Part shown: in pieces, positions 1 to 64,000 of the stretch
Numbering within the stretch: the stretch's first letter is position 1
How the letters are laid out: every line of letters begins with the position of its first letter
Assembly: GCF_024707485.1 (NCBI RefSeq)
Contig: NZ_CP102602.1
Location: forward strand, 1,364,001 to 1,428,000
Direction: 5' to 3'
Source of the DNA: Thermococcus thermotolerans
Lineage (GTDB): Archaea; Methanobacteriota_B; Thermococci; Thermococcales; Thermococcaceae
DNA length: 64,000 nt
The notes under the pieces: model-generated
Databases searched by the model: none
What the model was told of the DNA's origin: nothing
The model's input: the letters and a program-made list of their open reading frames with translations, nothing else
Position numbers and translations under genes: made by a program

Positions 1-1
1 G

Positions 2-2083
2 TATAAGTTACTTTCAGTCTTTGGAGTGTCCCTCTATGATGCATTCAGGATAACGCCTGTCATCTTTGGGGTTCTGACTGTGCTGTTCACGTATCTGGCC
101 GTTTTGAGGCTCTATGGGAGGAGGGAGGCCTTTCTCTCGGCGTTCTTTCTGGCAGTTCTCTTCGGCCACATCTTCCGCTCGATGGCCGGCTATTACAGGG
201 GAGATAACTACATGCTCTTCTGGTACAGCGCGGCCCTGCTTGGAATCGCACTCGCATTAACCTGGAAGCCGAGAAAACGAAAGTACGAGAGGCTGGCATT
301 TTACCTGATACCCGCCCTTGCGAGTGGTTTTGCTGCGATATTCTGGCAGGCATATTACCCAATATTTGGCTTTCTTCTGGGCAGTGCTCTGCTCATGGCC
401 ATTGGAGCATTTCTGCTAGAGAAGAAGGAGGTTTTTGTCGATTCCTTTGTTTTGGTGTTGGCGACTCTTTTTGGGGCATTGTTGGCTAACTCACTGGGCG
501 CTTGGTTTGGATACGGCATGGCAGCCTCGACCAGGGGACTTGGAAAGGCGCTCGCCGAAGAGTTTGGACTCCAGTTCGGGTTCATCAAGGATGCTTTTCT
601 CCTGATCTATCTAAAATACGCTGTGCCTGTTTCCGTTGTGTTCATTGCAGTTCTCTTCGTGCTTTCTAAGGCGTTAAAGGAGAAAAAGCAGCGGGCGGTT
701 GTGGTCGGTATCGGAGCCGTGATCGCACTATGGGTGGGGGTGAGATACTACGGGACACTAAATGAAATACTGTTGAGGCTCTTCCCGGCGGCTCCCATAG
801 TGGAGACCCAGAGGGCCTCATTAAACGATCTCTGGGAGGCCTATGGACCAGCAATTTTCATTGCACCGGCATTCCTGTTAAGTTTCCAGTCAAACAAAAG
901 CAGAACAGGAGACTTTGTCCTGCTCGGACTTTCAGTAGTGGCCGTTCCAATGATCCTTCTCTGGACGCGCTTCCTCTTCATAGGCTCGCTCGCAATTGCT
1001 GTGATGGCCGGAATCGGGGTTGTAAGAACGTATGAAACAATGCTACCGCGGGTAAATGACCGGAGATTCGGGGCCACGGCACTGGCCGTGATCCTGCTTT
1101 CAGTTCCCCTCGCGACGGGGGTGCATGGAGTCTGGACAACGAAGGGCATTGAACCACTTGCCAACGAGGCATGGGACAGAGCCCTCACCTACCTCGGGGA
1201 ACACTCGAACATTAACGACGTCGTCCTGACGTGGTGGGATCAGGGCCACTGGGTCACATATTTCTCCGAAAGGGCCCCTGTTGCCCAGGGAGGGCCCAGT
1301 AAATGGGTGGCCCAGTATTACCTGGGTATCAGAAAAAGTGCGGACCTCATGAAGCTGGGCGTGGACTACGTCATCGTTTCCTACGACACCATAATGAAGT
1401 TCGGGGCGGTTCTTGAGACGGCAGGCGCCTCTCCGGCAGAGTACACAATGCTCCCAATGCCCCTTGTGTCGTCCGCAGGTGGAATGCTACTATTCTCGGC
1501 TGGACCGTATTCCATCATGGCAGTCCCCAAAGGAGACCACTGGAGCGTTCAGGTTAACGCAGGCGGAGCGATACTGATTCCCCGGGAAGTCCTCGTTGAG
1601 AGGGGAGGCTCCGTGGAGAACGCAACCTTCACCGGCAGGCCGAACGCCGATGTCTACGTTTACATCAACCTGAACTACGGCTACGCCGTGCTGATGAACG
1701 GGAAAGCCTTTGAAACTCCCCTCGCCAGACTTATGTTTACGGATGACCATCCAAACTTCACGGAGGTTTATTCGGACGGCGGGTACATCAAGATATTCCG
1801 GTTTGAGCATCCGAATGTTAGAGTAACAGCTGAGAACGGTTCGGTGGTTCTAAGGTTCACAAACGCCACCGGAACCGGTCTCGGCATCTACGGTTACCTC
1901 GACAACGGCACTCTAGTCTTCAAGAAGTGGTACGGGGTTAAAGGAAAGGACAAATTCACCCTGCCCGATGACCTGAATGGAAGCGTTGTCATCCGCTACA
2001 TCTACGTCCACAAGAAGACCGTGCTCGACAGGGGAGTTTTCAGGATAGATGACGTTCTCCACGGGACGGATGAGGGTCGGTAG
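2..2083 (+). CDS. aglB: AglB/STT3 oligosaccharyltransferase, 5' end outside window
   Basis: Catalytic membrane subunit of N-glycosylation, which moves the glycan from dolichol phosphate to Asn in Asn-X-Ser/Thr sequons on the outer face of the membrane. The frame is open to the window edge, so the N-terminus, with the first DxD motif, is missing. A GTG at 26 is only an internal codon. Visible are about ten hydrophobic membrane segments over the first 370 residues and then a soluble domain carrying the STT3/AglB signature WWDQG at 1232-1246. A beta-rich C-terminal region follows. Archaeal AglB proteins run to roughly 900-970 residues, so about a quarter is missing. The downstream sulfate-activation operon and the nearby rhamnose and glycosyltransferase genes fit an envelope-glycan district. 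Function is confident; the exact glycan is unknown. Confidence 0.93.
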   Translation, partial: YKLLSVFGVSLYDAFRITPVIFGVLTVLFTYLAVLRLYGRREAFLSAFFLAVLFGHIFRSMAGYYRGDNYMLFWYSAALLGIALALTWKPRKRKYERLAFYLIPALASGFAAIFWQAYYPIFGFLLGSALLMAIGAFLLEKKEVFVDSFVLVLATLFGALLANSLGAWFGYGMAASTRGLGKALAEEFGLQFGFIKDAFLLIYLKYAVPVSVVFIAVLFVLSKALKEKKQRAVVVGIGAVIALWVGVRYYGTLNEILLRLFPAAPIVETQRASLNDLWEAYGPAIFIAPAFLLSFQSNKSRTGDFVLLGLSVVAVPMILLWTRFLFIGSLAIAVMAGIGVVRTYETMLPRVNDRRFGATALAVILLSVPLATGVHGVWTTKGIEPLANEAWDRALTYLGEHSNINDVVLTWWDQGHWVTYFSERAPVAQGGPSKWVAQYYLGIRKSADLMKLGVDYVIVSYDTIMKFGAVLETAGASPAEYTMLPMPLVSSAGGMLLFSAGPYSIMAVPKGDHWSVQVNAGGAILIPREVLVERGGSVENATFTGRPNADVYVYINLNYGYAVLMNGKAFETPLARLMFTDDHPNFTEVYSDGGYIKIFRFEHPNVRVTAENGSVVLRFTNATGTGLGIYGYLDNGTLVFKKWYGVKGKDKFTLPDDLNGSVVIRYIYVHKKTVLDRGVFRIDDVLHGTDEGR

Positions 2084-2111
2084 GCCAGCTCTGCCTATTC
2101 CTCCCCCGATG

Positions 2112-2126
2112 CGAAATCTTTATATT
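2112..2126 (+). promoter_or_regulatory. Archaeal BRE/TATA promoter of the sulfate operon
   Basis: A purine-rich BRE (cgaaa) is followed by the TATA-like tttatatt. Transcription would start about 25 bases on, near 2145-2150, inside the tandem repeat described next. No other good promoter is seen before sat, so it probably drives the RHH gene and sat. Confidence 0.6.
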
Positions 2127-2140
2127 CTCCGCCCATCGTT

Positions 2141-2170
2141 TAATTAAATGTAATTAAATATCATTAAGGC
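2141..2170 (+). repeat. Three tandem 10-bp units, candidate operator
   Basis: The units are TAATTAAATG, TAATTAAATA and TCATTAAGGC, in register at one helical turn each. They lie at the expected transcription start and just before the RBS of the RHH gene. RHH dimers commonly bind short direct or inverted repeats side by side, so autoregulation by the downstream protein is a natural inference, but it is not shown. Confidence 0.45.
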
Positions 2171-2184
2171 AGGAGGTGTCTGTT

Positions 2185-2412
2185 ATGGCGGAGGAGAAGA
2201 AGTATACGACCGTTTCAATACCAAAGCCCCTCTACGACAAGATTAAGGCCAGAATAGAGGGCACCGGGTTCACTTCGGTCTCGGACTACGTCACCTACGT
2301 CCTCCGCGAGGTTCTGGCAAGCCTCGAAGAGGAGGAGAAGGAGGAAGTCTTCACCGAGGAGGAGGAAGAGAAGGTCAAGGAGAGGCTTCGCGCCCTCGGC
2401 TACCTCGACTGA
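2185..2412 (+). CDS. Ribbon-helix-helix (CopG/Arc-type) small regulator
   Basis: A 75-residue protein beginning MAEEKKYTTVSIPKPLYDKI, the usual RHH layout: a short N-terminal beta strand (YTTVSIP), then two helices around a G-[FT]-T-S-V-S turn, then a very acidic C-terminal helix rich in Glu. The ATG at 2185 is preferred because AGGAGGTG at 2171-2178 sits six bases upstream; the in-frame GTG at 2176 overlaps that RBS. It lies 25 bases before sat and behind the operon promoter, so it likely regulates sulfate activation or its own transcription. DNA binding is inferred from the fold. A role as a Sat-associated structural protein cannot be excluded. Confidence 0.75.
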   Translation: MAEEKKYTTVSIPKPLYDKIKARIEGTGFTSVSDYVTYVLREVLASLEEEEKEEVFTEEEEEKVKERLRALGYLD

Positions 2413-2437
2413 GGCCTTTCCTTTTTGAGGTGATACC

Positions 2438-3577
2438 ATGGTCTCAAAGCCCCACGGAGGCAGGCTCGTCAGGAGGCTCGTTGCCGAGAGAACCCGCGAG
2501 AGGATTCTGGGCGAGCAGAAGGAATACCCCCGCGTCCAGATCGAGCACGGCCGGGCGATAGACCTTGAGAACATCGCGCACGGTGTTTATTCACCCCTCA
2601 AGGGCTTCCTCACGAGCGACGACTTCGAGAGCGTCCTCGACCACATGCGCCTGAGCGACGACACTCCTTGGACGATCCCGATAGTGCTCGATGTGAGGGA
2701 GAGAACCTTCGACGAGGGCGACGCGATACTCCTGTATTACGACGATCTGCCCATAGCGAGGATGCACGTCGAGGAGATATACGCCTACGACAAGAAGGAA
2801 TTCGCGGTCAAGGTATTCAAGACTGACGACCCGGCCCACCCCGGCGTCGCCAGGGTTATGAACATGGGCGGATACCTCGTCGGCGGTGAGATTGAACTCC
2901 TCAACGAGCTTCCAAATCCCTTCGCCAAGTACACCCTCAGGCCGGTCGAGACGAGGGTTCTCTTCAAGGAGCGCGGCTGGAAGACGATAGTGGCCTTCCA
3001 GACCAGGAACGTGCCCCACCTCGGCCACGAGTACGTCCAGAAAGCTGCCCTTACCTTCGTCGACGGCCTCTTCATCAACCCCGTCCTCGGGAGGAAGAAG
3101 AAGGGTGACTACCGCGATGAGGTCATAATCAAGGCCTACGAAACGCTCTTCGAGCACTACTATCCCAAAGATGCTGCAACCCTCGCCACAGTCCGCTACG
3201 AGATGCGCTATGCCGGCCCGAGGGAGGCAATTCACCACGCGATAATGAGGAAGAACTTTGGTGCGACGCACTTCATAGTCGGAAGGGATCACGCTGGAGT
3301 CGGCGACTACTACGGGCCCTACGAGGCCTGGGACCTCTTCGGCGAGTTCCCGGACCTGGGAATAACCCCGATGTTCATCCGCGAGTCCTTCTACTGCAGG
3401 AAGTGCGGCGGCATGGTCAACGCGAAGATATGTCCCCACGACAAGGAGTTCCACGTCCACATAAGCGGGACGAAGCTCAGGAAGATGATAATGACTGGCG
3501 AAAAGCCGCCGGAGTATATGATGAGGCCGGAGGTCTTCGAGGTCGTGAGGAGCTTCGAGAACCCGTTCGTGGAGTGA
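2438..3577 (+). CDS. sat: Sulfate adenylyltransferase (ATP sulfurylase)
   Basis: Makes adenylyl sulfate (APS) and pyrophosphate from ATP and sulfate. The 379-residue protein has the family hallmarks: QTRNVPHLGH at residues 188-197 (the QxRN and HxxH nucleotide site) and GRDHAG at 282-287. A C320-x2-C323...C332 zinc site is typical of archaeal and bacterial single-domain enzymes. There is no fused kinase domain; the kinase is the separate apsK at 6513. The ATG at 2438 follows a GAGGTGAT ribosome binding site. A short T-run flanked by CCCC and GGGG (3579-3598) separates it from the DHH gene and might cause partial termination. The direction of use (assimilatory activation or sulfation) depends on partners not seen here. 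Confidence 0.95.
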   Translation: MVSKPHGGRLVRRLVAERTRERILGEQKEYPRVQIEHGRAIDLENIAHGVYSPLKGFLTSDDFESVLDHMRLSDDTPWTIPIVLDVRERTFDEGDAILLYYDDLPIARMHVEEIYAYDKKEFAVKVFKTDDPAHPGVARVMNMGGYLVGGEIELLNELPNPFAKYTLRPVETRVLFKERGWKTIVAFQTRNVPHLGHEYVQKAALTFVDGLFINPVLGRKKKGDYRDEVIIKAYETLFEHYYPKDAATLATVRYEMRYAGPREAIHHAIMRKNFGATHFIVGRDHAGVGDYYGPYEAWDLFGEFPDLGITPMFIRESFYCRKCGGMVNAKICPHDKEFHVHISGTKLRKMIMTGEKPPEYMMRPEVFEVVRSFENPFVE

Positions 3578-3606
3578 TCCCCATTATTTTTTGCGGGGTG
3601 AGTTAG

Positions 3607-4542
3607 GTGCATCTAATCGTCCACCACTGGGACACCGACGGCGTGACGTCTTCGGCACTGCTGGTCAGGGGACTCTCTCTTGAGGAGTTTACCAACATCA
3701 CCGCACCGATAGGCGAGTTCCGCTTCGATGAGAGGATCTGGGAGGCCATTGGAAAAGCCGAGAGGCTCTACGTCCTAGACTTCAACGCTCCAGACGAGGT
3801 TGAGAGGGTAAGGATACCAACGCTCTTCATCGACCACCACACCCAGCCGAGAATCGGGAATCCGCTCGTCGAGCAGATAAACCCGTCGCTCGGTGGGGAG
3901 TACTACCCCTCATGCTCACTCGTCGTATCGGAGCACTTCGGGATATGGAACGCATGGAGCGCCCTCGGTGTCGTGGGGGATATAGGGGAGAAGGCCTTCG
4001 GGCTGGAGAGGGTCAGAAAGCTCCTTGATAGGGAGAGAATCTCGCGGGAGGAAGCGCTGAGGCTCGTCGAGCTCATAGACTCCAACTACATCGCCATGGA
4101 GAGGGAGGCCGTGGAGGAAGCCCTTAGAGTTCTTTTAAGCCACGAGGTGAAAGAGCTCCTCGAATACGAGCCGTGGGTGAAGAAGGCAGAAGTGATCAGG
4201 GAGGCCATCGAGGGAGCAGTTTCGGGCGTTGAGGAGCGGAACGGCTTCGCCATCGCTCACTTCGAGAGCCCCTTCAACATCATCTCCAAGGTCGCGAGAA
4301 AGCTCGTCTGGGAGCTCGGTTACAGAGGCGCAGTGGTCATCAACGGGAACTTCCACGGAAAGGCACAGCTTTACTTCAGGATTTCCGGGGAGGAAGCGGA
4401 GAGGATAAAGGTGACCGAGGTAATAGAACGCCTTAAAGCCCTTGGAGCCAACGCCGGCGGCAAGAGGGAAGTCCTCGGCTGCGTCTGCGAGAGGGATAAA
4501 ATCGAAGATGCCGTCGCAATCATTGAGGAATACCTGAGGTGA
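3607..4542 (+). CDS. DHH-family phosphoesterase, candidate PAP phosphatase
   Basis: A 311-residue DHH/DHHA1 protein. Motif I appears as HHWDTDG at residues 6-12 and the DHH motif as IDHH at 75-78, both manganese-binding. A DHHA1-like C-terminal domain contains GGKREVLG near the end. The family includes RecJ-like nucleases, nanoRNases and NrnA-type enzymes that remove the 3' phosphate of 3'-phosphoadenosine 5'-phosphate (PAP). Sitting between sat and apsK, which make PAPS, it is best placed to recycle the PAP left after sulfate transfer. That role is inferred from context. The start is GTG with GGGGTGAG just upstream. It ends five bases before the next gene. Confidence 0.82.
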   Translation: MHLIVHHWDTDGVTSSALLVRGLSLEEFTNITAPIGEFRFDERIWEAIGKAERLYVLDFNAPDEVERVRIPTLFIDHHTQPRIGNPLVEQINPSLGGEYYPSCSLVVSEHFGIWNAWSALGVVGDIGEKAFGLERVRKLLDRERISREEALRLVELIDSNYIAMEREAVEEALRVLLSHEVKELLEYEPWVKKAEVIREAIEGAVSGVEERNGFAIAHFESPFNIISKVARKLVWELGYRGAVVINGNFHGKAQLYFRISGEEAERIKVTEVIERLKALGANAGGKREVLGCVCERDKIEDAVAIIEEYLR

Positions 4543-4547
4543 GGAGA

Positions 4548-5978
4548 ATGGAGTTTGAAAAAAAGGTTAGGGAAGGGATGAAGGGGACGAAGAAAGTCCT
4601 CGTCATAGGCCTTGATTCCGCCCCGCCGGAGCTACTTTTCAACCGCTTCATCGACGACATGCCCAACGTGAAGAAACTCCTCGAAAAATCCGTCTACGGC
4701 CCGATGCAGACGGGAATACCAGCGATAACCATTCCAATGTGGATGGTGATGGTCACCGGCAAGACGCCGGGCGAGCTCGGCCTCTACGGCTTCAGACACA
4801 GAACAGGCTATTCCTACACAGACTACTGGATAGCCCACAGCAAAAAGGTCAAGGAGCCGACCCTCTGGGACTACCTCGGCGAGCGCGGAAAGAAGTCGAT
4901 AATCGTCGGCGTTCCTCCGACCTACCCGCCGAAGCCGATCAACGGCCACCTCGTGAGCTGCTTCATAACCCCTGATGCCAGCGTGGACTACACGTACCCA
5001 AAGGAGCTCAAGGGCGAGATCGAGCGCCTGGTCGGCGAGTACATCTTTGACGTCCCCTTCAGGAAGGAGGCAAAGGACGAGGTGAAAGAGGGAATCTGGG
5101 AGATGACGAAAAAGCGGTTCGAGGTCATCCGCTACCTCATCCAGGAGAAGGAGTGGGACTACTTCCACTTCGTCGAGATAGGCCTGGATAGACTCCACCA
5201 CGCCTTCTGGCGCTACTTCGATGAAAACCACCACCTCTACCCGGGTAAGGGAAACAGGTACGAGAGCGTCATTCCGGACTACTACAGGCTTCTCGACAGG
5301 GAGATAGGCGAGACGCTCAAGCTCGTAGACCTCGACGAGACGGCCGTCTTCATAGTCTCCGACCACGGGATAAAGGCCATGCACGGCAACTTCGCGGTCA
5401 ACCAGTGGTTAGCTGAGGAGGGCCTGCTGAAGATCAGGAACCCTGAGGCCCTCCACGACGGGAAGGTCAAGCGCTTCGAGAGCCTCGACGTGGACTGGAA
5501 GGAGACCATCGCCTGGGGATGGGGCGGCTACTACTCAAGGGTCTTCCTCAACGTCCTCGGCAGGGAGAAGGCTGGAAGGATACCGCTCTCCAGGTTCGAG
5601 AAGGTCAGGGACGAGGTTGCCGAGCAGATAAAGGGGATACGCGGCCCGAACGGCGAGAGGTGGGACACGAAGGTATTCTACCCCGAGGACATCTATCCGG
5701 TGGCGAAGGGAAGCAAGCCGGACATAATGGTCTACTTCGACAACCTCAACTGGCGCGCGGCAGGAACCGTCGGCCACCCGAGCAACTATCTACCAGAAAA
5801 CGACACCGGGCCGGACGACGCGAACCACTCCGAGTTCGGGGTGTTCTCGATGTACTTACCTGGCTTCGACGAGAGTAAAGCAACGCAGCTCACCATCTAC
5901 GACTTTGCCCCAACGGTGCTCAGGCTCTTTGGCATAGAGGAGCCCCTCGCAGGAATGCACGGGAGGAGTATTCTTTAG
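4548..5978 (+). CDS. Alkaline-phosphatase-superfamily phosphodiesterase/nucleotide pyrophosphatase
   Basis: A 476-residue metal-dependent hydrolase of the type I phosphodiesterase/nucleotide pyrophosphatase group. Metal and nucleophile positions are visible: GLDSAPP (Asp23), the nucleophile Thr61 in PAITIPMW, SDHGIK in the middle, and a late His in ANHSEFGVF. No signal peptide is seen, so it should act in the cytosol. The ATG at 4548 has GAGGTGAG five bases upstream; an in-frame GTG at 4539 overlaps the DHH stop and looks less likely. Lying in the sat-DHH operon, it could hydrolyse a nucleotide such as APS or PAPS, or remove a sulfate or phosphate ester. The substrate cannot be read from sequence. 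Confidence 0.85.
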   Translation: MEFEKKVREGMKGTKKVLVIGLDSAPPELLFNRFIDDMPNVKKLLEKSVYGPMQTGIPAITIPMWMVMVTGKTPGELGLYGFRHRTGYSYTDYWIAHSKKVKEPTLWDYLGERGKKSIIVGVPPTYPPKPINGHLVSCFITPDASVDYTYPKELKGEIERLVGEYIFDVPFRKEAKDEVKEGIWEMTKKRFEVIRYLIQEKEWDYFHFVEIGLDRLHHAFWRYFDENHHLYPGKGNRYESVIPDYYRLLDREIGETLKLVDLDETAVFIVSDHGIKAMHGNFAVNQWLAEEGLLKIRNPEALHDGKVKRFESLDVDWKETIAWGWGGYYSRVFLNVLGREKAGRIPLSRFEKVRDEVAEQIKGIRGPNGERWDTKVFYPEDIYPVAKGSKPDIMVYFDNLNWRAAGTVGHPSNYLPENDTGPDDANHSEFGVFSMYLPGFDESKATQLTIYDFAPTVLRLFGIEEPLAGMHGRSIL

Positions 5979-6016
5979 CATTCCCGATATTTCAATATTT
6001 TGACCGGTGGGACGCC

Positions 6017-6271
6017 ATGGAGATTCGTTTCATTCCCCACGCACTGGAGAGGCTTGAGGAAAGGGGAATTCCGGGGGAACTGGTAGAGGAGGTTATCTCA
6101 AACCCGGAGGGTGTTTCGGAAGGATACTTCGGGAGGAAGGTTGCCCAGAAGCGCCTGAACGGCAAGCTGATAAGGGCCATCTACGAGGAGACGTCTGATG
6201 GAGTGGTTGTTGTTATCACAGCATACGTAACTTCCAAAGTCAGAAAATATGGAGGGGGTGAGGAACGATGA
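6017..6271 (+). CDS. DUF4258 protein, candidate toxin of a small pair
   Basis: An 84-residue basic protein with the DUF4258 pattern: HALERLEERGI near residue 8, then a VxEVIxNPE segment, then strands ending in a lysine- and tyrosine-rich tail. It overlaps the next gene (DUF2283) by four bases, so the two are translationally coupled. The same pairing recurs at 17387-18083. DUF4258/DUF2283 pairs are regarded as putative toxin-antitoxin modules in archaea; activity here is inferred. The pair sits between the phosphodiesterase and apsK and therefore interrupts the sulfate-activation genes. GGTGG precedes the ATG. Confidence 0.75.
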   Translation: MEIRFIPHALERLEERGIPGELVEEVISNPEGVSEGYFGRKVAQKRLNGKLIRAIYEETSDGVVVVITAYVTSKVRKYGGGEER

Positions 6272-6483
6272 GGATATCATACGACCCAAAACACGATGTC
6301 ATGTACATAAAGTTCTCCGACGCAAGGATCGTCGAGACGGTCGAGGTTGAGGAGGGCGTGATAATAGACTACGGCGAGAAGGGGGAGATAGTGGGCATAG
6401 AGATAATCAACGCCTCCCTGAGAACTCACTCGCATCCGTTAAACGAGATAACGGTGAGAATTGAAGAGACCACTGTCCACTGA
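6268..6483 (+). CDS. DUF2283 protein, candidate antitoxin partner
   Basis: A 71-residue protein with the DUF2283 pattern: YDPKHDVMYIKFSD at the N-terminus, then a strand rich in Val/Glu and the VIIDYGEKGEIVGIEII core. It starts inside the last codon of the DUF4258 gene (ATGA overlap). Members are small beta-sheet proteins found next to DUF4258 genes. It ends 29 bases before the apsK start. Family assignment is firm; the antitoxin role is inferred from pairing only. Confidence 0.78.
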   Translation: MRISYDPKHDVMYIKFSDARIVETVEVEEGVIIDYGEKGEIVGIEIINASLRTHSHPLNEITVRIEETTVH

Positions 6484-6512
6484 CTCTGCTATTGCTGGTT
6501 GGGGGAGATAAA

Positions 6513-7058
6513 ATGAACGGGCTCAAAAACCTCGAAAAGGGATTCACCATCTGGCTCACGGGGCCGAGCGGTGCCGGAAAAACAACCCTGGCTGTAAAGC
6601 TCGCCAGGAAGCTCAGGGAGATGGGCTATCGCGTCGAGATACTCGACGGGGACACGATAAGAAAGACGCTCTATCCCGAGCTGGGCTTTTCAAAGGAAGC
6701 GAGGGAGATGCACAACCGCGTTGTTATCCACATGGCCAAGCTCCTCAGCAGGAACGGGGTCATAGCGATAGTCTCGCTGATTTCGCCCTACAGGGCCGTC
6801 CGTGAGTACGCGAGGAGGGAGATTGGGAACTTCATGGAGGTCTACGTCTACGCCCCCCTGGAGGTGAGAATCCAGCGCGACCCCAAGGGGCTGTACGCCA
6901 AAGCCCTTAGGGGAGAGATAAAGGGCCTGACCGGCTACGATGGCGTCTACGAGGAGCCCGAAAACCCCGAGGTGAGGGTGGACAGCTCAAAGATGACGCC
7001 GGAGGAGGAGGTCGAGGCGGTAATAGAGAAGGCCAAGGAGCTCGGCTACCTGCCTTAA
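6513..7058 (+). CDS. apsK: Adenylylsulfate (APS) kinase
   Basis: Phosphorylates APS at the 3' position to make PAPS, the universal sulfate donor. The 181-residue protein has the P-loop GPSGAGKT at residues 17-24 and the DGD motif at 45-47, with R and N substrate positions downstream (MHNRV) and a typical lid around the KGLY and GLTGYDG segments. The ATG at 6513 is chosen because GGGGGAGA lies six to twelve bases upstream; a TTG at 6492 without RBS support would add seven residues. Together with sat it completes PAPS synthesis. The DUF4258/DUF2283 pair separates the two halves of the pathway. Confidence 0.93.
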   Translation: MNGLKNLEKGFTIWLTGPSGAGKTTLAVKLARKLREMGYRVEILDGDTIRKTLYPELGFSKEAREMHNRVVIHMAKLLSRNGVIAIVSLISPYRAVREYARREIGNFMEVYVYAPLEVRIQRDPKGLYAKALRGEIKGLTGYDGVYEEPENPEVRVDSSKMTPEEEVEAVIEKAKELGYLP

Positions 7059-7074
7059 ACTGGAGGGTGAGGCA

Positions 7075-7812
7075 TTGCAGGCCACCTTCGCTGGGCTGGG
7101 CTTCCTCGTCGGCTTTCTCGTGGGCCTCACGGGGGTCGGCGGCGGAGCTTTAATGACCCCTTCCCTAATCTTTCTCGGCGTTGAACCCCTAACTGCCGTC
7201 GGGACCGACCTGCTATACGCCACCGTCACCAGAATATTCGGAGTCTTTTTCCACGGGAGGCGGGGCAGGATAAGGTACGACATAGCGCTCCGCCTTTTCG
7301 CGGGCAGCGTTCCCGCTGTAGTCCTCGGCGGAATAATCCTGAGGGAGATTGACAGGGCAGTTCTGAACGAGTACCTCACGCCGCTCCTCGGGGGCATACT
7401 GGTTCTCAGCGCGGTTCTGAGCCTCCTCAAGGGTGAATTCGACCTCCCAGTGAGGCCAAGGTGGGCCTACGTTTACCTCCTCGGCTTCGTCGTAGGATTG
7501 ACCGTCCAGTTCACCTCGGTCGGGGCGGGGGTTATAGTGAGCTTCACGCTGATGAACGTGGCCAAACTAGACCCGAAGGATGTGGTTGGGGTTACGATAT
7601 TCTATGGGCTTGTGCTCTCCGCCTTCAGCTTTCTGAACTACGCGGGCATCGGTGGGGTTGATTACGGCCTGGCTGGGACGCTGATCCTCGGGACAATTCC
7701 CGGGGTTTACCTCGGCACTCACGTGAACCGTACCACAGATAGAGAGAAGCTTAAAAGGGCGATAAACGTGATAATACTGCTGATTGGACTGTTCACGTTG
7801 CTGAGCAGGTGA
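7075..7812 (+). CDS. TauE/SafE-family sulfite/organosulfur permease
   Basis: A 245-residue membrane protein with two homologous halves. Each half begins with the family's glycine-rich hairpin: GFLVGLTGVGGGALMTPSL near the N-terminus and GFVVGLTVQFTSVGAGVIV near residue 142. Seven to eight membrane segments are evident. The family moves sulfite, sulfonates, thiosulfate or related anions. The TTG start at 7075 follows a strong GGAGGGTGA, and no better in-frame start is close. Adjacent to sat and apsK, it is the natural candidate for supplying sulfate-type anions or expelling sulfite, but direction and substrate are unproven. Its stop codon is immediately followed by a fragment of flippase sequence. 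Confidence 0.87.
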   Translation: MQATFAGLGFLVGFLVGLTGVGGGALMTPSLIFLGVEPLTAVGTDLLYATVTRIFGVFFHGRRGRIRYDIALRLFAGSVPAVVLGGIILREIDRAVLNEYLTPLLGGILVLSAVLSLLKGEFDLPVRPRWAYVYLLGFVVGLTVQFTSVGAGVIVSFTLMNVAKLDPKDVVGVTIFYGLVLSAFSFLNYAGIGGVDYGLAGTLILGTIPGVYLGTHVNRTTDREKLKRAINVIILLIGLFTLLSR

Positions 7813-7862
7813 AACTCATGAGCGAGGCAAGCCAGGCTTTTACAGAAGATTGCAGAGGGCAC
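7811..7862 (+). pseudogene. Fragment of a flippase gene 5' end
   Basis: The segment from GGTGAAACTCATGAGCGAGG onward closely matches the RBS and first codons of the intact flippase at 9304-9360, then falls apart after about 50 bases. It directly abuts the TauE stop codon and cannot code for more than a few flippase residues. It is one of at least four such copies in the window. Confidence 0.75.
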
Positions 7863-7886
7863 GAGGTTGTTTTTCTCCATTATGCT

Positions 7887-7900
7887 GAAAAGCTTATTAA
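7887..7900 (+). promoter_or_regulatory. Promoter of the AlbA_2 regulator
   Basis: TGAAAAGCTTATTAA fits a BRE followed by a TATA element. The expected start near 7922 would leave only a very short leader before the ATG at 7934. Confidence 0.5.
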
Positions 7901-7933
7901 CTGACTACTCCCTCAAAATGTTAGGTGGGCTGT

Positions 7934-9277
7934 ATGAACGTTAGTGACCTGCTTAAGAGAGGCGAGAGCGAAACCAGTGAGTTTAAGAGGGAGCTGAATG
8001 ATTCCGTGTATAAGACACTGTCAGCCTTCGCCAACACCCGCGGTGGAATTTTGCTCCTCGGTGTTAGCGATGATGGAAAGGTTTTTGGCTTTTCTGGGGA
8101 CTTAGACAGTCTAGCCAGGTCAATAAGGCACAACCTCGGGATAAACCCATCCATAAAGGTTGAAGAGGTTAGTGGAAAGAGAGTCGTCATTATTGAGGTC
8201 TCCCAGTCATCAGTCCCGGTTTCTTTCAGGGGAAGATACTACAGGAGGGTCGGTGCCCAGACCGTTGAGATGGGCTGGGAGGATTTGGGGAGGTTTTTCC
8301 TCAAGAAATCCGGGATTACATGGGATTCCCTGCCATCTTCCGCAGCGTTAGAAGACCTGGATGAGGAAACTATCAGAAAGTTTGTCCGTATGGCTAGGAA
8401 CAGGCTGCCGTACATCAATGAAAACGAGGACGTTGAGTCAATTCTGGATAAGCTGGGACTTCTGGAAGATGGAAGGATAACCAACGCCGCGCTGCTACTC
8501 TTTGGAAAAGAGCCGCAGAGGTATCATATCCAGGCCAGGGTTAGAATAGGCCGGTTTAAAGACCCGATAACGATCATAGACGACAAAGAGATTGAGGGAA
8601 ATCTCTTTATACAGGTTGAAGAGGCCATGAAGACGATAATGGGCCATATTGGAGTCAAGTATGAGTTTGAAGGGGAGCTGAGGAGAAGGGAAATCTGGGA
8701 TTATCCATTGGATGCCCTCAGGGAGGCCATAATAAACGCCCTGATTCACAGGGACTACACCGACCCGAGCAGTATACAGATTAAGATCTTTGATGACTTC
8801 ATCTGGATCTGGAATCCAGGGAAGCTGCCGGAGGGGGTTAACCTTGAAGACCTGAAAAAGGAGATGCACCCATCCAAGCTGAGAAACCCCAAGATTGCCC
8901 AGATCTTCTACTACGCCGGACTGATTGAGAGATGGGGGACAGGAACGTTTAAGATGGTTCGCCTCTGTCTGGAGAACGGCTTACCCGAGCCTGAGTTCAA
9001 GGAGGAGGCCGGGGGATTCCTGGTTCTTTTGAGAAAGGATATTTATACTGAGGAGTACCTGAGAAAGCTGGGTCTAAATGAAAGGCAGATCAGAGCGGTA
9101 CTCTATGTGAAGGAGAAGGGGAGGATAGGGAATAAGGAATATCAGGAGCTGTTTGGAGTGTCTGAGGCCACTGCCACTAGAGATTTAAAAGAACTGGTCA
9201 AAAGAGGGATATTTGAAAAGATCGGAGTGACTGGAAAGGGTACTTATTACAAATTAAAGCCATCAAAGCCATCATAA
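7934..9277 (+). CDS. AlbA_2/Schlafen-like regulator with HATPase and winged-helix domains
   Basis: A 447-residue protein in the family annotated as ATP-binding, divergent AAA-4 or AlbA_2 transcriptional regulators. The N-terminal AlbA_2 domain shows ETSEFKREL and AFANTRGGILLLGVSDDG. The middle has the GHKL-like motifs REAIINALIHRDY and WNPGKLPEG, followed by RNPKIAQIF and ERWGTGTFK. The last ~80 residues form a winged helix (LNERQIRAVL...SEATATRDLKELVKRGI). The ATG at 7934 is preferred over a GTG at 7925 because of the GGTGG at 7924-7928. Its 3' end is duplicated at 18124-18304, and it is flanked on both sides by flippase start sequences, which suggests mobility. These proteins are often linked to stress or phage response; the target here is unknown. 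Confidence 0.85.
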   Translation: MNVSDLLKRGESETSEFKRELNDSVYKTLSAFANTRGGILLLGVSDDGKVFGFSGDLDSLARSIRHNLGINPSIKVEEVSGKRVVIIEVSQSSVPVSFRGRYYRRVGAQTVEMGWEDLGRFFLKKSGITWDSLPSSAALEDLDEETIRKFVRMARNRLPYINENEDVESILDKLGLLEDGRITNAALLLFGKEPQRYHIQARVRIGRFKDPITIIDDKEIEGNLFIQVEEAMKTIMGHIGVKYEFEGELRRREIWDYPLDALREAIINALIHRDYTDPSSIQIKIFDDFIWIWNPGKLPEGVNLEDLKKEMHPSKLRNPKIAQIFYYAGLIERWGTGTFKMVRLCLENGLPEPEFKEEAGGFLVLLRKDIYTEEYLRKLGLNERQIRAVLYVKEKGRIGNKEYQELFGVSEATATRDLKELVKRGIFEKIGVTGKGTYYKLKPSKPS

Positions 9278-9286
9278 TACCATCAC
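9150..9286 (+). repeat. Segment duplicated near 18177-18303
   Basis: The last part of the AlbA_2 gene is nearly identical to 18177-18303, with only two mismatches seen over about 125 bases from the shared ctgtttggagtgtctgagg onward. Short tandem repeats of aaagccatcataat follow here. In both places a flippase start comes next. Confidence 0.8.
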
Positions 9287-9314
9287 AAAGCCATCATAAT
9301 TACGGGTGAAACTC

Positions 9315-10847
9315 ATGAGCGAGGCGAGTCAGGCTCTGCAGAGGATTGCCAGAGGAACGGGAATCCTCTTTGCCGGGACGGTTATCTCGATGTTCTTCGG
9401 CTTTTTGAGCAGGGCAATCATAGCAAGGGAATTTTCGAGGGAGGAATACGGGGTTTTTAATCTGGCCCTAACAGTCCTCAGTATAGCTCTCGTTGTTGCT
9501 ACCCTGGGCTTCCAGAACGCCCTACCGAGAGAGATCGCGTTTTACCGGGAGAGGAAGCCATCAAAAGTCACCACCCTGATTTCAACCGCTATAACGCTTT
9601 CAATATTAACGGGGCTGGCAACAGCGGTCCTGGTATTTGCCTCCGCAGATAAAGTTGCCCTGCTCCTCCAGGATGAGCGTCTCTCCTATGCCATCAGGAT
9701 AGGCGTGCTCGCCCTCCCCTTCTGGGCGCTAACCGCCGTGATGATATCGGTATCGAGGGGCTTCGGAAGGGTGAGGGAGCAGGTGTATTTTCAGAACGTG
9801 GTATACCCCGCAGTCTTTCTCATCATTATAACGGGGGTTGCAGTATCTGATAGCGGTTTTCAGACTGTGTTCACCGCGTACGTGCTCTCCTGGGCAGCAA
9901 CCTTCGCCCTGCTGATAGCGGACATCAGGAAAACCGGCCTCATCGAATTTAGACCCGGGATTGATCCCCGTATCGGGAGGGAGATTGTAGTATTCTCCCT
10001 GCCCCTCCTCTTCTCGGGCATACTGGCCTTCGTCATGAACTGGACGGACACTCTGATGCTGGGGTACTACTGGGGGTCAGACACCGTGGGGCTTTACAAC
10101 GCCGCCGCCCCACTCGCAAGGCTCATCCCCATCTTCCTGAACTCCGCGGGCTTCCTCTACGCCCCCCTCGTGGCCGGGTTCTGGGCCCTTGGAAAGCTGT
10201 CCGAGATGAAGAGGGTGTACCAGATACTGACCAAGTGGATATTCCTGCTCACGCTCCCCATATTTTCACTCCTGTTCCTATTTCCAGAACCTGCGATAGC
10301 GTTCTTCTTCGGCCAGAAGTACGTTCAGGCGGCCCCGGCCCTCCAGATACTCTCCCTGGGCTTCATGTTCCACACATTCCTCGGTCTGAACGGCATGAGC
10401 CTGGTGGTCATCGGTGAGCCCAACCTCAACATGGTGGGGAACGTCTTTGCGGCGGGCTTCAACATCCTCCTGAACGTCCTTCTGATACCTGCCTATGGCA
10501 TAGAGGGAGCTGCCGTGGCCACGGCTGTTTCGTATTTTGTCGCCAACGTGTTCAGATCGGTCTGGCTTTACAGGAAAACCGGGATACATCCATTCTCGCA
10601 GAACTACCTCAAGCCCCTGGGCATTGGCCTCATACTGCTCGGCACGCTGAAGGTCATCCCTCTGAAAGTATCGAGTATATGGTACGCGGTTCCCGTACTG
10701 GCGGTTTTTCTGGCTGTCTATTTCCTCCTCGTTCTTCTCAGCGGGAGCGTGGATAGGGAGGACGTCGAGCTGTTCCTAGCGATAGAGAAGAAGTTAGGGA
10801 TTGACCTGAAGTGGGTGAAGAAGGTGCTGGGGAGGTTTGTTCATTAA
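9315..10847 (+). CDS. Wzx-type polysaccharide flippase (MVF/MATE superfamily)
   Basis: A 510-residue protein with about fourteen membrane segments, of the Polysacc_synt family that flips lipid-linked sugars to the outer face of the membrane. Typical features are GILFAGTVISMFFGFLSRAI in the first segment, GFQNALPREIAFYR, WTDTLMLGYYWG in the middle, and AAPLARLIPIFLNS. The C-terminus is basic and cytosolic. The ATG at 9315 has GGGTGAA just upstream; a GTG at 9306 is possible. It stands before the dTDP-rhamnose operon, so a rhamnose-containing glycan is a likely cargo. A second copy at 18320-19275 is broken, and its 5' end recurs at 7811 and 17154. Confidence 0.92.
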   Translation: MSEASQALQRIARGTGILFAGTVISMFFGFLSRAIIAREFSREEYGVFNLALTVLSIALVVATLGFQNALPREIAFYRERKPSKVTTLISTAITLSILTGLATAVLVFASADKVALLLQDERLSYAIRIGVLALPFWALTAVMISVSRGFGRVREQVYFQNVVYPAVFLIIITGVAVSDSGFQTVFTAYVLSWAATFALLIADIRKTGLIEFRPGIDPRIGREIVVFSLPLLFSGILAFVMNWTDTLMLGYYWGSDTVGLYNAAAPLARLIPIFLNSAGFLYAPLVAGFWALGKLSEMKRVYQILTKWIFLLTLPIFSLLFLFPEPAIAFFFGQKYVQAAPALQILSLGFMFHTFLGLNGMSLVVIGEPNLNMVGNVFAAGFNILLNVLLIPAYGIEGAAVATAVSYFVANVFRSVWLYRKTGIHPFSQNYLKPLGIGLILLGTLKVIPLKVSSIWYAVPVLAVFLAVYFLLVLLSGSVDREDVELFLAIEKKLGIDLKWVKKVLGRFVH

Positions 10848-10890
10848 TACCCGCCACAGCCTCCAGAATTAGCATGCAAACTTTTCAGAG

Positions 10891-10907
10891 GATGCATAAA
10901 TATTTTT
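10891..10907 (+). promoter_or_regulatory. Promoter of the rhamnose operon
   Basis: GCATAAATATTTTTATT in the 97-base gap before rfbA contains a good TATA element; the predicted start near 10930 gives a leader of about 15 bases that includes the GGTGAAG ribosome binding site. Confidence 0.55.
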
Positions 10908-10944
10908 ATTACACAAAAGGGGTATTAATCCTTGGTGAAGAACC

Positions 10945-12003
10945 GTGAAAGCATTGATACTTTCTGGCGGTCACGGAACCCGGCTGAGACCCTTAACATA
11001 CTCACAGCAGAAGCAGCTGATTCCGATTGCGAACAAGCCCGTCCTGTTCTACGCCATCGAGGACGTCATCGAGGCCAGCATTCACGATATCGGGATTATC
11101 GTCGGCCCGAACAAGGAGCAGGTGATGGAGACCGTTAGGAGCGTTGACTGGGACGCTGAGATAGAGTTCATTTACCAGGGCGAGCCCAAAGGGCTTGCCC
11201 ACGCTATTCTGGTCGCCAGGGACTACCTCGGGGACGACGACTTCGTCATGTACCTCGGTGACAACATCCTCAGGGAGGGCATTGTCGAGCACCTGAAGCA
11301 CTTCAGGGAGGGGGACTTTGACGCAAGCATTCTCCTCTGTGAGGTTCCCAACCCCCAGCAGTTCGGTGTGGCCGAGCTCAACGAGGACGGGAAGACCATA
11401 AGGCGGCTCGTCGAGAAGCCCAAGGTGCCGCCGAGCAACCTCGCTCTGGTTGGCATTTACTTCTTCAAGCCAGTTATCCACGATGCGGTCAGGAACATAA
11501 AGCCCTCCTGGAGGAACGAGCTTGAGATAACCGACGCGATCCAGTGGCTCATCGACCACGGCTACCGCGTCGGCTGGACGAAGGTTAAGAACTGGTGGAA
11601 GGACACGGGAAAGCCGGAGGACATCTTAGACGCCAACCGGCTCATCCTGGACGATATCGAGACCGACATCCGGATACACACCAACGCCCGTATCCACGGG
11701 AGGGTCGTGATCGGCGAGGGCACTGTGATAGACGAGGACACAGTCATTAAGGGCCCGGTGGTCATTGGAAAGAACGTCAGGATAATGGACTCCTACATAG
11801 GGCCCTACACGAGCATCGGCGACAACGTCGTCATTGAAAACACCGAGATAGAGGACTCCATAGTGCTTGAGGGCAGCGAGATACGGAACGCCGGCAGGAT
11901 AGTTGAGAGCCTGATCGGGAGGGGCGTGAAGATAATAAACGGCACTTCGCATCCTCTCGGCAGAAAGCTCGTTGTCGGCGACAACTCAAGGCTTATACTG
12001 TGA
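10945..12003 (+). CDS. rfbA: Glucose-1-phosphate thymidylyltransferase, long archaeal form
   Basis: Makes dTDP-glucose from dTTP and glucose 1-phosphate, the first step toward dTDP-L-rhamnose. The 352-residue protein begins MKALILSGGHGTRLRPLT, the nucleotidyltransferase signature, and has YLGDN near residue 97 and VEKPKVPPSNLA. Residues from about 245 onward are hexapeptide repeats of a left-handed beta helix (RVVIGEGTVIDEDTVIKG), the 'long' RmlA type common in archaea. The start is GTG with GGTGAAG upstream. It is followed by rfbB after nine bases. Sugar and nucleotide preference cannot be read exactly, since related archaeal enzymes can take UTP or other sugars. Confidence 0.9.
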   Translation: MKALILSGGHGTRLRPLTYSQQKQLIPIANKPVLFYAIEDVIEASIHDIGIIVGPNKEQVMETVRSVDWDAEIEFIYQGEPKGLAHAILVARDYLGDDDFVMYLGDNILREGIVEHLKHFREGDFDASILLCEVPNPQQFGVAELNEDGKTIRRLVEKPKVPPSNLALVGIYFFKPVIHDAVRNIKPSWRNELEITDAIQWLIDHGYRVGWTKVKNWWKDTGKPEDILDANRLILDDIETDIRIHTNARIHGRVVIGEGTVIDEDTVIKGPVVIGKNVRIMDSYIGPYTSIGDNVVIENTEIEDSIVLEGSEIRNAGRIVESLIGRGVKIINGTSHPLGRKLVVGDNSRLIL

Positions 12004-12012
12004 GGTGGAACG

Positions 12013-13014
12013 ATGAGGCTTTTAGTAACCGGAGGGATGGGCTTCATAGGGAGCAACTTCATCCGCTACATCCTGGAAAAGCACCCCGACTGGGAAGTGA
12101 TAAACCTCGACAAGCTTGGCTACGGCTCGAATCCGGCCAACTTAAAGGACATCGAGGACGACCCGCGCTACACCTTCGTCAAGGGGGACATAGCGGACTT
12201 CGAGCTCGTTAAGGGGCTGGTGAGGAAGGCCGATGCGGTGGTTAACTTCGCCGCCGAGAGCCACGTGGACAGGAGCATTTCAAGCCCCGAGCACTTCCTG
12301 AAGAGCAACGTCATCGGTGTCTACACGATTCTTGAGGCGGTAAGGAAAGAGAACCCCGAGGTCAGACTGGTTCACGTGAGCACCGATGAAGTCTACGGCG
12401 ACATCCTGGAGGGCTCGTTCACCGAGAAGGACGCCCTTATGCCCTCATCTCCATACTCCGCCACCAAAGCCGCCAGCGACGTTCTCGTGCTTGGCTGGGC
12501 GAGGACCTACAGCCTGAACGCCTCCATAACGAGGTGCACAAACAACTACGGCCCCTACCAGTTCCCGGAAAAGCTCATCCCCAAGACGATAATCAGGGCC
12601 AGCATGGGGCTCAGGATTCCGGTATACGGCACCGGTCAGAACGTGAGGGACTGGCTCTACGTTGAAGACCACGTGAGGGCAATTGAGGCCGTTCTGCTCA
12701 AAGGGGAACCGAGGGAAATCTACAACATCTCCGCCGGCGAGGAAAAGACTAACTTGGAGGTCGTTAAGACGATCCTTGAGCTCATGGGCAGGGAGGAGTC
12801 CCTCATAGAGTTCGTCGAAGACAGGCCCGGCCACGACCTGCGCTACTCCCTCGACTCGTGGAAGATAACGAGGGATTTGAAGTGGAGGCCGAAGCACAGC
12901 TTTGAGGAGGGCATAGAGAAGACGGTCAAGTGGTACCTCGAAAACGAGGACTGGTGGAGGCCGCTGGTGAACGAAAGGGTTCTCCACCCGACACCCTGGA
13001 AGCTGGGGTGGTGA
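12013..13014 (+). CDS. rfbB: dTDP-glucose 4,6-dehydratase
   Basis: An extended short-chain dehydrogenase of 333 residues. The NAD-binding GGMGFIGS is at residues 7-14, the catalytic Tyr148 and Lys152 lie in PYSATKAASD, and the dehydratase Asp/Glu pair is in STDEVYGD. TRCTNNYGPYQFPEKLIP is typical of RmlB. It converts dTDP-glucose to the 4-keto-6-deoxy sugar. The GAGGTGG ribosome binding site overlaps the rfbA stop, and rfbC begins three bases after its own stop, so the three genes are clearly one operon. Confidence 0.95.
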   Translation: MRLLVTGGMGFIGSNFIRYILEKHPDWEVINLDKLGYGSNPANLKDIEDDPRYTFVKGDIADFELVKGLVRKADAVVNFAAESHVDRSISSPEHFLKSNVIGVYTILEAVRKENPEVRLVHVSTDEVYGDILEGSFTEKDALMPSSPYSATKAASDVLVLGWARTYSLNASITRCTNNYGPYQFPEKLIPKTIIRASMGLRIPVYGTGQNVRDWLYVEDHVRAIEAVLLKGEPREIYNISAGEEKTNLEVVKTILELMGREESLIEFVEDRPGHDLRYSLDSWKITRDLKWRPKHSFEEGIEKTVKWYLENEDWWRPLVNERVLHPTPWKLGW

Positions 13015-13016
13015 GG

Positions 13017-13574
13017 ATGCCCTTCGAGTTCAAACGGCTGGAAATTCCCGATGTCATTCTAATCAAGCCGAAGGTCTTCGAGGACGAGCGGGGCTTCTTC
13101 ATGGAAACTTACAAGAAACCGGATTTTGAAAAGGCTGGGATCAAAGGGGAGTTCATCCAGGACAACCACTCAAAGTCCAGATATGGAGTGCTCAGAGGCC
13201 TTCACTTTCAGCGCGAGCCCTATGCCCAGACCAAGATAGTCAGGGCCGTTAGGGGAGTCATCTACGACGTCGCCGTTGACCTGAGAAGGAACTCTCCGAC
13301 CTTCGGCAGGTGGGTCGGCGTCATCCTCTCGGAGCACAACAAATACCAGCTCTACATCCCGAGGGGCTTTGCCCACGGGTTCGTTGTGCTGAGCGACGTT
13401 GCTGAGGTCGTCTATAAGGTGGACAACGTCTATGCGCCGGATTATGAGGGAGGAATAATCTGGAACGACCCGGATATAGGCATAGACTGGCCGATTGACG
13501 ACCCCATAGTCTCGGAGAAGGACGGGAAGTGGCCGACGCTGAGGGAAGCTATCGAAAAGGGATGGGTGTTTTGA
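13017..13574 (+). CDS. rfbC: dTDP-4-dehydrorhamnose 3,5-epimerase
   Basis: A 185-residue cupin-fold epimerase that inverts C3 and C5 of the 4-keto-6-deoxy sugar. Family signatures seen are KVFEDERGFFMETY, QDNHSKSRYGVLRGLHFQ with the catalytic His, VAVDLRRNSPTFG, PRGFAHGFVVLS and IIWNDPDIGIDWP. The start at 13017 is fixed by GGGGTGGTGAGG and by the rfbB stop at 13014. The next genes in line are a vapBC pair, not rfbD, which is unusual for this operon. Confidence 0.95.
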   Translation: MPFEFKRLEIPDVILIKPKVFEDERGFFMETYKKPDFEKAGIKGEFIQDNHSKSRYGVLRGLHFQREPYAQTKIVRAVRGVIYDVAVDLRRNSPTFGRWVGVILSEHNKYQLYIPRGFAHGFVVLSDVAEVVYKVDNVYAPDYEGGIIWNDPDIGIDWPIDDPIVSEKDGKWPTLREAIEKGWVF

Positions 13575-13585
13575 GACGCTACATC

Positions 13586-13602
13586 GCAAAAACATTTTAT
13601 AG
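13586..13602 (+). promoter_or_regulatory. Promoter of vapBC and probably rfbD
   Basis: GCAAAAACATTTTATAG has a BRE and TATA in the 62-base gap after rfbC. The predicted start near 13623 fits the antitoxin start at 13637. The toxin-antitoxin pair can therefore be transcribed separately from rfbABC, and rfbD may depend on this promoter too. Confidence 0.55.
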
Positions 13603-13636
13603 CCACATGATAAAAATACACCGGCGGTGATTGGAT

Positions 13637-13825
13637 ATGGGAAAAATCGCCATTGAACTTAACGTTCCTGACGAAATCCTGAAGACGATTGACCTCAAGC
13701 GGTTGAAACGGATGGTTGAGAGGGAGATCCTTATAGAGCACAGTGTCCAAAAGCTTCACGGAAAGTTTAGGGACCTTGACCTTAAAAAACTCCTCAGAGA
13801 GGTCGAGGAGGAATGGGCTATCTAG
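13637..13825 (+). CDS. VapB-like antitoxin
   Basis: A 62-residue charged, helical protein (MGKIAIELNVPDEILKTIDL...), starting with a strand typical of VapB-type DNA-binding domains and ending in a toxin-wrapping helix with Leu/Glu heptads. The ATG at 13637 has GCGGTGA six bases upstream. It overlaps the PIN toxin gene by 13 bases. It presumably neutralises that toxin and represses the promoter at 13586-13602. Confidence 0.72.
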   Translation: MGKIAIELNVPDEILKTIDLKRLKRMVEREILIEHSVQKLHGKFRDLDLKKLLREVEEEWAI

Positions 13826-14283
13826 CGGCCTTTGTGGACACCAACGTAATAATCGAACATTTGAAAGGTAACATTGACCTCCTCGACCTAAGGGAGCGTT
13901 TTAATGTTCTGTATTCCAACAGCATAGTGTTCAGCGAGGCGCTTATGGTGTACCTGAGGGCATTAACAGGTGAAAGGCCATATACACTAAAACACAATCC
14001 CGCTCTTATCAGAAATCTGAGGGAGGATCTCTTGGACTTCTCACGGCTTTTTGAGCTTTTCCTCGATCTTGAAATAAACAGAGCTATTGAAACCCTTGCA
14101 GTTGAGTACATGATAAAATACGGCCTGCTTCCGAACGATGCCCTTATTCTCGCAACCTGCAAGTTCTACGACGTTAAATACCTGATTTCGTTTGACAGCG
14201 ATTTTGCCAACGCCTGTGAAAGTGAGGGTATATCTCTTATCAGTGATCCGGAGGAGATATCTAAACTTGGTGATGCCTTGTGA
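13813..14283 (+). CDS. VapC-like PIN-domain ribonuclease toxin
   Basis: A 156-residue PIN domain with the expected acidic metal-binding set: Asp9 in AAFVDTNVIIEHL, Glu42 in FSEALM, Asp109 in LPNDALILAT and Asp128 in SFDSDF. Such toxins cut tRNA or rRNA and are held inactive by the partner antitoxin. It overlaps the antitoxin by 13 bases upstream and rfbD by four bases downstream (GTGA), so it is embedded between rfbC and rfbD and coupled to rfbD translation. Confidence 0.85.
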   Translation: MGYLAAFVDTNVIIEHLKGNIDLLDLRERFNVLYSNSIVFSEALMVYLRALTGERPYTLKHNPALIRNLREDLLDFSRLFELFLDLEINRAIETLAVEYMIKYGLLPNDALILATCKFYDVKYLISFDSDFANACESEGISLISDPEEISKLGDAL

Positions 14284-15170
14284 GGGTCGCTGTAATCGGT
14301 GCCAGCGGTCAGCTCGGAACGGACCTGGTGAAGGTCTTTGGAGAAGACCCGTCTTTTGACGTCATCCCGCTGATCCACAGGGATCTGGACGTTACGGTTC
14401 CTGAGACCCTGAAGGTGCTGAAAGAGCTAAAGCCCGACGTAATCATCAACACGGCCGCTTACGTCAGGGTTGATGATGCAGAGCTTTATCCGGAGAAAGC
14501 TTTTGCTGTCAATGCCATCGGCGCGTTGAACGTTGCCAGAGTTGCCAGTGAAATTGATGCCATCAACGTCTACATCAGCACGGATTACGTCTTTGACGGC
14601 GAGAAAGGTGAGCCTTATACCGAGGAAGACGTTCCGAACCCGATAAACGTCTACGGGGCAAGTAAGTACTCCGGTGAGATTTTCACGAGGAACTATTCTA
14701 GGAAGTACTACATAATCAGAGTGGCGAGCCTGTACGGGAAGGCCGGTGCAAGCGGGAAGGGAGGGAACTTCGTCAACTGGGTCATTGAGAAGGCGAAGCG
14801 CGGGGAGGAGCTGAAAATCGTGAACGACCAGTTCATGAGCCCGACTTATACTGTGGACGTCGCGAGGACTCTGAAGGAGTTTCTGAAAATTCAGCCGGAG
14901 TGGGGAGTTTACCACATGGTCAACGAGGGCCACTGCTCGTGGTACGAGTTCACTAAAGCGATATTTGAAATCCTTGACTGGGACGTTGAAGTGAAGCCTA
15001 TAAAGTCAAGCGAGCTCAACCGGCTGGCGAGGAGGCCGAGGTTCTCGGCGCTTGAAAACAGAAAACTCCACAAAATTGGTCTGGGAATGCCATCCTGGAA
15101 GGAGGGACTGAGGAAGTACTTAGTGGGGAGAAGCATCCAGCCAGATGACGCCACATCCGAGAAGTTTTGA
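14280..15170 (+). CDS. rfbD: dTDP-4-dehydrorhamnose reductase
   Basis: Last step of dTDP-L-rhamnose synthesis, reducing the 4-keto group with NAD(P)H. The 296-residue protein has the Rossmann motif GASGQLG at residues 7-13, the STDYVFDG segment, the catalytic YGASKYSGE (Tyr125, Lys129) and YHMVNEGHCSWYEF. The GTG start overlaps the PIN toxin stop. The final ~18 residues (after KYLVGRSIQ) are atypical and may come from a fused junction, because a coding-like remnant lies on the opposite strand there. Confidence 0.92.
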   Translation: MRVAVIGASGQLGTDLVKVFGEDPSFDVIPLIHRDLDVTVPETLKVLKELKPDVIINTAAYVRVDDAELYPEKAFAVNAIGALNVARVASEIDAINVYISTDYVFDGEKGEPYTEEDVPNPINVYGASKYSGEIFTRNYSRKYYIIRVASLYGKAGASGKGGNFVNWVIEKAKRGEELKIVNDQFMSPTYTVDVARTLKEFLKIQPEWGVYHMVNEGHCSWYEFTKAIFEILDWDVEVKPIKSSELNRLARRPRFSALENRKLHKIGLGMPSWKEGLRKYLVGRSIQPDDATSEKF

Positions 15171-15501
15171 GGTGATAAAGACCGGACAGCGGTCGTAGTT
15201 CAGAATAAACAGTGAGTACGTCCCTTTTTCCTCTTCGATTCTGAGTTCGATTCTGAGGGTTAATGTCAATTATCTGGTGTCATATTGAAGGGGCTTCAGA
15301 TTTGGGCCAACACATATCTCGATCAGTTCACTTTTGTAATGACTTTCCCCTCTATCTCTGGTAGAGGTAAACGAATTAGCTGTTGTTCTACAGATTTGTG
15401 CTCCCATTTTATCTTAAATGGTTCAAAGCTCAAAGGGATTATAAATTGAAAAGGTGAGCCACGTGAGCGACCATGCTCTGCAGAAAATGTTCAAAAAATC
15501 A
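15171..15501. other. Gene-poor spacer with decayed coding traces
   Basis: No intact gene is seen. On the minus strand, 15262 down to about 15170 reads in an open frame with coding-like composition (ELRIEEEKGTYSLFILNYDR...) that runs into the rfbD end, which suggests a remnant of an unknown gene. At 15461-15500 on the plus strand, GGTGAGCCACGTGAGCGACC followed by atgctctgcaga resembles a degraded flippase start. CGATTCTGAGTT is followed at once by a second CGATTCTGAG at about 15226-15250. Confidence 0.4.
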
Positions 15502-15514
15502 AAAGTTTTATATA
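15502..15514 (+). promoter_or_regulatory. Promoter giving a leaderless mRNA
   Basis: AAAAGTTTTATATATAC is a strong BRE/TATA. Counting 25-27 bases from the TATA centre lands on the ATG at 15537, so the transcript is probably leaderless. Confidence 0.65.
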
Positions 15515-15536
15515 TACTACTTTCTAATTTTTGGAC

Positions 15537-16481
15537 ATGAAGACCCTATCAAAAATGGAAGTTAAGTTGCTTCTAAAGCTTGAAAGAGAAAAAGCTGTAA
15601 CTAAGTTAGCCAACGAACTGGGCTTATCCATTTATAGAACCTCCGCCCTCGTTACATCTCTTGAAAGAAAGGGTTTAGTAAAGGCGGAAAAACGGGGGAA
15701 ATACAAGATAGTATCCCTAAGCGAGACAAAGCCCGCAGAACTTTTTAGAAAATTGACTTTCAGGTTTGGCCACATGCCCCTCGATGAGATCCTGAGCGGA
15801 AAGAATCTCACCCTTCTCGCGGTTATCAAGCGCACTCCATTAGGTGCCTATGAGCTCTGCATAAAGGGCAATCTCCCAAGGAGTACACTCTACCATGTAA
15901 TTGATAAGCTTTCTGATTATGGGGTTATTGGAAAAAAAGATGAAGGATACTTCCTGATGGGGAGATACGAACCCTTTCACGAGTTTGCAGAGGAATTTTA
16001 TGAACTGCAAAACTCCATCAAGGCTAGAGAGTTCTCAGGGGATTCTGCCCTGGTGTGGAGTGGAGTTGAGGAATTTATCCTGTCGACGAGGGAGTATGGG
16101 GGGAAAGATGTCGGAAACTTCCACCTAACTGGGGTTGGGAGATTCGGCGATTTTGGGGTGGAACTCATTGGGACTGGGTGGTATCACTATTATTATTCCG
16201 AAAAGGTCAAGAACATATCCCTTGAAGAAGTTGTTGTTCATGCGCTGCTCGTGGACTTCGAACCGAGGACGATCCTGTATTCGATTGTCCTGTTGCTGTC
16301 CCATAAAGACAAGATAGACCGGAAGAAGCTTTTTGAGCTCGGCATGAAATACAACGTGGATGTGGAAGTGCTATTGAAGTACCTTAAGGGCAAAGGAGTT
16401 AAAAGGTATCCTTATCCCTCTATGAAAGAAGTGAGGGAAACCTTCAAAATGTACTTCGGTGAAGGGAATTGGGTGCGGTAA
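15537..16481 (+). CDS. Two-domain winged-helix regulator paired with a nucleotidyltransferase
   Basis: A 314-residue protein with an N-terminal MarR/ArsR-like winged helix (MEVKLLLKLEREKAVTKLAN...GLVKAEKRGKYK) and a second one around residues 80-140 (LTLLAVIKRTPLGAYELCI...STLYHVIDKLSDYGVIGKK). A C-terminal domain of unknown type follows. The TATA position argues for the ATG at 15537 rather than the TTG at 15531. It overlaps the following nucleotidyltransferase-like gene by 13 bases. The pair resembles the regulator-plus-nucleotidyltransferase layout of AbiE-type toxin-antitoxin systems, but I did not recognise AbiEi signatures, so this is only a possibility. Confidence 0.62.
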   Translation: MKTLSKMEVKLLLKLEREKAVTKLANELGLSIYRTSALVTSLERKGLVKAEKRGKYKIVSLSETKPAELFRKLTFRFGHMPLDEILSGKNLTLLAVIKRTPLGAYELCIKGNLPRSTLYHVIDKLSDYGVIGKKDEGYFLMGRYEPFHEFAEEFYELQNSIKAREFSGDSALVWSGVEEFILSTREYGGKDVGNFHLTGVGRFGDFGVELIGTGWYHYYYSEKVKNISLEEVVVHALLVDFEPRTILYSIVLLLSHKDKIDRKKLFELGMKYNVDVEVLLKYLKGKGVKRYPYPSMKEVRETFKMYFGEGNWVR

Positions 16482-17155
16482 CCAGGGAAAGAATAATATC
16501 CGAATTTCACCTTCTGGAAAAAAAGGCTGAGCTACTTAACATCGAGCCCCTGGAAGTCTACTTGATTGGCGGTGGAAATCTGGCCCTCAGAGGGCTTAAA
16601 AGTGCGACGAAGGACATCCACATTATAGTGTTAGGCAGAGAACAGTTTTCTCTTTTGCAAAATCTTTTAGAAACTCCATTGCCAAAACTGCCAGTTTATG
16701 TGAGGCAGTACCGCTCACGGTGGGATTATGACCTCGGCATGAGCACGCGGTACCTGCACCCATTAGAGGGGTTCTATCTCGATGTTTTTGTGAAGAGAGT
16801 TCTCGACAAGCTGTACCTGTCTGAAAGCATGGTTTCAAGGGCTGAAGCTCCAGAAGAGTTCAGCTCTCATAAGTGGTTTAGGATCATGCTGGTTTCAAAG
16901 GAGGACATCTTCCTGTTTAAGAGCGTGACCTCACTGGAAAGGACAAGGGATGTTGAGGATTTAATTGCACTTGTTGAAACAGGGTTGGAGTATGAAATAA
17001 TCATTCAGGAGCTTGAGAACCAGCTTTCTGGGGATGAGTCACTCAAGAGCTTGGTCCCGAGGATTACACACCGTCTTAACATCTTAATGGAACAGCTCGG
17101 AACTGTAAAGGGGCTTATTCGCCTTAAGAACTATTTAGACAAAATAAGCGGGTGA
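16469..17155 (+). CDS. Nucleotidyltransferase-fold protein (DUF6036/AbiEii-like)
   Basis: A 228-residue protein with a degenerate polymerase-beta-type signature near residue 31: YLIGGGNLALRGLKSATKDI followed by HIIV. The GG and the first Asp are present, but the second metal-binding position is His where related proteins have Asp (TKDID). Later segments such as SKEDIFLFKSVTSLERTRDV match the helical part of DUF6036/AbiEii-like proteins. The TTG start overlaps the upstream regulator by 13 bases and is supported by GGTGAAGGG. It is probably the effector of the two-gene unit. The altered Asp may mean changed or lost catalysis. Its stop abuts another flippase start fragment. Confidence 0.6.
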   Translation: MGAVTRERIISEFHLLEKKAELLNIEPLEVYLIGGGNLALRGLKSATKDIHIIVLGREQFSLLQNLLETPLPKLPVYVRQYRSRWDYDLGMSTRYLHPLEGFYLDVFVKRVLDKLYLSESMVSRAEAPEEFSSHKWFRIMLVSKEDIFLFKSVTSLERTRDVEDLIALVETGLEYEIIIQELENQLSGDESLKSLVPRITHRLNILMEQLGTVKGLIRLKNYLDKISG

Positions 17156-17232
17156 AACTCATGAGCGAGGCGAGTCGGGCTTTGCAGAGGATTGCCGGAG
17201 GAACTGGAATCCTCTTTGCCGGACGATTGTTT
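17154..17232 (+). pseudogene. Fragment of a flippase gene 5' end
   Basis: From GGTGAAACTCATGAGCGAGG this matches 9304-9382 almost base for base for about 70 bases (through ggaatcctctttgccgg) and then ends in a stop. It directly follows the stop codon of the nucleotidyltransferase gene. It is too short to be functional. Confidence 0.8.
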
Positions 17233-17291
17233 TAATGCTTCCTGGTCTGTCACGTGGGAAAGGCCCATGAGTCCTCATAAGCGAAGCTCTG

Positions 17292-17351
17292 ATATTTACG
17301 TTGCTTTTTTGAAAGCCTCATTCATGGAGAGGCTTCCAGAAACGTAATATT
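17292..17351. repeat. Nested inverted repeats before the second DUF4258 gene
   Basis: Outer arms TTACGTT (17296-17302) and AACGTAA (17341-17347) enclose inner arms AGCCTC (17314-17319) and GAGGCT (17328-17333). The right outer arm runs into the TATA element at 17345-17356, so protein binding there could block the promoter. Function is inferred. Confidence 0.45.
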
Positions 17352-17356
17352 TAAAT
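17345..17356 (+). promoter_or_regulatory. Promoter of the second DUF4258/DUF2283 pair
   Basis: TAATATTTAAAT preceded by a purine-rich stretch. The predicted start near 17377 leaves a leader of about ten bases before the ATG at 17387. Confidence 0.5.
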
Positions 17357-17386
17357 GCTTGGTTTGGGTACAATATTCGAAGGAAC

Positions 17387-17719
17387 ATGGATTTCACCAA
17401 GTTCGTGGCTCTGTTGAGGTCCAAAAGCATCTCCGAGGTCACAGTTACCCATCACTGTGAATATCGCCTCCAGGTTAGGGGGATCTCAAAGGATTTGGTG
17501 GAAGAGCTGCTTTATAATCCACAGAGACTCAGGGGCGTGCTCCAGCAAGAGCCTGAGGGGAGATTTAAGCTGTATTACGCGTATACTGATGATAAGGACC
17601 TGATAATAATAGTAGATGCAAGGCATGTTAAGAGCAAATTAAAATTAATCGTGGTGACGGTGTTTCCGCAGCCCTCCAAGAGGAGAACGAAGGTGAAAGA
17701 ATATGGGAGAGAAGATTGA
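17387..17719 (+). CDS. DUF4258 protein, second copy
   Basis: A 110-residue DUF4258 protein, longer than the copy at 6017. It has the same core, HHCEYRLQVRGISKDLVEEL then YNPQRL, and basic strands ending KSKLKLIVVTVFPQPSKRR. It overlaps the next gene by 17 bases. The pairing with DUF2283 repeats the arrangement at 6017-6483, although the two copies are only distantly alike, so this is not a recent duplication. A candidate toxin of a toxin-antitoxin pair. Confidence 0.72.
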   Translation: MDFTKFVALLRSKSISEVTVTHHCEYRLQVRGISKDLVEELLYNPQRLRGVLQQEPEGRFKLYYAYTDDKDLIIIVDARHVKSKLKLIVVTVFPQPSKRRTKVKEYGRED

Positions 17720-18083
17720 GTTCAGGCCCGTGGATTACGACCCCCTTGTCGATTCACTCTTTGTAGTGGTGCCGGAGGGTAAGTATGAGCATTCTGTTAT
17801 GCTTGGGGATGATGTTATTCTTGACTTTGGCCGGCTTCCGGGTGGGGATAAGCTGGACGTCATCGGTTTTGAGATACTTGGGGCATCCAAGAAGTTCGGA
17901 TTGGACAAAGGCCTGCTCAGGAACATTAGGAGGCTCCACGCGGAGATCAGGATCAGCGAAGACCGGGTTGAAATGATGATTTCAATAGTCGTAGTCCAGA
18001 GAAAAAAGGAACGTGAGCGCTCAAGGGTACTGGAAATGGCAAACGTCGGCCTTCCCACGGCAGTCACTTCTATCAGTGTCTAG
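17703..18083 (+). CDS. DUF2283 protein, second copy
   Basis: A 126-residue protein with the DUF2283 core: VDYDPLVDSLFVVVPEG, then VILDFGRLPGGDKLDVIGFE and ILGASKKFG, extended at the C-terminus compared with the 71-residue copy at 6268. It lies directly before the duplicated remnant at 18124. Family call is good; the antitoxin role is inferred from the pairing. Confidence 0.7.
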   Translation: MGEKIEFRPVDYDPLVDSLFVVVPEGKYEHSVMLGDDVILDFGRLPGGDKLDVIGFEILGASKKFGLDKGLLRNIRRLHAEIRISEDRVEMMISIVVVQRKKERERSRVLEMANVGLPTAVTSISV

Positions 18084-18123
18084 ACGGAATTGAAGAGAAT
18101 CCTCCGATTTTCATAATTTCAGG

Positions 18124-18304
18124 ATAGTGCTCTATGTGAATGAGAAGGAGGATAGGAGATAAAGAGTATCCGAAGCTGTTTGGAGTGTCTGAGGCCACTG
18201 CCACTAGAGATTTAAAAGAACTGGTCAAAAGAGGGATATTTGAAAAGATTGGAGTGACTGGAAATGGTACTTATTACAAATTAAAGCCATCAAAGCCATC
18301 ATAA
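18124..18304 (+). pseudogene. 3' remnant of an AlbA_2 regulator gene
   Basis: Matches the winged-helix end of the regulator at 9096-9286. The first 50 bases contain small deletions and a stop, and the rest is nearly identical. No start or AlbA_2 domain is present. It lies directly before the broken flippase, just as its parent lies before the intact one. Confidence 0.82.
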
Positions 18305-18319
18305 TTACAGGTGACCTCC

Positions 18320-19275
18320 ATGAGCGAGGCGAGCCAGGCGTTGCAGAAGATTGCGAGGGAGACGGGAATCCTCTTTGCGGGAACGGTTATCTCGATGTTC
18401 TTCGGCTTTTTGAGCAGGGCGGTGATAGCGAGGTACTTCTCCACCGGGGAGTATGGGGTGTTTAATTTAGCTCTGACCGTGTTGAACATCGCCCTTGTTA
18501 TAGCCACGCTCGGATTCCAGAACGCCCTCCCGAGGGAGGTTGCTTTTTACCGGGAGAAGGAGCCTTCGAGGGTCGGGGATCTGGTTTCAACGGCTCTGGT
18601 TATTGTTGCGGTGAACAGTTTAATTTGGACGGCCATCCTCTTCGCCGGCGCCGGGAACATCTCCCGGCTCTTCGGCGATGAGAGGTTAGCGGGAGCGCTG
18701 AGGATAGCCGTCTTTGCCCTGCCTTTTTGGGCGTTAACCGGAGTTGTGATCTCGGTATCGAGGGGCTTTGGACGGGTGAGGGAGCAGGTGTATTTTCAGA
18801 ACATAGTTTATCCAACGCTTTTCATGGCCTTTGTTGTGATGGGGGCGTTCCTGGGGCTCCCGTTTGCGTTTGTTTTTGGTGCCTACCTTGCTGCCCAGGT
18901 TCTCACACTTCTGGCGCTCACCTTTGATGTGTGGAAGAAAGGGGTTTTTTAAACCCGGGATTTCCCTGAATTCAAAGCTCGGAAAAGAGCTGGTCAGGTT
19001 TTCAATCCCTCTAATGCTGACGGGTATTGCTGGCTTCGTGATGACGTGGACTGACACTTTGATGCTCGGCTATTACCTAGTTTGGAATTCGCATTTAAAG
19101 ATATCAAATATGTGGTATGCAATTTCTGTCTTGATAGTTTTCCTTGTGGTTTACTTCTTTTTGATTCTCCTACGTAGGAGTTTGATAAAGAAGACGTTGA
19201 GCTGTTTTGGCGATAAAACGGAAGACGGGATTTGATATGGAAATTATAAAGAAAAGTTTAAGGAAGTTTGTTTAA
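18320..19275 (+). pseudogene. Broken second flippase
   Basis: The first ~207 codons (MSEASQALQKIARETGILFA...) align well with the flippase at 9315, and the RBS is GGTGACC. The frame then breaks near 18940 at a T-run after GTGGAAGAAAGGGG. It resumes in another frame (SKLGKELVRFSIPL...WTDTLMLGYY) and jumps across a deletion equal to about 195 codons of the parent (roughly 10072-10655). It continues with LKISNMWYAISVLIVFLVVY and a final frameshift around 19205. The last codons (KKSLRKFV) still match the parental C-terminus. It cannot make a working flippase. It ends exactly at the left edge of the AT-rich island. Confidence 0.9.
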
Positions 19276-20882
19276 ATCTTGCCCTTTAGTTTTAGGTTGT
19301 TGATGGCTTTTTTGAGTTTTTCATCTTCTCCTTTTTTCTCATAATAACTTGAATCAAAGTATTTTGGCTTTCTCTTTGCAAATTTTGAGTCTTCTTCAAA
19401 AATTTCTATTAAAACTCGTCCATCCATGTCTTTTGGAATTGGCAAGCCAAAGATGTGGAGGATTGTTGGGGCTACATCGTATATTTTAGCTCCATCGATT
19501 TTCTGCCCCTTTTTGACTCCTGAACCGTAGGCGAGGAAGATACCATTAAGCCTATGTGCTCCGGTATGTCTTGTCGAAAAGGATTTTTCTTCAAATAATG
19601 GTTTATCAAAGCTGTCTTCTATTATAACACATCTCCAGTTGTTAATCGTAAAGATTATGTCTGGCAGAAGATTAACTTTCTCTCCAGAATAGAGCTTTTT
19701 AGGTTCGTACATTTGGACTTCAACTTCTTTTCTGATGTCCTTGCTTATATTCCTCAAGTCATTTATCAATCTGGCTCTAATTTCGTCTCTCTCTTTTTCA
19801 TTGCTTGCGTTTATATAAATGGCCCCGAATGGAATTGTATGCCCTAAACAATAGGCTTTGCTTTTTTCAAAGTTAATTTCGTCTGCGATGCTGGTTCTTA
19901 ATACATTCCCAACGCTTTTTCTGGTTTTAGTAGAGAATAGTTCCCTTATTGGTGTTTTTGCCACGATTGTGGCAACTTTATATGCGTATTTTTTGATGAG
20001 CTTCTTGATGTTTCTTCTCCTGACAATATATCCTTTCATAGCGAGCCATTTTGCTAGGTTAAACACCTGATCATTAGGACCAAACCCATGATCTGAAACA
20101 AGAAAAACGATGGTGTCTTTTGGAACCATGTCTAAGAGATTTCCTAGGATCTTGTCTATTCTCTGCCAGAATTTGATAAATTCCTCTTTGTATTTAGGTG
20201 AAATTTTTGGGTCGTATAGAGGATGGCTCTCATCTATATGCCTCCACATTATATGCTGAACCCAATCGGTTACCGAAAATACCAAGAAGAGGACTTCCCA
20301 TTCTTTGTTTTTGATCAGATAATAAATCCATTTTTCAAACTTGTCCAGGAATTTGTTTAAATCAGATATAAACAAGTCAAGATTTTCATATTTTTTGTTG
20401 TGGTAATCAACATAAATTTCATATTCCCCTGCAACTTGTTCAAGTTCTTCTTTCAAAAAAGAGGGGTGCGAAATATTGTCATCTGGAGAAGAGCCTAATC
20501 CAGAAACCATGAAGCCGTTCACTTTATATGGCGGGAACAGCATGGGATAATTGAAAATGCCAACTTTTTTGTTTGCCTTACTTAAATAATCCCAAAAAGA
20601 GTGTCCTTTGAAATCTGAAGAAGATGTTGGGTATAATTTATAACCCTCATCCTTTTTGTTCAGAAAATCTATTATCCCAGTTTTTCCAGGTGTTTTTCCC
20701 GTTGCTAAAGAAAGCCAAGCCCCACCTGTAACTGGAGGAATAGTTGATTCTAAAATTCCATAACTTCCATTTTTGACTAATTTCTCCAATATTGGAAGTT
20801 TTCTTTCTTTGATTAGGGGCATTAGAATATCCCAAGTTGCTCCATCAAGACCAATGATTAGTAATTTTTGAAAATCATTCAT
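19272..20882 (-). CDS. Alkaline-phosphatase-superfamily phosphodiesterase/phosphotransferase
   Basis: A 536-residue protein with the type I phosphodiesterase motifs: IIGLDGATWD near the start, a nucleophile Thr in ESTIPPVTGGAWLSLATGKTPG, VSDHGFGPND in the middle and STRHTGAHRLNG late. Compared with the sat-operon enzyme at 4548 it is larger and much more AT-rich. There is no signal peptide. Inside a glycosyltransferase island, it may transfer or remove a phosphate-linked group on glycan precursors; the substrate is unknown. It is divergent from the glycosyltransferase at 20959, and its last bases overlap the flippase pseudogene end by four. Confidence 0.82.
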   Translation of the reverse strand: MNDFQKLLIIGLDGATWDILMPLIKERKLPILEKLVKNGSYGILESTIPPVTGGAWLSLATGKTPGKTGIIDFLNKKDEGYKLYPTSSSDFKGHSFWDYLSKANKKVGIFNYPMLFPPYKVNGFMVSGLGSSPDDNISHPSFLKEELEQVAGEYEIYVDYHNKKYENLDLFISDLNKFLDKFEKWIYYLIKNKEWEVLFLVFSVTDWVQHIMWRHIDESHPLYDPKISPKYKEEFIKFWQRIDKILGNLLDMVPKDTIVFLVSDHGFGPNDQVFNLAKWLAMKGYIVRRRNIKKLIKKYAYKVATIVAKTPIRELFSTKTRKSVGNVLRTSIADEINFEKSKAYCLGHTIPFGAIYINASNEKERDEIRARLINDLRNISKDIRKEVEVQMYEPKKLYSGEKVNLLPDIIFTINNWRCVIIEDSFDKPLFEEKSFSTRHTGAHRLNGIFLAYGSGVKKGQKIDGAKIYDVAPTILHIFGLPIPKDMDGRVLIEIFEEDSKFAKRKPKYFDSSYYEKKGEDEKLKKAINNLKLKGKI

Positions 20883-20908
20883 GAAATATCCCCAGAGATG
20901 TAACAGAG

Positions 20909-20923
20909 AACAATGCTTTTAAG
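20909..20923. promoter_or_regulatory. Divergent promoter region of the AT-rich island
   Basis: The 76-base gap between the minus-strand phosphodiesterase and the plus-strand glycosyltransferase contains GCTTTTAAG. This is TATA-like on both strands and is flanked by A-rich BRE-like sequence on the minus strand. One or both genes probably start here. Confidence 0.4.
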
Positions 20924-20958
20924 TTTTTAGCTTTTCAATACTTCTTGGGGATAGTCCG

Positions 20959-21957
20959 GTGTTTCCTAGAGTTTCCATAATAATCTTGAATTGGAACGGC
21001 TGGCAAGATACAATTGAATGTTTAGAATCACTTTATAGGATTACTTATCCTAATTATGACGTTATTGTTGTTGATAACGGTTCTAAGGATGATTCTGTTC
21101 AAAAGATAAGAGAATACGCAGAAGGGAAAATTGAGGTAAGTTCAAAGTTTTTCAAATATAATCCAAACAATAAACCAATTAAAGTATTTGAGATTAGTGA
21201 AGATGTGGCAAAGCAAGGAAGGTTTAATCGACCTCTTTATGAAAAATATGAGATTAATAAACGAATGATTTTAATTAAGAACAAAGATAATTACGGTTTC
21301 GCTGGTGGAAATAACGTTGGGATAAAATTCGCTTTAAGTGTTTTAAACCCAGATTACATTTTACTTTTGAACAATGATACTGTAGTAGATAACAACTTCC
21401 TGACAGAGCTAGTCAAAGTTGCAGAAAGCGATAAAAAAAGTGGGGCTGTTGGGCCAGAGATTTACTATTATACTGATCCTCTTAGGTTGTGGAGTCCCTA
21501 TAGAACAAAAAAAGGAAAAAACAAAATTACATATAAGAACTTGTTCGGAGCTGCACTATTGATAAATGTAATCCCATTAATGTATGCTGGATTATTTGAT
21601 GAAAATTATTTTCTATATCAAGAAGAAGTTGATTTGCTCTATCGCATCACAACTATTGGATTTAACCTAAGGTATTCTCAAAATGCAAAGGTTTTTCACA
21701 AAGAGACCATATCAAAAGAAAGACCCTACGTTCTCTACTACAAAATAAGAAATGGATATTACTTTTTAAAGAAAAATAATCTAGGACATCTAAAGCTAAT
21801 GAAATTTTTAGGGAATTTCTTAATGATTGTTGCAAAATTTAGTTTAGAAGGCAAAATTAAACACGCATCCATGACAATTAATGGATTAATCGATGGCATA
21901 AATGGAAAAATGAAGTATGTTATCTCTCCCCCCATATCTCAAAAAGACCAACAATAG
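20959..21957 (+). CDS. GT2-family glycosyltransferase, rhamnosyltransferase-like
   Basis: A 332-residue GT-A enzyme. It opens with VSIIILNWNGWQDTIECLES, the usual start of rhamnosyltransferase-type GT2 proteins, then VIVVDNGSKDDS, NYGFAGGNNVGIKFA and the metal-binding NNDTVV. It ends with a short helical region. It is the only plus-strand gene in the AT-rich island. The start codon is GTG, and its 3' end overlaps the convergent glycosyltransferase by 38 bases. With dTDP-rhamnose made nearby it could add rhamnose, but donor and acceptor are not readable. Confidence 0.85.
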   Translation: MFPRVSIIILNWNGWQDTIECLESLYRITYPNYDVIVVDNGSKDDSVQKIREYAEGKIEVSSKFFKYNPNNKPIKVFEISEDVAKQGRFNRPLYEKYEINKRMILIKNKDNYGFAGGNNVGIKFALSVLNPDYILLLNNDTVVDNNFLTELVKVAESDKKSGAVGPEIYYYTDPLRLWSPYRTKKGKNKITYKNLFGAALLINVIPLMYAGLFDENYFLYQEEVDLLYRITTIGFNLRYSQNAKVFHKETISKERPYVLYYKIRNGYYFLKKNNLGHLKLMKFLGNFLMIVAKFSLEGKIKHASMTINGLIDGINGKMKYVISPPISQKDQQ

Positions 21958-22759
21958 TCCCATACATCAAAGCAATGCCCCAGACCAAATAATACGGAAT
22001 GCATTTTATACATTTCCTACACTCAAGTGCTTGAAAAACCCCATAAGCAATTATTCCAAAAGGAACGAGCAGTAATTTCCAGGCTTTATGTTTGACAATA
22101 GCCCTTGCATTTCCTTTTCCATACCAAACCCTTTGCTTTACAAAATCCTTAAATGATGCTCGATGATAATGAAAAGCAACCTCTTTTGAAACCCCGAACT
22201 TATGTTCCTTTCCAACTCTACTCCAAAATTCTGTGTCTTCAGCTGCATATTTCATAAATGGATCAAAACGATATTTTAAAACAATATTTCGTTTTACAAC
22301 ACATACAATAGTTCCAAGATACCTTCTTTCTCCAGGTTTGTTAAATCTGGTTGTTAAATGCATGTTTTCACAATATTCCCATAATGTTTTGTTTTTTCTT
22401 GGATTTACCAACTGAGCGTGTATAGCAACCCAGCCCTTTTTTTCCATTTCTTTAATCATTCTTATTAACAAGTCTTCTTTTGGGAGTTCCGTATCTGAGT
22501 CTATATATGCAATGTACTCCCCCTTAGCCTTTTCAGCTCCAAGCTGTCTTGCATATGCTAGGCCCTTTCCCTCATCTGAGTATATTTTGTCTGTATATTT
22601 TCTTGCTATTTCAATCGTTCTATCCGTGGAATTCCCATCAACAACTATTATCTCCAATACTCCCTTTTGTTTCTTTACTGACTTTAAAGCTCTTTCTACT
22701 TCCTTCTCTCTGTTTTTTACACACATAATGACAGAAATTTGTGTTTTTTTGAACTTCAT
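21920..22759 (-). CDS. GT2-family glycosyltransferase with C-terminal membrane segments
   Basis: A 279-residue protein with the GT2 core ISVIMCVKNREKEVERALKS, EIIVVDGNSTDRTIEIA, GLAYARQLGAEKAKGE and the DxD-like YIDSDTEL. The C-terminal third carries one or two hydrophobic segments (KLLLVPFGIIAYGVF, YYLVWGIALMYGTIVGLFE), so it is probably membrane-attached. The ATG at 22759 is preferred; a GTG at 22768 is possible. It is the last gene of a seven-gene minus-strand operon beginning at 29338. Confidence 0.85.
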   Translation of the reverse strand: MKFKKTQISVIMCVKNREKEVERALKSVKKQKGVLEIIVVDGNSTDRTIEIARKYTDKIYSDEGKGLAYARQLGAEKAKGEYIAYIDSDTELPKEDLLIRMIKEMEKKGWVAIHAQLVNPRKNKTLWEYCENMHLTTRFNKPGERRYLGTIVCVVKRNIVLKYRFDPFMKYAAEDTEFWSRVGKEHKFGVSKEVAFHYHRASFKDFVKQRVWYGKGNARAIVKHKAWKLLLVPFGIIAYGVFQALECRKCIKCIPYYLVWGIALMYGTIVGLFEIWGER

Positions 22760-22770
22760 TGCAATCACTC

Positions 22771-23709
22771 TTATTTTGTTTTATGTAATCTTTTTATTGC
22801 CTGCTTTATTTTTAATTTTTCAGGTTTCTTTAGTCTCTTATCCTTTTCATCAATTACAAGCCAAGGAACTTTTATCAAAGGTTCTATCCTAACTCCGTTA
22901 TAATGACCATATACCCTAATAGGAACTAAAGAATGAAGCTTTTCTCCAAATGCCTCTCCATGATCGGCAGTAACTACCGTTGTCCCAGGAAGTATGTCTA
23001 TAAGTTTTTCTACATAATTTAAGGCCAAGCTTAAATTTTCTTTATAACCTTTTATTACGTCCTCAAAAGATATAATTCCTGCTTTCATAAGAGACCATAT
23101 AGTCACATCCTGCCAGACGCTTTTTCCTTCCAACGTAGCTTTTCTTTGGTATTTTATTCCAGTATCTTCTCTAACTTTCAAGGTTATGAAAGGATAGTGG
23201 GGTTGCATAAAGTGTATTATAAACCTTTTATCAGGATATTTAACTAAAGCGTCCAGTGTGTATTCATACATAGTTGATGGTAGGACTGTATTGTACTCCT
23301 CACTCCATCCATCCCTCCAGACTGAAATTATCTTATAAAACTTCCCTTTCAATAGAAGATCAACATATGGGTTCGCAGTAATATAAACTATGTCATCAAA
23401 CTTTCCATTTCCAAAGTTTTCAGTAAGAAATTCAGGTGTTCCAGAACCCCGGGATATTCTATATGTTAATTTGCCCTCCATATTCCTTTTTTCGAATTCT
23501 TCCTTGAAACTGTCATATCTGCATGCGTCTAGGATAATTAGATTATCCCATTCTTCTTCCACTATGAATACACCTTTATTTCGTGGATAAATAACCTTTG
23601 CTAGATAATATATAAGCACATCTTCCCAAAATTGCTTAGTTCTCAAATTTCCCCAATTTCTTTTGAGCCTTATAATCTTTGATCTTATATTAATAGTATC
23701 ACCCTCCAT
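22771..23709 (-). CDS. Sulfatase-like alkaline-phosphatase-superfamily protein
   Basis: A 312-residue protein with NLIILDACRYDSF near residue 57, the metal-binding Asp of the superfamily, then SRGSGTPEFLTENF around the nucleophile position. HFMQPHYPF and VVTADHGEAFGEK supply further metal ligands. The layout fits the small archaeal sulfatase/phosphoglycerol-transferase-like group linked to glycan loci. The N-terminus is uncertain: the ATG at 23709 lies within the overlap with the upstream membrane gene, and a GGAGGGTGAT just after it could serve a rarer start. It might add or remove a charged group on the glycan. Confidence 0.75.
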   Translation of the reverse strand: MEGDTINIRSKIIRLKRNWGNLRTKQFWEDVLIYYLAKVIYPRNKGVFIVEEEWDNLIILDACRYDSFKEEFEKRNMEGKLTYRISRGSGTPEFLTENFGNGKFDDIVYITANPYVDLLLKGKFYKIISVWRDGWSEEYNTVLPSTMYEYTLDALVKYPDKRFIIHFMQPHYPFITLKVREDTGIKYQRKATLEGKSVWQDVTIWSLMKAGIISFEDVIKGYKENLSLALNYVEKLIDILPGTTVVTADHGEAFGEKLHSLVPIRVYGHYNGVRIEPLIKVPWLVIDEKDKRLKKPEKLKIKQAIKRLHKTK

Positions 23710-25384
23710 AATATATTTCAAATTTGCTTGGGACATTTATATACTGATTATCTGAACAATATATCTTTGAACTTTTTATTCTTATTGGCATTAGATTGGG
23801 CTTTCTTCCAGTGAAGAACTTGTATCCATCAATTCTTCTTGAAGACAACACAACAAAAGGAATTGTTGTATTCTTCTTTTTTAGGAGGGAATCTATAGAT
23901 GACACATGTTGCCATACCTCTCCTATATACTCCATATCCCATAAAGGATCATATATCGTATAAACCTTTGAATGGATATTTATTGATGTATACGAGATTC
24001 CGGCAACCTCATTAAATGCGACATAGTCATAAGCCAGATTGCCATAAGTACACATCACATGTAAGTACGAAAAGAGAAACAATACTATAATAGCCACTTT
24101 TCTAAACTTTGGACTTTTAAGAGCTAATGTAAAAAAGATTACAAAAATATATTTACTCCCCCCAAGAAGTCTTGATGAGATTTCTCCACTATAACTTCCA
24201 GCAATTGCCGGTATCCCAAGGCTGTAAGACATTAAAAGGAGCACTAAAAGGAATACCAATTTATCAACTTTTCTTGTTTTAATGGATCTTTTTAACGACT
24301 CAGCAAGTACAAGCGACATTCCCGCTAAACTTGCTCCAATAATAGAATAAACGAAGTAAGCCTTAATTTTTAATATCTTAGCATGTTGTGTTAACACGGT
24401 CTGAGTAATACTAATCCATTTTTCAGTCGCCTTAGTAGCTCTCAAAAATAATGTCAGGAACTGAGCTATCCTTGACTTAAACATCTGAAGTGTAAGTGAA
24501 TAACTAAATATCCAGTAAAACTGAAAAACTATAAATAACATTAAAAGGACAGTACTTAATGTTTGAGTTTTTTTGTCTTTAATAAATAACGATAAAATCA
24601 AAAAATCCATCATCGTGATTGCCCAGAAAATGCTTGTTAACATATGAGTAAACACTAAAGTTAAGGTCAACAACATCAAGATAATCCCAAACTTTGAATA
24701 GTTCTCATTTCTTTTTAAATAGAACCTAAATAATATATAAATTCCTACCATCTCTAAGTACCCTGCCAGTACTCCAGGTACAAACCATCCAAAACCATAG
24801 CTACCAGTTATCCAAAATAACACGCCTATAGTTGCTTTTCTGGGATCTTTTGTCAGCCCCTTTAATAGGAGATAGAAAATGGGCACATTGATTAGATAGG
24901 AAAGAACAGGAAGTGTTAAAAGGATGTACAAACCCACTTTTGAGATTATCCCAAGTATAGCACCTAGAAACATGGCTCCCGGCCAAGTTTGATAACCAAG
25001 CCCAGGCAAGTTTGGATTTATATATCCTGTCCTTATAATGTAGTCAATATGACCGTATATACGGTATACAAAAGGGAATATCGGAAGCTTTGAAAATATC
25101 TGGGGGACAAAGAAAAGTAACACCAAGTAGAAAATGCCGATATATGAATATTTAAGTGTTCTTTTAGTATATAGCCCTAAAAAAATTGTTAGTAAAACAA
25201 TTGCTATGGAAAGAATCCCCGTAATTCCATATGAATCTATCCCACCATAATTCCGAATTTTTAAATCCTCAGCTAGTAGTGCATAGTTGATTGATGATAT
25301 TGCAGTAATGATGAGGGTCTTTATAATAGGACTCAAATTCTTAGGAAGGATATTGAATGAACTATTTTTAGCTATTGTTTTCAT
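23699..25384 (-). CDS. Large polytopic membrane protein, possible GT-C glycosyltransferase
   Basis: A 561-residue protein with about twelve hydrophobic segments and a soluble C-terminal part of roughly 130 residues. The stretch YGHIDYIIRTGYINPNLPGL followed by GYQTWPGAMF resembles the first outer loop of GT-C enzymes, where an Asp/His near the first helices and a Tyr-Pro step are common, but no firm family motif was recognised. A polymerase or transporter role is the alternative. Its 3' end overlaps the sulfatase-like gene. Base composition matches the rest of the AT-rich island. Confidence 0.65.
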   Translation of the reverse strand: MKTIAKNSSFNILPKNLSPIIKTLIITAISSINYALLAEDLKIRNYGGIDSYGITGILSIAIVLLTIFLGLYTKRTLKYSYIGIFYLVLLFFVPQIFSKLPIFPFVYRIYGHIDYIIRTGYINPNLPGLGYQTWPGAMFLGAILGIISKVGLYILLTLPVLSYLINVPIFYLLLKGLTKDPRKATIGVLFWITGSYGFGWFVPGVLAGYLEMVGIYILFRFYLKRNENYSKFGIILMLLTLTLVFTHMLTSIFWAITMMDFLILSLFIKDKKTQTLSTVLLMLFIVFQFYWIFSYSLTLQMFKSRIAQFLTLFLRATKATEKWISITQTVLTQHAKILKIKAYFVYSIIGASLAGMSLVLAESLKRSIKTRKVDKLVFLLVLLLMSYSLGIPAIAGSYSGEISSRLLGGSKYIFVIFFTLALKSPKFRKVAIIVLFLFSYLHVMCTYGNLAYDYVAFNEVAGISYTSINIHSKVYTIYDPLWDMEYIGEVWQHVSSIDSLLKKKNTTIPFVVLSSRRIDGYKFFTGRKPNLMPIRIKSSKIYCSDNQYINVPSKFEIYYGG

Positions 25385-25407
25385 AAATTATCGCCTCGTA
25401 TCTATGT

Positions 25408-26505
25408 TCAACATCCTTTGGTTTCATGAACGTTATGATTTTCTTTTAACCCCTCTATTATTGCCTTGATCTGGTTTATCCCTTTTACAGGATTTAAGAG
25501 TATTGTGGGAGTTCTACTTAGCAGTACCCCAAAGATTGCCCATAGATGAGCTATTTTATTTCCCTTAATACTGGAAATGTAATAAGTGCTAATAACTAAG
25601 GCTTTTAGTCTTGTTGTATAGTCTATTCTATTTCCTGTTGGCGCTCTCAAGTGAACTAATTTGGCATGGGATGTAATATATATTTTATATTTCTTTGAAA
25701 CTCTAGCTGACCATTCCAAGTCTTCGTTTAAGGTATAGCTATGGAGTTTCTCAAACTCCTCATTGAATTTAAATTCTTCAAATACCTCCCTTCTTCCAGC
25801 GAAGTTATTTCCCTGAATCCACTCCACTTCTACTAATCCTCCCTCCATTTCTATCTTTGAGATTTCTGGAAATTCACTTCTGTAACCTGATGGCAGTATT
25901 TTTCCTTTTATTGGAGACTCCCAGAGGAATATTGATTTAAAGATATTCCTGAGAATTTTCAGTAAGTACAAGAGATAAATTTTCCATGTCTTTTTTTTGA
26001 ATATATGTATTTTTTTAAAATATCTCTTTTTTATTTCTCTTAGTATGATTTTAACGAATTCGTCATTTCTATTTTCCCGGATATACTCGATATCTCCCTT
26101 TTTGACAATCCACGGGGTTACTAAATCCACTATATCAAAAGTATATCCAGTTATTATCTTAACTCTAGGATTAGAGCTAAATATTGTCTCAACGTTTTTG
26201 ATATAGTCTTTTTCCAATATAACATCATCATCTAGGAATATCAAAATATCTCCTTCACTTAATGAAATTGCCTTATTCCTTGCGTTTGAAGATCCACCGT
26301 TAATAAAATCGAACTTTAACCTAAATTCAAACTTACCTTTATTAAATTTCAAAAGGAAGTTCTTTGTTTCCAAGTCATCTATATGACCAATTACTATAAC
26401 CTCATCCGGAATCCGAGTTTGGTTACTTATATTTTCTAACAACTGTCTTAGGTATAACACCCGGTTTCTTGTAGGGATTATCACCGAAATTCTCAACTTT
26501 TCCAT
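25408..26505 (-). CDS. GT2-family glycosyltransferase
   Basis: A 365-residue GT2 enzyme: ISVIIPTRNRVLYLRQLLEN at the start, then PDEVIVIG, SSNARNKAISLSEGDILIFL with the DDDV metal site, and WIQGNNFAGRREVF with LNEDLEW in the acceptor half. The central insert is unusually basic and AT-rich. It begins one base inside the end of the upstream gene and has GGTGTGA as ribosome binding site. Donor and acceptor are unknown. Confidence 0.85.
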   Translation of the reverse strand: MEKLRISVIIPTRNRVLYLRQLLENISNQTRIPDEVIVIGHIDDLETKNFLLKFNKGKFEFRLKFDFINGGSSNARNKAISLSEGDILIFLDDDVILEKDYIKNVETIFSSNPRVKIITGYTFDIVDLVTPWIVKKGDIEYIRENRNDEFVKIILREIKKRYFKKIHIFKKKTWKIYLLYLLKILRNIFKSIFLWESPIKGKILPSGYRSEFPEISKIEMEGGLVEVEWIQGNNFAGRREVFEEFKFNEEFEKLHSYTLNEDLEWSARVSKKYKIYITSHAKLVHLRAPTGNRIDYTTRLKALVISTYYISSIKGNKIAHLWAIFGVLLSRTPTILLNPVKGINQIKAIIEGLKENHNVHETKGC

Positions 26506-27467
26506 TAGTCACACCTTAATATTTCTTTTAAAGTATTGATACTCCGTTTATTTACAATAACCAAACTTAAATAGTTCCAATTTGAATTTGACAATAACTC
26601 GATTAATACCTTTCTAAGCTCTTTCTCATTAGTAGCAACTTTTACCAATCCCTCTTTTTCAAGTTTCCTTGAAAATATGAGTTGATGATTGGTAGTAGCC
26701 TCGTCAAACTGCTTTAATCTTGGAAACGCAATAACAATACTTCCTAACTTTAATCCATCGAGTACACTTATCGCTCCTTGAGCTATGACAAGCTTAGAGT
26801 GTTTTATTATTTTTTTAATCTCTTCATATTTATCAAAATCAAAATATTCAGCATTCTCTGGCTTGTAATGAGTATTTCCCAGCTGAATTATAACGTTATA
26901 GTCAATATCCTTAGCAATACTATCAACAGCTTTAACTAATCTTTCAAAGCCTAAATAATGTGTCCCAGTTATTACAAAAATTTGGTTCTTTTTCTCTTTT
27001 AAGTTTATTTTTTTCTTAATCTTTTTAAATAATCCCCCAATATATCTTGCTTTCTTACCATAATGTTGGAGCATTTCAGGCCATAAAACAAAAAAGTAAT
27101 CTGAGACCGGATATACAAGCTTTCCAGTAATAGTGGGTTCATTAATTCTGGTATAACACTCTATGAAAATTGTTTTTATTCCTAAAATTTTTCCTAAATA
27201 GAAGAACGGGATCGCAATTTCGGCTCCGTTACTAACCATAACATCTGGCTTTTCTTTTGCTATAACCTTTATTATCTTTGGTAGGTGGGTTATAACTCTA
27301 AAAGGCTTTTCTCCAAAGTTTGGAAACAAATACTTCTTGTAGGGCAAAGCTCGTGTTCTTGGGTGATCGTAAGTTATGAAAAACACATCGTGGCCTTTAA
27401 AAGCATCCATTAGATAAAGCATTTCAGTCAAATGCCCACCGTGAGAGCAAACTAAGGCGATTTTCAT
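26505..27467 (-). CDS. Alg14-Alg13-type fused UDP-GlcNAc transferase
   Basis: A 320-residue GT-B enzyme. The N-terminal half is Alg14/PssD-like (CSHGGHLTEM at residues 7-16, PDVMVSNGAEIAIPF, IFIECYTR). The C-terminal half is Alg13/PssE-like (IFVITGTHYLGFERLVKAVD, VIAQGAISVLDGLKLG, RLKQFDEATTNHQ). In eukaryotes two separate chains add the second GlcNAc to dolichol-linked glycans; bacterial exopolysaccharide pathways use similar pairs. Here both are in one chain. The Alg14 half lacks an obvious long membrane anchor. It overlaps its neighbours on both sides, consistent with one operon. Confidence 0.85.
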   Translation of the reverse strand: MKIALVCSHGGHLTEMLYLMDAFKGHDVFFITYDHPRTRALPYKKYLFPNFGEKPFRVITHLPKIIKVIAKEKPDVMVSNGAEIAIPFFYLGKILGIKTIFIECYTRINEPTITGKLVYPVSDYFFVLWPEMLQHYGKKARYIGGLFKKIKKKINLKEKKNQIFVITGTHYLGFERLVKAVDSIAKDIDYNVIIQLGNTHYKPENAEYFDFDKYEEIKKIIKHSKLVIAQGAISVLDGLKLGSIVIAFPRLKQFDEATTNHQLIFSRKLEKEGLVKVATNEKELRKVLIELLSNSNWNYLSLVIVNKRSINTLKEILRCD

Positions 27468-28462
27468 CTCACTATCACCCTATAATTTATCCAATAAACA
27501 AAGTTTGCAATCTTTTTTATAATTCTATCAACAACGCTATAGCTCAACTGCTCCTCAGGAACCTTCCAGTCCAAGCTTTTTAACAATTTTTTTCTATCAC
27601 ATTCTATTTTCTCAACTTCCGTTCTAATCCCCTCTTTTAGTCCTTTAATCTTAAATTTAACCCCACTAATCCCATTTAAAATTGAATAGCCCCAGGTTAG
27701 CATCTCAGTTACCAGTAACGAAGGAAGTATCAGTAAAAGCCCCTTCCGGGTTAAGTATTTCCTCAGAATTATGTATCTCCCTTTTTCTAAGTGATAAATC
27801 TTTTCTGGGGGAACTTTGAGCTCATAATCATGATATACTATTGATGTTGGAACATATAATATCTTAAATCCTTTGGCATGAGCCCTCCAAGAAAATTCTG
27901 CATCTTCGTTATAAGCAAAGAAATTTTCATCAAAACCCCCGAGCTCTAAATAGTCCTTTCTTCTCATAGCAAAACATGCCCCAGATAAACCACTTAGGTA
28001 CTCAAATTTATCAAACTTTTCAGGACTCTCATTTAGACCTCTTGTAAAGGTTAACCCAGTAAAGTGGTCCATGTTTCCACATGTGTTTATCTTAGAGCCC
28101 TCATAAGTCAAAATTTTTGGAGTAGTAATTAGCTTCTCTTCCCTTTTTAAAGGCTTTAAAAGCTCTTCAAGCCAGTTTTTCTCAACTTTTGTGTCGGGGT
28201 TTAATATAGCAACATATTCACCTCTTGCATGTTTAACCCCTAAGTTGTTTCCCCCACCATAACCCAAATTTCTTGGACTTTTAATTATCTTAACCTGTGG
28301 AAACTCTTTTTCAATAAATTCAACGGTTCCATCAGTAGAACCGTTATCAACTACAATAACTTCTAAAGGATTATTATCTAGAACAGACGTTAGACAGGCT
28401 TTCATGTATTTTTTATGGTTATACGTTACTATAATCACACTTGCATTATTTGAAAGATCCAT
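27464..28462 (-). CDS. GT2-family glycosyltransferase, rhamnosyltransferase-like
   Basis: A 332-residue GT2 protein: ASVIIVTYNHKKYMKACLTS, EVIVVDNGSTDGTVEFIEKE, NLGYGGGNNLGVKHARGEYV and the NPDTKV metal site. YLSGLSGACFAMRRKDYLEL and FFAYNEDAEFSWRAHAKGFK follow. This architecture is typical of rhamnosyl- and related transferases. It overlaps the Alg14-Alg13 gene by four bases and lies three bases after the dolichol-phosphate synthase gene. It is the right-hand edge of the AT-rich island: the very next gene upstream has ordinary high-GC composition. Confidence 0.87.
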   Translation of the reverse strand: MDLSNNASVIIVTYNHKKYMKACLTSVLDNNPLEVIVVDNGSTDGTVEFIEKEFPQVKIIKSPRNLGYGGGNNLGVKHARGEYVAILNPDTKVEKNWLEELLKPLKREEKLITTPKILTYEGSKINTCGNMDHFTGLTFTRGLNESPEKFDKFEYLSGLSGACFAMRRKDYLELGGFDENFFAYNEDAEFSWRAHAKGFKILYVPTSIVYHDYELKVPPEKIYHLEKGRYIILRKYLTRKGLLLILPSLLVTEMLTWGYSILNGISGVKFKIKGLKEGIRTEVEKIECDRKKLLKSLDWKVPEEQLSYSVVDRIIKKIANFVYWINYRVIVR

Positions 28463-28465
28463 AGT

Positions 28466-29338
28466 TCACTCCCTCACCATTTTTGCCAGCACGTTCAGCA
28501 TCAGGCCGCCGATGAACAGCTGAATCCCGATTATCGTGAATATACCGGCGCCGATGGCCTGGGTGAGATAGACGTTCCCGCCCGCATAGTATGGCTTCAG
28601 CGCCCAGTAGGCCAGAACCCCCGCAACCGCAAAAGACAGCAGGCTCAAGAGGCTGAAGAGCAGCAGGGGGCGCCTGTACCCTATCAGCCCCACGATGCTC
28701 GCCAGGACGCCGAGCCCGTGGGAGAGGGGGTTCTTCTTGTGTCTTTTGGGAACATCGTAGCGGACGTTTATGGGAACCTCAGCGATGCGTATCCCCGCCT
28801 CCCTTGCCTTCACCACCATGTCCGTCTCTATCGAGTAGTCGGTGCTGCTAAGGTTCAGCGCCTTTAAAGCCCGGCGAGTAATTGCCCGGAATCCACTCTG
28901 GGAATCAACGCTGACCTCCGCCGCCACCTGCGTTCCCTTGTTAAGGACCCAGAGGCCGATGCGCCGGTAAAGGGGTATTTTCTTCCTACTCCCGTTGAGG
29001 TACCTCGACCCTATCACGAGGTCGGCCTCTCCCCTGACGATGGGCTCCAGGATTAGGGGTATCTCATCGGGGTTATGCTGGCCGTCCCCGTCCAGGGTAA
29101 CGACCACGTCGTAGTTCCTGCTGAGGGCATACTCGAACCCGGTGCCCAGGGCGGCGCCCTTCCCCCTGTTTGAGTCGTGCCGTATAAGAACCGCCCCCGC
29201 CTTCTGGGCTATTTCGGACGTTCTATCGCTGCTTCCATCGTCAACGACCAGGACATCACCGTACTTCCTGGCCAGGGCCACGACAGACCCGATCGTCAGC
29301 TCCTCGTTGTAGGTGGGAATGATCACCAGCGTCCTCAT
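28466..29338 (-). CDS. Dolichol-phosphate mannose/glucose synthase-type GT2 with C-terminal membrane domain
   Basis: A 290-residue protein. The first ~220 residues are DPM1/DPG-type GT2: LVIIPTYNEELTIGSVVALA, VLVVDDGSSDRTSEIA, NRGKGAALGTGFEYA and VVTLDGDGQHNPDEIP with the DGD metal site. Two hydrophobic hairpins follow, as in archaeal AglJ/AglD-like enzymes. It would load a sugar onto dolichyl phosphate at the inner membrane face. The ATG at 29338 is preferred because GGTGAC precedes it. Its high-GC codon use shows it belongs to the resident genome, whereas the downstream genes of the same operon look acquired. Confidence 0.87.
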   Translation of the reverse strand: MRTLVIIPTYNEELTIGSVVALARKYGDVLVVDDGSSDRTSEIAQKAGAVLIRHDSNRGKGAALGTGFEYALSRNYDVVVTLDGDGQHNPDEIPLILEPIVRGEADLVIGSRYLNGSRKKIPLYRRIGLWVLNKGTQVAAEVSVDSQSGFRAITRRALKALNLSSTDYSIETDMVVKAREAGIRIAEVPINVRYDVPKRHKKNPLSHGLGVLASIVGLIGYRRPLLLFSLLSLLSFAVAGVLAYWALKPYYAGGNVYLTQAIGAGIFTIIGIQLFIGGLMLNVLAKMVRE

Positions 29339-29408
29339 CAAAGTCACCATTACAGTCCGTTATAATTTAGATGCCGAGTGTCACGGGCATGGGCAGAGAG
29401 CTCCAGAT

Positions 29409-29957
29409 TCATTTCCACCTAAACGAGTCCACCTTTTTAAGATTTCCCCTCAGCATAGTCAGCACGGCTAGGAAGATTGCGAAGCCCGCCAGCACGGCCA
29501 CCTGGTTGGGGACGGAGCCCAGGCCGCCGAGAAAGCCCCTGAGCAGGAAGAAGGTCGCTGCCGCTGTCCCGAGGACGGCCACCACCCTAACGTCTATCCT
29601 GAACCTCAGAGCGAAGTAGAACACCGCCCCGGCTATGAAGGCCTCGGGGACAATTATTCCGAGGAGCATGAAGGGCAGCACGAGCAGTTCGAGCCTCCCG
29701 GGCTTAACCTTTCCCCTGAGGCCGTCGTCCAGGAGGAGAACCATGGATCCCGCGAAGGCCAGAGACGTCACAAGGCCCTCGTAGGTGTACATGTCGGCTG
29801 GGGAAATTCTATCTCCCGAGTAGAGGGCGAAGATCAGGTATGCTACCAGCCCCAGATCCCTGTCCCTCAAGCTTACAAGGTACACCACCGGCGCGAGGAA
29901 GAGGATGTGGTTCCCCGTGATGATGCCCGCTATTACCACAGAGATAACCCCTATCAT
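29409..29957 (-). CDS. Conserved membrane protein at the end of the MoxR/DUF58 operon
   Basis: A 182-residue protein with about five to six membrane segments (MIGVISVVIAGIITGNHILF..., LVTSLAFAGSMVLLL, LELLVLPFMLLGIIVPEAF). I do not recognise a named family. The ATG at 29957, behind GGGTGGGG, overlaps the DUF58 stop by four bases. Being last in the operon, it probably works with the MoxR/DUF58 system in the membrane. Confidence 0.7.
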   Translation of the reverse strand: MIGVISVVIAGIITGNHILFLAPVVYLVSLRDRDLGLVAYLIFALYSGDRISPADMYTYEGLVTSLAFAGSMVLLLDDGLRGKVKPGRLELLVLPFMLLGIIVPEAFIAGAVFYFALRFRIDVRVVAVLGTAAATFFLLRGFLGGLGSVPNQVAVLAGFAIFLAVLTMLRGNLKKVDSFRWK

Positions 29958-31267
29958 CTGCCCCACCCGTTGGATGCCTTCATCAGCTCGCGGAGGTAGT
30001 CGCTTGGCCCAAGGTCGATGGTTGGAGCTAAGAGGTTGAACTTTTTCAGCAGGCCTTCCCTCTGGACATAAGCCCGGTATAGCCTCTCAAGGGTCTTCTC
30101 GTCGAGTTCTCCGGAGTAGAAGAGAACCGGGTTGGGGGAGAGTATCAGGACCCTGTGGGTTCTCCTCGCCAGGGCAACGGCCCGGTAGAGCTCCCTCGGG
30201 TTGCTGAGGTCGGTTATGAAGATGATGTAGGAGGTCTGCTTTAGGAGTGAAAGGCCCTCAAAGATCCCCGTGCTTCCCTTCCTCCCTTTCTTGAGCGGGA
30301 GCACTTTGCCGAGGAACTCCCTCGCCCTCTCACCTATGCCGGTCTCGAAGTCGAACCGAAGGCTCATCCTGCCCCTTCTGCCGCGTATGGCGAGCTTCCT
30401 CCTCATCGCCTCAAGCTGTGAGGGGCCTTTACCGGGCCTCACGAGTTCGGCCCTCTCGTCGTCGTAGATAACCATCCCCACCCTGAACCTCTTAACGAGG
30501 CTCGCCGCCAGCTGGAGCGCAAGGACGGAGGCGTAGTCTATCTTGGCCATCTTCAGGCCCTTGCGCATCTCCCTCGTGTTGTCCAGGAAGATGTAAACGT
30601 CAGCGTTGCTCTCCCTCAGGAAGTCCCTGACTATAATCTCGCCCAGCCTGGCGGTGGCCTTCCAGTCTATCCTCTTGAAGTCGTCCCCGTGCTGGTATTC
30701 ACGGAGATCCTTTATCTCAAGGCTCTCGGTGCCGAGGAGGACTCCCCTTTTGTAGGCCTCGGCCAGCCTGAGGTTGTAGTCGAGCCTCGCCGCGTCCCTT
30801 ATGCCCTCCACACCCGGGTAGACCGTGACCTCAATTTCATCACCAACCCGGAACTCCTCAAAGTAGAGGCCCCTCTCATCCTGAACGGTGACCAGAAGCG
30901 GTTCGAGCACGAATCTGCCCTTAGCGTTGGGTTTTATCGAGTACGAGACTTCCCTCTCCTCGCCGGCGCCGAGATGGAACTCCTCAAGGCCGGAGACCTC
31001 AAATTCCCCGTTCGGGTCGGTGAGCCTCACGAAGGCCCCGCTCCCCCCGTTCCTTATCCTCACGGTGACCCTTGCGGGCTTCCCCTCCTCAAGCTGACGG
31101 CTTTCGAGAACCCTTTCACCTGTGACCTTCAGCTCAACGGCCGAGCGGATGCCGTAGACGTAGAGGAGCAGGAAGAAGCCCAGCAGAGCCGGGGCCGCGC
31201 TCTCCCCGAGGTAGCCCTCAAGGATGAGGAGAAAGGAGAGGGTAAGGATGAGGTCCTCGCGCTTCAT
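29954..31267 (-). CDS. DUF58 protein with vWA-like domain
   Basis: A 437-residue protein: two N-terminal membrane segments, a beta-rich extracellular domain, and the DUF58 signature LREYQHGDDFKRIDWKATAR at about residue 186. This is followed by a von Willebrand A-like region with DVYIFLDNTREM (a MIDAS-like DxxxxM rather than DxSxS). DUF58 proteins pair with MoxR ATPases and are thought to mediate maturation or assembly of envelope or metal-dependent complexes. It lies four bases after moxR in the same operon. Confidence 0.88.
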   Translation of the reverse strand: MKREDLILTLSFLLILEGYLGESAAPALLGFFLLLYVYGIRSAVELKVTGERVLESRQLEEGKPARVTVRIRNGGSGAFVRLTDPNGEFEVSGLEEFHLGAGEEREVSYSIKPNAKGRFVLEPLLVTVQDERGLYFEEFRVGDEIEVTVYPGVEGIRDAARLDYNLRLAEAYKRGVLLGTESLEIKDLREYQHGDDFKRIDWKATARLGEIIVRDFLRESNADVYIFLDNTREMRKGLKMAKIDYASVLALQLAASLVKRFRVGMVIYDDERAELVRPGKGPSQLEAMRRKLAIRGRRGRMSLRFDFETGIGERAREFLGKVLPLKKGRKGSTGIFEGLSLLKQTSYIIFITDLSNPRELYRAVALARRTHRVLILSPNPVLFYSGELDEKTLERLYRAYVQREGLLKKFNLLAPTIDLGPSDYLRELMKASNGWGR

Positions 31268-31270
31268 CTT

Positions 31271-32200
31271 TTACACCGGGATCTCGGTCTCCTGGATGAC
31301 GTCCCTTATAACATCCCCGACCCTGACCCCCTCAAGCTCGTACTCGGCCTTCAGCATCAGCCTGTGGGCGAGAACAGCGGGGGCGACCTTCTTGACGTCG
31401 TCCGGAATAACGTAGTCCCTGCCGTCGAGGAAGGCCGAGGCCTTGGCCGCGTAGAGGAGGTGCTCGCCGGCCCTGGGGGAGGCGCCGAACAGGAGCCTCT
31501 CGTCGCTCCTCGTGGCGGAGATTAGGGCATAGATGTACTCTATCATCTCGTCGCTGACGTTGACGCCCTTTACCTCCCCGATGAGGGCCATCAGCTCCTC
31601 GTGGGTTATTATGGGCTCGACGTCGTAGAACTCGCCGAGGCTCTTCCTCTTGAGGAGGGTTATCTCCTCGTCCCTGTCGGGAAAGCCTATCTCTATCTTG
31701 AGCAGAAACCTGTCGAGCTGGGCCTCAGGCAGAACGTAGACGCCCTCGTGCTCCAGGGGGTTCATGGTGGCTATCACGAGGAAAGGCTGGGGGAGCCCGT
31801 AGGTTGTTCCCTCTATGGTCACCTGCCTCTCCTGCATTGCCTCAAGGAGCGCGCTCTGAGTCTTCGGCTGGGCCCTGTTGATCTCGTCGGCGAGGACTAT
31901 GTTGGCGAATACCGGGCCCTTCTTCGTCTTCCACTCACCGCTCTTCTGGTCGTAGTAGACGACACCTATTATGTCCGCCGGAAGGAGGTCGGGGGTGAGC
32001 TGTATCCTCGAAAAGCTCAGACCTATGGCATTTGCGAAGGCCTTCGCTATGGTGGTCTTCGCCACTCCTGGGATTCCCTCGATGAGAACGTGACCCTCCG
32101 AGAGGAGAGCGATGGTGAGGAGTTCGATTATATCCTCCTTTCCAACAACGGCCTTGTCGACCTCTCTTTTAAGACGCTCCATAAACTCCTTACCGTCCAT
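31271..32200 (-). CDS. MoxR-family AAA+ ATPase
   Basis: A 309-residue AAA+ chaperone-like ATPase: Walker A EGIPGVAKTT, the LLPADIIG segment, Walker B NIVLADEINRAQPKTQSALL, sensor 1 VIATMNPLEHEG and arginine-finger region LPEAQLDRF. The ATG at 32200 has GGTGGTG upstream. It overlaps the upstream DUF4350 gene by 11 bases. MoxR proteins act with DUF58/vWA partners; the client here is unknown. Confidence 0.93.
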   Translation of the reverse strand: MDGKEFMERLKREVDKAVVGKEDIIELLTIALLSEGHVLIEGIPGVAKTTIAKAFANAIGLSFSRIQLTPDLLPADIIGVVYYDQKSGEWKTKKGPVFANIVLADEINRAQPKTQSALLEAMQERQVTIEGTTYGLPQPFLVIATMNPLEHEGVYVLPEAQLDRFLLKIEIGFPDRDEEITLLKRKSLGEFYDVEPIITHEELMALIGEVKGVNVSDEMIEYIYALISATRSDERLLFGASPRAGEHLLYAAKASAFLDGRDYVIPDDVKKVAPAVLAHRLMLKAEYELEGVRVGDVIRDVIQETEIPV

Positions 32201-33212
32201 GAGCACCACCTATCCTCGACCCGGTTCTGATTTCCTCCAGTATGGTTTTTAACTTATCCCCATCGAGGCCCTTCTCCTCAAGCCTGCGGATGAGCTCCTC
32301 CTGGCTAATCTCTTCCTCCCGGAAGAACCGCGCCACCAGCGAGGCAAGCCATGCCAGTATTCTTCCGGCGATGCCGCTCTCGACTATGAAGGCTATGAAA
32401 GCCACAAAAAGCACGTAGTAGAAAACCAGCTCCCTGTTGACTGCCCTTCTGATGACGATGCTCCCCGACGAGTAGGGGTTGAAGTCGGCGTGGTGGGCCT
32501 CGTCGATGTAGAACGTCTTCTTCGGAAGGCCCTCCACGAGGTTCTTCAGGAAGGGCTCGTTCTCCCGGTAGAGGGAGTTCGTGAAGATGTCCGGGTCAGA
32601 GACGAGGATTATCGTTCCCTTCCCGTAGGGTATCCTCACAACGACCGGGAAGGCACCGTAGGTTCCTCCGAGCATCGAGGCGTTGCTGGTGTAAACCAGG
32701 GCATTCTGCACGTTGAGTATGGCCGAAGGCCTGCTCATGACCAGCAGGGAGACGCCCTTCGCGAGCTCCGGATCCCTCACGTCCATGGTCACCGGAAAAT
32801 CTGCGTTTTTTGAGTAGGTGAGGCTCAGCACGGGCTTCTTTGACAGCCTGACCTTCAGCCCGAGGCCTTCGAGGAGCTGGTTGCCGGTGCCGAAGTCGTC
32901 CGCTAGGAGGAGGGTGTTCCCCTTCTCAAGGAAGCTCTTGAGCTCCTCCACCTCCCCGCTGGAGAAGCCGACGTCCGGCCCCACAACGACGAGCGTCCCC
33001 TCAAGGTCTTCCAGCCCAACGGAGTCGTAGGGGGCCAGTATTGGCGTTACCTCGCCGTTAGTGTAGAGGAGCCTTCCAAAGCTTGAAAGGCCGTTCCACT
33101 TCGTGTTGAGCACGCTGTAGGGGGCGTCGCTCTTGAAGACCGGAACGGAGAGGGGCATCACTATGAGGCCTATGCCGACCACGAGCAGTATGCCGTAGAA
33201 CACCCTGTTCAC
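32190..33212 (-). CDS. DUF4350 membrane-anchored protein
   Basis: A 340-residue protein. It has an N-terminal membrane segment (FYGILLVVGIGLIVMPLSVP) and an extracytoplasmic DUF4350 domain with GTLVVVGPDVGFSSGEVEEL and NTLLLADDFGTGNQLLEGLG. A second segment lies near residue 265, and the cytosolic tail is charged. DUF4350 proteins are standard partners of MoxR/DUF58/DUF4129 operons and have a GATase-like fold. The GTG start overlaps the DUF4129 stop by four bases. Confidence 0.85.
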   Translation of the reverse strand: MNRVFYGILLVVGIGLIVMPLSVPVFKSDAPYSVLNTKWNGLSSFGRLLYTNGEVTPILAPYDSVGLEDLEGTLVVVGPDVGFSSGEVEELKSFLEKGNTLLLADDFGTGNQLLEGLGLKVRLSKKPVLSLTYSKNADFPVTMDVRDPELAKGVSLLVMSRPSAILNVQNALVYTSNASMLGGTYGAFPVVVRIPYGKGTIILVSDPDIFTNSLYRENEPFLKNLVEGLPKKTFYIDEAHHADFNPYSSGSIVIRRAVNRELVFYYVLFVAFIAFIVESGIAGRILAWLASLVARFFREEEISQEELIRRLEEKGLDGDKLKTILEEIRTGSRIGGAHGR

Positions 33213-34987
33213 AGTTCATCCCTCACGAAGACCCCTATGATCACAAGGGAGGCGTGCCTGATGGCCCCCAGGATATCCCTCGCGCTCAGACCCTTTCTTC
33301 CATAGACGTGTCTCTCGTGGAGCCGGGTTAATGCTGCGAGGCTGCCGGCAAAGGGCTCGGACCCAAGGAGCGAGAGGAGCTCCCTTGGGGTGGTGGACTT
33401 AGGGAGGCCGTAGACCCTCTTCAGCAGGCCGTACACGACCCTGTAGGCCCTCCTCAGGTCGGGCTTCCCCCCGGGAGGGACTCCTTCTCCGGACGCATGA
33501 ACATTCGCAACGGCCCCTTTCCTTTCCCCACTCCCCGGTTTTTTCCGGGTGACTAACCTGTAGGCAACGAACGCTGTAAGGAGGGATACGATGAAGAGCA
33601 GGAACCTCCGGGTGTAGTCTATCAGAACCGCCTCAAGGACGAGGACGTTTGAGGCCGCGGGGGCCAGCTCATCGCTCCCGCTGAAGTAGACATAGACTTC
33701 ATGCCGTCCGGGTGGAAGCCTAACGACAAACGTGAAGTTTCCCCTGGCTTTTAAACTGGAATGGGGCTTTCCGTCGACGTAGACCGTCAGGGACAGTTCA
33801 TAGGGGCCATAGACGGTGCCCCTTATTGGAACGTCCTCGCCGGCCTTGACCTGGCTTCCCTCCTGAAACAGTCTTATAACCGGCCTGTCCTTTGCTGGGA
33901 GGAGTGTAAGCACGAGGGAGCTTTCCATCCTTATCCCATCGCCCGGGAAGGTCAGCGTTGCGTTGGTCTCCTTTGAGAGGTTTCCAATGGAGAACCGGAA
34001 GCTCCCGTTTTCATCGGTTATCCCGTAGTACGTCTCGTTGCCAACGCTCAGGATTATCCTCTTCCATGGAATCCCCTCACCGAAGTAGTCTAAGAGGTAG
34101 CCCTCAACGGTGATTCCCTGCGAAACGCTCTCGCTGGCCAGTATCTTTGTGGGGATCTCTCCAACGGACACGTTCACGGTGTTTGAGAAGACCTCCCTCG
34201 TCCCGTTGAGGGCCAGCGCCCGAGCCTGGTAAACGCCGGGTCTCTTGAAGGAAACCTCAAGGTGGAACATCCCGTTGGTGACGTTTGCCCGGTACTCCCT
34301 CCCGTTTATAAGAAGGCGCACGTCCTCAAGGCCAAGGGTGAAGCCGTAGAATGTCACGTTTTCGTAGGCGTACGGGGTTGGGTTGGACACCGAGAGCGTA
34401 AAGTTTTCGGGAACCTGCACCTGATCAAGAAGCCTTTCGTACCTTTCGACCAGGAGCTCAAGCTCCCCCAGTCTCGCGTACAGCTCACCCACATCGAAGG
34501 CCAGCCGGGTGCCGTTCGGCCCGGTCAGGGTTACCGAGGATATTGAATCAATCGCTGAACGGCAATCCCTCAGACCGACCTTCATCCCTATTACCGCGCC
34601 CCTGGCGCCGGCGTAGTTGCCCTCCCCAAAGGCTTCCCCAAAGAGCTCGTTCCCTGAGGCGATCCTGAAGGCACACGACCCCAGCTGGACGAAGTCGGGA
34701 GCTATCTCAAGGGCGTTTTTTCCAATTCCTGCGGAGGAGTACGTTATTAGGGTCTCGTAGGTGGCGTTTAGTTGAGCGTATAGCTCAGTGGCCATCTCAA
34801 CGGTGCCGTTCCCCCCATTGAGGATTCCAGAGAACAGGGCGTTAAACTCCCCCAGAAAGGAGTCAAAGTAGAGATATGCCCCGTAATCGTTAGAACCTGC
34901 CGTCAGGTAGTCCGAACCCTCGGCCACAGCAATGCCCGAGCCTAGAACCATCATGGAGATGAGCAGGAAAGGGGCCAGCTTCCTCAT
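33209..34987 (-). CDS. Secreted/membrane protein with Ig-like repeats and DUF4129 tail
   Basis: A 592-residue protein. A signal peptide (MRKLAPFLLISMMVLGSGIA) is followed by about 430 extracytoplasmic residues with several Ig-like/carboxypeptidase-regulatory-like beta domains (for example GYLLDYFGEGIPWKRIILSV and VPIRGTVYGPYELSLTVYVD). There is one membrane segment near residue 460 and a cytosolic DUF4129 domain (RRAYRVVYGLLKRVYGLPKS, TPRELLSLLG). It is the first gene of the MoxR operon. The ATG at 34987 is chosen because it gives a clean signal peptide. Some archaeal homologues carry a transglutaminase domain; none is visible here. Confidence 0.8.
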   Translation of the reverse strand: MRKLAPFLLISMMVLGSGIAVAEGSDYLTAGSNDYGAYLYFDSFLGEFNALFSGILNGGNGTVEMATELYAQLNATYETLITYSSAGIGKNALEIAPDFVQLGSCAFRIASGNELFGEAFGEGNYAGARGAVIGMKVGLRDCRSAIDSISSVTLTGPNGTRLAFDVGELYARLGELELLVERYERLLDQVQVPENFTLSVSNPTPYAYENVTFYGFTLGLEDVRLLINGREYRANVTNGMFHLEVSFKRPGVYQARALALNGTREVFSNTVNVSVGEIPTKILASESVSQGITVEGYLLDYFGEGIPWKRIILSVGNETYYGITDENGSFRFSIGNLSKETNATLTFPGDGIRMESSLVLTLLPAKDRPVIRLFQEGSQVKAGEDVPIRGTVYGPYELSLTVYVDGKPHSSLKARGNFTFVVRLPPGRHEVYVYFSGSDELAPAASNVLVLEAVLIDYTRRFLLFIVSLLTAFVAYRLVTRKKPGSGERKGAVANVHASGEGVPPGGKPDLRRAYRVVYGLLKRVYGLPKSTTPRELLSLLGSEPFAGSLAALTRLHERHVYGRKGLSARDILGAIRHASLVIIGVFVRDEL

Positions 34988-35055
34988 TTTAATCAACAAC
35001 TCATGGTAAGACAAATCTTTTAAGGTTAATGGTTGTTGTGAGGCTGGGGGAGAGG

Positions 35056-35802
35056 ATGGAAGTGAAGAACATCGTGGGTGCTTCCTTGCTCGCGGCCGGC
35101 GGCTCTCTGGCCGTTTACGGCTTTCTCAACCTCATAACCAGCTACATAAACCTTGGAATAGCCGGGATGTTCCTGGGGGCCGTTGTACTCACGTTCAAAT
35201 CGTCAGAGTATGTAAAAAAAGATGCTATAAGGCTGGTCCTAAGCTCCTACGGGAGGTTCTCCAACTCCTTTGTGGATAATCTAAGACTGGAAGGAAACGC
35301 CGTCTACATACCACCTTTCGAGAACCTTCCAGAGGGAGGTGTCTTCGTCCCCCTCCACGAGGATTTCGAACTCGACCTGGCGAGGATAGACGAGGAGACC
35401 GTTTTTCTGACGGAGATCCCGAACGACCGGGCCATGGGACTCTTCCTCGGGCCGTTGGGGATTGAGCTTGTAAAGAAGTACGAGGAGCACCTGGAGTACT
35501 CTCTGGCCGGTACGGGACCCGGGGAGGTCGAGGCGACCGCCGGTTCCGTGCTCAAGGCCCTCGGACTGGCCGGGAGGGTCTACATAGAAGAAGTCGAGAA
35601 CGGCTTCCGGGTGATCCTCCAGCCAACCATCCCCTGCGATGCGGGGACATGTGAAAAGATGCCCTGCCCCGTGTGTTCCTCGGTGCTGCTCGCCCTTGCG
35701 AGGGCCACTGGCGAGCTCATCCACGTGGAAAAGGTCGAGGAAAAGGACTATGGAATAGAGATATCTGCAAGAAAGCTGGGAGGAGTTGAGGAATGGATGT
35801 AG
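35056..35802 (+). CDS. Conserved membrane-anchored protein with a Cys-rich cytosolic patch
   Basis: A 248-residue protein: two N-terminal membrane segments, then a soluble domain containing CDAGTCEKMPCPVCS near residue 200. Four closely spaced cysteines could bind metal or form disulfides. I do not recognise a named family. A TATA-like CTTTTAAGG around 35017 predicts a start near 35043, so the ATG at 35056 behind GGGGGAGAGG is preferred over the one at 35029. It is divergent from the DUF4129 operon and overlaps the next gene by ten bases. Confidence 0.7.
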   Translation: MEVKNIVGASLLAAGGSLAVYGFLNLITSYINLGIAGMFLGAVVLTFKSSEYVKKDAIRLVLSSYGRFSNSFVDNLRLEGNAVYIPPFENLPEGGVFVPLHEDFELDLARIDEETVFLTEIPNDRAMGLFLGPLGIELVKKYEEHLEYSLAGTGPGEVEATAGSVLKALGLAGRVYIEEVENGFRVILQPTIPCDAGTCEKMPCPVCSSVLLALARATGELIHVEKVEEKDYGIEISARKLGGVEEWM

Positions 35803-36038
35803 ATGACTACGTGGTGCTCTTCATTTCCCTGTGGGTTCTCGTCTCAGCGCTGGCCGCGGGGAGCGTTGACGTGTTCCTGACGCTGACGCTGATAGGCCTG
35901 CTGATAACCCTGGAGGTTGGCGGCCTCTTCATGAGCAGGGAGCAGAAGGAGAGCCTGAAGCCCATGGTCGAACTACTCCTCCTGATCTTTGCCGTGATAG
36001 TCGTTAAAAAGGTGTACGAGGTGCTCAGCGGTGCCTGA
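35793..36038 (+). CDS. Small two- to three-segment membrane protein
   Basis: An 81-residue hydrophobic protein with two membrane segments near the N-terminus (VVLFISLWVLVSALAAGSVD, VFLTLTLIGLLITLEVGG) and one near the end. No family recognised. It overlaps both neighbours, so it belongs to the 35056-37035 operon and probably works with them in the membrane. Confidence 0.65.
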   Translation: MDVDDYVVLFISLWVLVSALAAGSVDVFLTLTLIGLLITLEVGGLFMSREQKESLKPMVELLLLIFAVIVVKKVYEVLSGA

Positions 36039-37035
36039 AGAACCTAAGGGTCCGTGGAGACACTGGGATATGCTCACCATCATTGCCCTCTCCCTCCTCC
36101 TGGATTTCCTGATCTACGCCTTTCCGGAGAGCCTGGCAAGGAAGGCACTGGGGCTCGCCTTCGTCCTCTTCTTCCCGGGCTACGTCTTCATAACCGCCCT
36201 GTTCCCCGAAAGGAAGGAGCTGGACAACTTAGAAAGGCTCGCCCTCAGCTTCGGCCTCAGCATAGCCATCGTCCCGCTCATAGGCTTAGCATTAAACTAC
36301 ACACCCTGGGGCATAAGGCTCATCCCGATACTCGTCAGCCTAACGGTCTTCAACGTTGCCTTCTCGCTCATAGCCATCTACCGCCGTTCGAAGGCATTCG
36401 AGCCATGGATTCCATGGATAACTATCGAGGACGTGAAGAGAGAACTTGAGTGGGAAAGCTCAAGCAAACTCGACAAGGCCTTGACTGCCATCCTGATTAT
36501 AGCGATAATAACCTCCATCGGGACGCTCGCCTACGTGGTCACCCACCCCAAGCCCGGCGAGGCCTTCACCGAGTTCTATATCCTCGGACCGGAAGGGATG
36601 GCAGATAACTATCCCACTGACCTGTTCGTCGGGGAGAACGGGACGGTAATCATCGGCATAGTCAACCACGAGCACCGTAACGTAACCTACTACGTCCAGA
36701 TATGGCTCGTCAATCTCACCTGGGACAACGCAACTAACACGACGATAATCCACGAGATGTACCCCATGCCCGGCTGGTTCAACGTGACACTGCCGAACGT
36801 CCCCGTGAACATAGAGGGCAACTGGACGCCGCAGTTCGAGACCAACTACACCTTCAGCATAGACAGGCCCGGCAGATGGCAGGTCTGGTTCCTCCTCTTC
36901 AAAGACAGCCCTCCGGAACTTCCCGCGGCGCCTCCCGACGGCAACTACGCGGAAACGGACGCCAAAAACCTCATCATTGAAGCCATAAACGGCACAATCC
37001 AGTCCCTAAAACTCAACGTGAACGTCAGGCCGTGA
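36031..37035 (+). CDS. DUF1616 membrane protein
   Basis: A 334-residue archaeal envelope protein. Four to five N-terminal membrane segments include the family stretch LGLAFVLFFPGYVFITALFP and ERLALSFGLSIAIVPLIGLA. A further segment (ALTAILIIAIITSIGTLAYV) leads into a secreted beta domain with FYILGPEGMADNYP, typical of DUF1616. The outer domain has many Asn-X-Thr sequons (for example NVT, NLT, NTT), so it is probably N-glycosylated. The GTG start overlaps the previous gene by eight bases. Confidence 0.85.
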   Translation: MPEEPKGPWRHWDMLTIIALSLLLDFLIYAFPESLARKALGLAFVLFFPGYVFITALFPERKELDNLERLALSFGLSIAIVPLIGLALNYTPWGIRLIPILVSLTVFNVAFSLIAIYRRSKAFEPWIPWITIEDVKRELEWESSSKLDKALTAILIIAIITSIGTLAYVVTHPKPGEAFTEFYILGPEGMADNYPTDLFVGENGTVIIGIVNHEHRNVTYYVQIWLVNLTWDNATNTTIIHEMYPMPGWFNVTLPNVPVNIEGNWTPQFETNYTFSIDRPGRWQVWFLLFKDSPPELPAAPPDGNYAETDAKNLIIEAINGTIQSLKLNVNVRP

Positions 37036-37056
37036 GCCCATTCTTACCATTTTAAG

Positions 37057-37070
37057 AGAAAATTTTATAA
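37057..37070 (+). promoter_or_regulatory. Promoter of the TasA-like gene
   Basis: GAGAAAATTTTATAAG is a good BRE/TATA. The predicted start near 37092 leaves a leader of about 25 bases containing GGTGGTG before the ATG at 37118. Confidence 0.65.
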
Positions 37071-37117
37071 GCTCTTCTTGCGTAATCTCTTCGACCTACC
37101 ACACAAGGTGGTGCTGT

Positions 37118-37714
37118 ATGAAACATAAAGAAGTTGTAGCAATAGGCCTCCTCGCGGCCCTGCTGGTGCTAGCCGGGCCCGCCAAGTCGCTCTTCACGGA
37201 CATGGCCATATCAGAGAACAACGAGATAAGCTCCGGAGAGTTCGACATAGCCCTAAGCAAAGACGGAAACAGGTTCTACAACGACCTCAGGCTCTTTGAG
37301 TTCTCGAACCTCAAGCCCGGCGATGAGAGGACGTTCACATTCTACGTCAAAAACCGCGGCGACATCGACGTTTCCAGGCTGAGCATGATCCTCGACGTCA
37401 GAGACCTCGAAGACGGCTCCATGAGTCCGGCGGAGAAGGCCGTTGACAACACGACCGATGTCGGAGAGCTGAGCGGGTATCTAATTGTGGAGGAGCTGAA
37501 GGTGTACCGCGGCAACGATTCATGGACGGTTGACTCAGTAAAGGGCAAGAGCCTAAGGGATATCAGCGGAGAAGGGATAGGGCTTATTGACAAGCCGCTC
37601 AAGGAGGACGAGACGCTGAGAGTTGTCATGACGGTGAAGTTCTCGGAAAAAGCAGGCAACGAGTGCCAGACCGACAGGGTGGTTGTGGACATGAAGCTCA
37701 ACGCCGAGCAGTGA
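37118..37714 (+). CDS. TasA/camelysin-like secreted protein, candidate bundling pilin
   Basis: A 198-residue secreted protein. The signal peptide (EVVAIGLLAALLVLAGPAKS) is followed at once by LFTDMAISENNEISSGEFDI and then FSNLKPGDERTFTFYVKNRG, the pattern of the TasA/CalY family. That family includes biofilm fibre subunits in Bacillus, and archaeal bundling pilins related to TasA are known from Pyrobaculum. In those pilins the strand after the signal peptide inserts into the next subunit. The gene stands alone with its own promoter. There is no dedicated signal peptidase gene next to it. Fibre formation is inferred from family. Confidence 0.75.
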   Translation: MKHKEVVAIGLLAALLVLAGPAKSLFTDMAISENNEISSGEFDIALSKDGNRFYNDLRLFEFSNLKPGDERTFTFYVKNRGDIDVSRLSMILDVRDLEDGSMSPAEKAVDNTTDVGELSGYLIVEELKVYRGNDSWTVDSVKGKSLRDISGEGIGLIDKPLKEDETLRVVMTVKFSEKAGNECQTDRVVVDMKLNAEQ

Positions 37715-37724
37715 ACTTTTAAAC
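37714..37724 (+). promoter_or_regulatory. Promoter giving a leaderless HAD mRNA
   Basis: AACTTTTAAAC overlaps the stop of the TasA-like gene. Its centre is 25 bases from the ATG at 37745, so the transcript is probably leaderless, and no ribosome binding site is visible. Confidence 0.55.
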
Positions 37725-37744
37725 CCTCCCTCCATTCTTTTTCC

Positions 37745-38563
37745 ATGCTGAGGAAAATCGGCCTCATCTTCGACATGGACGGCGTAATCTACCGCGGAAA
37801 CGAGCCCGTTGAAGGCGCCCGCGAGCTGATAAACTTTCTAAAGGAGGAGGGGGTTCACTTCATCTTCCTCACCAACAACTCAACCAGAGACCCCGCCATG
37901 TACCGGGAAAAGTTGCTCTCGATGGGGATCGATATCCCGGAGGACCTTATAGTCACCTCAGGCCTCGCCACCAGGCTGTACATGGAGCGTCATATGGAAC
38001 CCGGGAGGGTTTTCGTCATAGGCGGTGAGGGGCTTCACCGGGAGATGGAGCGCCTCGACTGGGGAGTCGTTACCGTTGAGGAATGCAGAGAGGGTTCATG
38101 GAGGGACGTGAAACACGTCGTCGTCGGCCTCGACCCGGCCTTAACCTACGAGAAGCTCAAGTACGCCACGCTGGCGATAAGGAACGGGGCGAGCTTCATA
38201 GGCACCAACCCGGACACCACCTACCCGGCGGAGGAGGGCCTCTATCCCGGCGCAGGCTCAATAATAGCCGCACTGAGGGCCTCAACCGATGTCGAGCCCC
38301 TGATAATAGGCAAGCCAAACGAGCCGGCCTACGAGGTGGCGAGGAACAAGCTCGACGGTGTCGATGAGATATGGATGGTCGGCGACAGGCTCGACACCGA
38401 CATCCTCTTCGCCAGGCGCTTCGGCATGAAGGCGGTGATGGTCCTGACAGGTGTGAGCACTCTGAGGGACGTTGAAGAGAGGGGGATAGAGCCAGACCTC
38501 GTTCTGCCGAGCGCTAAGGAACTCCTCGAATACCTGAAAACCCTCATGGAGGAAGCCCAATGA
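37745..38563 (+). CDS. HAD-IIA (NagD-like) sugar-phosphate/nucleotide phosphatase
   Basis: A 272-residue HAD hydrolase. Motif I is FDMDGV (Asp10, Asp12), motif II TNNSTRD, motif III GKPNEPAYE and motif IV VGDRLDTDILFA; the IIA-type cap contains GTNPDTTYPAEEG. The family removes phosphate from small sugars, nucleotides or phosphoglycolate-like compounds. It overlaps the ferritin-like gene by four bases. The substrate cannot be fixed from sequence. Confidence 0.92.
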   Translation: MLRKIGLIFDMDGVIYRGNEPVEGARELINFLKEEGVHFIFLTNNSTRDPAMYREKLLSMGIDIPEDLIVTSGLATRLYMERHMEPGRVFVIGGEGLHREMERLDWGVVTVEECREGSWRDVKHVVVGLDPALTYEKLKYATLAIRNGASFIGTNPDTTYPAEEGLYPGAGSIIAALRASTDVEPLIIGKPNEPAYEVARNKLDGVDEIWMVGDRLDTDILFARRFGMKAVMVLTGVSTLRDVEERGIEPDLVLPSAKELLEYLKTLMEEAQ

Positions 38564-38994
38564 AACTTGGGGAACTCCTAGAAAGGCTCATATGGCAGGA
38601 GAACGAGCTCTACAACCTCCACAAGCTCGGCGAGACCTTCGCCACCTTCGAGAGGCCGGAACTGGTAGAGACCTTCCAGCTGATGGCCGAGGAAGAGCTA
38701 AGGCACAGGAAGACCCTCGAAGGGATGCTCTCCGAGGGGACGCTGGAGGAAACGGCGGTCATAGACTACCTCGACTCACTCTCCCTCGAACCCATGCTGA
38801 GCGACGAGAGGGCAAAGCCGGAGAGCCTTGAGGAGCTGGTTCTCGAAGCCCTCGTGAGGGAAAAGCACGCATACGAGCTCTACACGAGGCTCTCCAAAAT
38901 ACTGGACGGCTCCCTGGGACACATATTCAAAATGATGGCCGGAGAAGAGCTTAAACACGCCTACAGGCTCAAACTGGTCTATGAGGGCCTTTGA
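38560..38994 (+). CDS. Ferritin-like diiron protein (rubrerythrin-type helix bundle)
   Basis: A 144-residue four-helix protein with paired iron-ligand motifs: E...AEEELRHRKTL in the first half and REKHAYELY...GEELKHAYRL in the second. It lacks the rubredoxin domain of true rubrerythrin. Such proteins handle peroxide or iron in anaerobes. The start lies within the HAD stop (ATGA). Function is inferred from the ligand pattern. Confidence 0.83.
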   Translation: MKLGELLERLIWQENELYNLHKLGETFATFERPELVETFQLMAEEELRHRKTLEGMLSEGTLEETAVIDYLDSLSLEPMLSDERAKPESLEELVLEALVREKHAYELYTRLSKILDGSLGHIFKMMAGEELKHAYRLKLVYEGL

Positions 38995-39070
38995 CGTTTG
39001 GATAAATTATCCGACATCTCCCTTTTCTACCACCTTACATACCAGGCAAAGTTGGGGGCATAAATTCGTC

Positions 39071-39093
39071 ACCCCGGCAACTTCCAACGGGGT
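39071..39093 (+). other. Small hairpin upstream of the ribonucleotide reductase gene
   Basis: ACCCCG (39071-39076) pairs with CGGGGT (39088-39093) around an 11-base loop, in the 190-base gap before nrdJ. It is followed by AAGGTATATGTAG, a possible TATA, rather than a T-run, so it does not look like a terminator. No known riboswitch pattern is seen in the rest of the gap. Confidence 0.35.
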
Positions 39094-39121
39094 AAGGTAT
39101 ATGTAGGGGTGGCCGGCATAG

Positions 39122-41914
<2,793 letters not shown>

Positions 41915-41932
41915 GGCCATTCTCCTCCTTTC

Positions 41933-42325
41933 TCAGCTTTTATACCCCATTTCTTCGAGGCGTATCTTGTAAGTCCTGTGAAAGAAGAAGACCGTCGCAA
42001 TGACAATTATGGGCAGGGCGTATTGAGAGGGTATCGGAAGGAAGGCCACCAGGGCCACGGAGAGTATGTAATAGGCCATCGTCCTCTTGCTGCGACGGTA
42101 CTTCTCGGCGATTTTCCTCTGTCTTGGGTTCCGCATCAGGGCAAAGTATATTGCCAAATAAAAGCCCGCTCCATAGATAAAATTTCGGACGCCTTCCCAG
42201 CTAAAACCCGGAAACCTTTCCGAAAGCGGGGTTGCAATCACGTAAACGGCGAACACAATGGGTATGAAGAGATAAATAAAGAGAAACTCTCCCCAGAACT
42301 CACTCAGGACTTCTCTCATGCTCAT
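41933..42325 (-). CDS. Four-segment membrane protein, possible immunity/partner protein
   Basis: A 130-residue protein with four hydrophobic segments (FLFIYLFIPIVFAVYVIATP, FIYGAGFYLAIYFALM, MAYYILSVALVAFLPI, YALPIIVIATVFFF) and a basic loop and tail. Its ATG overlaps the stop of the secreted protein gene (ATGA), so the two are made together. No family recognised. The layout of a secreted protein followed by a small membrane protein recurs at 44329-45323 and 60342-61714, which suggests a protection or export role. This is inference. Confidence 0.65.
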   Translation of the reverse strand: MSMREVLSEFWGEFLFIYLFIPIVFAVYVIATPLSERFPGFSWEGVRNFIYGAGFYLAIYFALMRNPRQRKIAEKYRRSKRTMAYYILSVALVAFLPIPSQYALPIIVIATVFFFHRTYKIRLEEMGYKS

Positions 42326-43323
42326 TCATTAGTCCCTCCAATGCTCAATGCACCAGGAGGCCAATAGTCAGGTAATGAAATATAAGCATCCACAGGATCA
42401 GCGGCCCACATTCCATCTCTGACAACACCAAAGTTCTCTAGTGCCCATGAGACCGCCCGATCTACGGCAAATTCTACTACTCTTGAAACTACTGTCCCCA
42501 CTATTGGATCCTTTAATATTACTGTGGTAGCACCATTGGCTATTAGGCCAGCCACATCGGTAGTAACATCTTCCAGCCACTTATTTCCAAAGGTATGCAC
42601 ATAGGTCATGTAAGTAGTGATTGCGCCACCTCTTCCAAGCAGATACTCTGTATTTATATCATACATAACTTGAATAACCCCACGCTTAATCTGGTCACCA
42701 ACTTTAAAAGTCAACTGGTGTTCAAGAACCCCACTATTCCAATCAAAGCTGGTATCGTCTGCAGTTTTTACAACATCATGATTACCAAAAGCGCTACCCG
42801 ACTCCAGCTGACCACCCCACACATCCACTGGCCTCACAAGAAGGTTTTCACTAGTCTTTCCAACTACAGTAGTGATGGAAATAACGTCCATATCCCCACT
42901 ATCCGCCAAATCCTCTGTTAGATCCCATTCCCAATAATAGTCAATGAACAAAGTGGCATATTGTTGTTGGAGAAGATACTCAATAGTAAGTGTAAGATCA
43001 CTCTGTGACACCCATGTGTCAGGATGAGGCAAGTCCTTACCAAATTTTTGAGACTCTACTAAAGAAATTCTTCCCGACACAGGAATACTGAAAGTCTTTT
43101 TAATTTCTCCAAGTTTAACAATTCCATATTTCTCCAACAGCATATCCGCTTCCCTCGTCCGTTCTTGTGCTTTTAGCTCTACATACTCCTTCATAACTTG
43201 CTTTAAAATGTCCTTTGTAATCCTTGGCTCATATCCCTTCATGCTTGATGCCTCAATTGGTATGGCCCCAATACCAAACACTAGTAGTACTAATATCATG
43301 CTACCCAAGATCCTGCGGTTCAT
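42322..43323 (-). CDS. Secreted protein of unknown family
   Basis: A 333-residue protein with a signal peptide (ILGSMILVLLVFGIGAIPIE) ending near ASS and no further strong membrane segment. A central beta-rich part contains DYYWEWDLTEDL and VMYDINTEYLLGRGG. The last ~80 residues form a moderately hydrophobic helix-rich region (VSRVVEFAVDRAVSWALENF) ending PDYWPPGALSIGGTNE. There are no cysteines. Composition is more AT-rich than its neighbours. The ATG at 43323 has GGTGGT upstream. No recognised family; it could be an envelope protein or a secreted toxin precursor, judged only from its coupling to the membrane protein gene. Confidence 0.65.
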   Translation of the reverse strand: MNRRILGSMILVLLVFGIGAIPIEASSMKGYEPRITKDILKQVMKEYVELKAQERTREADMLLEKYGIVKLGEIKKTFSIPVSGRISLVESQKFGKDLPHPDTWVSQSDLTLTIEYLLQQQYATLFIDYYWEWDLTEDLADSGDMDVISITTVVGKTSENLLVRPVDVWGGQLESGSAFGNHDVVKTADDTSFDWNSGVLEHQLTFKVGDQIKRGVIQVMYDINTEYLLGRGGAITTYMTYVHTFGNKWLEDVTTDVAGLIANGATTVILKDPIVGTVVSRVVEFAVDRAVSWALENFGVVRDGMWAADPVDAYISLPDYWPPGALSIGGTNE

Positions 43324-43369
43324 ATAGACCACCTTTCCAACATTTTCATTACATTTGTTGATGACCCAA

Positions 43370-43384
43370 CATATAAGCTTTTCT
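43370..43384 (-). promoter_or_regulatory. Promoter of the secreted-protein pair
   Basis: On the minus strand GAAAAGCTTATATG gives a clear BRE/TATA. Predicted start near 43347, 24 bases before the ATG at 43323. Confidence 0.6.
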
Positions 43385-43572
43385 GTTTACTAAAAGTAAT
43401 TTCTTTTTCTTTTTTTTTTCAGTAGTGTTTTTTTCTAATTATGGTTTATCTGAGACTTTGAGGCAAAAGAAAGATGAGTAAGCTGATGAACAAATAGCAC
43501 AACTACACATTAATTCGAAACATGTTCTCAAATATCACCAAAAATTGATTTTGACATTTTCCTGCCAACGGA
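43385..43572. other. AT-rich spacer between divergent promoters
   Basis: Contains long T-runs on the plus strand (43404-43436) and no open frame of note. A CTGA and GATGA-like string near 43450-43490 was considered as a box C/D RNA but the order of boxes is wrong. Nothing else seen. Confidence 0.5.
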
Positions 43573-43583
43573 GGCTTTTTAAG
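43573..43583 (+). promoter_or_regulatory. Promoter of the phosphoribosyltransferase gene
   Basis: GGCTTTTTAAG is TATA-like, with a predicted start near 43608 and a leader of about 55 bases containing GGAGGTG. Confidence 0.45.
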
Positions 43584-43663
43584 CCGAGGACTTTAACTTC
43601 TATCCATCACCCGAAAGCCTTAAGTTGTGAGGGTCAAAACTCACGCTATTCGGAGGTGTTGAC

Positions 43664-44125
43664 ATGGACAAGGTTTACCTCACCTGGTGGCAGGTGGACA
43701 GGGCGATATTCGCGCTTGCCGATAAGTTGAGGGAGTATAAACCCGACGTCATAGTCGGCATAGCGAGGGGAGGACTCATCCCGGCCGTGAGGCTCAGCCA
43801 CATACTTGGCGATATTGAGGTCAAGGTCATCGACGTCAAGTTCTACAAGGACATCGAGGAGAGGATGGAGAAGCCGCTCATAACCATCCCCCTCCACGGC
43901 TCGCTGGAGGGCAAGAAAGTCGTTATCGTTGACGACGTCAGCGACACCGGGAAGACCCTCGAAGTCGTCATCGATGAGGTCAAGAAGGCCGGCGCATCGG
44001 ATGTTAAAGTGGCCTGCCTCAGCATGAAGCCCTGGACGAAGGTGGTTCCCGACTTCTACGTCTTCCGCACGGACAAGTGGATAGTCTTCCCCTGGGAGGA
44101 GTTCCCGGTTGTCGTGAGAGAATGA
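43664..44125 (+). CDS. Purine phosphoribosyltransferase (xanthine/guanine type likely)
   Basis: A 153-residue type I phosphoribosyltransferase. The PRPP signature KVVIVDDVSDTGKTLEVVID is at about residue 85, preceded by VIVGIARGGLIPAVRLSHIL with the PPi loop. It ends with VFRTDKWIVFPWEEFP, the short hood that binds the base in Gpt-like enzymes. It salvages a purine base with PRPP; base preference is uncertain. The ATG follows GGAGGTG. Confidence 0.88.
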   Translation: MDKVYLTWWQVDRAIFALADKLREYKPDVIVGIARGGLIPAVRLSHILGDIEVKVIDVKFYKDIEERMEKPLITIPLHGSLEGKKVVIVDDVSDTGKTLEVVIDEVKKAGASDVKVACLSMKPWTKVVPDFYVFRTDKWIVFPWEEFPVVVRE

Positions 44126-44127
44126 GG

Positions 44128-44137
44128 TTTCTTTTTT
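44128..44137 (+). terminator. U-rich terminator after the phosphoribosyltransferase
   Basis: TTTCTTTTTT directly after the stop codon, followed by a second T-rich run near 44141, as expected for archaeal U-tract termination. Confidence 0.4.
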
Positions 44138-44263
44138 GCACTTTCTTTGCATCGCCATGCAACTCCTTTACTCAGGCTTCTTTTGAAAAGTTCTAAGAGG
44201 AAAACTCGCATTAGAATAAATTCATGCTCGAAAATAAAGGGAAGAATTTTTACTAAGAGTAAA

Positions 44264-44280
44264 CGGAAAAGGTTATAAAG
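44264..44280 (+). promoter_or_regulatory. Promoter of the second secreted-protein pair
   Basis: CGGAAAAGGTTATAAAG is a strong BRE/TATA. Predicted start near 44303, leaving a ~25-base leader with GGATGTGA before the ATG at 44329. Confidence 0.65.
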
Positions 44281-44328
44281 GATAAATCATCCAAATAGTA
44301 ATGCAAAAACTATAAGGATGTGAACTCC

Positions 44329-45150
44329 ATGCGGTGGAAGTCGTTGTTCGCAGTCCTGTTGGGACTGCTAATGATTGGAGTGACGGCTGAAAGTGCAAGT
44401 GCAACTGCGAATATTAATAAGCAGCCGACAGATACCCCACTAATATTAACGGTTCAGAGTTTGAGCCCAATAGAGAAAAAGAATGTTCTTCTCCTTGCCC
44501 AAAGGGACCTAAGGAAATTGGGAGTATCTTCAGTCTCTGTAGATGCGTTGTCAGGAGTTAAGAGTGAAGGGAAGTATGTTTTCTTCATAAACACTTCAAA
44601 AGGTATTGTGGTAGGAACATATGATGGCAGTTCACTCAGCATGGCGTTAGTAACATATTATACTTCCAACAAGATCACAGTGAAAGTAGTAACAAACGGA
44701 CAAGTTCACTATGAATATTATGACGCTACAGTCATCAACACTCTTAAGCAAACAATCTCCAAGTCAAGTGTCCTCAACTACAAAACTATTGGATACGACA
44801 TTGGCACCACAGTAAGGGCACCTAAAGAGAGTGAAACAATACTTCCCCAGTGGCACTATGAACAACACTGGTGGGGATGGAAACTTACTTTAAATGAGCA
44901 TGAAACCCAAATGCTACTAGATTTCATGGGAATAGGAATCGCCGGTGGAGGAACCAAAATAGGGAGGGCTGCACTTATCGCATTTTTAGAAAGAATCGGT
45001 ATCACAGTAGCAGAAAGTATCCTAATGGGGATAGCAGAGGCACTTATATTAGCAGGTGCATACATTAAAGTAGTTGATGACCTAGGGGGTAATAAAGGAA
45101 TATATATCAAGCAAGTGTTAGGAGGCCCTATCATAATATGGCATAACTAA
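44329..45150 (+). CDS. Secreted precursor with glycine-rich hydrophobic C-terminus, bacteriocin-like layout
   Basis: A 273-residue protein with a signal peptide (WKSLFAVLLGLLMIGVTAES) and a soluble middle part. Its last ~75 residues are hydrophobic and glycine-rich: FMGIGIAGGGTKIGRAALIA, then GITVAESILMGIAEALILAG, and a polar end GNKGIYIKQVLGGPIIIWHN. Cysteines are absent. Such a membrane-active C-terminal segment behind a signal peptide and a longer pro-region is what precursor proteins of some archaeocins and bacteriocins look like, but no family was recognised. A 53-codon gene for a two-segment membrane protein follows after 11 bases. It has its own promoter. Confidence 0.65.
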   Translation: MRWKSLFAVLLGLLMIGVTAESASATANINKQPTDTPLILTVQSLSPIEKKNVLLLAQRDLRKLGVSSVSVDALSGVKSEGKYVFFINTSKGIVVGTYDGSSLSMALVTYYTSNKITVKVVTNGQVHYEYYDATVINTLKQTISKSSVLNYKTIGYDIGTTVRAPKESETILPQWHYEQHWWGWKLTLNEHETQMLLDFMGIGIAGGGTKIGRAALIAFLERIGITVAESILMGIAEALILAGAYIKVVDDLGGNKGIYIKQVLGGPIIIWHN

Positions 45151-45161
45151 GAGGTGGGAAA

Positions 45162-45323
45162 ATGAACTACAGGACAATTTTGGATTTCCTAATCTTTCTT
45201 TATATTCTAGTGATATTTGTTCTGAAGCACACAAAGTCAAAACGTGGGGACAGTTTGCCACTGGATATCATGTGGGAGATTGGAGTAATAGCGTTCATTC
45301 TGATGTGGCTTCTAGGATGGTGA
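45162..45323 (+). CDS. 53-residue two-segment membrane protein, candidate immunity protein
   Basis: A short gene opening with GAGGTGGGAAA before the ATG. The product has one hydrophobic segment near the N-terminus (ILDFLIFLYILVIFVL), a basic loop (KHTKSKRGD) and a second segment (IMWEIGVIAFILMWLLGW) at the very end. Small two-segment hairpins encoded directly after a peptide precursor are typical of bacteriocin immunity or export helpers. The strong ribosome binding site and tight spacing make it a real gene; the function is inferred. Confidence 0.65.
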   Translation: MNYRTILDFLIFLYILVIFVLKHTKSKRGDSLPLDIMWEIGVIAFILMWLLGW

Positions 45324-45387
45324 AGATTTCATTTTTAAGAATTCGAAACCTCTTTAACCCCCTCCCCCAACTTTTCTCGGTGGTGGT

Positions 45388-45942
45388 ATGAGGGCGTTCA
45401 TAGCCATTGAGGTTAGCGACGAAGTCCGCGACAACCTCATGAAAGCCCAGGAGAGGATAGGGAGCAAAGCGGCGAAGATAAAGTTCGTCGAGAGGGAGAA
45501 CTTCCACGTTACCCTAAAGTTCCTCGGCGAGATTGATGAGGTTTTAGCGGAGGAGGTCAAGAAGGCGTTAGCCGAGATAGCTAAGAAACATAAGAAGCAC
45601 CGCGTTAAAGTGAAGGGCATCGGCGTCTTCCCGAACCCGAACTACGTCCGCGTAATCTGGGCTGGAATAGAGAACGACGATGGGATAAAGGCGATAGCGA
45701 AGGACGTCGAGCGGGAAATGAGGAGGCTCGGCTTCAAGAAAGACAAGGACTTCGTGGCGCACATAACCATAGGCAGGGTGAAGTTCGTCAGGGACAAGCT
45801 GGAGCTGGCGATGGCCCTCAAAGAGCTCGCCAACGAGGATTTCGGAGAGTTCGATGTCGAGGCCATAGAGCTGAAGAAGAGCACGCTTACACCGAAGGGC
45901 CCGATCTATGAGACCGTTGCGAGGTTCGAGCTGGCCGAGTGA
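45388..45942 (+). CDS. thpR: RNA 2',3'-cyclic phosphodiesterase (2H family)
   Basis: A 184-residue 2H phosphoesterase with both HxTx motifs, HVTL at residues 40-43 and HITI at 125-128, and the family start [10 protein letters not shown]. It opens 2',3'-cyclic phosphates on RNA ends and was long described as an RNA 2'-5' ligase. GGTGGT precedes the ATG. Its 3' end overlaps the convergent ATPase gene by 37 bases. Confidence 0.93.
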
Positions 45943-47225
45943 AGTTGGAAGAGGAAGAACGGAACGGGAATTATTGCGAGATTCCTGGATTCAATGAACT
46001 CAAGGTCAGTTTTAGAAAGTAAAATTTTGTTCCTTACCCCAACTCTCGGGAAGTCAGATGGGGAGACACTACGGCGCCATTTCACTTCAATGCCCATGTT
46101 TCCGGCTATGAAATCAATTTCCTTTGAGCCATAGAAGTAGTAAGTAGGGAAAAGCCTCTTGAGGTGCTCTCCAACGACACCCTCAATGAGCCTCGAATCG
46201 TCAACGGCTACACCGAAGAGCTTCGAGAACGTCCTAATTAACAGAGGGTCGAGGAAATAAAACTTGCGCTCCCTCCTGAAGAGGGGAGTCATATCATGGA
46301 GCCTAACCTGGAAGTAGTTCCGCCCGATGAATAACTCCTCAAAGAGCTCTAAGTAATCCCTGACCGTCACATGGGAGCCTATCTCAAGCTCTTTGGCAAG
46401 GGAATTGAGGCTAACCCTGTCGCCGTAGCGTCTGAGCAGGCCAAGGATCAGTGAGAGCGCAATCCTCTCGCTCCTGCCCAGTTTTACAACGTCGAGTATG
46501 GTTGCGTTGTAAACCATCTCGTAGGTTTCCGGGGGGATTTCCCCCCCAAGAAGCTCGTAGATTGAACTGGGATAACCGCCAGAGGACAGGTATAGATCAA
46601 AGGCCCCAAGAAGTTCATCGAGGAAGGGGTATAACTCAAGAGAGTTTTCGTAGAACTCTCTTGGCGTCTTAGGATTGGGATGTGGAAGCTCAAGCCCCCT
46701 CAGCTTGGGCCTGTAAATGGACGCAACGAGCCTGAAATCAAGCGGAAGGAACTCCTCGATCCTAATACTTCTCCCGGGGAAGCTCTCCCTTTTTAAACCT
46801 GCCGAGGTGGAGCCCGTAACCTGAAGAACCATCCTTGACGCCAGTGGGGAATCCAGCAGAAACTTAACCGCCCGTTCCCAGTCGCCGACAAAAGTAACCT
46901 CATCGAGAAACACGTAGGCTTCTCCAGGGGTTCTTCTCAGAAAGGAGCGTACCAGGGACACAATTTCCTTGTAATCCCTCAGAAGGTCACCGGAGAAGTA
47001 AAGAATGTTCCTTGGATTAACTCCCGACTCGATTAGGTTCAGTATCGACAGCTTCATATAGGTTGTCTTCCCGACCTGTCTGGGCCCGATGAGAACCTTG
47101 TTTACGGGCTCAAAACGGTAGAAGAGCCTGGGCTTCTTCGAGAGCGCCCGCTTAACCCTCTCGTCGAGATAAATCGAATCTTCGTCGCTCCACCAGGGAT
47201 TCTGAACAAGGGCGAGGTCTTCCAT
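45906..47225 (-). CDS. AAA_14/DUF4143 ATPase
   Basis: A 439-residue P-loop protein. Walker A is [16 protein letters not shown], Walker B-like [20 protein letters not shown], followed by [11 protein letters not shown]. The DUF4143 C-terminal half contains [14 protein letters not shown] and a restriction-endonuclease-like patch near the end ([20 protein letters not shown]), with D and E-x-K as in PD-(D/E)xK folds. The family is abundant in archaea and its physiological role is unclear. The ATG at 47225 follows AGGTGTG. Confidence 0.87.
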
Positions 47226-47255
47226 GTTCACACCTATTGATAGCTGACTAACAAA

Positions 47256-47269
47256 AGATATATAAATAT
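47256..47269. promoter_or_regulatory. Shared bidirectional TATA between the ATPase and cca
   Basis: AGATATATAAATATTTTG reads as a TATA on both strands, with A-rich BRE-like flanks each way. It predicts starts near 47238 (minus, for the ATPase) and 47288 (plus, for cca), so the two genes may compete for one TBP site. Confidence 0.5.
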
Positions 47270-47310
47270 TTTGATACCAAACTACCAGCAGGTGACCGGA
47301 AATCGAGGCC

Positions 47311-48663
47311 GTGCTTCAAAAAGTTCTCCCGAGAATACGCCCGACGGACGAGGAGAGGGCCTTCGTGGAGGGCCTAATGAGGGAACTGGAGGGCATAGCG
47401 GAGGAGACCATAGAAAGCCTGGGCCTCGACGTTAAGCCCTACTTCGTCGGCTCGCTCGCCAAGGACACCTACTTAGCTGGCGACCACGACGTCGACCTTT
47501 TTCTGGCCTTCCCTCTCGACACCCCCCTCGAAGGGCTCCGGGAAAGAGGCCTGGAACTTGGCAGAGCTATCGCGGAGAAGCTCGGCTCCTACGAAATCGC
47601 CTACGCCGAACATCCCTACGTGAGAGCGCGCTATAAAGGGGTCAAGGTCGACCTCGTTCCCTGCTACGATGTGAAAAGCTGGAGAGAAGTTAGAACAGCC
47701 GTAGACCGCTCGATACTCCACAACCGCTGGGTCATTGAGAACCTCCGGGGCAGAAACGACGAGGTAAGACTCCTCAAGCGCTTTCTGAAGGGGATAAACG
47801 CCTACGGGAGCGAGATATACATCCGGGGCTTCTCTGGGTATCTTGCGGAGATACTCGTCATCAAATACGGCTCGTTCCTCGAAGTCCTCAAAAACGCCGA
47901 CTTCATGCTGAGGCAGAAGATAATCGACCCCGGAAACTGGCTCAAGCGGGAGTACGAGACAGCCATGAAAACGGTCAGGCGCGAGGCCGATGCAGACAGA
48001 CCCCTGATAGTCATCGACCCCGTCGACCCAAGACGGAACGTGGCAGCTAATCTGAGCTGGGAGCGCTATGGCTTTTTCTACTTCAAGGCACATCAGTTTC
48101 TGGAGAGCCCCTCCGAGGAGTTCTTCTTCGGGAGAGCCACGAGAAGTGGAAGCTACCTCTCCGAACTGAGGAGGAAGGGAACCCACCTCGTGACGCTGGC
48201 CTTCGATGCTCCCAACCTTGTCGAGGACGTTCTCCTTCCACAGCTGGAGAGAACGGCAAGAGGCTTTGAGAAGGCCCTCCCACGGGAAGGCTTCAGTGTC
48301 CTCGGCTGGAACGTTGGGCATAGCGGTAACAAAGCGTTCATAATGCTGGAGGTGGACAGGAGGGAGCGGGAGAGGGTGAAAATAAAGCCCGGCCCGGAGT
48401 TCTTCACGGAGAGGGGCTGGGACTTCTACCGGAAGAACGAGCGGGTGTGGATTAGAGGGAAGAGGCTCTTCGCGGAAAAGACCGTGAAGGAAGACATCGC
48501 CGAGGTCATCGCTGAGCTCATTGAGAAGAACCAGGTCGCCATGGGGAAGAACGTGAGGGAGGGCATCAGAAGGGCGGAGATTCTGTTAGACTACGTTCCG
48601 AAGGAGCTGGAGGACGAGGCCTACCTCTTCCTGAGCAGAGAGAAGTGGAACCTGAAGGAGTAG
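47311..48663 (+). CDS. cca: CCA-adding enzyme, archaeal class I
   Basis: Adds or repairs the 3' CCA of tRNA. The 450-residue protein has the class I nucleotidyltransferase signature FVGSLAKDTYLAGDHDVDLF (Gly47-Ser48 and Asp58/Asp60 region). KVDLVPCYDV carries the third carboxylate, and ILHNRWVIENLRGRNDEVRL and the archaeal tail domains follow. Length matches archaeal homologues. The start is GTG. Its 3' end overlaps a small convergent frame. Confidence 0.94.
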   Translation: MLQKVLPRIRPTDEERAFVEGLMRELEGIAEETIESLGLDVKPYFVGSLAKDTYLAGDHDVDLFLAFPLDTPLEGLRERGLELGRAIAEKLGSYEIAYAEHPYVRARYKGVKVDLVPCYDVKSWREVRTAVDRSILHNRWVIENLRGRNDEVRLLKRFLKGINAYGSEIYIRGFSGYLAEILVIKYGSFLEVLKNADFMLRQKIIDPGNWLKREYETAMKTVRREADADRPLIVIDPVDPRRNVAANLSWERYGFFYFKAHQFLESPSEEFFFGRATRSGSYLSELRRKGTHLVTLAFDAPNLVEDVLLPQLERTARGFEKALPREGFSVLGWNVGHSGNKAFIMLEVDRRERERVKIKPGPEFFTERGWDFYRKNERVWIRGKRLFAEKTVKEDIAEVIAELIEKNQVAMGKNVREGIRRAEILLDYVPKELEDEAYLFLSREKWNLKE

Positions 48664-48816
48664 GATGAGCAACCTGTCTTTACCGAGTATTTTTTCAATC
48701 TCATCCAGAATACGCCTTATCCTGAGGTACATCACACCATCGAGAATCCCAAAGACGAGCTCAAGCAGCCCCTCCCCGTCCCCCTGGAACTCCACCCTCT
48801 TCAATGGCATCACCAT
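48586..48816 (-). CDS. Small hypothetical protein convergent with cca
   Basis: A 76-residue frame with coding-like codon use in its first 50 codons (MPLKRVEFQGDGEGLLELVF, GILDGVMYLRIRRILDEIEK) and a TATA-like ACATTATAAAC upstream on the minus strand. The last ~26 codons are antisense to the cca end and look like overrun, so the original 3' end may be lost. No family recognised. Two close start codons (48816, 48810) are possible. Confidence 0.42.
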   Translation of the reverse strand: MVMPLKRVEFQGDGEGLLELVFGILDGVMYLRIRRILDEIEKILGKDRLLILLLQVPLLSAQEEVGLVLQLLRNVV

Positions 48817-48917
48817 TGGGCCTGGAAAGTTCCACTTGGGTTTGTTTATAATGTAAAACAGTTTAAAAAGTTATGCATCTAATGAGAGGGCTGGATAAAA
48901 AGTCCAAAATTGTCCCC

Positions 48918-50648
48918 CTAACGTCTCCTGTGCTCACACCATCCCCCCTTCTCCCAGTGGCCGTGAACCTCCCCCGGTATGTGGCCCGTGTCCGCTACGG
49001 CCCAGTCGAGGTTGTAGGGTTCGATTAGACTCCTGAGCTCGCCCTTCAGGTCACGCTTTCCAACGTAAAGAGAAGCTCTCGTGACGACGTTGTAAGCACT
49101 GTTGGGCACCTCTGGACTGAGCGCATCGAGCCACGCTCTCTCATCAGTCTCCCAGCCCTCCAGAGAAAGCATTGCTCCAAGGTTCCAGAGGTGGTAGAGC
49201 TTGTCGAAGTTGAGGAGTTTTAGGTAGGCCCCCACGAAAAGGCTCTGGAGTTCATCGCCGTCGAAGTACTCCATAAGCTCGATGAGGGCCTTGGCCATGA
49301 CAGAGACGTTGCCGAAGGCGACGCGCGTGTCGAGGTTCTCCCAGAAGCGCGGGCAGGAGTGGTTGGCGAGGAGCATGAGGTAGTAAACCCTACCGAGCCT
49401 TAAAGAGCTCCCCTCGCCGTTGGCCGGTTCAAGCACGTAATCGAGTGAGGTTTCTATGCCAAAGTAGTCGTAGTAGTCCATGAAGAAAATCCTCGCGTAT
49501 CTGATTAAGAACTCCTCGGAATTGGCCCCGAGCTCCTCAAGACCCTTCAGAACCCCCAGCCTGACGGTTCTGTTGAGCTCCTCAAAGAGCCTCGTGAAGG
49601 CGACCTTCCAGAGCTGGGAAATCTTCCTGCCGTTCATTTCCCTCGCGAAGACCTTTCCGTCGGCCCGTCTATAGCCAAGCCACCTGGAGTCGCTCGTCTT
49701 GCCGTCGGTGCTCAGGTCAAAGTAGTCGCTCCAGGCGGAGTAGTCCTTAACCCCAATCTCAAAGGAGCACTCGCCGTCGAGGCGCCTATATTCCCCTGAG
49801 AGCTTCCTCCTCACGAACTCCATCGCCGAGACCCTCTCGACGCCGTTCGCCTCAAGCCCTTCCATCCATGCCGTAAAGAGGTCGAGCTGTGCCGGGTTTC
49901 CCAGGAGGCTCTCAAGGTCACTGGCGGTGAAGAGTAGATAGGGAACGCCGAGGTTCTCCTTGTGGTCGTCGCGGTGGGATAGGGTAGCCGAGACCAGACC
50001 GGGAACGTCGAGGGTGTTGAAGGCGAAGGCGTCGCTTATGCCCCACTCCCTTCCGAAGACGAAGGATTTACCGTAGCGGTTGCAGGAGTGCTTCGCCTGG
50101 GGAAAGTCATAGAGGAGCTGCCTCTCATCGAGGAGGAAGACCAGCTTTTTGTCCGTCTGGGACTCGATTATTTGAGCCGTTTTTCTCGTTATCACAGCCT
50201 CCGGAAGCCAGTAGCCGATTACGGGTTTATCCTTAATCAGCGGAGCATAGAAGTCGAAGGAAACCCTCGCCAGGATCCTTTGCTCAAACTCATCAAGGTG
50301 GGGCACTATCGGGTGGAAAGGCGTCGTCGGAACGGCGTCGAACCTACGGAGAAGCTCAACGGCGTCCTCAAAGGTGTTTTTATGGTAGCGGAGGAGCATC
50401 AGAAACGTGAAGGGTTCTATATCAATGCTGACCCCCTTCATGCGGGAGAGGGTATCTGCTATGTGCTCGTAGGAGTAGAGCATCGCCTGTGTCCAGTTCT
50501 CGCCCTTAACTTCTTCCCCGCGGATTCTTATCGCGACTGGGCTCTTCCTCTCCTCGTACTCGATGGGCTTGCTACCGTCGCCGTCTTTAACGTAAACTAT
50601 GTCGCCGGGCTGGTAGGCGTGGAAGTGGTGGGCATACTTCATCTCCAT
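48918..50648 (-). CDS. GH57-family glycoside hydrolase/glucan-modifying enzyme
   Basis: A 576-residue protein with GH57 features: the N-terminal histidine motif HHFHAYQPGD, RYHKNTFEDAVELLRRFDAV, the nucleophile-type motif GYWLPEAVI with Glu, and REWGISDAFAFNT plus LLFTASDLESLLG further on. GH57 covers alpha-amylases, amylopullulanases, branching enzymes and 4-alpha-glucanotransferases in Thermococcales. This subgroup is not one I can assign a substrate. It has no signal peptide, so it should act on intracellular glucan. GGTGAG precedes the ATG. Confidence 0.83.
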   Translation of the reverse strand: MEMKYAHHFHAYQPGDIVYVKDGDGSKPIEYEERKSPVAIRIRGEEVKGENWTQAMLYSYEHIADTLSRMKGVSIDIEPFTFLMLLRYHKNTFEDAVELLRRFDAVPTTPFHPIVPHLDEFEQRILARVSFDFYAPLIKDKPVIGYWLPEAVITRKTAQIIESQTDKKLVFLLDERQLLYDFPQAKHSCNRYGKSFVFGREWGISDAFAFNTLDVPGLVSATLSHRDDHKENLGVPYLLFTASDLESLLGNPAQLDLFTAWMEGLEANGVERVSAMEFVRRKLSGEYRRLDGECSFEIGVKDYSAWSDYFDLSTDGKTSDSRWLGYRRADGKVFAREMNGRKISQLWKVAFTRLFEELNRTVRLGVLKGLEELGANSEEFLIRYARIFFMDYYDYFGIETSLDYVLEPANGEGSSLRLGRVYYLMLLANHSCPRFWENLDTRVAFGNVSVMAKALIELMEYFDGDELQSLFVGAYLKLLNFDKLYHLWNLGAMLSLEGWETDERAWLDALSPEVPNSAYNVVTRASLYVGKRDLKGELRSLIEPYNLDWAVADTGHIPGEVHGHWEKGGWCEHRRR

Positions 50649-50772
50649 TGTCTCACCGAGAGTGATACATCGCCGACACTTATTTGGATTTCGGAAGAAT
50701 TAAAGGACATTTTTACCCACACCTGCCCGATAGGTTAATAAACCTGTGCATTGAGATCCCAGCGGTGGGAAG

Positions 50773-51081
50773 ATGGAGCGCGAATTCAGGCTGATTCTCG
50801 GGGAGGATCTGGCGAACTACCTCGAACTCGTAAGGGCCAAGCTGGCCTTTGCCGAGGAGCTCTACGGCATAAAGATGAACTACGTGCCCCTGATCACGGA
50901 GGGGGAGATAGTAATACTCGACAAGAACGACGGGAAGATCAAGTGGCTGAAGAACAAAAGACCGCTCACCCTTGAGGAGTTCAAGACACTGGCGGATAAA
51001 ATAAAGGAGAACCTTGAGTCAGGCTACGTCGAGATGCTCTTAGCCATGAACATGTCCTGCGTCCACGGGCCCGGGGAGTGA
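50773..51081 (+). CDS. Conserved small protein of unknown function
   Basis: A 102-residue soluble protein (EREFRLILGEDLANYLELVR...) with a helix-strand-helix pattern, one Cys near the C-terminus and no membrane segment. GGTGGGA precedes the ATG, and a TATA-like GGTTAATAAACC at about 50733-50744 lies upstream. Its last 42 bases overlap the convergent MoaD-like gene. No family recognised. Confidence 0.68.
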   Translation: MEREFRLILGEDLANYLELVRAKLAFAEELYGIKMNYVPLITEGEIVILDKNDGKIKWLKNKRPLTLEEFKTLADKIKENLESGYVEMLLAMNMSCVHGPGE

Positions 51082-51300
51082 GCCGCCGTAGACCACCGGG
51101 AGCACCTTGATCCTGTCGCCTTCCCTGAGGGGATGGCTTTCCTCCACCCTCCTCTCGTTCACCAGGATGTGGTGCTCGTCCGTCCCTATTCCAAGCTCCT
51201 TTAGGAGTTCGCCCACCCTTTTCCCTTCCTCGACCTCAAGCTCCCTCCGCGGGCCGTGTTTTAGAGCGTGCTCCCCGTAGAGTATCAGCGTTACCCTCAT
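51040..51300 (-). CDS. MoaD/ThiS-like ubiquitin-fold sulfur carrier
   Basis: An 86-residue beta-grasp protein (MRVTLILYGEHALKHGPRRE... LREGDRIKVLPVVYGG). MoaD proteins end in GG, where sulfur is loaded for pyranopterin cofactor synthesis. Here GG is followed by 13 more residues (SLPGPVDAGHVHG), so maturation by a protease would be needed for that role. The ATG at 51300 follows GGTGGTC and lies 13 bases downstream of the tungsten oxidoreductase stop, so it probably serves tungstopterin supply for that enzyme. Confidence 0.78.
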   Translation of the reverse strand: MRVTLILYGEHALKHGPRRELEVEEGKRVGELLKELGIGTDEHHILVNERRVEESHPLREGDRIKVLPVVYGGSLPGPVDAGHVHG

Positions 51301-51312
51301 GAAGACCACCGT

Positions 51313-53181
51313 TCAGAGGCCGAGGCGCTCCCTTATGCGCTTCACCTCACGCTTCGCCTCACCGAGACCGAGCTCCTCAAGGACTTCCTCCTTCGGAATC
51401 CCGCGCTCGTCGTAGCCGACCTGCTCGTAGTACTGCCTCACCTTCGCCCTTATCTCCTCCCTGCTCGGCGCTTTGCCCTTGACCGGTCCGGTCGGGAGGG
51501 GTTCGTAGAACCTCGGCGGGTTGTCGTCGTCTTCGGGAGTCCAGTAAACGTCTGGCCCCCCGAGGAGGAGCAGGATCCTCTGGAGGTGGATTATCCTCAG
51601 GCCGGTCTCGTTGAACCACTTCTCAGGGGTTAAATCAAAGCCCGTAACCGCGTTTCCGAACTCAAGGATTCTCTCGAAGCCCGGCCTCGTCGTGAACATG
51701 CAGATAACGGCCGAGTCGTAGAAGGCATTGACGAGTTCTCCCTCGTAGCTCCTCGCGGGCAAACCGGCAGTTGCGGTGTGGTCGCCGCCCTGAACCGAGA
51801 CGGCGTAGCTTATGTCCCTCGTGTAGTCGAGGTCGCTCCTTATTCCATGGGCACCGACACCGATGCCCTTGACGTGGACTGCATATCTCATCGCATCGAC
51901 GTCCTTCATCTCGGAGATTCTTCTCGCCGCGCGGTAGGTGCCCTCGGCCAGTATCTCCCCGATGCCCCTCCTCTCCACTATGAGTTTAAGGAGCTTTGCG
52001 AAGGCCTTCTCGTCGCCCCATTCGAGCTTGAAGCCGATGTCCTCCTCCGTCAGGATTCCGCGCTGGTAAAGCTCCGCCGCAAAGCCAAGGACGTTTCCCG
52101 CGTTGATGCCGTCCAGGCCGAGCTCATCGACGAGGTAGGAGAGGTAGACGACCTTCTCGGGCTCGAAGATGCCCAGGTTCGTGCCCATGTAGGCCATCAG
52201 CTCGTAGTCGGGCGCGTCCGTTATCGAGCCCCTGTACGGCCCGTAGCGGAGGTAGGAGATCTTCATGCAGTTGACCGGGCAGCCGTAGTCGGCCCAGTAC
52301 TTCTTGATCCAGGCCTTCAGCTCGAAGTTCACAACGCTTATCCTCTCGTCGTCATGGTACTCCTCCTGCCAGTTCCTGACCGGCTGGCTTGAGCGGTCTT
52401 TCCCTACGCTATAGCCTCCGGCACCGGTTCCCCACTGGCGGAAGGTGGTGAGCGTCAAGAGCTCCCTCTGGAACTCACGGAGCATGGACTTAAACTTTTC
52501 CGGGTCGTGGACTTTTGGCAGGGCTTTGTTACCCTTAACGAGCACTGCTTTGAGGTTCTTGCTCCCCATCACCGCACCGAAGCCGCCGTAGCCGGCAGCG
52601 TGCATAAGCTTGCTCATTATGGCGGCAAAGCGCACCTTCCTTTCCCCGCCCCTGCCGATGTACATCATCGCTGGCTCCTTCGGGACACCCCTCAGCTTGG
52701 CCTTCTTCCTGAGCTCATCGTGGACTTCCTTCAGCAGGGTCTTGTGAAGCTCCACTCCGCCCATGCCCCAGTACTTCGAGGCGTCCCTTATCTCAACATC
52801 ATCGTCATTGATGAAAAGATAGACGGGCTCCTTCGCCCTCCCGCGGATTATTATCCCGTCGTAGCCGCTTGCTTTGAGCTCTATCCCCACCTCGCTGCTC
52901 AGGACACTGCCAACGATCCCGTTGCTCTCGGGGGATTTGGCCACTACCGCTGTCTTTATCCCCGGGTAGTAGCCCGTCAGCGGGCCGGTGAGGATCAGCA
53001 GAAGGTTCTCCTCGCCGAGGGGATCTACCTTTTCCCACCTCTCTCCAAGCTCCCTCCACAGGAGGTACGTGCCGAGCCCCCTGCCGCCGTAGAAGCGGAG
53101 CATTTCTTCATCTAGTTCGACGGTTTTCACGTTTCCTGTGCTCAGATCAACGTCCAGAAGCTTTCCAGCGTAGCCGTACAT
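51313..53181 (-). CDS. Tungsten aldehyde:ferredoxin oxidoreductase family enzyme (WOR-type)
   Basis: A 622-residue AOR-family protein that would oxidise an aldehyde or related compound with bis-pyranopterin tungsten and pass electrons to ferredoxin. Signatures include MYGYAGKLLDVDLSTGNVKT, GGRGLGTYLL, NLLLILTGPLTGYYPGIKTA and AGYGGFGAVMGSKNLKAV. Cluster ligands expected as C-x2-C-x3-C plus a late Cys appear as Asp298-x2-Cys301-x3-Cys305 and Cys494, with Asp replacing the first Cys. The ATG at 53181 follows GGGGTGAT. The polyferredoxin gene lies directly upstream. This gene context favours a WOR4/WOR5-like enzyme over AOR, FOR or GAPOR; substrate unknown. Confidence 0.88.
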   Translation of the reverse strand: MYGYAGKLLDVDLSTGNVKTVELDEEMLRFYGGRGLGTYLLWRELGERWEKVDPLGEENLLLILTGPLTGYYPGIKTAVVAKSPESNGIVGSVLSSEVGIELKASGYDGIIIRGRAKEPVYLFINDDDVEIRDASKYWGMGGVELHKTLLKEVHDELRKKAKLRGVPKEPAMMYIGRGGERKVRFAAIMSKLMHAAGYGGFGAVMGSKNLKAVLVKGNKALPKVHDPEKFKSMLREFQRELLTLTTFRQWGTGAGGYSVGKDRSSQPVRNWQEEYHDDERISVVNFELKAWIKKYWADYGCPVNCMKISYLRYGPYRGSITDAPDYELMAYMGTNLGIFEPEKVVYLSYLVDELGLDGINAGNVLGFAAELYQRGILTEEDIGFKLEWGDEKAFAKLLKLIVERRGIGEILAEGTYRAARRISEMKDVDAMRYAVHVKGIGVGAHGIRSDLDYTRDISYAVSVQGGDHTATAGLPARSYEGELVNAFYDSAVICMFTTRPGFERILEFGNAVTGFDLTPEKWFNETGLRIIHLQRILLLLGGPDVYWTPEDDDNPPRFYEPLPTGPVKGKAPSREEIRAKVRQYYEQVGYDERGIPKEEVLEELGLGEAKREVKRIRERLGL

Positions 53182-53185
53182 AATA

Positions 53186-53713
53186 TCACCCCAGGAACTC
53201 CTCACCGTACATCTTTCTCGCCAGCTCGGTGCTCTTCTCAACAGGGTCCTTCGCGAAGGTTCTGTAGACGGAGCGGTACTGGCCCTTCACGAGAACCAGC
53301 GCATCGTGCCCTGCTTCATGACAGACCTCGACGCACTTCGGGCTTCCTCCGCAGAGGTCGCAGATTACCACGCTGCCCTTGCCAACCGGAATCCTCGGGA
53401 CGTTGCCGGGACAGGCAAGGTAGCACGCGCCGCACTCGGTGCACTTCTCCTCGTTTACGAGCACGGCACCGGTTTTCTCATCGACGCTCAGCGCATCGAA
53501 GTTGCACGCCTTCACGCACGGGTAGTCAGGACACTGAACGCATGTGTGGGGGACGTTGACTCCCGGAAGGAGCTCGTATATCCTTATACGCGATGCTTCC
53601 GGCCAGATTATGCCCTCGTGCTCCAGCGAACAGGCAACTTCGCACAGCCTGCAGCCGCTGCACTTGTCAGGGGTTATCAGAATCCAGATCTTCTCTACCG
53701 CTTCATCACCCAT
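53186..53713 (-). CDS. Polyferredoxin with four 4Fe-4S clusters, partner of the oxidoreductase
   Basis: A 175-residue protein with sixteen cluster cysteines in four groups: CSGCRLCEVAC (from Cys18), CVQCPDYPCVKAC, CTECGACYLAC and CDLCGGSPKCVEVC. It has the shape of HycB/DmsB-type electron-transfer subunits and probably carries electrons from the tungsten enzyme encoded four bases downstream. The ATG at 53713 is preferred because AGGTG lies upstream; an earlier in-frame ATG would add eleven residues. A minus-strand GTTATATAG around 53748-53756 may be the promoter. Confidence 0.9.
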   Translation of the reverse strand: MGDEAVEKIWILITPDKCSGCRLCEVACSLEHEGIIWPEASRIRIYELLPGVNVPHTCVQCPDYPCVKACNFDALSVDEKTGAVLVNEEKCTECGACYLACPGNVPRIPVGKGSVVICDLCGGSPKCVEVCHEAGHDALVLVKGQYRSVYRTFAKDPVEKSTELARKMYGEEFLG

Positions 53714-53806
53714 CGGGAACACCTGATTCCATGGTTGAAACTTCATCTATATAACTCTTGTGAAACCAAGGTAAAAACGTGAAGATGTAAGTTTATACGA
53801 AGGGAA

Positions 53807-53818
53807 GGCCTTATAAAC
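53807..53818 (+). promoter_or_regulatory. Promoter giving a leaderless permease mRNA
   Basis: GGCCTTATAAAC is TATA-like and its centre lies 27 bases from the ATG at 53840, with no ribosome binding site between, so the transcript is probably leaderless. Confidence 0.55.
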
Positions 53819-53839
53819 GGGGGCAGACTACAGACGGCG

Positions 53840-54670
53840 ATGAACCGCTCCGAGCTCGTACTCCTCGGTATCACCGCGATATGGGGCTTCACCTTCCCGG
53901 CGATGAAGGTTAGCCTCGATTATCTGCCGCCGATACTTTTCCTAGCCTACCGCTTTGGCATAGCGTCGCTCCTAATGCTCGCCCTCTTCAGGTCGAAGGT
54001 TTTGAGGAGGGAGACCTTCAGGGAGGGCTTCATCCTCGGGCTTACCCTCTTCTTCGGCCACGGCTTCCAGATAGTGGGGCTTAAATACACCACGGCCTCG
54101 AACTCTGCATTCATAACTTCGCTCTACGTCGTCTTCACGCCCTTCATAGCGTATTTCATTCTCCGGGATAGGCTCAAGCTCAGGGACGTCCTCTCACTCG
54201 CAATAGCCCTAACCGGCCTCTACCTCATCTCCGGGGCGAGCCTGAACTTCAACTACGGCGACCTGCTTACGGTTCTCTGCGCCCTCAGCTTCGCCTTCCA
54301 GATAGTTCTGGTCCAGAAGTTCGGGGAGAAGGACTACCTCAGCTTAGCCTTCTGGCAGATAACATGGAACTTCGTCTTCTCACTGGCCTTTGCACTGCTC
54401 TTCGAGCCCTTCGTCGCCCCCACAGACCCGCTGCCCTGGGCGGGGGTGCTCTACACCTCGGTCTTCGCGACGGTGATAGCGTTCACCCTGCAGGTTAAGC
54501 ACCAGAGGAACACGAAGGCCCACAAGGCGGCGCTGATATACTCCGCGGAGCCAATTTTCGGGCACATAGCGGCGTTCATAACGATAGGGGAAGTCCTCAG
54601 CGTCAAGGGTTACCTGGGCGCCGCGCTGATAATGGCTGGAATATGGAACGAGGTTAAAAACCAAGATTGA
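53840..54670 (+). CDS. EamA/DMT-family permease
   Basis: A 276-residue protein with ten membrane segments in two EamA repeats. The first starts LVLLGITAIWGFTFPAMKVS and contains GLKYTTASNSAFITSLYVVF. The second starts GDLLTVLCALSFAFQIVLVQ and contains KAALIYSAEPIFGHIAAFIT. The family exports amino acids and other metabolites; the substrate is not known. Confidence 0.88.
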   Translation: MNRSELVLLGITAIWGFTFPAMKVSLDYLPPILFLAYRFGIASLLMLALFRSKVLRRETFREGFILGLTLFFGHGFQIVGLKYTTASNSAFITSLYVVFTPFIAYFILRDRLKLRDVLSLAIALTGLYLISGASLNFNYGDLLTVLCALSFAFQIVLVQKFGEKDYLSLAFWQITWNFVFSLAFALLFEPFVAPTDPLPWAGVLYTSVFATVIAFTLQVKHQRNTKAHKAALIYSAEPIFGHIAAFITIGEVLSVKGYLGAALIMAGIWNEVKNQD

Positions 54671-54752
54671 GGAGCAGTGACCACCCGCAGACACTTTAGA
54701 AACAAAAAGTTAATAAATTCATAGGACAAATTATTTCCCGGAGGTGGTGGCC

Positions 54753-55118
54753 ATGGTGCATGCGTACATCAAGGAAAAAACCAAGGAGTTCTCGAAGGAG
54801 GACAAGGAGAAGCGCTACAAGTACCTAGGAACGGAGGTCATAGACGTTAATGCTCCCGGTCTCGACAGCATCCCGGAGTTCTACGGCATAGCCAACGCCA
54901 TCTGGCGCGACTGGAAGGAAGGGGAGATAGGAACGAGGACTGCACTGAGGAGGCTGGCCCTCCTCAAGCTGCTAACGTACAAAACGAAGAACAAGAAAAT
55001 CAAGGACATTCCCGAAGAGGAGCTCGAAGAGATCAGGAAGTTCATAGACTATGTCATCCAGGTCATAAAGAACGAGAGCAGGCGCAAAGGCGAGCCCGAG
55101 GAGGAGCGTCAGGTTTAA
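54753..55118 (+). CDS. Conserved small charged protein of unknown function
   Basis: A 121-residue helical, highly charged protein (VHAYIKEKTKEFSKEDKEKR...DSIPEFYGIANAIWRDWKEG). There are no membrane segments, and the C-terminus is basic and acidic. GGAGGTGGTGG precedes the ATG at 54753. The TATA of the H/ACA candidate overlaps its stop codon. No family recognised. Confidence 0.7.
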   Translation: MVHAYIKEKTKEFSKEDKEKRYKYLGTEVIDVNAPGLDSIPEFYGIANAIWRDWKEGEIGTRTALRRLALLKLLTYKTKNKKIKDIPEEELEEIRKFIDYVIQVIKNESRRKGEPEEERQV

Positions 55119-55121
55119 ATC
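55113..55121 (+). promoter_or_regulatory. Possible promoter of the guide RNA
   Basis: GTTTAAATC overlaps the stop codon of the upstream gene. Counting 25 bases from its centre gives a start near 55142, just before the RNA's first stem at 55145. Confidence 0.45.
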
Positions 55122-55141
55122 ATCCTCACCTTAAATTCAAC

Positions 55142-55200
55142 CGGGCCCTCCCCCTCACGCCCCTGGGAGAAGTGACCTGGGGTCGGTCGGGGAGGGCACA
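55142..55200 (+). ncRNA. H/ACA guide sRNA candidate, predicted target 23S rRNA near the peptidyl transferase centre
   Basis: A single archaeal-type H/ACA hairpin. The lower stem is nine pairs (GCCCTCCCC at 55145-55153 with GGGGAGGGC at 55189-55197). The internal pocket has five bases on each side (CTCAC at 55154-55158, CGGTC at 55184-55188). The upper stem is GCCCC with GGGGT, and the loop reads GGGAGAAGTGACC, where GA and TGA can form the sheared pairs of a kink-loop that binds L7Ae. ACA follows at 55198-55200, 14 bases from the top of the pocket, as the family rule requires. The pocket would pair with GACCG-UN-GUGAG, a string I recall from archaeal 23S rRNA at the site matching E. coli U2593. 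Confidence 0.8.
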
Positions 55201-55229
55201 ACCCTATATTCTGCAGTTCTCCATCCAAA

Positions 55230-55240
55230 AACCTTATAAG
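55230..55240 (+). promoter_or_regulatory. Promoter of ileS
   Basis: AAAAACCTTATAAGG is a clear BRE/TATA. The predicted start near 55258 leaves a leader of about 110 bases, long for this organism. Confidence 0.6.
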
Positions 55241-55255
55241 GGAAGTTCCCAATTC

Positions 55256-55366
55256 TGCCCCGATGCCCATGAGGGGGGAGTGTTTTATCCTTCGCTTCGC
55301 CCGTTTCGCGGCTTGAGTCCCCCTGTTCTAGGGTAGTGATTACTATCATTTCTGGAGGGTTTTGAC
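55256..55366 (+). other. Long structured leader of ileS
   Basis: The leader can form either CCCC (55258-55261) with GGGG (55272 onward) or, alternatively, GGGGGA (55273-55278) with TCCCCC (about 55318-55323). The two share the same G-run and so exclude each other. The end carries GGAGGG before the ATG. No known riboswitch or T-box pattern is recognised. Regulation by competing hairpins or a small RNA is possible but only inferred. Confidence 0.35.
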
Positions 55367-58300
55367 ATGATAAAGGAACCGGAGTTTAGGGAGTATAACC
55401 CAGGGAAGCTTGAGGAAAAAGTCGAGCGCTTTTGGAAGGAGAACAACACCTATGAGAAGGTGAAGGAAAGCAGAGCAAAGGGCCCGAAGTACTACTTCCT
55501 CGACGGGCCGCCCTACGTCAGCGGTGCAATACACCTCGGTACCGCCTGGAACAAGATAATCAAGGACATGGTGATACGCTTTAGAACTATGCAGGGCTAC
55601 AACGTGCGCAGGCAACCGGGCTTCGACATGCACGGCCTCCCGATAGAGGTCAAGGTCGAACAGGCTTTGGGCCTAAAGACCAAGAAGGACATAGAGACCG
55701 AGATAGGCGTCGACAACTTCATACGCAAGTGTAAGGAGTTCGCCCTCAACAACCTCAAGATAATGACCGAGCAGTTCAAGCAGCTCGGCGTTTGGATGGA
55801 CTGGGACAACCCCTACATGACGATAAAGAACGAGTACATAGAATCTGGCTGGTTCACCCTCAAGAGGGCCTGGGAAAAGGGCCTCCTTGAGAAGGACAAG
55901 AGGGTTCTGCACTGGTGCCCGCGCTGTGAGACGGCTTTGGCTGAACACGAGGTCCGCGGCGAGTACAAGGTAAGGGAGGACCCGAGCATATACGTCAAGT
56001 TCCCGATAGAGGGCAAGGAGAACGAGTACCTCCTCATCTGGACGACCACGCCCTGGACGCTCCCGGCGAACTTAGCGGTTGCCGTTCATCCAGAGTATGA
56101 CTACGCCAAGGTCAGGGTTGAGACCGAGAACGGGGAGGAGTACTGGATAATAGCGAAGGCCCTCGTTGAGAGGGTTCTGAACGAGGTCGGCGTTAAGGGC
56201 GAGATAGTTGAGGAGTTCAAGGGCGAGGAACTCGAAGGGCTCCGCTACGTTCACGTCCTCATGGACGAGTATCCCGCACAGAAGGAGTTCCGCGAGAGGT
56301 ACGAGTGGGCCCACAGGGTTATCCTCGGCGAGCACGTTACGCTGGAGGACGGTACCGGACTGGTTCACACCGCTCCCGGCCACGGTGAGGAGGACTACGA
56401 GGTCGGAAGGGAGTACGGCCTGCCAATCTACAGTCCGGTCGACGACGAGGGACGCTACACGGAGGGCTACTGGAAGGGAATCTACGTCAAGGATGCAGAT
56501 CCGGAGATAATAGAGCACCTTCGCGAGAAAGGCTACCTCGTGAAGGCGGGCACGATAGAGCACAAATACCCCCACTGCTGGCGCTGCAAGACCCCGCTCA
56601 TATTCCGCGCCACAGACCAGTGGTTCCTCAAGGTCAGCAAGGTGAAGGACAGGATAATAGCCGAGAACGACGAGAAGGTCACCTGGTATCCGGACTGGGT
56701 TAAGGTGCGCTACGACAACGGCGTCATGAACTCCGGCGACTGGGTCATAAGCAGGCAGCGCTACTGGGGCATACCACTCCCGATATGGCAGAGCGAGGAC
56801 GGCGAGATACACGTCGTTGGAAGCTTCAAGGAACTCGTAGAGCTCAGCGTTGCGATAGAGGTGAACGGCGAGAGGATAGAGCTTCCAGAGGACTACAACG
56901 AGAAGCTCAAGCTGATAGAGGAGAAGCTCGGCCCGGAGGACCTGCACAGGCCCTACGTGGATGCCTTCATCATAAAGGTGGACAGCAAGGAGATGCGCCG
57001 TGTAAAGGACGTCGTTGACGTCTGGTTCGACAGCGGAATAGCGAGCTGGGCTTCGCTGGACTACCCGAGGACGGAGGAGAACTTCAGAAAGCTCTGGCCG
57101 GCCGACTTCATAGTCGAGGGCGAGGACCAGGTCACCAAGTGGTTCTACTCCCAGCAGGCGGCCAGCGTCATAGCCTTTGACACAGTTCCATACAGGCACG
57201 TGGCGATGCACGGCTACGTCCTCGATGAGAAGGGAGACAAGATGAGCAAGAGCCTCGGCAACATCATAAGGCCGGAGGAGGTCGTCCAGAAGGAGGGCAG
57301 GGACCCCTTCAGGTTCTACATGCTCTGGGCGACGAACCCCTGGGAGAACCTGCGCTTCAGCTGGAAGGGCCTTGCACAGGTCAAGAGGATGCTCAACATA
57401 CTCTGGAACGTCTATGTCCTCAGCGCGACCTACATGAGCCTCGACAACTTTGATCCTACCAAGCTCAACCCAGAGGAGCTTCCCTTCCGCGAGGAAGATA
57501 AGTGGATACTCAGCAGGGTCAACGGGCTCATAGGCGACGTCACCGAGGGTATAGAGACATTCAGGCTCACAAGGGCCACCAGGGCGATATACCACTTCGT
57601 CGTTGAGGACCTCAGCAGGTGGTATGTGAGGCTCATCAGGAAGCGCATGTGGGTGGAGGGCGACGACCCTGACAAGCTCGCGGCCTACTACACCGTCTGG
57701 AAGGTCTTTGACGTCCTGCTGAGGCTCATGGCACCGTTTACCCCCTACATAGCGGAGGAGATATACCAGAACATGCTGAGGCCGTTCCTCGGAGTGGAGA
57801 GTGTCCACATGCTCGACTGGCCGGAGGCGGACGAGAAGGCAAGGGACGAGGAGCTTGAGCGCGAGATGGAGTACGTCAGGAGAATAGTAGAGGCCGGCTC
57901 TTCGGCGAGACAGAGGGCCAAGATAAAGCTCCGCTACCCGGTCAGGAGGATGATAGTCGAGACCGAGGACGATACTGTGAAGAAGGCCGTCGGGAGGCTC
58001 AACCGCATCTTGAGAGACCAGCTCAACGCCAAGGAAGTCCTCGTAGGAAAGGTGGAGCGCGAGCTCGTCATAAAGCCGAACTTCGCGAAAGTTGGGCCGG
58101 AGTTCAAGGGCGACGCCAGGCTCGTCTCCCAGTGGATAAACGAGCACGGAAGGGAGCTCTACGAGAGGGGCGAGATGGACGTCGAGATTGAAGGAAAGAC
58201 CTTCCACCTCACGAGGGAGCACCTGAGCATAGAGGAGAAGCTGCCGGACTTCTTTGTCAGCGAAGAGTTCGAGGGCGGAAGGGTGTTCATCGACAAGACC

Positions 58301-58570
58301 CTCACGAGGGAGCTCCTCGCGGAGGGCCTCGCCAGGGAGTTCGTGAGGAGAATACAGGAGATGAGAAAGAGGCTCGACCTCGACGTCAACGACAGGATAG
58401 TGGTAACCATAGAGACGAGCGAAGAGAACCGCGAGCTGCTGGAGGAGAACCTCGACTACATAATGAGGGAGACGAGGGCCGTTGAGGTAGTCTTTGGGGA
58501 AGCAAAGGGCTACGTCGTCGAGTGGCCGGAGGTTCAGGCGAAGATAGGGATTGAAAAAATTAATGACTAA
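55367..58570 (+). CDS. ileS: Isoleucyl-tRNA synthetase
   Basis: A 1067-residue class I synthetase. The HIGH motif reads HLGT at residues 56-59 and KMSKS is at 625-629. The editing domain includes WTTTPWTLPANLAVAVHPEY and DGTGLVHTAPGHGEEDYEVG. WCPRCETALAEHEV and HCWRCKTPLI suggest zinc ligands, and the long C-terminal anticodon-binding part is complete. It charges tRNA-Ile with isoleucine and proofreads valine. Length matches archaeal and eukaryotic-type IleRS. GGAGGG precedes the ATG. Confidence 0.97.
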   Translation: MIKEPEFREYNPGKLEEKVERFWKENNTYEKVKESRAKGPKYYFLDGPPYVSGAIHLGTAWNKIIKDMVIRFRTMQGYNVRRQPGFDMHGLPIEVKVEQALGLKTKKDIETEIGVDNFIRKCKEFALNNLKIMTEQFKQLGVWMDWDNPYMTIKNEYIESGWFTLKRAWEKGLLEKDKRVLHWCPRCETALAEHEVRGEYKVREDPSIYVKFPIEGKENEYLLIWTTTPWTLPANLAVAVHPEYDYAKVRVETENGEEYWIIAKALVERVLNEVGVKGEIVEEFKGEELEGLRYVHVLMDEYPAQKEFRERYEWAHRVILGEHVTLEDGTGLVHTAPGHGEEDYEVGREYGLPIYSPVDDEGRYTEGYWKGIYVKDADPEIIEHLREKGYLVKAGTIEHKYPHCWRCKTPLIFRATDQWFLKVSKVKDRIIAENDEKVTWYPDWVKVRYDNGVMNSGDWVISRQRYWGIPLPIWQSEDGEIHVVGSFKELVELSVAIEVNGERIELPEDYNEKLKLIEEKLGPEDLHRPYVDAFIIKVDSKEMRRVKDVVDVWFDSGIASWASLDYPRTEENFRKLWPADFIVEGEDQVTKWFYSQQAASVIAFDTVPYRHVAMHGYVLDEKGDKMSKSLGNIIRPEEVVQKEGRDPFRFYMLWATNPWENLRFSWKGLAQVKRMLNILWNVYVLSATYMSLDNFDPTKLNPEELPFREEDKWILSRVNGLIGDVTEGIETFRLTRATRAIYHFVVEDLSRWYVRLIRKRMWVEGDDPDKLAAYYTVWKVFDVLLRLMAPFTPYIAEEIYQNMLRPFLGVESVHMLDWPEADEKARDEELEREMEYVRRIVEAGSSARQRAKIKLRYPVRRMIVETEDDTVKKAVGRLNRILRDQLNAKEVLVGKVERELVIKPNFAKVGPEFKGDARLVSQWINEHGRELYERGEMDVEIEGKTFHLTREHLSIEEKLPDFFVSEEFEGGRVFIDKTLTRELLAEGLAREFVRRIQEMRKRLDLDVNDRIVVTIETSEENRELLEENLDYIMRETRAVEVVFGEAKGYVVEWPEVQAKIGIEKIND

Positions 58571-58605
58571 TTTTGAGTCTCAACGGCTCTTTGTATTTCT
58601 CTTCT

Positions 58606-58830
58606 TCTCATTGCCGCTGAAAATTCGAGGACTGCCGGCAGAGCAACACCGACTAATATCTAAACGAGTTTGCCCAGAGTGCAAAGATTGAGGAGAACAC
58701 CACAACGAGACATTCAACTAAGGCAAGTCTTCCTCTCGAAGACTGGGTATGTAGAGGATGGCCGAAACAATGCCAACGATTAACAGGAGGAGCCTGTCGG
58801 TTTAGATGCCGTGGGTCATCGAAAGGGCAC
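58606..58830 (-). pseudogene. Decayed copy of the 107-residue membrane protein gene
   Basis: Parallels 59440-59650 in order and many bases, for example the shared gattgaggagaacayc block followed by caacgag. The reading frame is broken by several indels and stops. It lies just after ileS, at the far end of the archaeocin-like array, and suggests that the array once had another unit. Confidence 0.6.
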
Positions 58831-58867
58831 TAAAAAGGGAAGGAGGAAAGTTTTGTCGCGTTTCTCA

Positions 58868-59173
58868 TCATGGAACACCCCCAAAGAGGTTGAATAGAAC
58901 TGTAGCCACAAGCAGAAACACTCCAGCCAAGAGTCGGTTTCTCGCTTCCTTCCTACTCTTTTCAATGAGTTTTTGGCGGAGGGATTCTTCCAGTCTACGT
59001 TTGTATTCCCTCACTTCGTCGGGAAGTTCGTTTTTGGGAACCACTTCCAAGTCACTTTCCCGGATTACAAACGAGAAAGTCTTTGGGGTCTTAAAGTATA
59101 AAATAAGTCCCGATGTTATCAGCCATAAGGAAATCCCGTATCCAATGCCTATAATGTATTTACTTGGGACCAT
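58868..59173 (-). CDS. Small membrane protein with charged central helix
   Basis: A 101-residue protein with one hydrophobic segment near each end (IIGIGYGISLWLITSGLILY; LLAGVFLLVATVLFNLFGGV) and a ~50-residue highly charged helix between (DEVREYKRRLEESLRQKLIE). GGGGGA precedes the ATG. No family recognised. It follows the 53-residue cysteine peptide gene and may be its membrane partner. Confidence 0.6.
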   Translation of the reverse strand: MVPSKYIIGIGYGISLWLITSGLILYFKTPKTFSFVIRESDLEVVPKNELPDEVREYKRRLEESLRQKLIEKSRKEARNRLLAGVFLLVATVLFNLFGGVP

Positions 59174-59208
59174 AACTCTTCCCCCTTAACAAGTTAAAAA
59201 GGGTAGAA

Positions 59209-59370
59209 TTAGCATAACCCAGCTTTTTCACAGATATGCGCCCCTCCAATTTGGCAAGCTGTGTAGACTCCTGCTCCTGTTATAACTCGGGGATGCCCTC
59301 TGCTTCTACCACAGAGGAATCTCTCAGCTTCCTCCGCACTTTTGAACCTCTTAACCACGATATACCTCAC
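59209..59370 (-). CDS. 53-residue cysteine-containing peptide, translationally coupled
   Basis: A short gene whose GTG start overlaps the stop of the 107-residue membrane protein (GTGA). The product has a basic N-terminal half (RYIVVKRFKSAEEAERFLCG) and a C-terminal half VITGAGVYTACQIGGAHICE ending KAGLC, with four cysteines. There is no signal peptide. The ending resembles the last residues of halocin C8 as I recall them, but the similarity is short. It may be a remnant or a compact peptide of the array. Confidence 0.4.
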   Translation of the reverse strand: MRYIVVKRFKSAEEAERFLCGRSRGHPRVITGAGVYTACQIGGAHICEKAGLC

Positions 59371-59690
59371 GATAAACCATCCCCGTCCACTTCTGGAGAG
59401 GAACTTAGGTGTGTTCTGATTCTTATAGAAACTTCAAGGATTGCGAGCAGTACTATGCCGACTCCTCCAAGGTATCTAAGCGGGCCCTCCCAGAGCGCGA
59501 GGATTGAGGAGAACATCGCAACGAGGCCCGTTAGCTTTATGGAAGTTTCCTCTCCCCTCTTCAGGCTCAGGGCGTAGAAGGCCATGCCAGCTACCCCAAC
59601 GAGAACGGGCAGTGATTCGCCCGCGTAAATGCCGTAGGCAACCGCCAATACCAAGAAGGGGATTGGAATTATCTTAGTCATCATGTTCAT
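59367..59690 (-). CDS. Small membrane protein of the archaeocin-like array
   Basis: A 107-residue protein with three to four hydrophobic segments (IIPIPFLVLAVAYGIYAGES, PVLVGVAGMAFYALSL, LTGLVAMFSSILALW, GGVGIVLLAILEVSI). GGAGGTGAAAG precedes the ATG. No family recognised. It lies after the truncated cysteine-rich cassette and has a decayed relative at 58606-58830. A role in immunity or export is inferred from position. Confidence 0.62.
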   Translation of the reverse strand: MNMMTKIIPIPFLVLAVAYGIYAGESLPVLVGVAGMAFYALSLKRGEETSIKLTGLVAMFSSILALWEGPLRYLGGVGIVLLAILEVSIRIRTHLSSSPEVDGDGLS

Positions 59691-59763
59691 TGTCTTTCAC
59701 CTCCAACCAGACTTTTTAAATTCCTGTTTATTAATTTTAAAATAAAAAATTAAAGGAAGAGTA

Positions 59764-60306
59764 TTATAAACAGCTAGCTGCAAGAGCACAACTTGCAATC
59801 CCCAGTAGGGTGGATGCACATGCAAAGCATGCTGCTGCTCCAGTACCTAGACATAACAAGCACGTCCAAGCAGTGAAGATACTTGCACATGCAGGGATGC
59901 AGGTAATTACTTGTGCACAAAGAGGACAGACTTCCAGTGCCCCAAATCCCAAACCAGCTATGCTACCCAAACAGGATATTATTGAGGTTATGCAACTCCA
60001 TGACAAATCCATAGCCGCTGTTATTCCCACTGCTCTCCTCTGGTTGTATCCTGGTAACTTTAACTTCACAAGGTGTGAGAGGTGCCTCAGCTCGTAGGCA
60101 CTTCTACCCCAAATCCAGTTGGTCTCATCTCCACGCCTGAGCTTCATGAGAACCTTGTTGAGAGTCCAGTAGTACTCCGAGAGGGTCAAGTTGTCAGCGG
60201 TAATAATCGTATCTCCGACGGGGACAACTTTATCCTCATCATTTGGAGCAATGTTCATTCCAGTAACGAAGGCTTTGTATTCTCCAGTCTGTGGGTCCGT
60301 GAATAT
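59764..60306 (-). pseudogene. 5'-truncated archaeocin-like gene, possible silent cassette
   Basis: In frame from 60306 to 59764 it matches the precursor gene at 60743, but the signal peptide and first half of the pro-region are missing: a stop lies shortly upstream and the first ATG is at 60258 (MNIAPNDEDKVVPVGDTIIT). The C-terminus is a different 76-residue domain with 12 cysteines (CITSIISCLG... VITCIPACASIFTAWTCLLC ... SCL). Without a signal peptide a product would stay in the cell, so it is either dead or a donor for recombination. The cysteine-rich part is intact, with no stop or frameshift. Confidence 0.75.
60072..60306 (-). repeat. 235-bp repeat, copy A
   Basis: By eye identical over its whole length to 61060-61294 (constant offset 988). 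It codes for the constant pro-region from FTDPQTGEYKAFVTG to AYELRHLSH. The sequence diverges at both ends, to unrelated sequence on the 5' side and to diverged homologous sequence on the 3' side. Confidence 0.9.
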
Positions 60307-60341
60307 GCAACCGCCAAAGCCATGAAGGAAAAGGCAATAGC

Positions 60342-60737
60342 TTAGTTAGGGTCATCATTCTTTTTGTCCCTAATCAATTCCTGCAGGTATTCTTCAAGTA
60401 TTTTTCTCTTGTTACCATTTTTCTCACGCGATATCACCTCCCTCCTTGCAATTTCGATAAAAGTCTTTTCTTGAATCCCCTTTGTATGTCTTCGTGAAAG
60501 TTTATACCAAGAATACAAGTAATCCAACTGATATTTTTTGAAAATGATTGTTCTAGGCACGTACAGTGTGTAACCGGCAACGAATAGGACGCTAAACAGA
60601 AGCGTTAATCTACCCACATTGTCTTCAACGTTTTTGATACCATATACAAAGAGAGGCGAAACTAAAGAAAGGGGAACAAAAAACACCCAACTCTTATATC
60701 CTATCAGATCTAGGAGTTTTGGCTTTCTTTTCTTCAT
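60342..60737 (-). CDS. Membrane protein coupled to the archaeocin-like precursor, candidate immunity protein
   Basis: A 131-residue protein with two hydrophobic segments (WVFFVPLSLVSPLFVYGI; LTLLFSVLFVAGYTLYVP) and a long, strongly charged cytosolic C-terminal half (RREVISREKNGNKRKILEEY). The ATG at 60737 has GGGGTGAG upstream, and a GTG at 60746 would overlap the precursor stop. No family recognised. Its position directly after the toxin-like gene is where immunity proteins are usually encoded. Confidence 0.62.
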   Translation of the reverse strand: MKKRKPKLLDLIGYKSWVFFVPLSLVSPLFVYGIKNVEDNVGRLTLLFSVLFVAGYTLYVPRTIIFKKYQLDYLYSWYKLSRRHTKGIQEKTFIEIARREVISREKNGNKRKILEEYLQELIRDKKNDDPN

Positions 60738-60742
60738 ATTTC

Positions 60743-61714
60743 TCACCCCTGACAGTATCCTTCACTGGAACATATATTATATGCTCCATAGGCACATCCA
60801 AAGAAAGCTACTGCTGATGAAATCTTCCAGCAAATTGGGGCACAAGTTGCCAAACAGGTCCCGATAGCAAATGGGTTAACTGTCATAAGGCATATCGTTC
60901 CGCATATTCCAGTACAACTTGACCACACTCCCGCCTGGCAGATAAATGTAACAACATATGTACAAATTGTACACTTTAACCACTCAGTATATCCGTCCAT
61001 TACTGTTGTCATTCCTATTGCTTTCCCTTGGTTGTACTCTAGTAGTTTGAGTCTTACCCGGTGTGAGAGGTGCCTCAGCTCGTAGGCACTTCTACCCCAA
61101 ATCCAGTTGGTCTCATCTCCACGCCTGAGCTTCATGAGAACCTTGTTGAGAGTCCAGTAGTACTCCGAGAGGGTCAAGTTGTCAGCGGTAATAATCGTAT
61201 CTCCGACGGGGACAACTTTATCCTCATCATTTGGAGCAATGTTCATTCCAGTAACGAAGGCTTTGTATTCTCCAGTCTGTGGGTCCGTGAATATCTTCGT
61301 AATCAGTGTGAAGTTGTACTGGCTCCTTTCCGCTTTATAAATGAGAGCATACATGGTGTAGTTGAACGTGCTGTTGGAGAGATTAATTCTAAGGAAAAGC
61401 AATTGTTCATGATTCTTGCTCATGTTGTAAAGTGTAACTATGGAAACGTTTAGTGGACTCACAACACTGCAGGAGCTTGAGTTGTGACAGGCACAGGAGG
61501 AGTTTGTTAAGTTCGAGAAGTCAATAGTCTTGTTCACCCACGTGACATTCATCTGAAGCCTGCCCTTGTCATCATACCACGCAATGACCGCCCTGCGGAA
61601 GGTTACGCTGGAGTTATTGACACTCATTGCCATAGCCTGCGGTGCTGCAATCAACTGCAGGCTCAACACCATAGCAACGAGGAAAACCCCGAAAGCAGTC
61701 TTCTTCCACATCAT
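60743..61714 (-). CDS. Secreted archaeocin-like precursor with 76-residue, 12-Cys C-terminus
   Basis: A 323-residue secreted protein. The signal peptide (AFGVFLVAMVLSLQLIAAPQ) is followed by a pro-region of about 210 residues carrying roughly fourteen Asn-X-Ser/Thr sequons and a CACHNSSSC motif. The last 76 residues from the first cysteine form a hydrophobic domain with 12 cysteines (CTICTYVVTFICQAGVWSSC ... CLATCAPICW ... YCQG). Halocin C8 is also a ~76-residue, cysteine-rich peptide cut from the C-terminus of a longer secreted precursor whose N-terminal part gives immunity. The parallel is structural, not sequence identity. GGTGGTGG precedes the ATG at 61714. The coupled membrane protein follows. 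Confidence 0.72.
   Translation of the reverse strand: MMWKKTAFGVFLVAMVLSLQLIAAPQAMAMSVNNSSVTFRRAVIAWYDDKGRLQMNVTWVNKTIDFSNLTNSSCACHNSSSCSVVSPLNVSIVTLYNMSKNHEQLLFLRINLSNSTFNYTMYALIYKAERSQYNFTLITKIFTDPQTGEYKAFVTGMNIAPNDEDKVVPVGDTIITADNLTLSEYYWTLNKVLMKLRRGDETNWIWGRSAYELRHLSHRVRLKLLEYNQGKAIGMTTVMDGYTEWLKCTICTYVVTFICQAGVWSSCTGICGTICLMTVNPFAIGTCLATCAPICWKISSAVAFFGCAYGAYNICSSEGYCQG
61060..61294 (-). repeat. 235-bp repeat, copy B
   Basis: Lies inside the intact precursor gene and codes for the constant part of its pro-region, immediately before the segment that leads into the cysteine-rich domain. It matches copy A at 60072-60306. Confidence 0.9.
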
Positions 61715-61738
61715 GGCCACCACCTGACCAGGTGGTCA
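61715..61738 (-). promoter_or_regulatory. Palindrome over the precursor's ribosome binding site
   Basis: On the minus strand CCACCTG-GT-CAGGTGG lies just before the ATG at 61714 and contains the GGTGG of the ribosome binding site. In RNA, CCACC can pair with GGTGG across a six-base loop and would hide the site; in DNA it could bind a dimeric regulator. Confidence 0.4.
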
Positions 61739-61757
61739 CCCAAAATAACATATGAAA

Positions 61758-61773
61758 CTATATAAACTTTTCT
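61758..61773 (-). promoter_or_regulatory. Promoter of the archaeocin-like operon
   Basis: Minus-strand GAGAAAAGTTTATATAG is a strong BRE/TATA. Predicted start near 61740, about 26 bases before the ATG at 61714. Confidence 0.65.
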
Positions 61774-61915
61774 CTTTACAAGTTGTATTAAATAACGTTT
61801 TTTTCGTAGGATTTTCAATTTCCAACCGTACCAAAACGACGAGAACCAGACAAAAGAAGCCAGAGTAAAAGAGCGAACAAAAGAACACAGCAGTCCATCA
61901 TTGGCAATATCATCA
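61774..61915. other. AT-rich spacer upstream of the archaeocin-like promoter
   Basis: No convincing gene. A 70-codon minus-strand frame crosses it but overlaps both neighbours and lacks a ribosome binding site. T-runs at 61797-61804 are on the plus strand. Confidence 0.5.
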
Positions 61916-62740
61916 TTAGTCATCGAGTTTTATTCCATGAATCTTCAACCTTAACCACCCGATAAACGTCCCAAAGGGGAGGAAAATCGCCGTGAACAGG
62001 TACAGGAGCCTGAACACCGTTAGAAGGGACTCCCTGATGAAGGAGACGCCATGATTTCCGGTAACCGCAATCAAAGCCACTATTACTCCAAACCCATAAA
62101 AGATGCCGTAAAACAAACGCAAAGCGCCACTTTCTGCGTATTTCTCTTCCAGCAGGCCTCTTTCCACGAGTTCCCGTGTTATCCTGTAGTCTCTCTCCGA
62201 TACAGCCGCGAAAAGTGCCCCAACTAGACCGCTTATACCTATGTTATCAGTTACAAAGAGATACAGCCCCGAAGTCATGGCAACAAAATTTACAACGGCC
62301 CGAATTTTAAGTATCCTGTCAGGAATTACGTACCTGTGGGCCATCATGGAGTAGTACCAGCCGGCCATAACAGGAACATAGAGCGCCATCGAGACGCTCT
62401 TTTCCAGACTCACCCCCGAGAAGTAGGCTACGATAAACACGAGAAGGAACGCCGAAAGCTCTCCGAGAAAGTTCCGCCGGGAATAGACGATTTCTTCCCG
62501 TCTTTTCTTCTCCCTCCCCTGTAGCGTTGTGGTGAGAAACAGCGCGAGGGCACCGACCAGAAACAAAACGCCGAGCATTTTAACGAGGAGAACAAAAGAT
62601 GCACCCGGTCTAGCGAATACCACGTAGATAAGCCCAAATAGTAGCACTCCGAACCCAAAGGAAATCAGGAAAAAGAGAGCGTGCCTAACGGCCGGAGATC
62701 CGAAATATTTTCCTCCCACACTGCCTCCCTCTGCTTTCAT
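61916..62740 (-). CDS. Polytopic membrane protein of unknown function
   Basis: A 274-residue protein with about seven hydrophobic segments (ALFFLISFGFGVLLFGLIYV, MLGVLFLVGALALFLTTTLQ, LGELSAFLLVFIVAYFSGVS, MALYVPVMAGWYYSMM and others). The loop after the second segment is basic (GREKKRREE). No family recognised. It is upstream of the precursor gene on the same strand, but the promoter at 61758 separates them. Export or immunity is possible by position only. Confidence 0.65.
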   Translation of the reverse strand: MKAEGGSVGGKYFGSPAVRHALFFLISFGFGVLLFGLIYVVFARPGASFVLLVKMLGVLFLVGALALFLTTTLQGREKKRREEIVYSRRNFLGELSAFLLVFIVAYFSGVSLEKSVSMALYVPVMAGWYYSMMAHRYVIPDRILKIRAVVNFVAMTSGLYLFVTDNIGISGLVGALFAAVSERDYRITRELVERGLLEEKYAESGALRLFYGIFYGFGVIVALIAVTGNHGVSFIRESLLTVFRLLYLFTAIFLPFGTFIGWLRLKIHGIKLDD

Positions 62741-62744
62741 AGGT

Positions 62745-62964
62745 TTATCTCCCCAACACCTTCACCTTTAGTCCGTACTCATTAAAGCGCTCAAAATCAT
62801 CATCGCAGGTGTAGAGCGTGGCGTTGTGGGCTATGGCAGTGGAAGCTATGAGGAGGTCCTTCGTTAGAGGTCTCAGGCCCTTTGACATCAGATCCCTGTA
62901 CTGAAACCTTCTGATTGCCCTTGAACAGCTCAATCACCACGCTGGTGTCCAGGAGTCCATCCAT
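62745..62964 (-). pseudogene. Broken VapC (PIN) toxin gene
   Basis: The first codons read [17 protein letters not shown], a typical VapC start, beginning at 62964 and overlapping the antitoxin. The frame then shifts, and the matching C-terminal part (KGLRPLTKDLLIASTAIAHN ... LYTCDDDFERF) is found in another frame after a loss of roughly 50-60 middle residues. Active VapC needs the missing region, so the toxin is dead. Confidence 0.75.
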
Positions 62965-63161
62965 TCCTCGACCTCCTTCATTTCCTTCTCAAATTCCTTG
63001 GCCCCTTCTTCCGTCATTGTCCCGAACGCTATCATGACCACATCGAGGTTGCCCTTCTTTTTCTTGCCTATGAGCTCCCTCAAAAGCCCGGAGAAACTCT
63101 TCGTCCCCTTCATCTTGACGAGCTCGTAGTAGACGTTATCTATTGTCATCGTCTTTCCCAC
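62934..63161 (-). CDS. VapB-like antitoxin left beside a dead toxin
   Basis: A 75-residue protein ([20 protein letters not shown]...[16 protein letters not shown]) with the DUF217/VapB antitoxin layout of a short DNA-binding strand-helix followed by an acidic helical tail ([13 protein letters not shown]). The GTG at 63161 is preferred, since the predicted transcript starts near 63168. It overlaps the broken vapC. It may persist as a solo regulator or be on its way to loss. Confidence 0.65.
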
Positions 63162-63190
63162 CGGCACCACCTGTAAGTGCATGCACTGGA

Positions 63191-63200
63191 TACTTAAAAC
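63191..63200 (-). promoter_or_regulatory. Promoter of the vapB remnant operon
   Basis: Minus-strand GTTTTAAGTA overlaps the end of the upstream membrane gene; predicted start near 63168. Confidence 0.45.
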
Positions 63201-63973
63201 TTGCCCGCGAGCATCCTCCAGACGAGCAGGATTTGGGCCATAACAATCAGCGTTAAAACCAGAGCTGTCAGCTTCCTCGATTTCTCAGGAAGGTAGAGGG
63301 CAGTGAGGCAGTAGAGGAAGTTCAGGCCTGAAAGCTCCAAGAGGGACTTCACAAGGACAGTTTTTCTCCCGAAGACCATAAGTTTACCCACAGGGTCATC
63401 GCCGACCGGATAACCGGAGTGGAGCGCTATAAGCCTGACAGCGATAAGGATTGCCGTGAAGACGAGGTTTTCCCTCATCAGCTCAATCAAGAAGTCCCTA
63501 TTGAGTTCACTTCCGGTAAAGAGCCCGTAGAGTGCGAATGGAAACCCCAAAACCCAGATGACCATCGAGATTAGGAGAATGAAGAAGGCAAAGATTTTAG
63601 CAAACATCGCGATTCCATTGAGAATACCCTTAACGGGGTTTTCGGTCATGATAACGGCCGTAGCAAAAAAGCCCCAGAACATCAGGGCCCGGGCAACGGT
63701 ATTAAAAACCTCCTTTGGAAGGTAGAGCCTGCCGTGGGTTTTCTCAATTATTTCAGGCAATCTTTTGATGTCCTTCCGCGAGTAGCCGTAGCTTTCGAGC
63801 GTCTTACCAACGAAGTGAAGCGCCACGAGGAGAAAGGGAACGAGAAGGAGGAAAGCAACGAAAAGACTCACCGCGCTGAGATTTTTCTTAGGGGGAACGA
63901 GAAGCCAGAGGGCGAGCCAAAAGCCTACCGCCAGCAACCACGGGAGGAGGTAGCTCCTGAGGAAGACCCGCAT
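63194..63973 (-). CDS. Polytopic membrane protein of unknown function
   Basis: A 259-residue protein with six to seven hydrophobic segments ([88 protein letters not shown]). No family recognised. The ATG at 63973 is a guess; a TTG at 63991 is also in frame and neither has a clear ribosome binding site. The window ends 27 bases upstream, so the promoter may be outside. Confidence 0.65.
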
Positions 63974-64000
63974 GGCGGTTAATATTCCCAAGGGTAAATA

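What the first reader, a model, noticed from the sequence alone, without database searches (positions are those of the whole stretch)
44329..45323. Secreted precursor with glycine-rich hydrophobic end followed by a 53-residue two-segment membrane protein
Seen: signal peptide, soluble pro-region, then a ~75-residue hydrophobic, Gly-rich end without Cys. A tiny membrane hairpin is encoded 11 bases downstream with a strong ribosome binding site, and the pair has its own promoter. Inferred: a second, Cys-free archaeocin-like precursor and its immunity protein. The small gene is short enough to be missed by standard gene calling.
Basis: partly seen in the sequence, partly recalled or inferred. Interest (0 to 1): 0.68.

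Follow-up and report, generated by a model that had tools for sequence, protein, structure and literature searches.

The report
Archaeal secreted toxin-like protein with immunity gene
A heat-loving archaeon carries a secreted, toxin-like protein gene followed by a tiny membrane-protein gene that relatives often keep after losing the big gene, as expected if it protects cells from their neighbours' toxin; the pair uses a promoter and export signal shared by many unrelated secreted proteins.

Summary
In detail: a 273-aa Cys-free secreted protein (44329-45150), then, 11 bases on, a 53-aa two-segment membrane protein (45162-45323) with its own RBS, behind one promoter. Comparison of 94 Thermococcaceae genomes supports a secreted antagonist plus cognate immunity protein. 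All four intact precursors found have an intact matching small gene. Nine intact small genes lack an intact precursor, several under purifying selection. In one genome the precursor is deleted from within, joining its promoter region to its last codons and the intact small gene. Two matched types exist, and orphan type-1 genes sit beside type-2 pairs. The locus is a variable slot between a phosphoribosyltransferase gene and thpR: empty in 14 genomes, filled with different cargo in 35. The ~100-bp promoter region and 25-aa leader are shared with about 15 unrelated secreted cargo families. The shared operator, TTACTnnnAGTAA upstream of BRE/TATA, contains the published TrmB site TACTN3AGTA (146 operator-promoter sites in 60 genomes versus 2 in the reversed-pattern control). 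No homology to known bacteriocins or archaeocins was found; killing activity, processing and the regulator are untested.

The parts
44148..44163 (.). Inverted repeat TTGCAT-cgcc-ATGCAA, 5' flank of the module
   Evidence: present at most occupied sites whatever the cargo, absent from the empty (42-bp) sites
44250..44262 (+). Palindromic operator TTACTaagAGTAA (contains the TrmB-type site TACTN3AGTA)
   Evidence: motif reported in PMC10667668 and PMC4158304
44265..44277 (+). BRE/TATA promoter element (GGAAAAGGTTATA)
   Evidence: shared by leader-bearing genes
44314..44323 (+). Ribosome binding site of the precursor (aaggatgtga)
   Evidence: family consensus GGAGGTGA
44329..45150 (+). Secreted precursor, 273 aa, putative antagonist (type 1)
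44329..44403 (+). Shared 25-aa leader (signal peptide)
   Evidence: same leader on unrelated secreted proteins
44404..44862 (+). Pro-region, predicted alpha/beta domain
   Evidence: moderate confidence at about residues 44-132; occurs only with this C-terminal domain
44863..45147 (+). C-terminal Gly-rich domain (HWWGWK...GGNKGIYI...IIIWHN), predicted three helices plus beta hairpin; putative effector
   Evidence: mean pLDDT 63
45151..45158 (+). Ribosome binding site of the small gene (gaggtggg)
45162..45323 (+). 53-aa two-segment membrane protein, putative cognate immunity protein (type 1)
43664..44125 (+). Phosphoribosyltransferase gene, upstream border of the variable slot (not part of the module)
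45388..45942 (+). RNA 2',3'-cyclic phosphodiesterase gene (thpR), downstream border of the variable slot (not part of the module)

Best explanation
An operon for antagonism between related cells. The precursor is exported through its N-terminal signal peptide. Its pro-region probably keeps the C-terminal domain soluble or inactive until it is released or exposed. The C-terminal Gly-rich helical domain probably acts on the membrane of related Thermococcaceae. The 53-aa two-segment membrane protein is co-expressed, sits in the producer's membrane and blocks the matching type of C-terminal domain only. Cells that lose the precursor but keep the small gene remain resistant. The pair is one cargo of a family of secreted proteins sharing a promoter with a TrmB-type operator and a leader, and it occupies a chromosomal slot where cargo is exchanged. 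Shown: gene structure, pairing, orphan retention, type matching, cargo exchange, shared promoter-leader. Inferred: toxicity, membrane target, immunity activity, processing, and TrmB-family control.
For: Intact precursors (G000, G014, G055, G072) all have an intact matching small gene. Nine intact small genes lack an intact precursor: G071, G052, the second copy in G014, G060, G077, G041, G031, G034, G045. In G071 the promoter region is joined to the last codons of the precursor with the small gene intact, and G052 keeps only the last 19 codons. Small genes evolve under constraint: dN/dS mostly 0.12-0.29 where measurable among close copies; neutral simulation P 0.001-0.022 in seven of eight pairs. 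Type 1/type 2 pairing is consistent, and G014 holds a type-2 pair plus an orphan type-1 small gene. The slot is empty in 14 genomes and filled in 35. The same layout (leader protein plus membrane protein) recurs with unrelated cargo: 21 of 43 leader genes are followed by a membrane-protein ORF with an RBS versus 45 of 460 random positions. Another cargo family has a weak Gly-zipper match.
Against: No homology to any bacteriocin, archaeocin, immunity or defence model, no PDB sequence or fold match, and low-confidence structure. One-sided loss is partly expected because the precursor is five times longer (0.84 of the joint mutational target). One orphan (G055) is frameshifted. Several orphans diverged partly before losing the precursor, so not all constraint need date from the orphan state. 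No activity data.
Confidence: 0.66

Rival explanations
1. The small protein is a partner in export, anchoring or maturation of the long protein, which is a surface or sugar-related protein under TrmB-type control; no toxin is involved.
For: The operator contains the TrmB site of sugar regulons; intact precursors always have the small gene; another cargo has a sub-threshold match to a surface adhesin model.
Against: The small gene persists, with constraint, without the precursor in many genomes, which a dedicated partner would not. No carbohydrate or surface domain was found in the precursor.
Confidence: 0.17
2. A selfish addiction (toxin-antitoxin-like) module that maintains itself at chromosomal sites; the immunity gene mainly counters loss of the module.
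For: Same retention pattern and site-specific presence/absence.
Against: The long protein has a signal peptide and no recognisable cytoplasmic toxin domain; it belongs to a promoter-sharing set of secreted proteins.
Confidence: 0.09
3. A decaying locus: both genes are of little use and the longer one breaks first by size alone.
For: The length ratio gives a 0.84 chance per hit; several precursors are pseudogenes.
Against: Small genes show fewer amino-acid changes than neutral in most comparisons and no stops; four precursors are intact with conserved motifs at about 40% identity.
Confidence: 0.08

Closest known systems
Halocin C8 and halocin H4 (haloarchaeal archaeocins from secreted precursors)
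   Same: Secreted precursor with the putative active part at the C-terminus; C-terminal release is reported for HalH4 and HalC8 (PMC12893001).
   Different: No Cys (HalC8 is Cys-rich, own knowledge); immunity-like function on a separate gene, whereas for halocin C8 a single gene directs production and immunity (reference title); leader without a twin-arginine; no detectable sequence relationship to any curated family.
Polymorphic toxin systems
   Same: Conserved N-terminal export part with variable remainder, adjacent cognate immunity genes, orphan immunity genes, cassette exchange.
   Different: Only the promoter and a 25-aa signal peptide are shared; the whole mature protein changes between cargos; no known toxin domain.
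VARTIG hypervariable islands of Thermococcales (PMC8416519)
   Same: Hypervariable secreted proteins followed by small membrane proteins in Thermococcales, with proposed roles in conflict.
   Different: VARTIG centres on a large Ig-domain protein (arCOG07710); no Ig domain and no large protein here.
Class II bacteriocin operons with small membrane immunity proteins
   Same: Small immunity-like membrane protein just downstream; Gly-rich helical putative effector.
   Different: No double-glycine leader, long pro-region, archaeal host, no homology.

Membership tests
Halocin C8 family | Cys-rich C-terminal peptide | tested here: not met
   0 Cys in 273 aa
Halocin C8 family | Immunity function in the same polypeptide as the halocin | tested here: inconclusive
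   The co-inherited immunity-like product is a separate gene, but an immunity role of the pro-region was not excluded
Halocin C8 family | Sequence homology to curated families | tested here: not met
   No significant Pfam or NCBIfam match
Bacteriocin/archaeocin (functional class) | Secreted precursor with signal peptide | tested here: met
   By sequence only: leader with ASA end, shared by many secreted-type proteins
Bacteriocin/archaeocin (functional class) | Adjacent cognate immunity gene | tested here: met
   Genomic criteria only: pairing 4 of 4, nine orphan small genes, type matching
Bacteriocin/archaeocin (functional class) | Inhibitory activity and self-protection | not testable with these tools
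   Needs an assay
Class II bacteriocin | Double-glycine leader | tested here: not met
   Hydrophobic signal-peptide-type leader of 25 aa
Polymorphic toxin system | Shared N-terminal module with variable effector and cognate immunity | tested here: inconclusive
   Only the signal peptide and promoter are shared; no known toxin domain
VARTIG | Ig-domain protein arCOG07710 at the head of the operon | tested here: not met
   No Ig domain in the precursor; only a non-significant Ig-like hit in two of six C-domains
TrmB-type regulon | TACTN3AGTA operator at the promoter | tested here: met
   TTACTaagAGTAA at 44250-44262; motif from PMC4158304
TrmB-type regulon | Binding and control by a TrmB-family protein | not testable with these tools
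   Four clear family members are encoded in the genome; binding needs an assay

The most novel reading that the evidence does not exclude
Thermococcaceae run a co-regulated, exchangeable arsenal: many unrelated secreted effectors share one promoter with a TrmB-type (sugar-sensing) operator plus one leader, are swapped as cassettes at fixed chromosomal slots (phosphoribosyltransferase-thpR, beside leuS), and are commonly followed by a matching membrane immunity gene that persists as an orphan.
Probability: 0.45. Interest if true: 0.82.

Novelty: new variant of a known kind. Interest (0 to 1): 0.66.

Why it matters
To my knowledge antagonism by hyperthermophilic archaea is almost undescribed. 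This gives a concrete precursor/immunity pair with natural immunity-only strains as ready tests, and a promoter-plus-leader signature that finds dozens of further candidate effectors. It also suggests that sugar-sensing control is linked to secretion of competitive proteins, testable through TrmB binding.

Tried and rejected
Family searches of both proteins in Pfam, NCBIfam and PADLOC gave nothing significant, nor did the precursor in PHROGs. Sequence and fold searches of the precursor against the PDB gave nothing. C-domain or precursor searches in plasmids, phages, IMG/VR and GTDB contigs gave no relatives; the plasmid and phage searches use a low-complexity filter and the contig searches use short patterns, so distant bacterial relatives are not excluded. 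The pro-domain was not found with other C-terminal domains. The window neighbour 42322-43332 does not align to a leader cargo that I first took for a homologue, and its 130-aa partner is not detectably related to the small protein. Makarova et al. 2019 (mBio) could not be read.

Full report
Observation. The long ORF (44329-45150) and the small ORF (45162-45323) are as described. The long protein has 273 aa, no Cys and a 95-residue C-terminal region with 15 Gly. It starts with MRWKSLFAVLLGLLMIGVTAESASA, a signal peptide. The small ORF has its own RBS (gaggtggg) and two hydrophobic segments. Pfam, NCBIfam, PADLOC, PHROGs and PDB give no significant match.

Relatives. In 94 genomes of the same family the long protein has intact full-length relatives only in G014, G055 and G072 (about 40% identity), and broken or truncated copies in G060, G077, G041 and G052. 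A profile of the C-terminal domain finds no clear further member in 115 genomes of the phylum. The pro-region and C-terminal domain always occur together.

The small gene. Each intact precursor is followed by an intact small gene. Small genes fall into two types that match the precursor type: type 1 with the window-like precursors (G000, and the broken ones in G060 and G077), type 2 with those of G014, G055, G072 and the stump in G041. Alignment suggests the two types are related (invariant Y14, G41, F45, W49). Intact small genes without an intact precursor are seen nine times: G071 (alone), G052 (with the last 19 codons of the precursor), the second copy in G014, G060 and G077 (precursor frameshifted or stopped), G041 (67-aa stump), and G031, G034, G045 (alone between leuS and an MFS gene). 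In G071 the promoter region is joined directly to the final codons of the precursor, followed by an intact RBS and small gene: the precursor was deleted from within. Comparisons among close small genes give dN/dS mostly 0.12-0.29, and a neutral simulation rarely gives so few amino-acid changes without a stop (P 0.001-0.022 for seven of eight pairs; one pair not significant). Caveats: the precursor is 84% of the joint mutational target, so one-sided loss by itself is weak evidence; some divergence predates precursor loss; the nine orphans are fewer independent events (G031/G034/G045 share a site); the orphan in G055 is frameshifted. The combination of intact orphans, constraint, type matching and promoter-retaining deletion is what an immunity gene predicts and what a secretion or maturation partner does not.

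The site. In 49 genomes of the genus in which both flanks could be measured, the gap between the phosphoribosyltransferase and thpR genes is 12-43 bp in 14 and 0.25-3.8 kb in 35. The cargo varies: this pair; a 294-297-aa leader protein with a 105-aa membrane protein (six loci, some of them broken; its partner also occurs as an orphan in G060 and as a 5'-damaged copy in G015); a 222-225-aa leader protein with a 9-segment membrane protein; and several 350-1000-aa proteins. A second site lies beside leuS.

Shared promoter and leader. Most of the hits are to the leader alone, on otherwise unrelated secreted proteins. In a sample of 46 leader genes with 16 cargo clusters, pairs of different clusters share 72% of the 100 bp upstream (60.5% after shuffling) but only 58% of the 100 bp after the leader (57.5% shuffled). 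Leader similarity is how these were found; upstream similarity is not. The upstream consensus holds a palindrome TTACTnnnAGTAA just upstream of BRE/TATA. The combined pattern occurs 8 times in the window's genome (up to three mismatches) with none for the reversed control, and 146 times in 60 of 94 genomes versus 2 in the control (up to two mismatches). All eight own-genome sites lie directly upstream of a secreted-protein ORF, including the neighbour in this window (42322-43332, minus strand, different leader; site at 43372-43399) (the site at 1548949 by its leader gene).

Regulation. TACTN3AGTA is the published TrmB site in Pyrococcus furiosus and Thermococcus litoralis (PMC10667668; PMC4158304). 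For the paralogues TrmBL1 and Tgr, motifs upstream of BRE/TATA go with activation and downstream ones with repression (PMC4158304). The window's genome has four clear TrmB-family proteins with the sugar-binding domain, plus one weaker match, and 19 perfect TACTN3AGTA sites, five of which are in this set; two others lie about 2 kb from one of the TrmB-family genes. Control by a TrmB-family protein is therefore likely but untested; the bare 11-bp motif alone is not enriched genome-wide (19 distinct sites against 88 for its reversed control), so the case rests on the operator together with its promoter context.

Mechanism. The best reading is a secreted antagonist with a membrane immunity protein. 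AlphaFold2 gives low confidence (mean pLDDT 47 for the whole, 63 for the C-terminal domain) with three helices and a beta hairpin, so membrane activity rests on composition, on the membrane location of the immunity-like protein and on the weak Gly-zipper match of a parallel cargo. C-terminal release by an extracellular protease would parallel halocins H4 and C8 (PMC12893001).

Known or new. It works like an archaeocin/bacteriocin-immunity pair, but membership of any known family was tested and not met (no Cys, no double-glycine leader, no Ig domain, no homology). I file it as a new variant of a known kind. The shared promoter-leader cassette and exchange sites are, as far as the literature search here shows, not described; coverage of subscription journals was limited and the most relevant survey (Makarova et al. 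2019) could not be read.

Noticed in passing
window 41933-43332 (-): A second secreted protein (336 aa, other leader) with an overlapping 130-aa membrane protein gene, behind the same operator-promoter (43372-43399, minus strand): probably another pair of the same regulon.
   Followed up: partly
G000:C1 near 772368, 778428, 1095445, 1223338, 1548949, 1764098 (loci L194-L200): Other operator-promoter sites in the same genome, upstream of secreted proteins of 261-427 aa; several are followed by membrane-protein ORFs.
   Followed up: partly
L101, L102, L103, L119, L127, L144 (phosphoribosyltransferase-thpR slot): A 294-297-aa leader protein with weak Gly-zipper similarity paired with a 105-aa membrane protein; the partner occurs as an orphan in G060 (L132) and 5'-damaged in G015 (L139).
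   Followed up: partly
L164, L165, L166 and L002, L005, L009: A second insertion site for these genes beside leuS.
   Followed up: partly
window 44148-44163: Inverted repeat TTGCATnnnnATGCAA in the 5' flank of most occupied sites; it could be a terminator or a recombination landmark.
   Followed up: no
L013 (G016), protein at 586-1605 (-): A leader cargo with a sub-threshold NCBIfam match to the surface adhesin Lsa23 (E 2e-15, below the curated cut-off).
   Followed up: no
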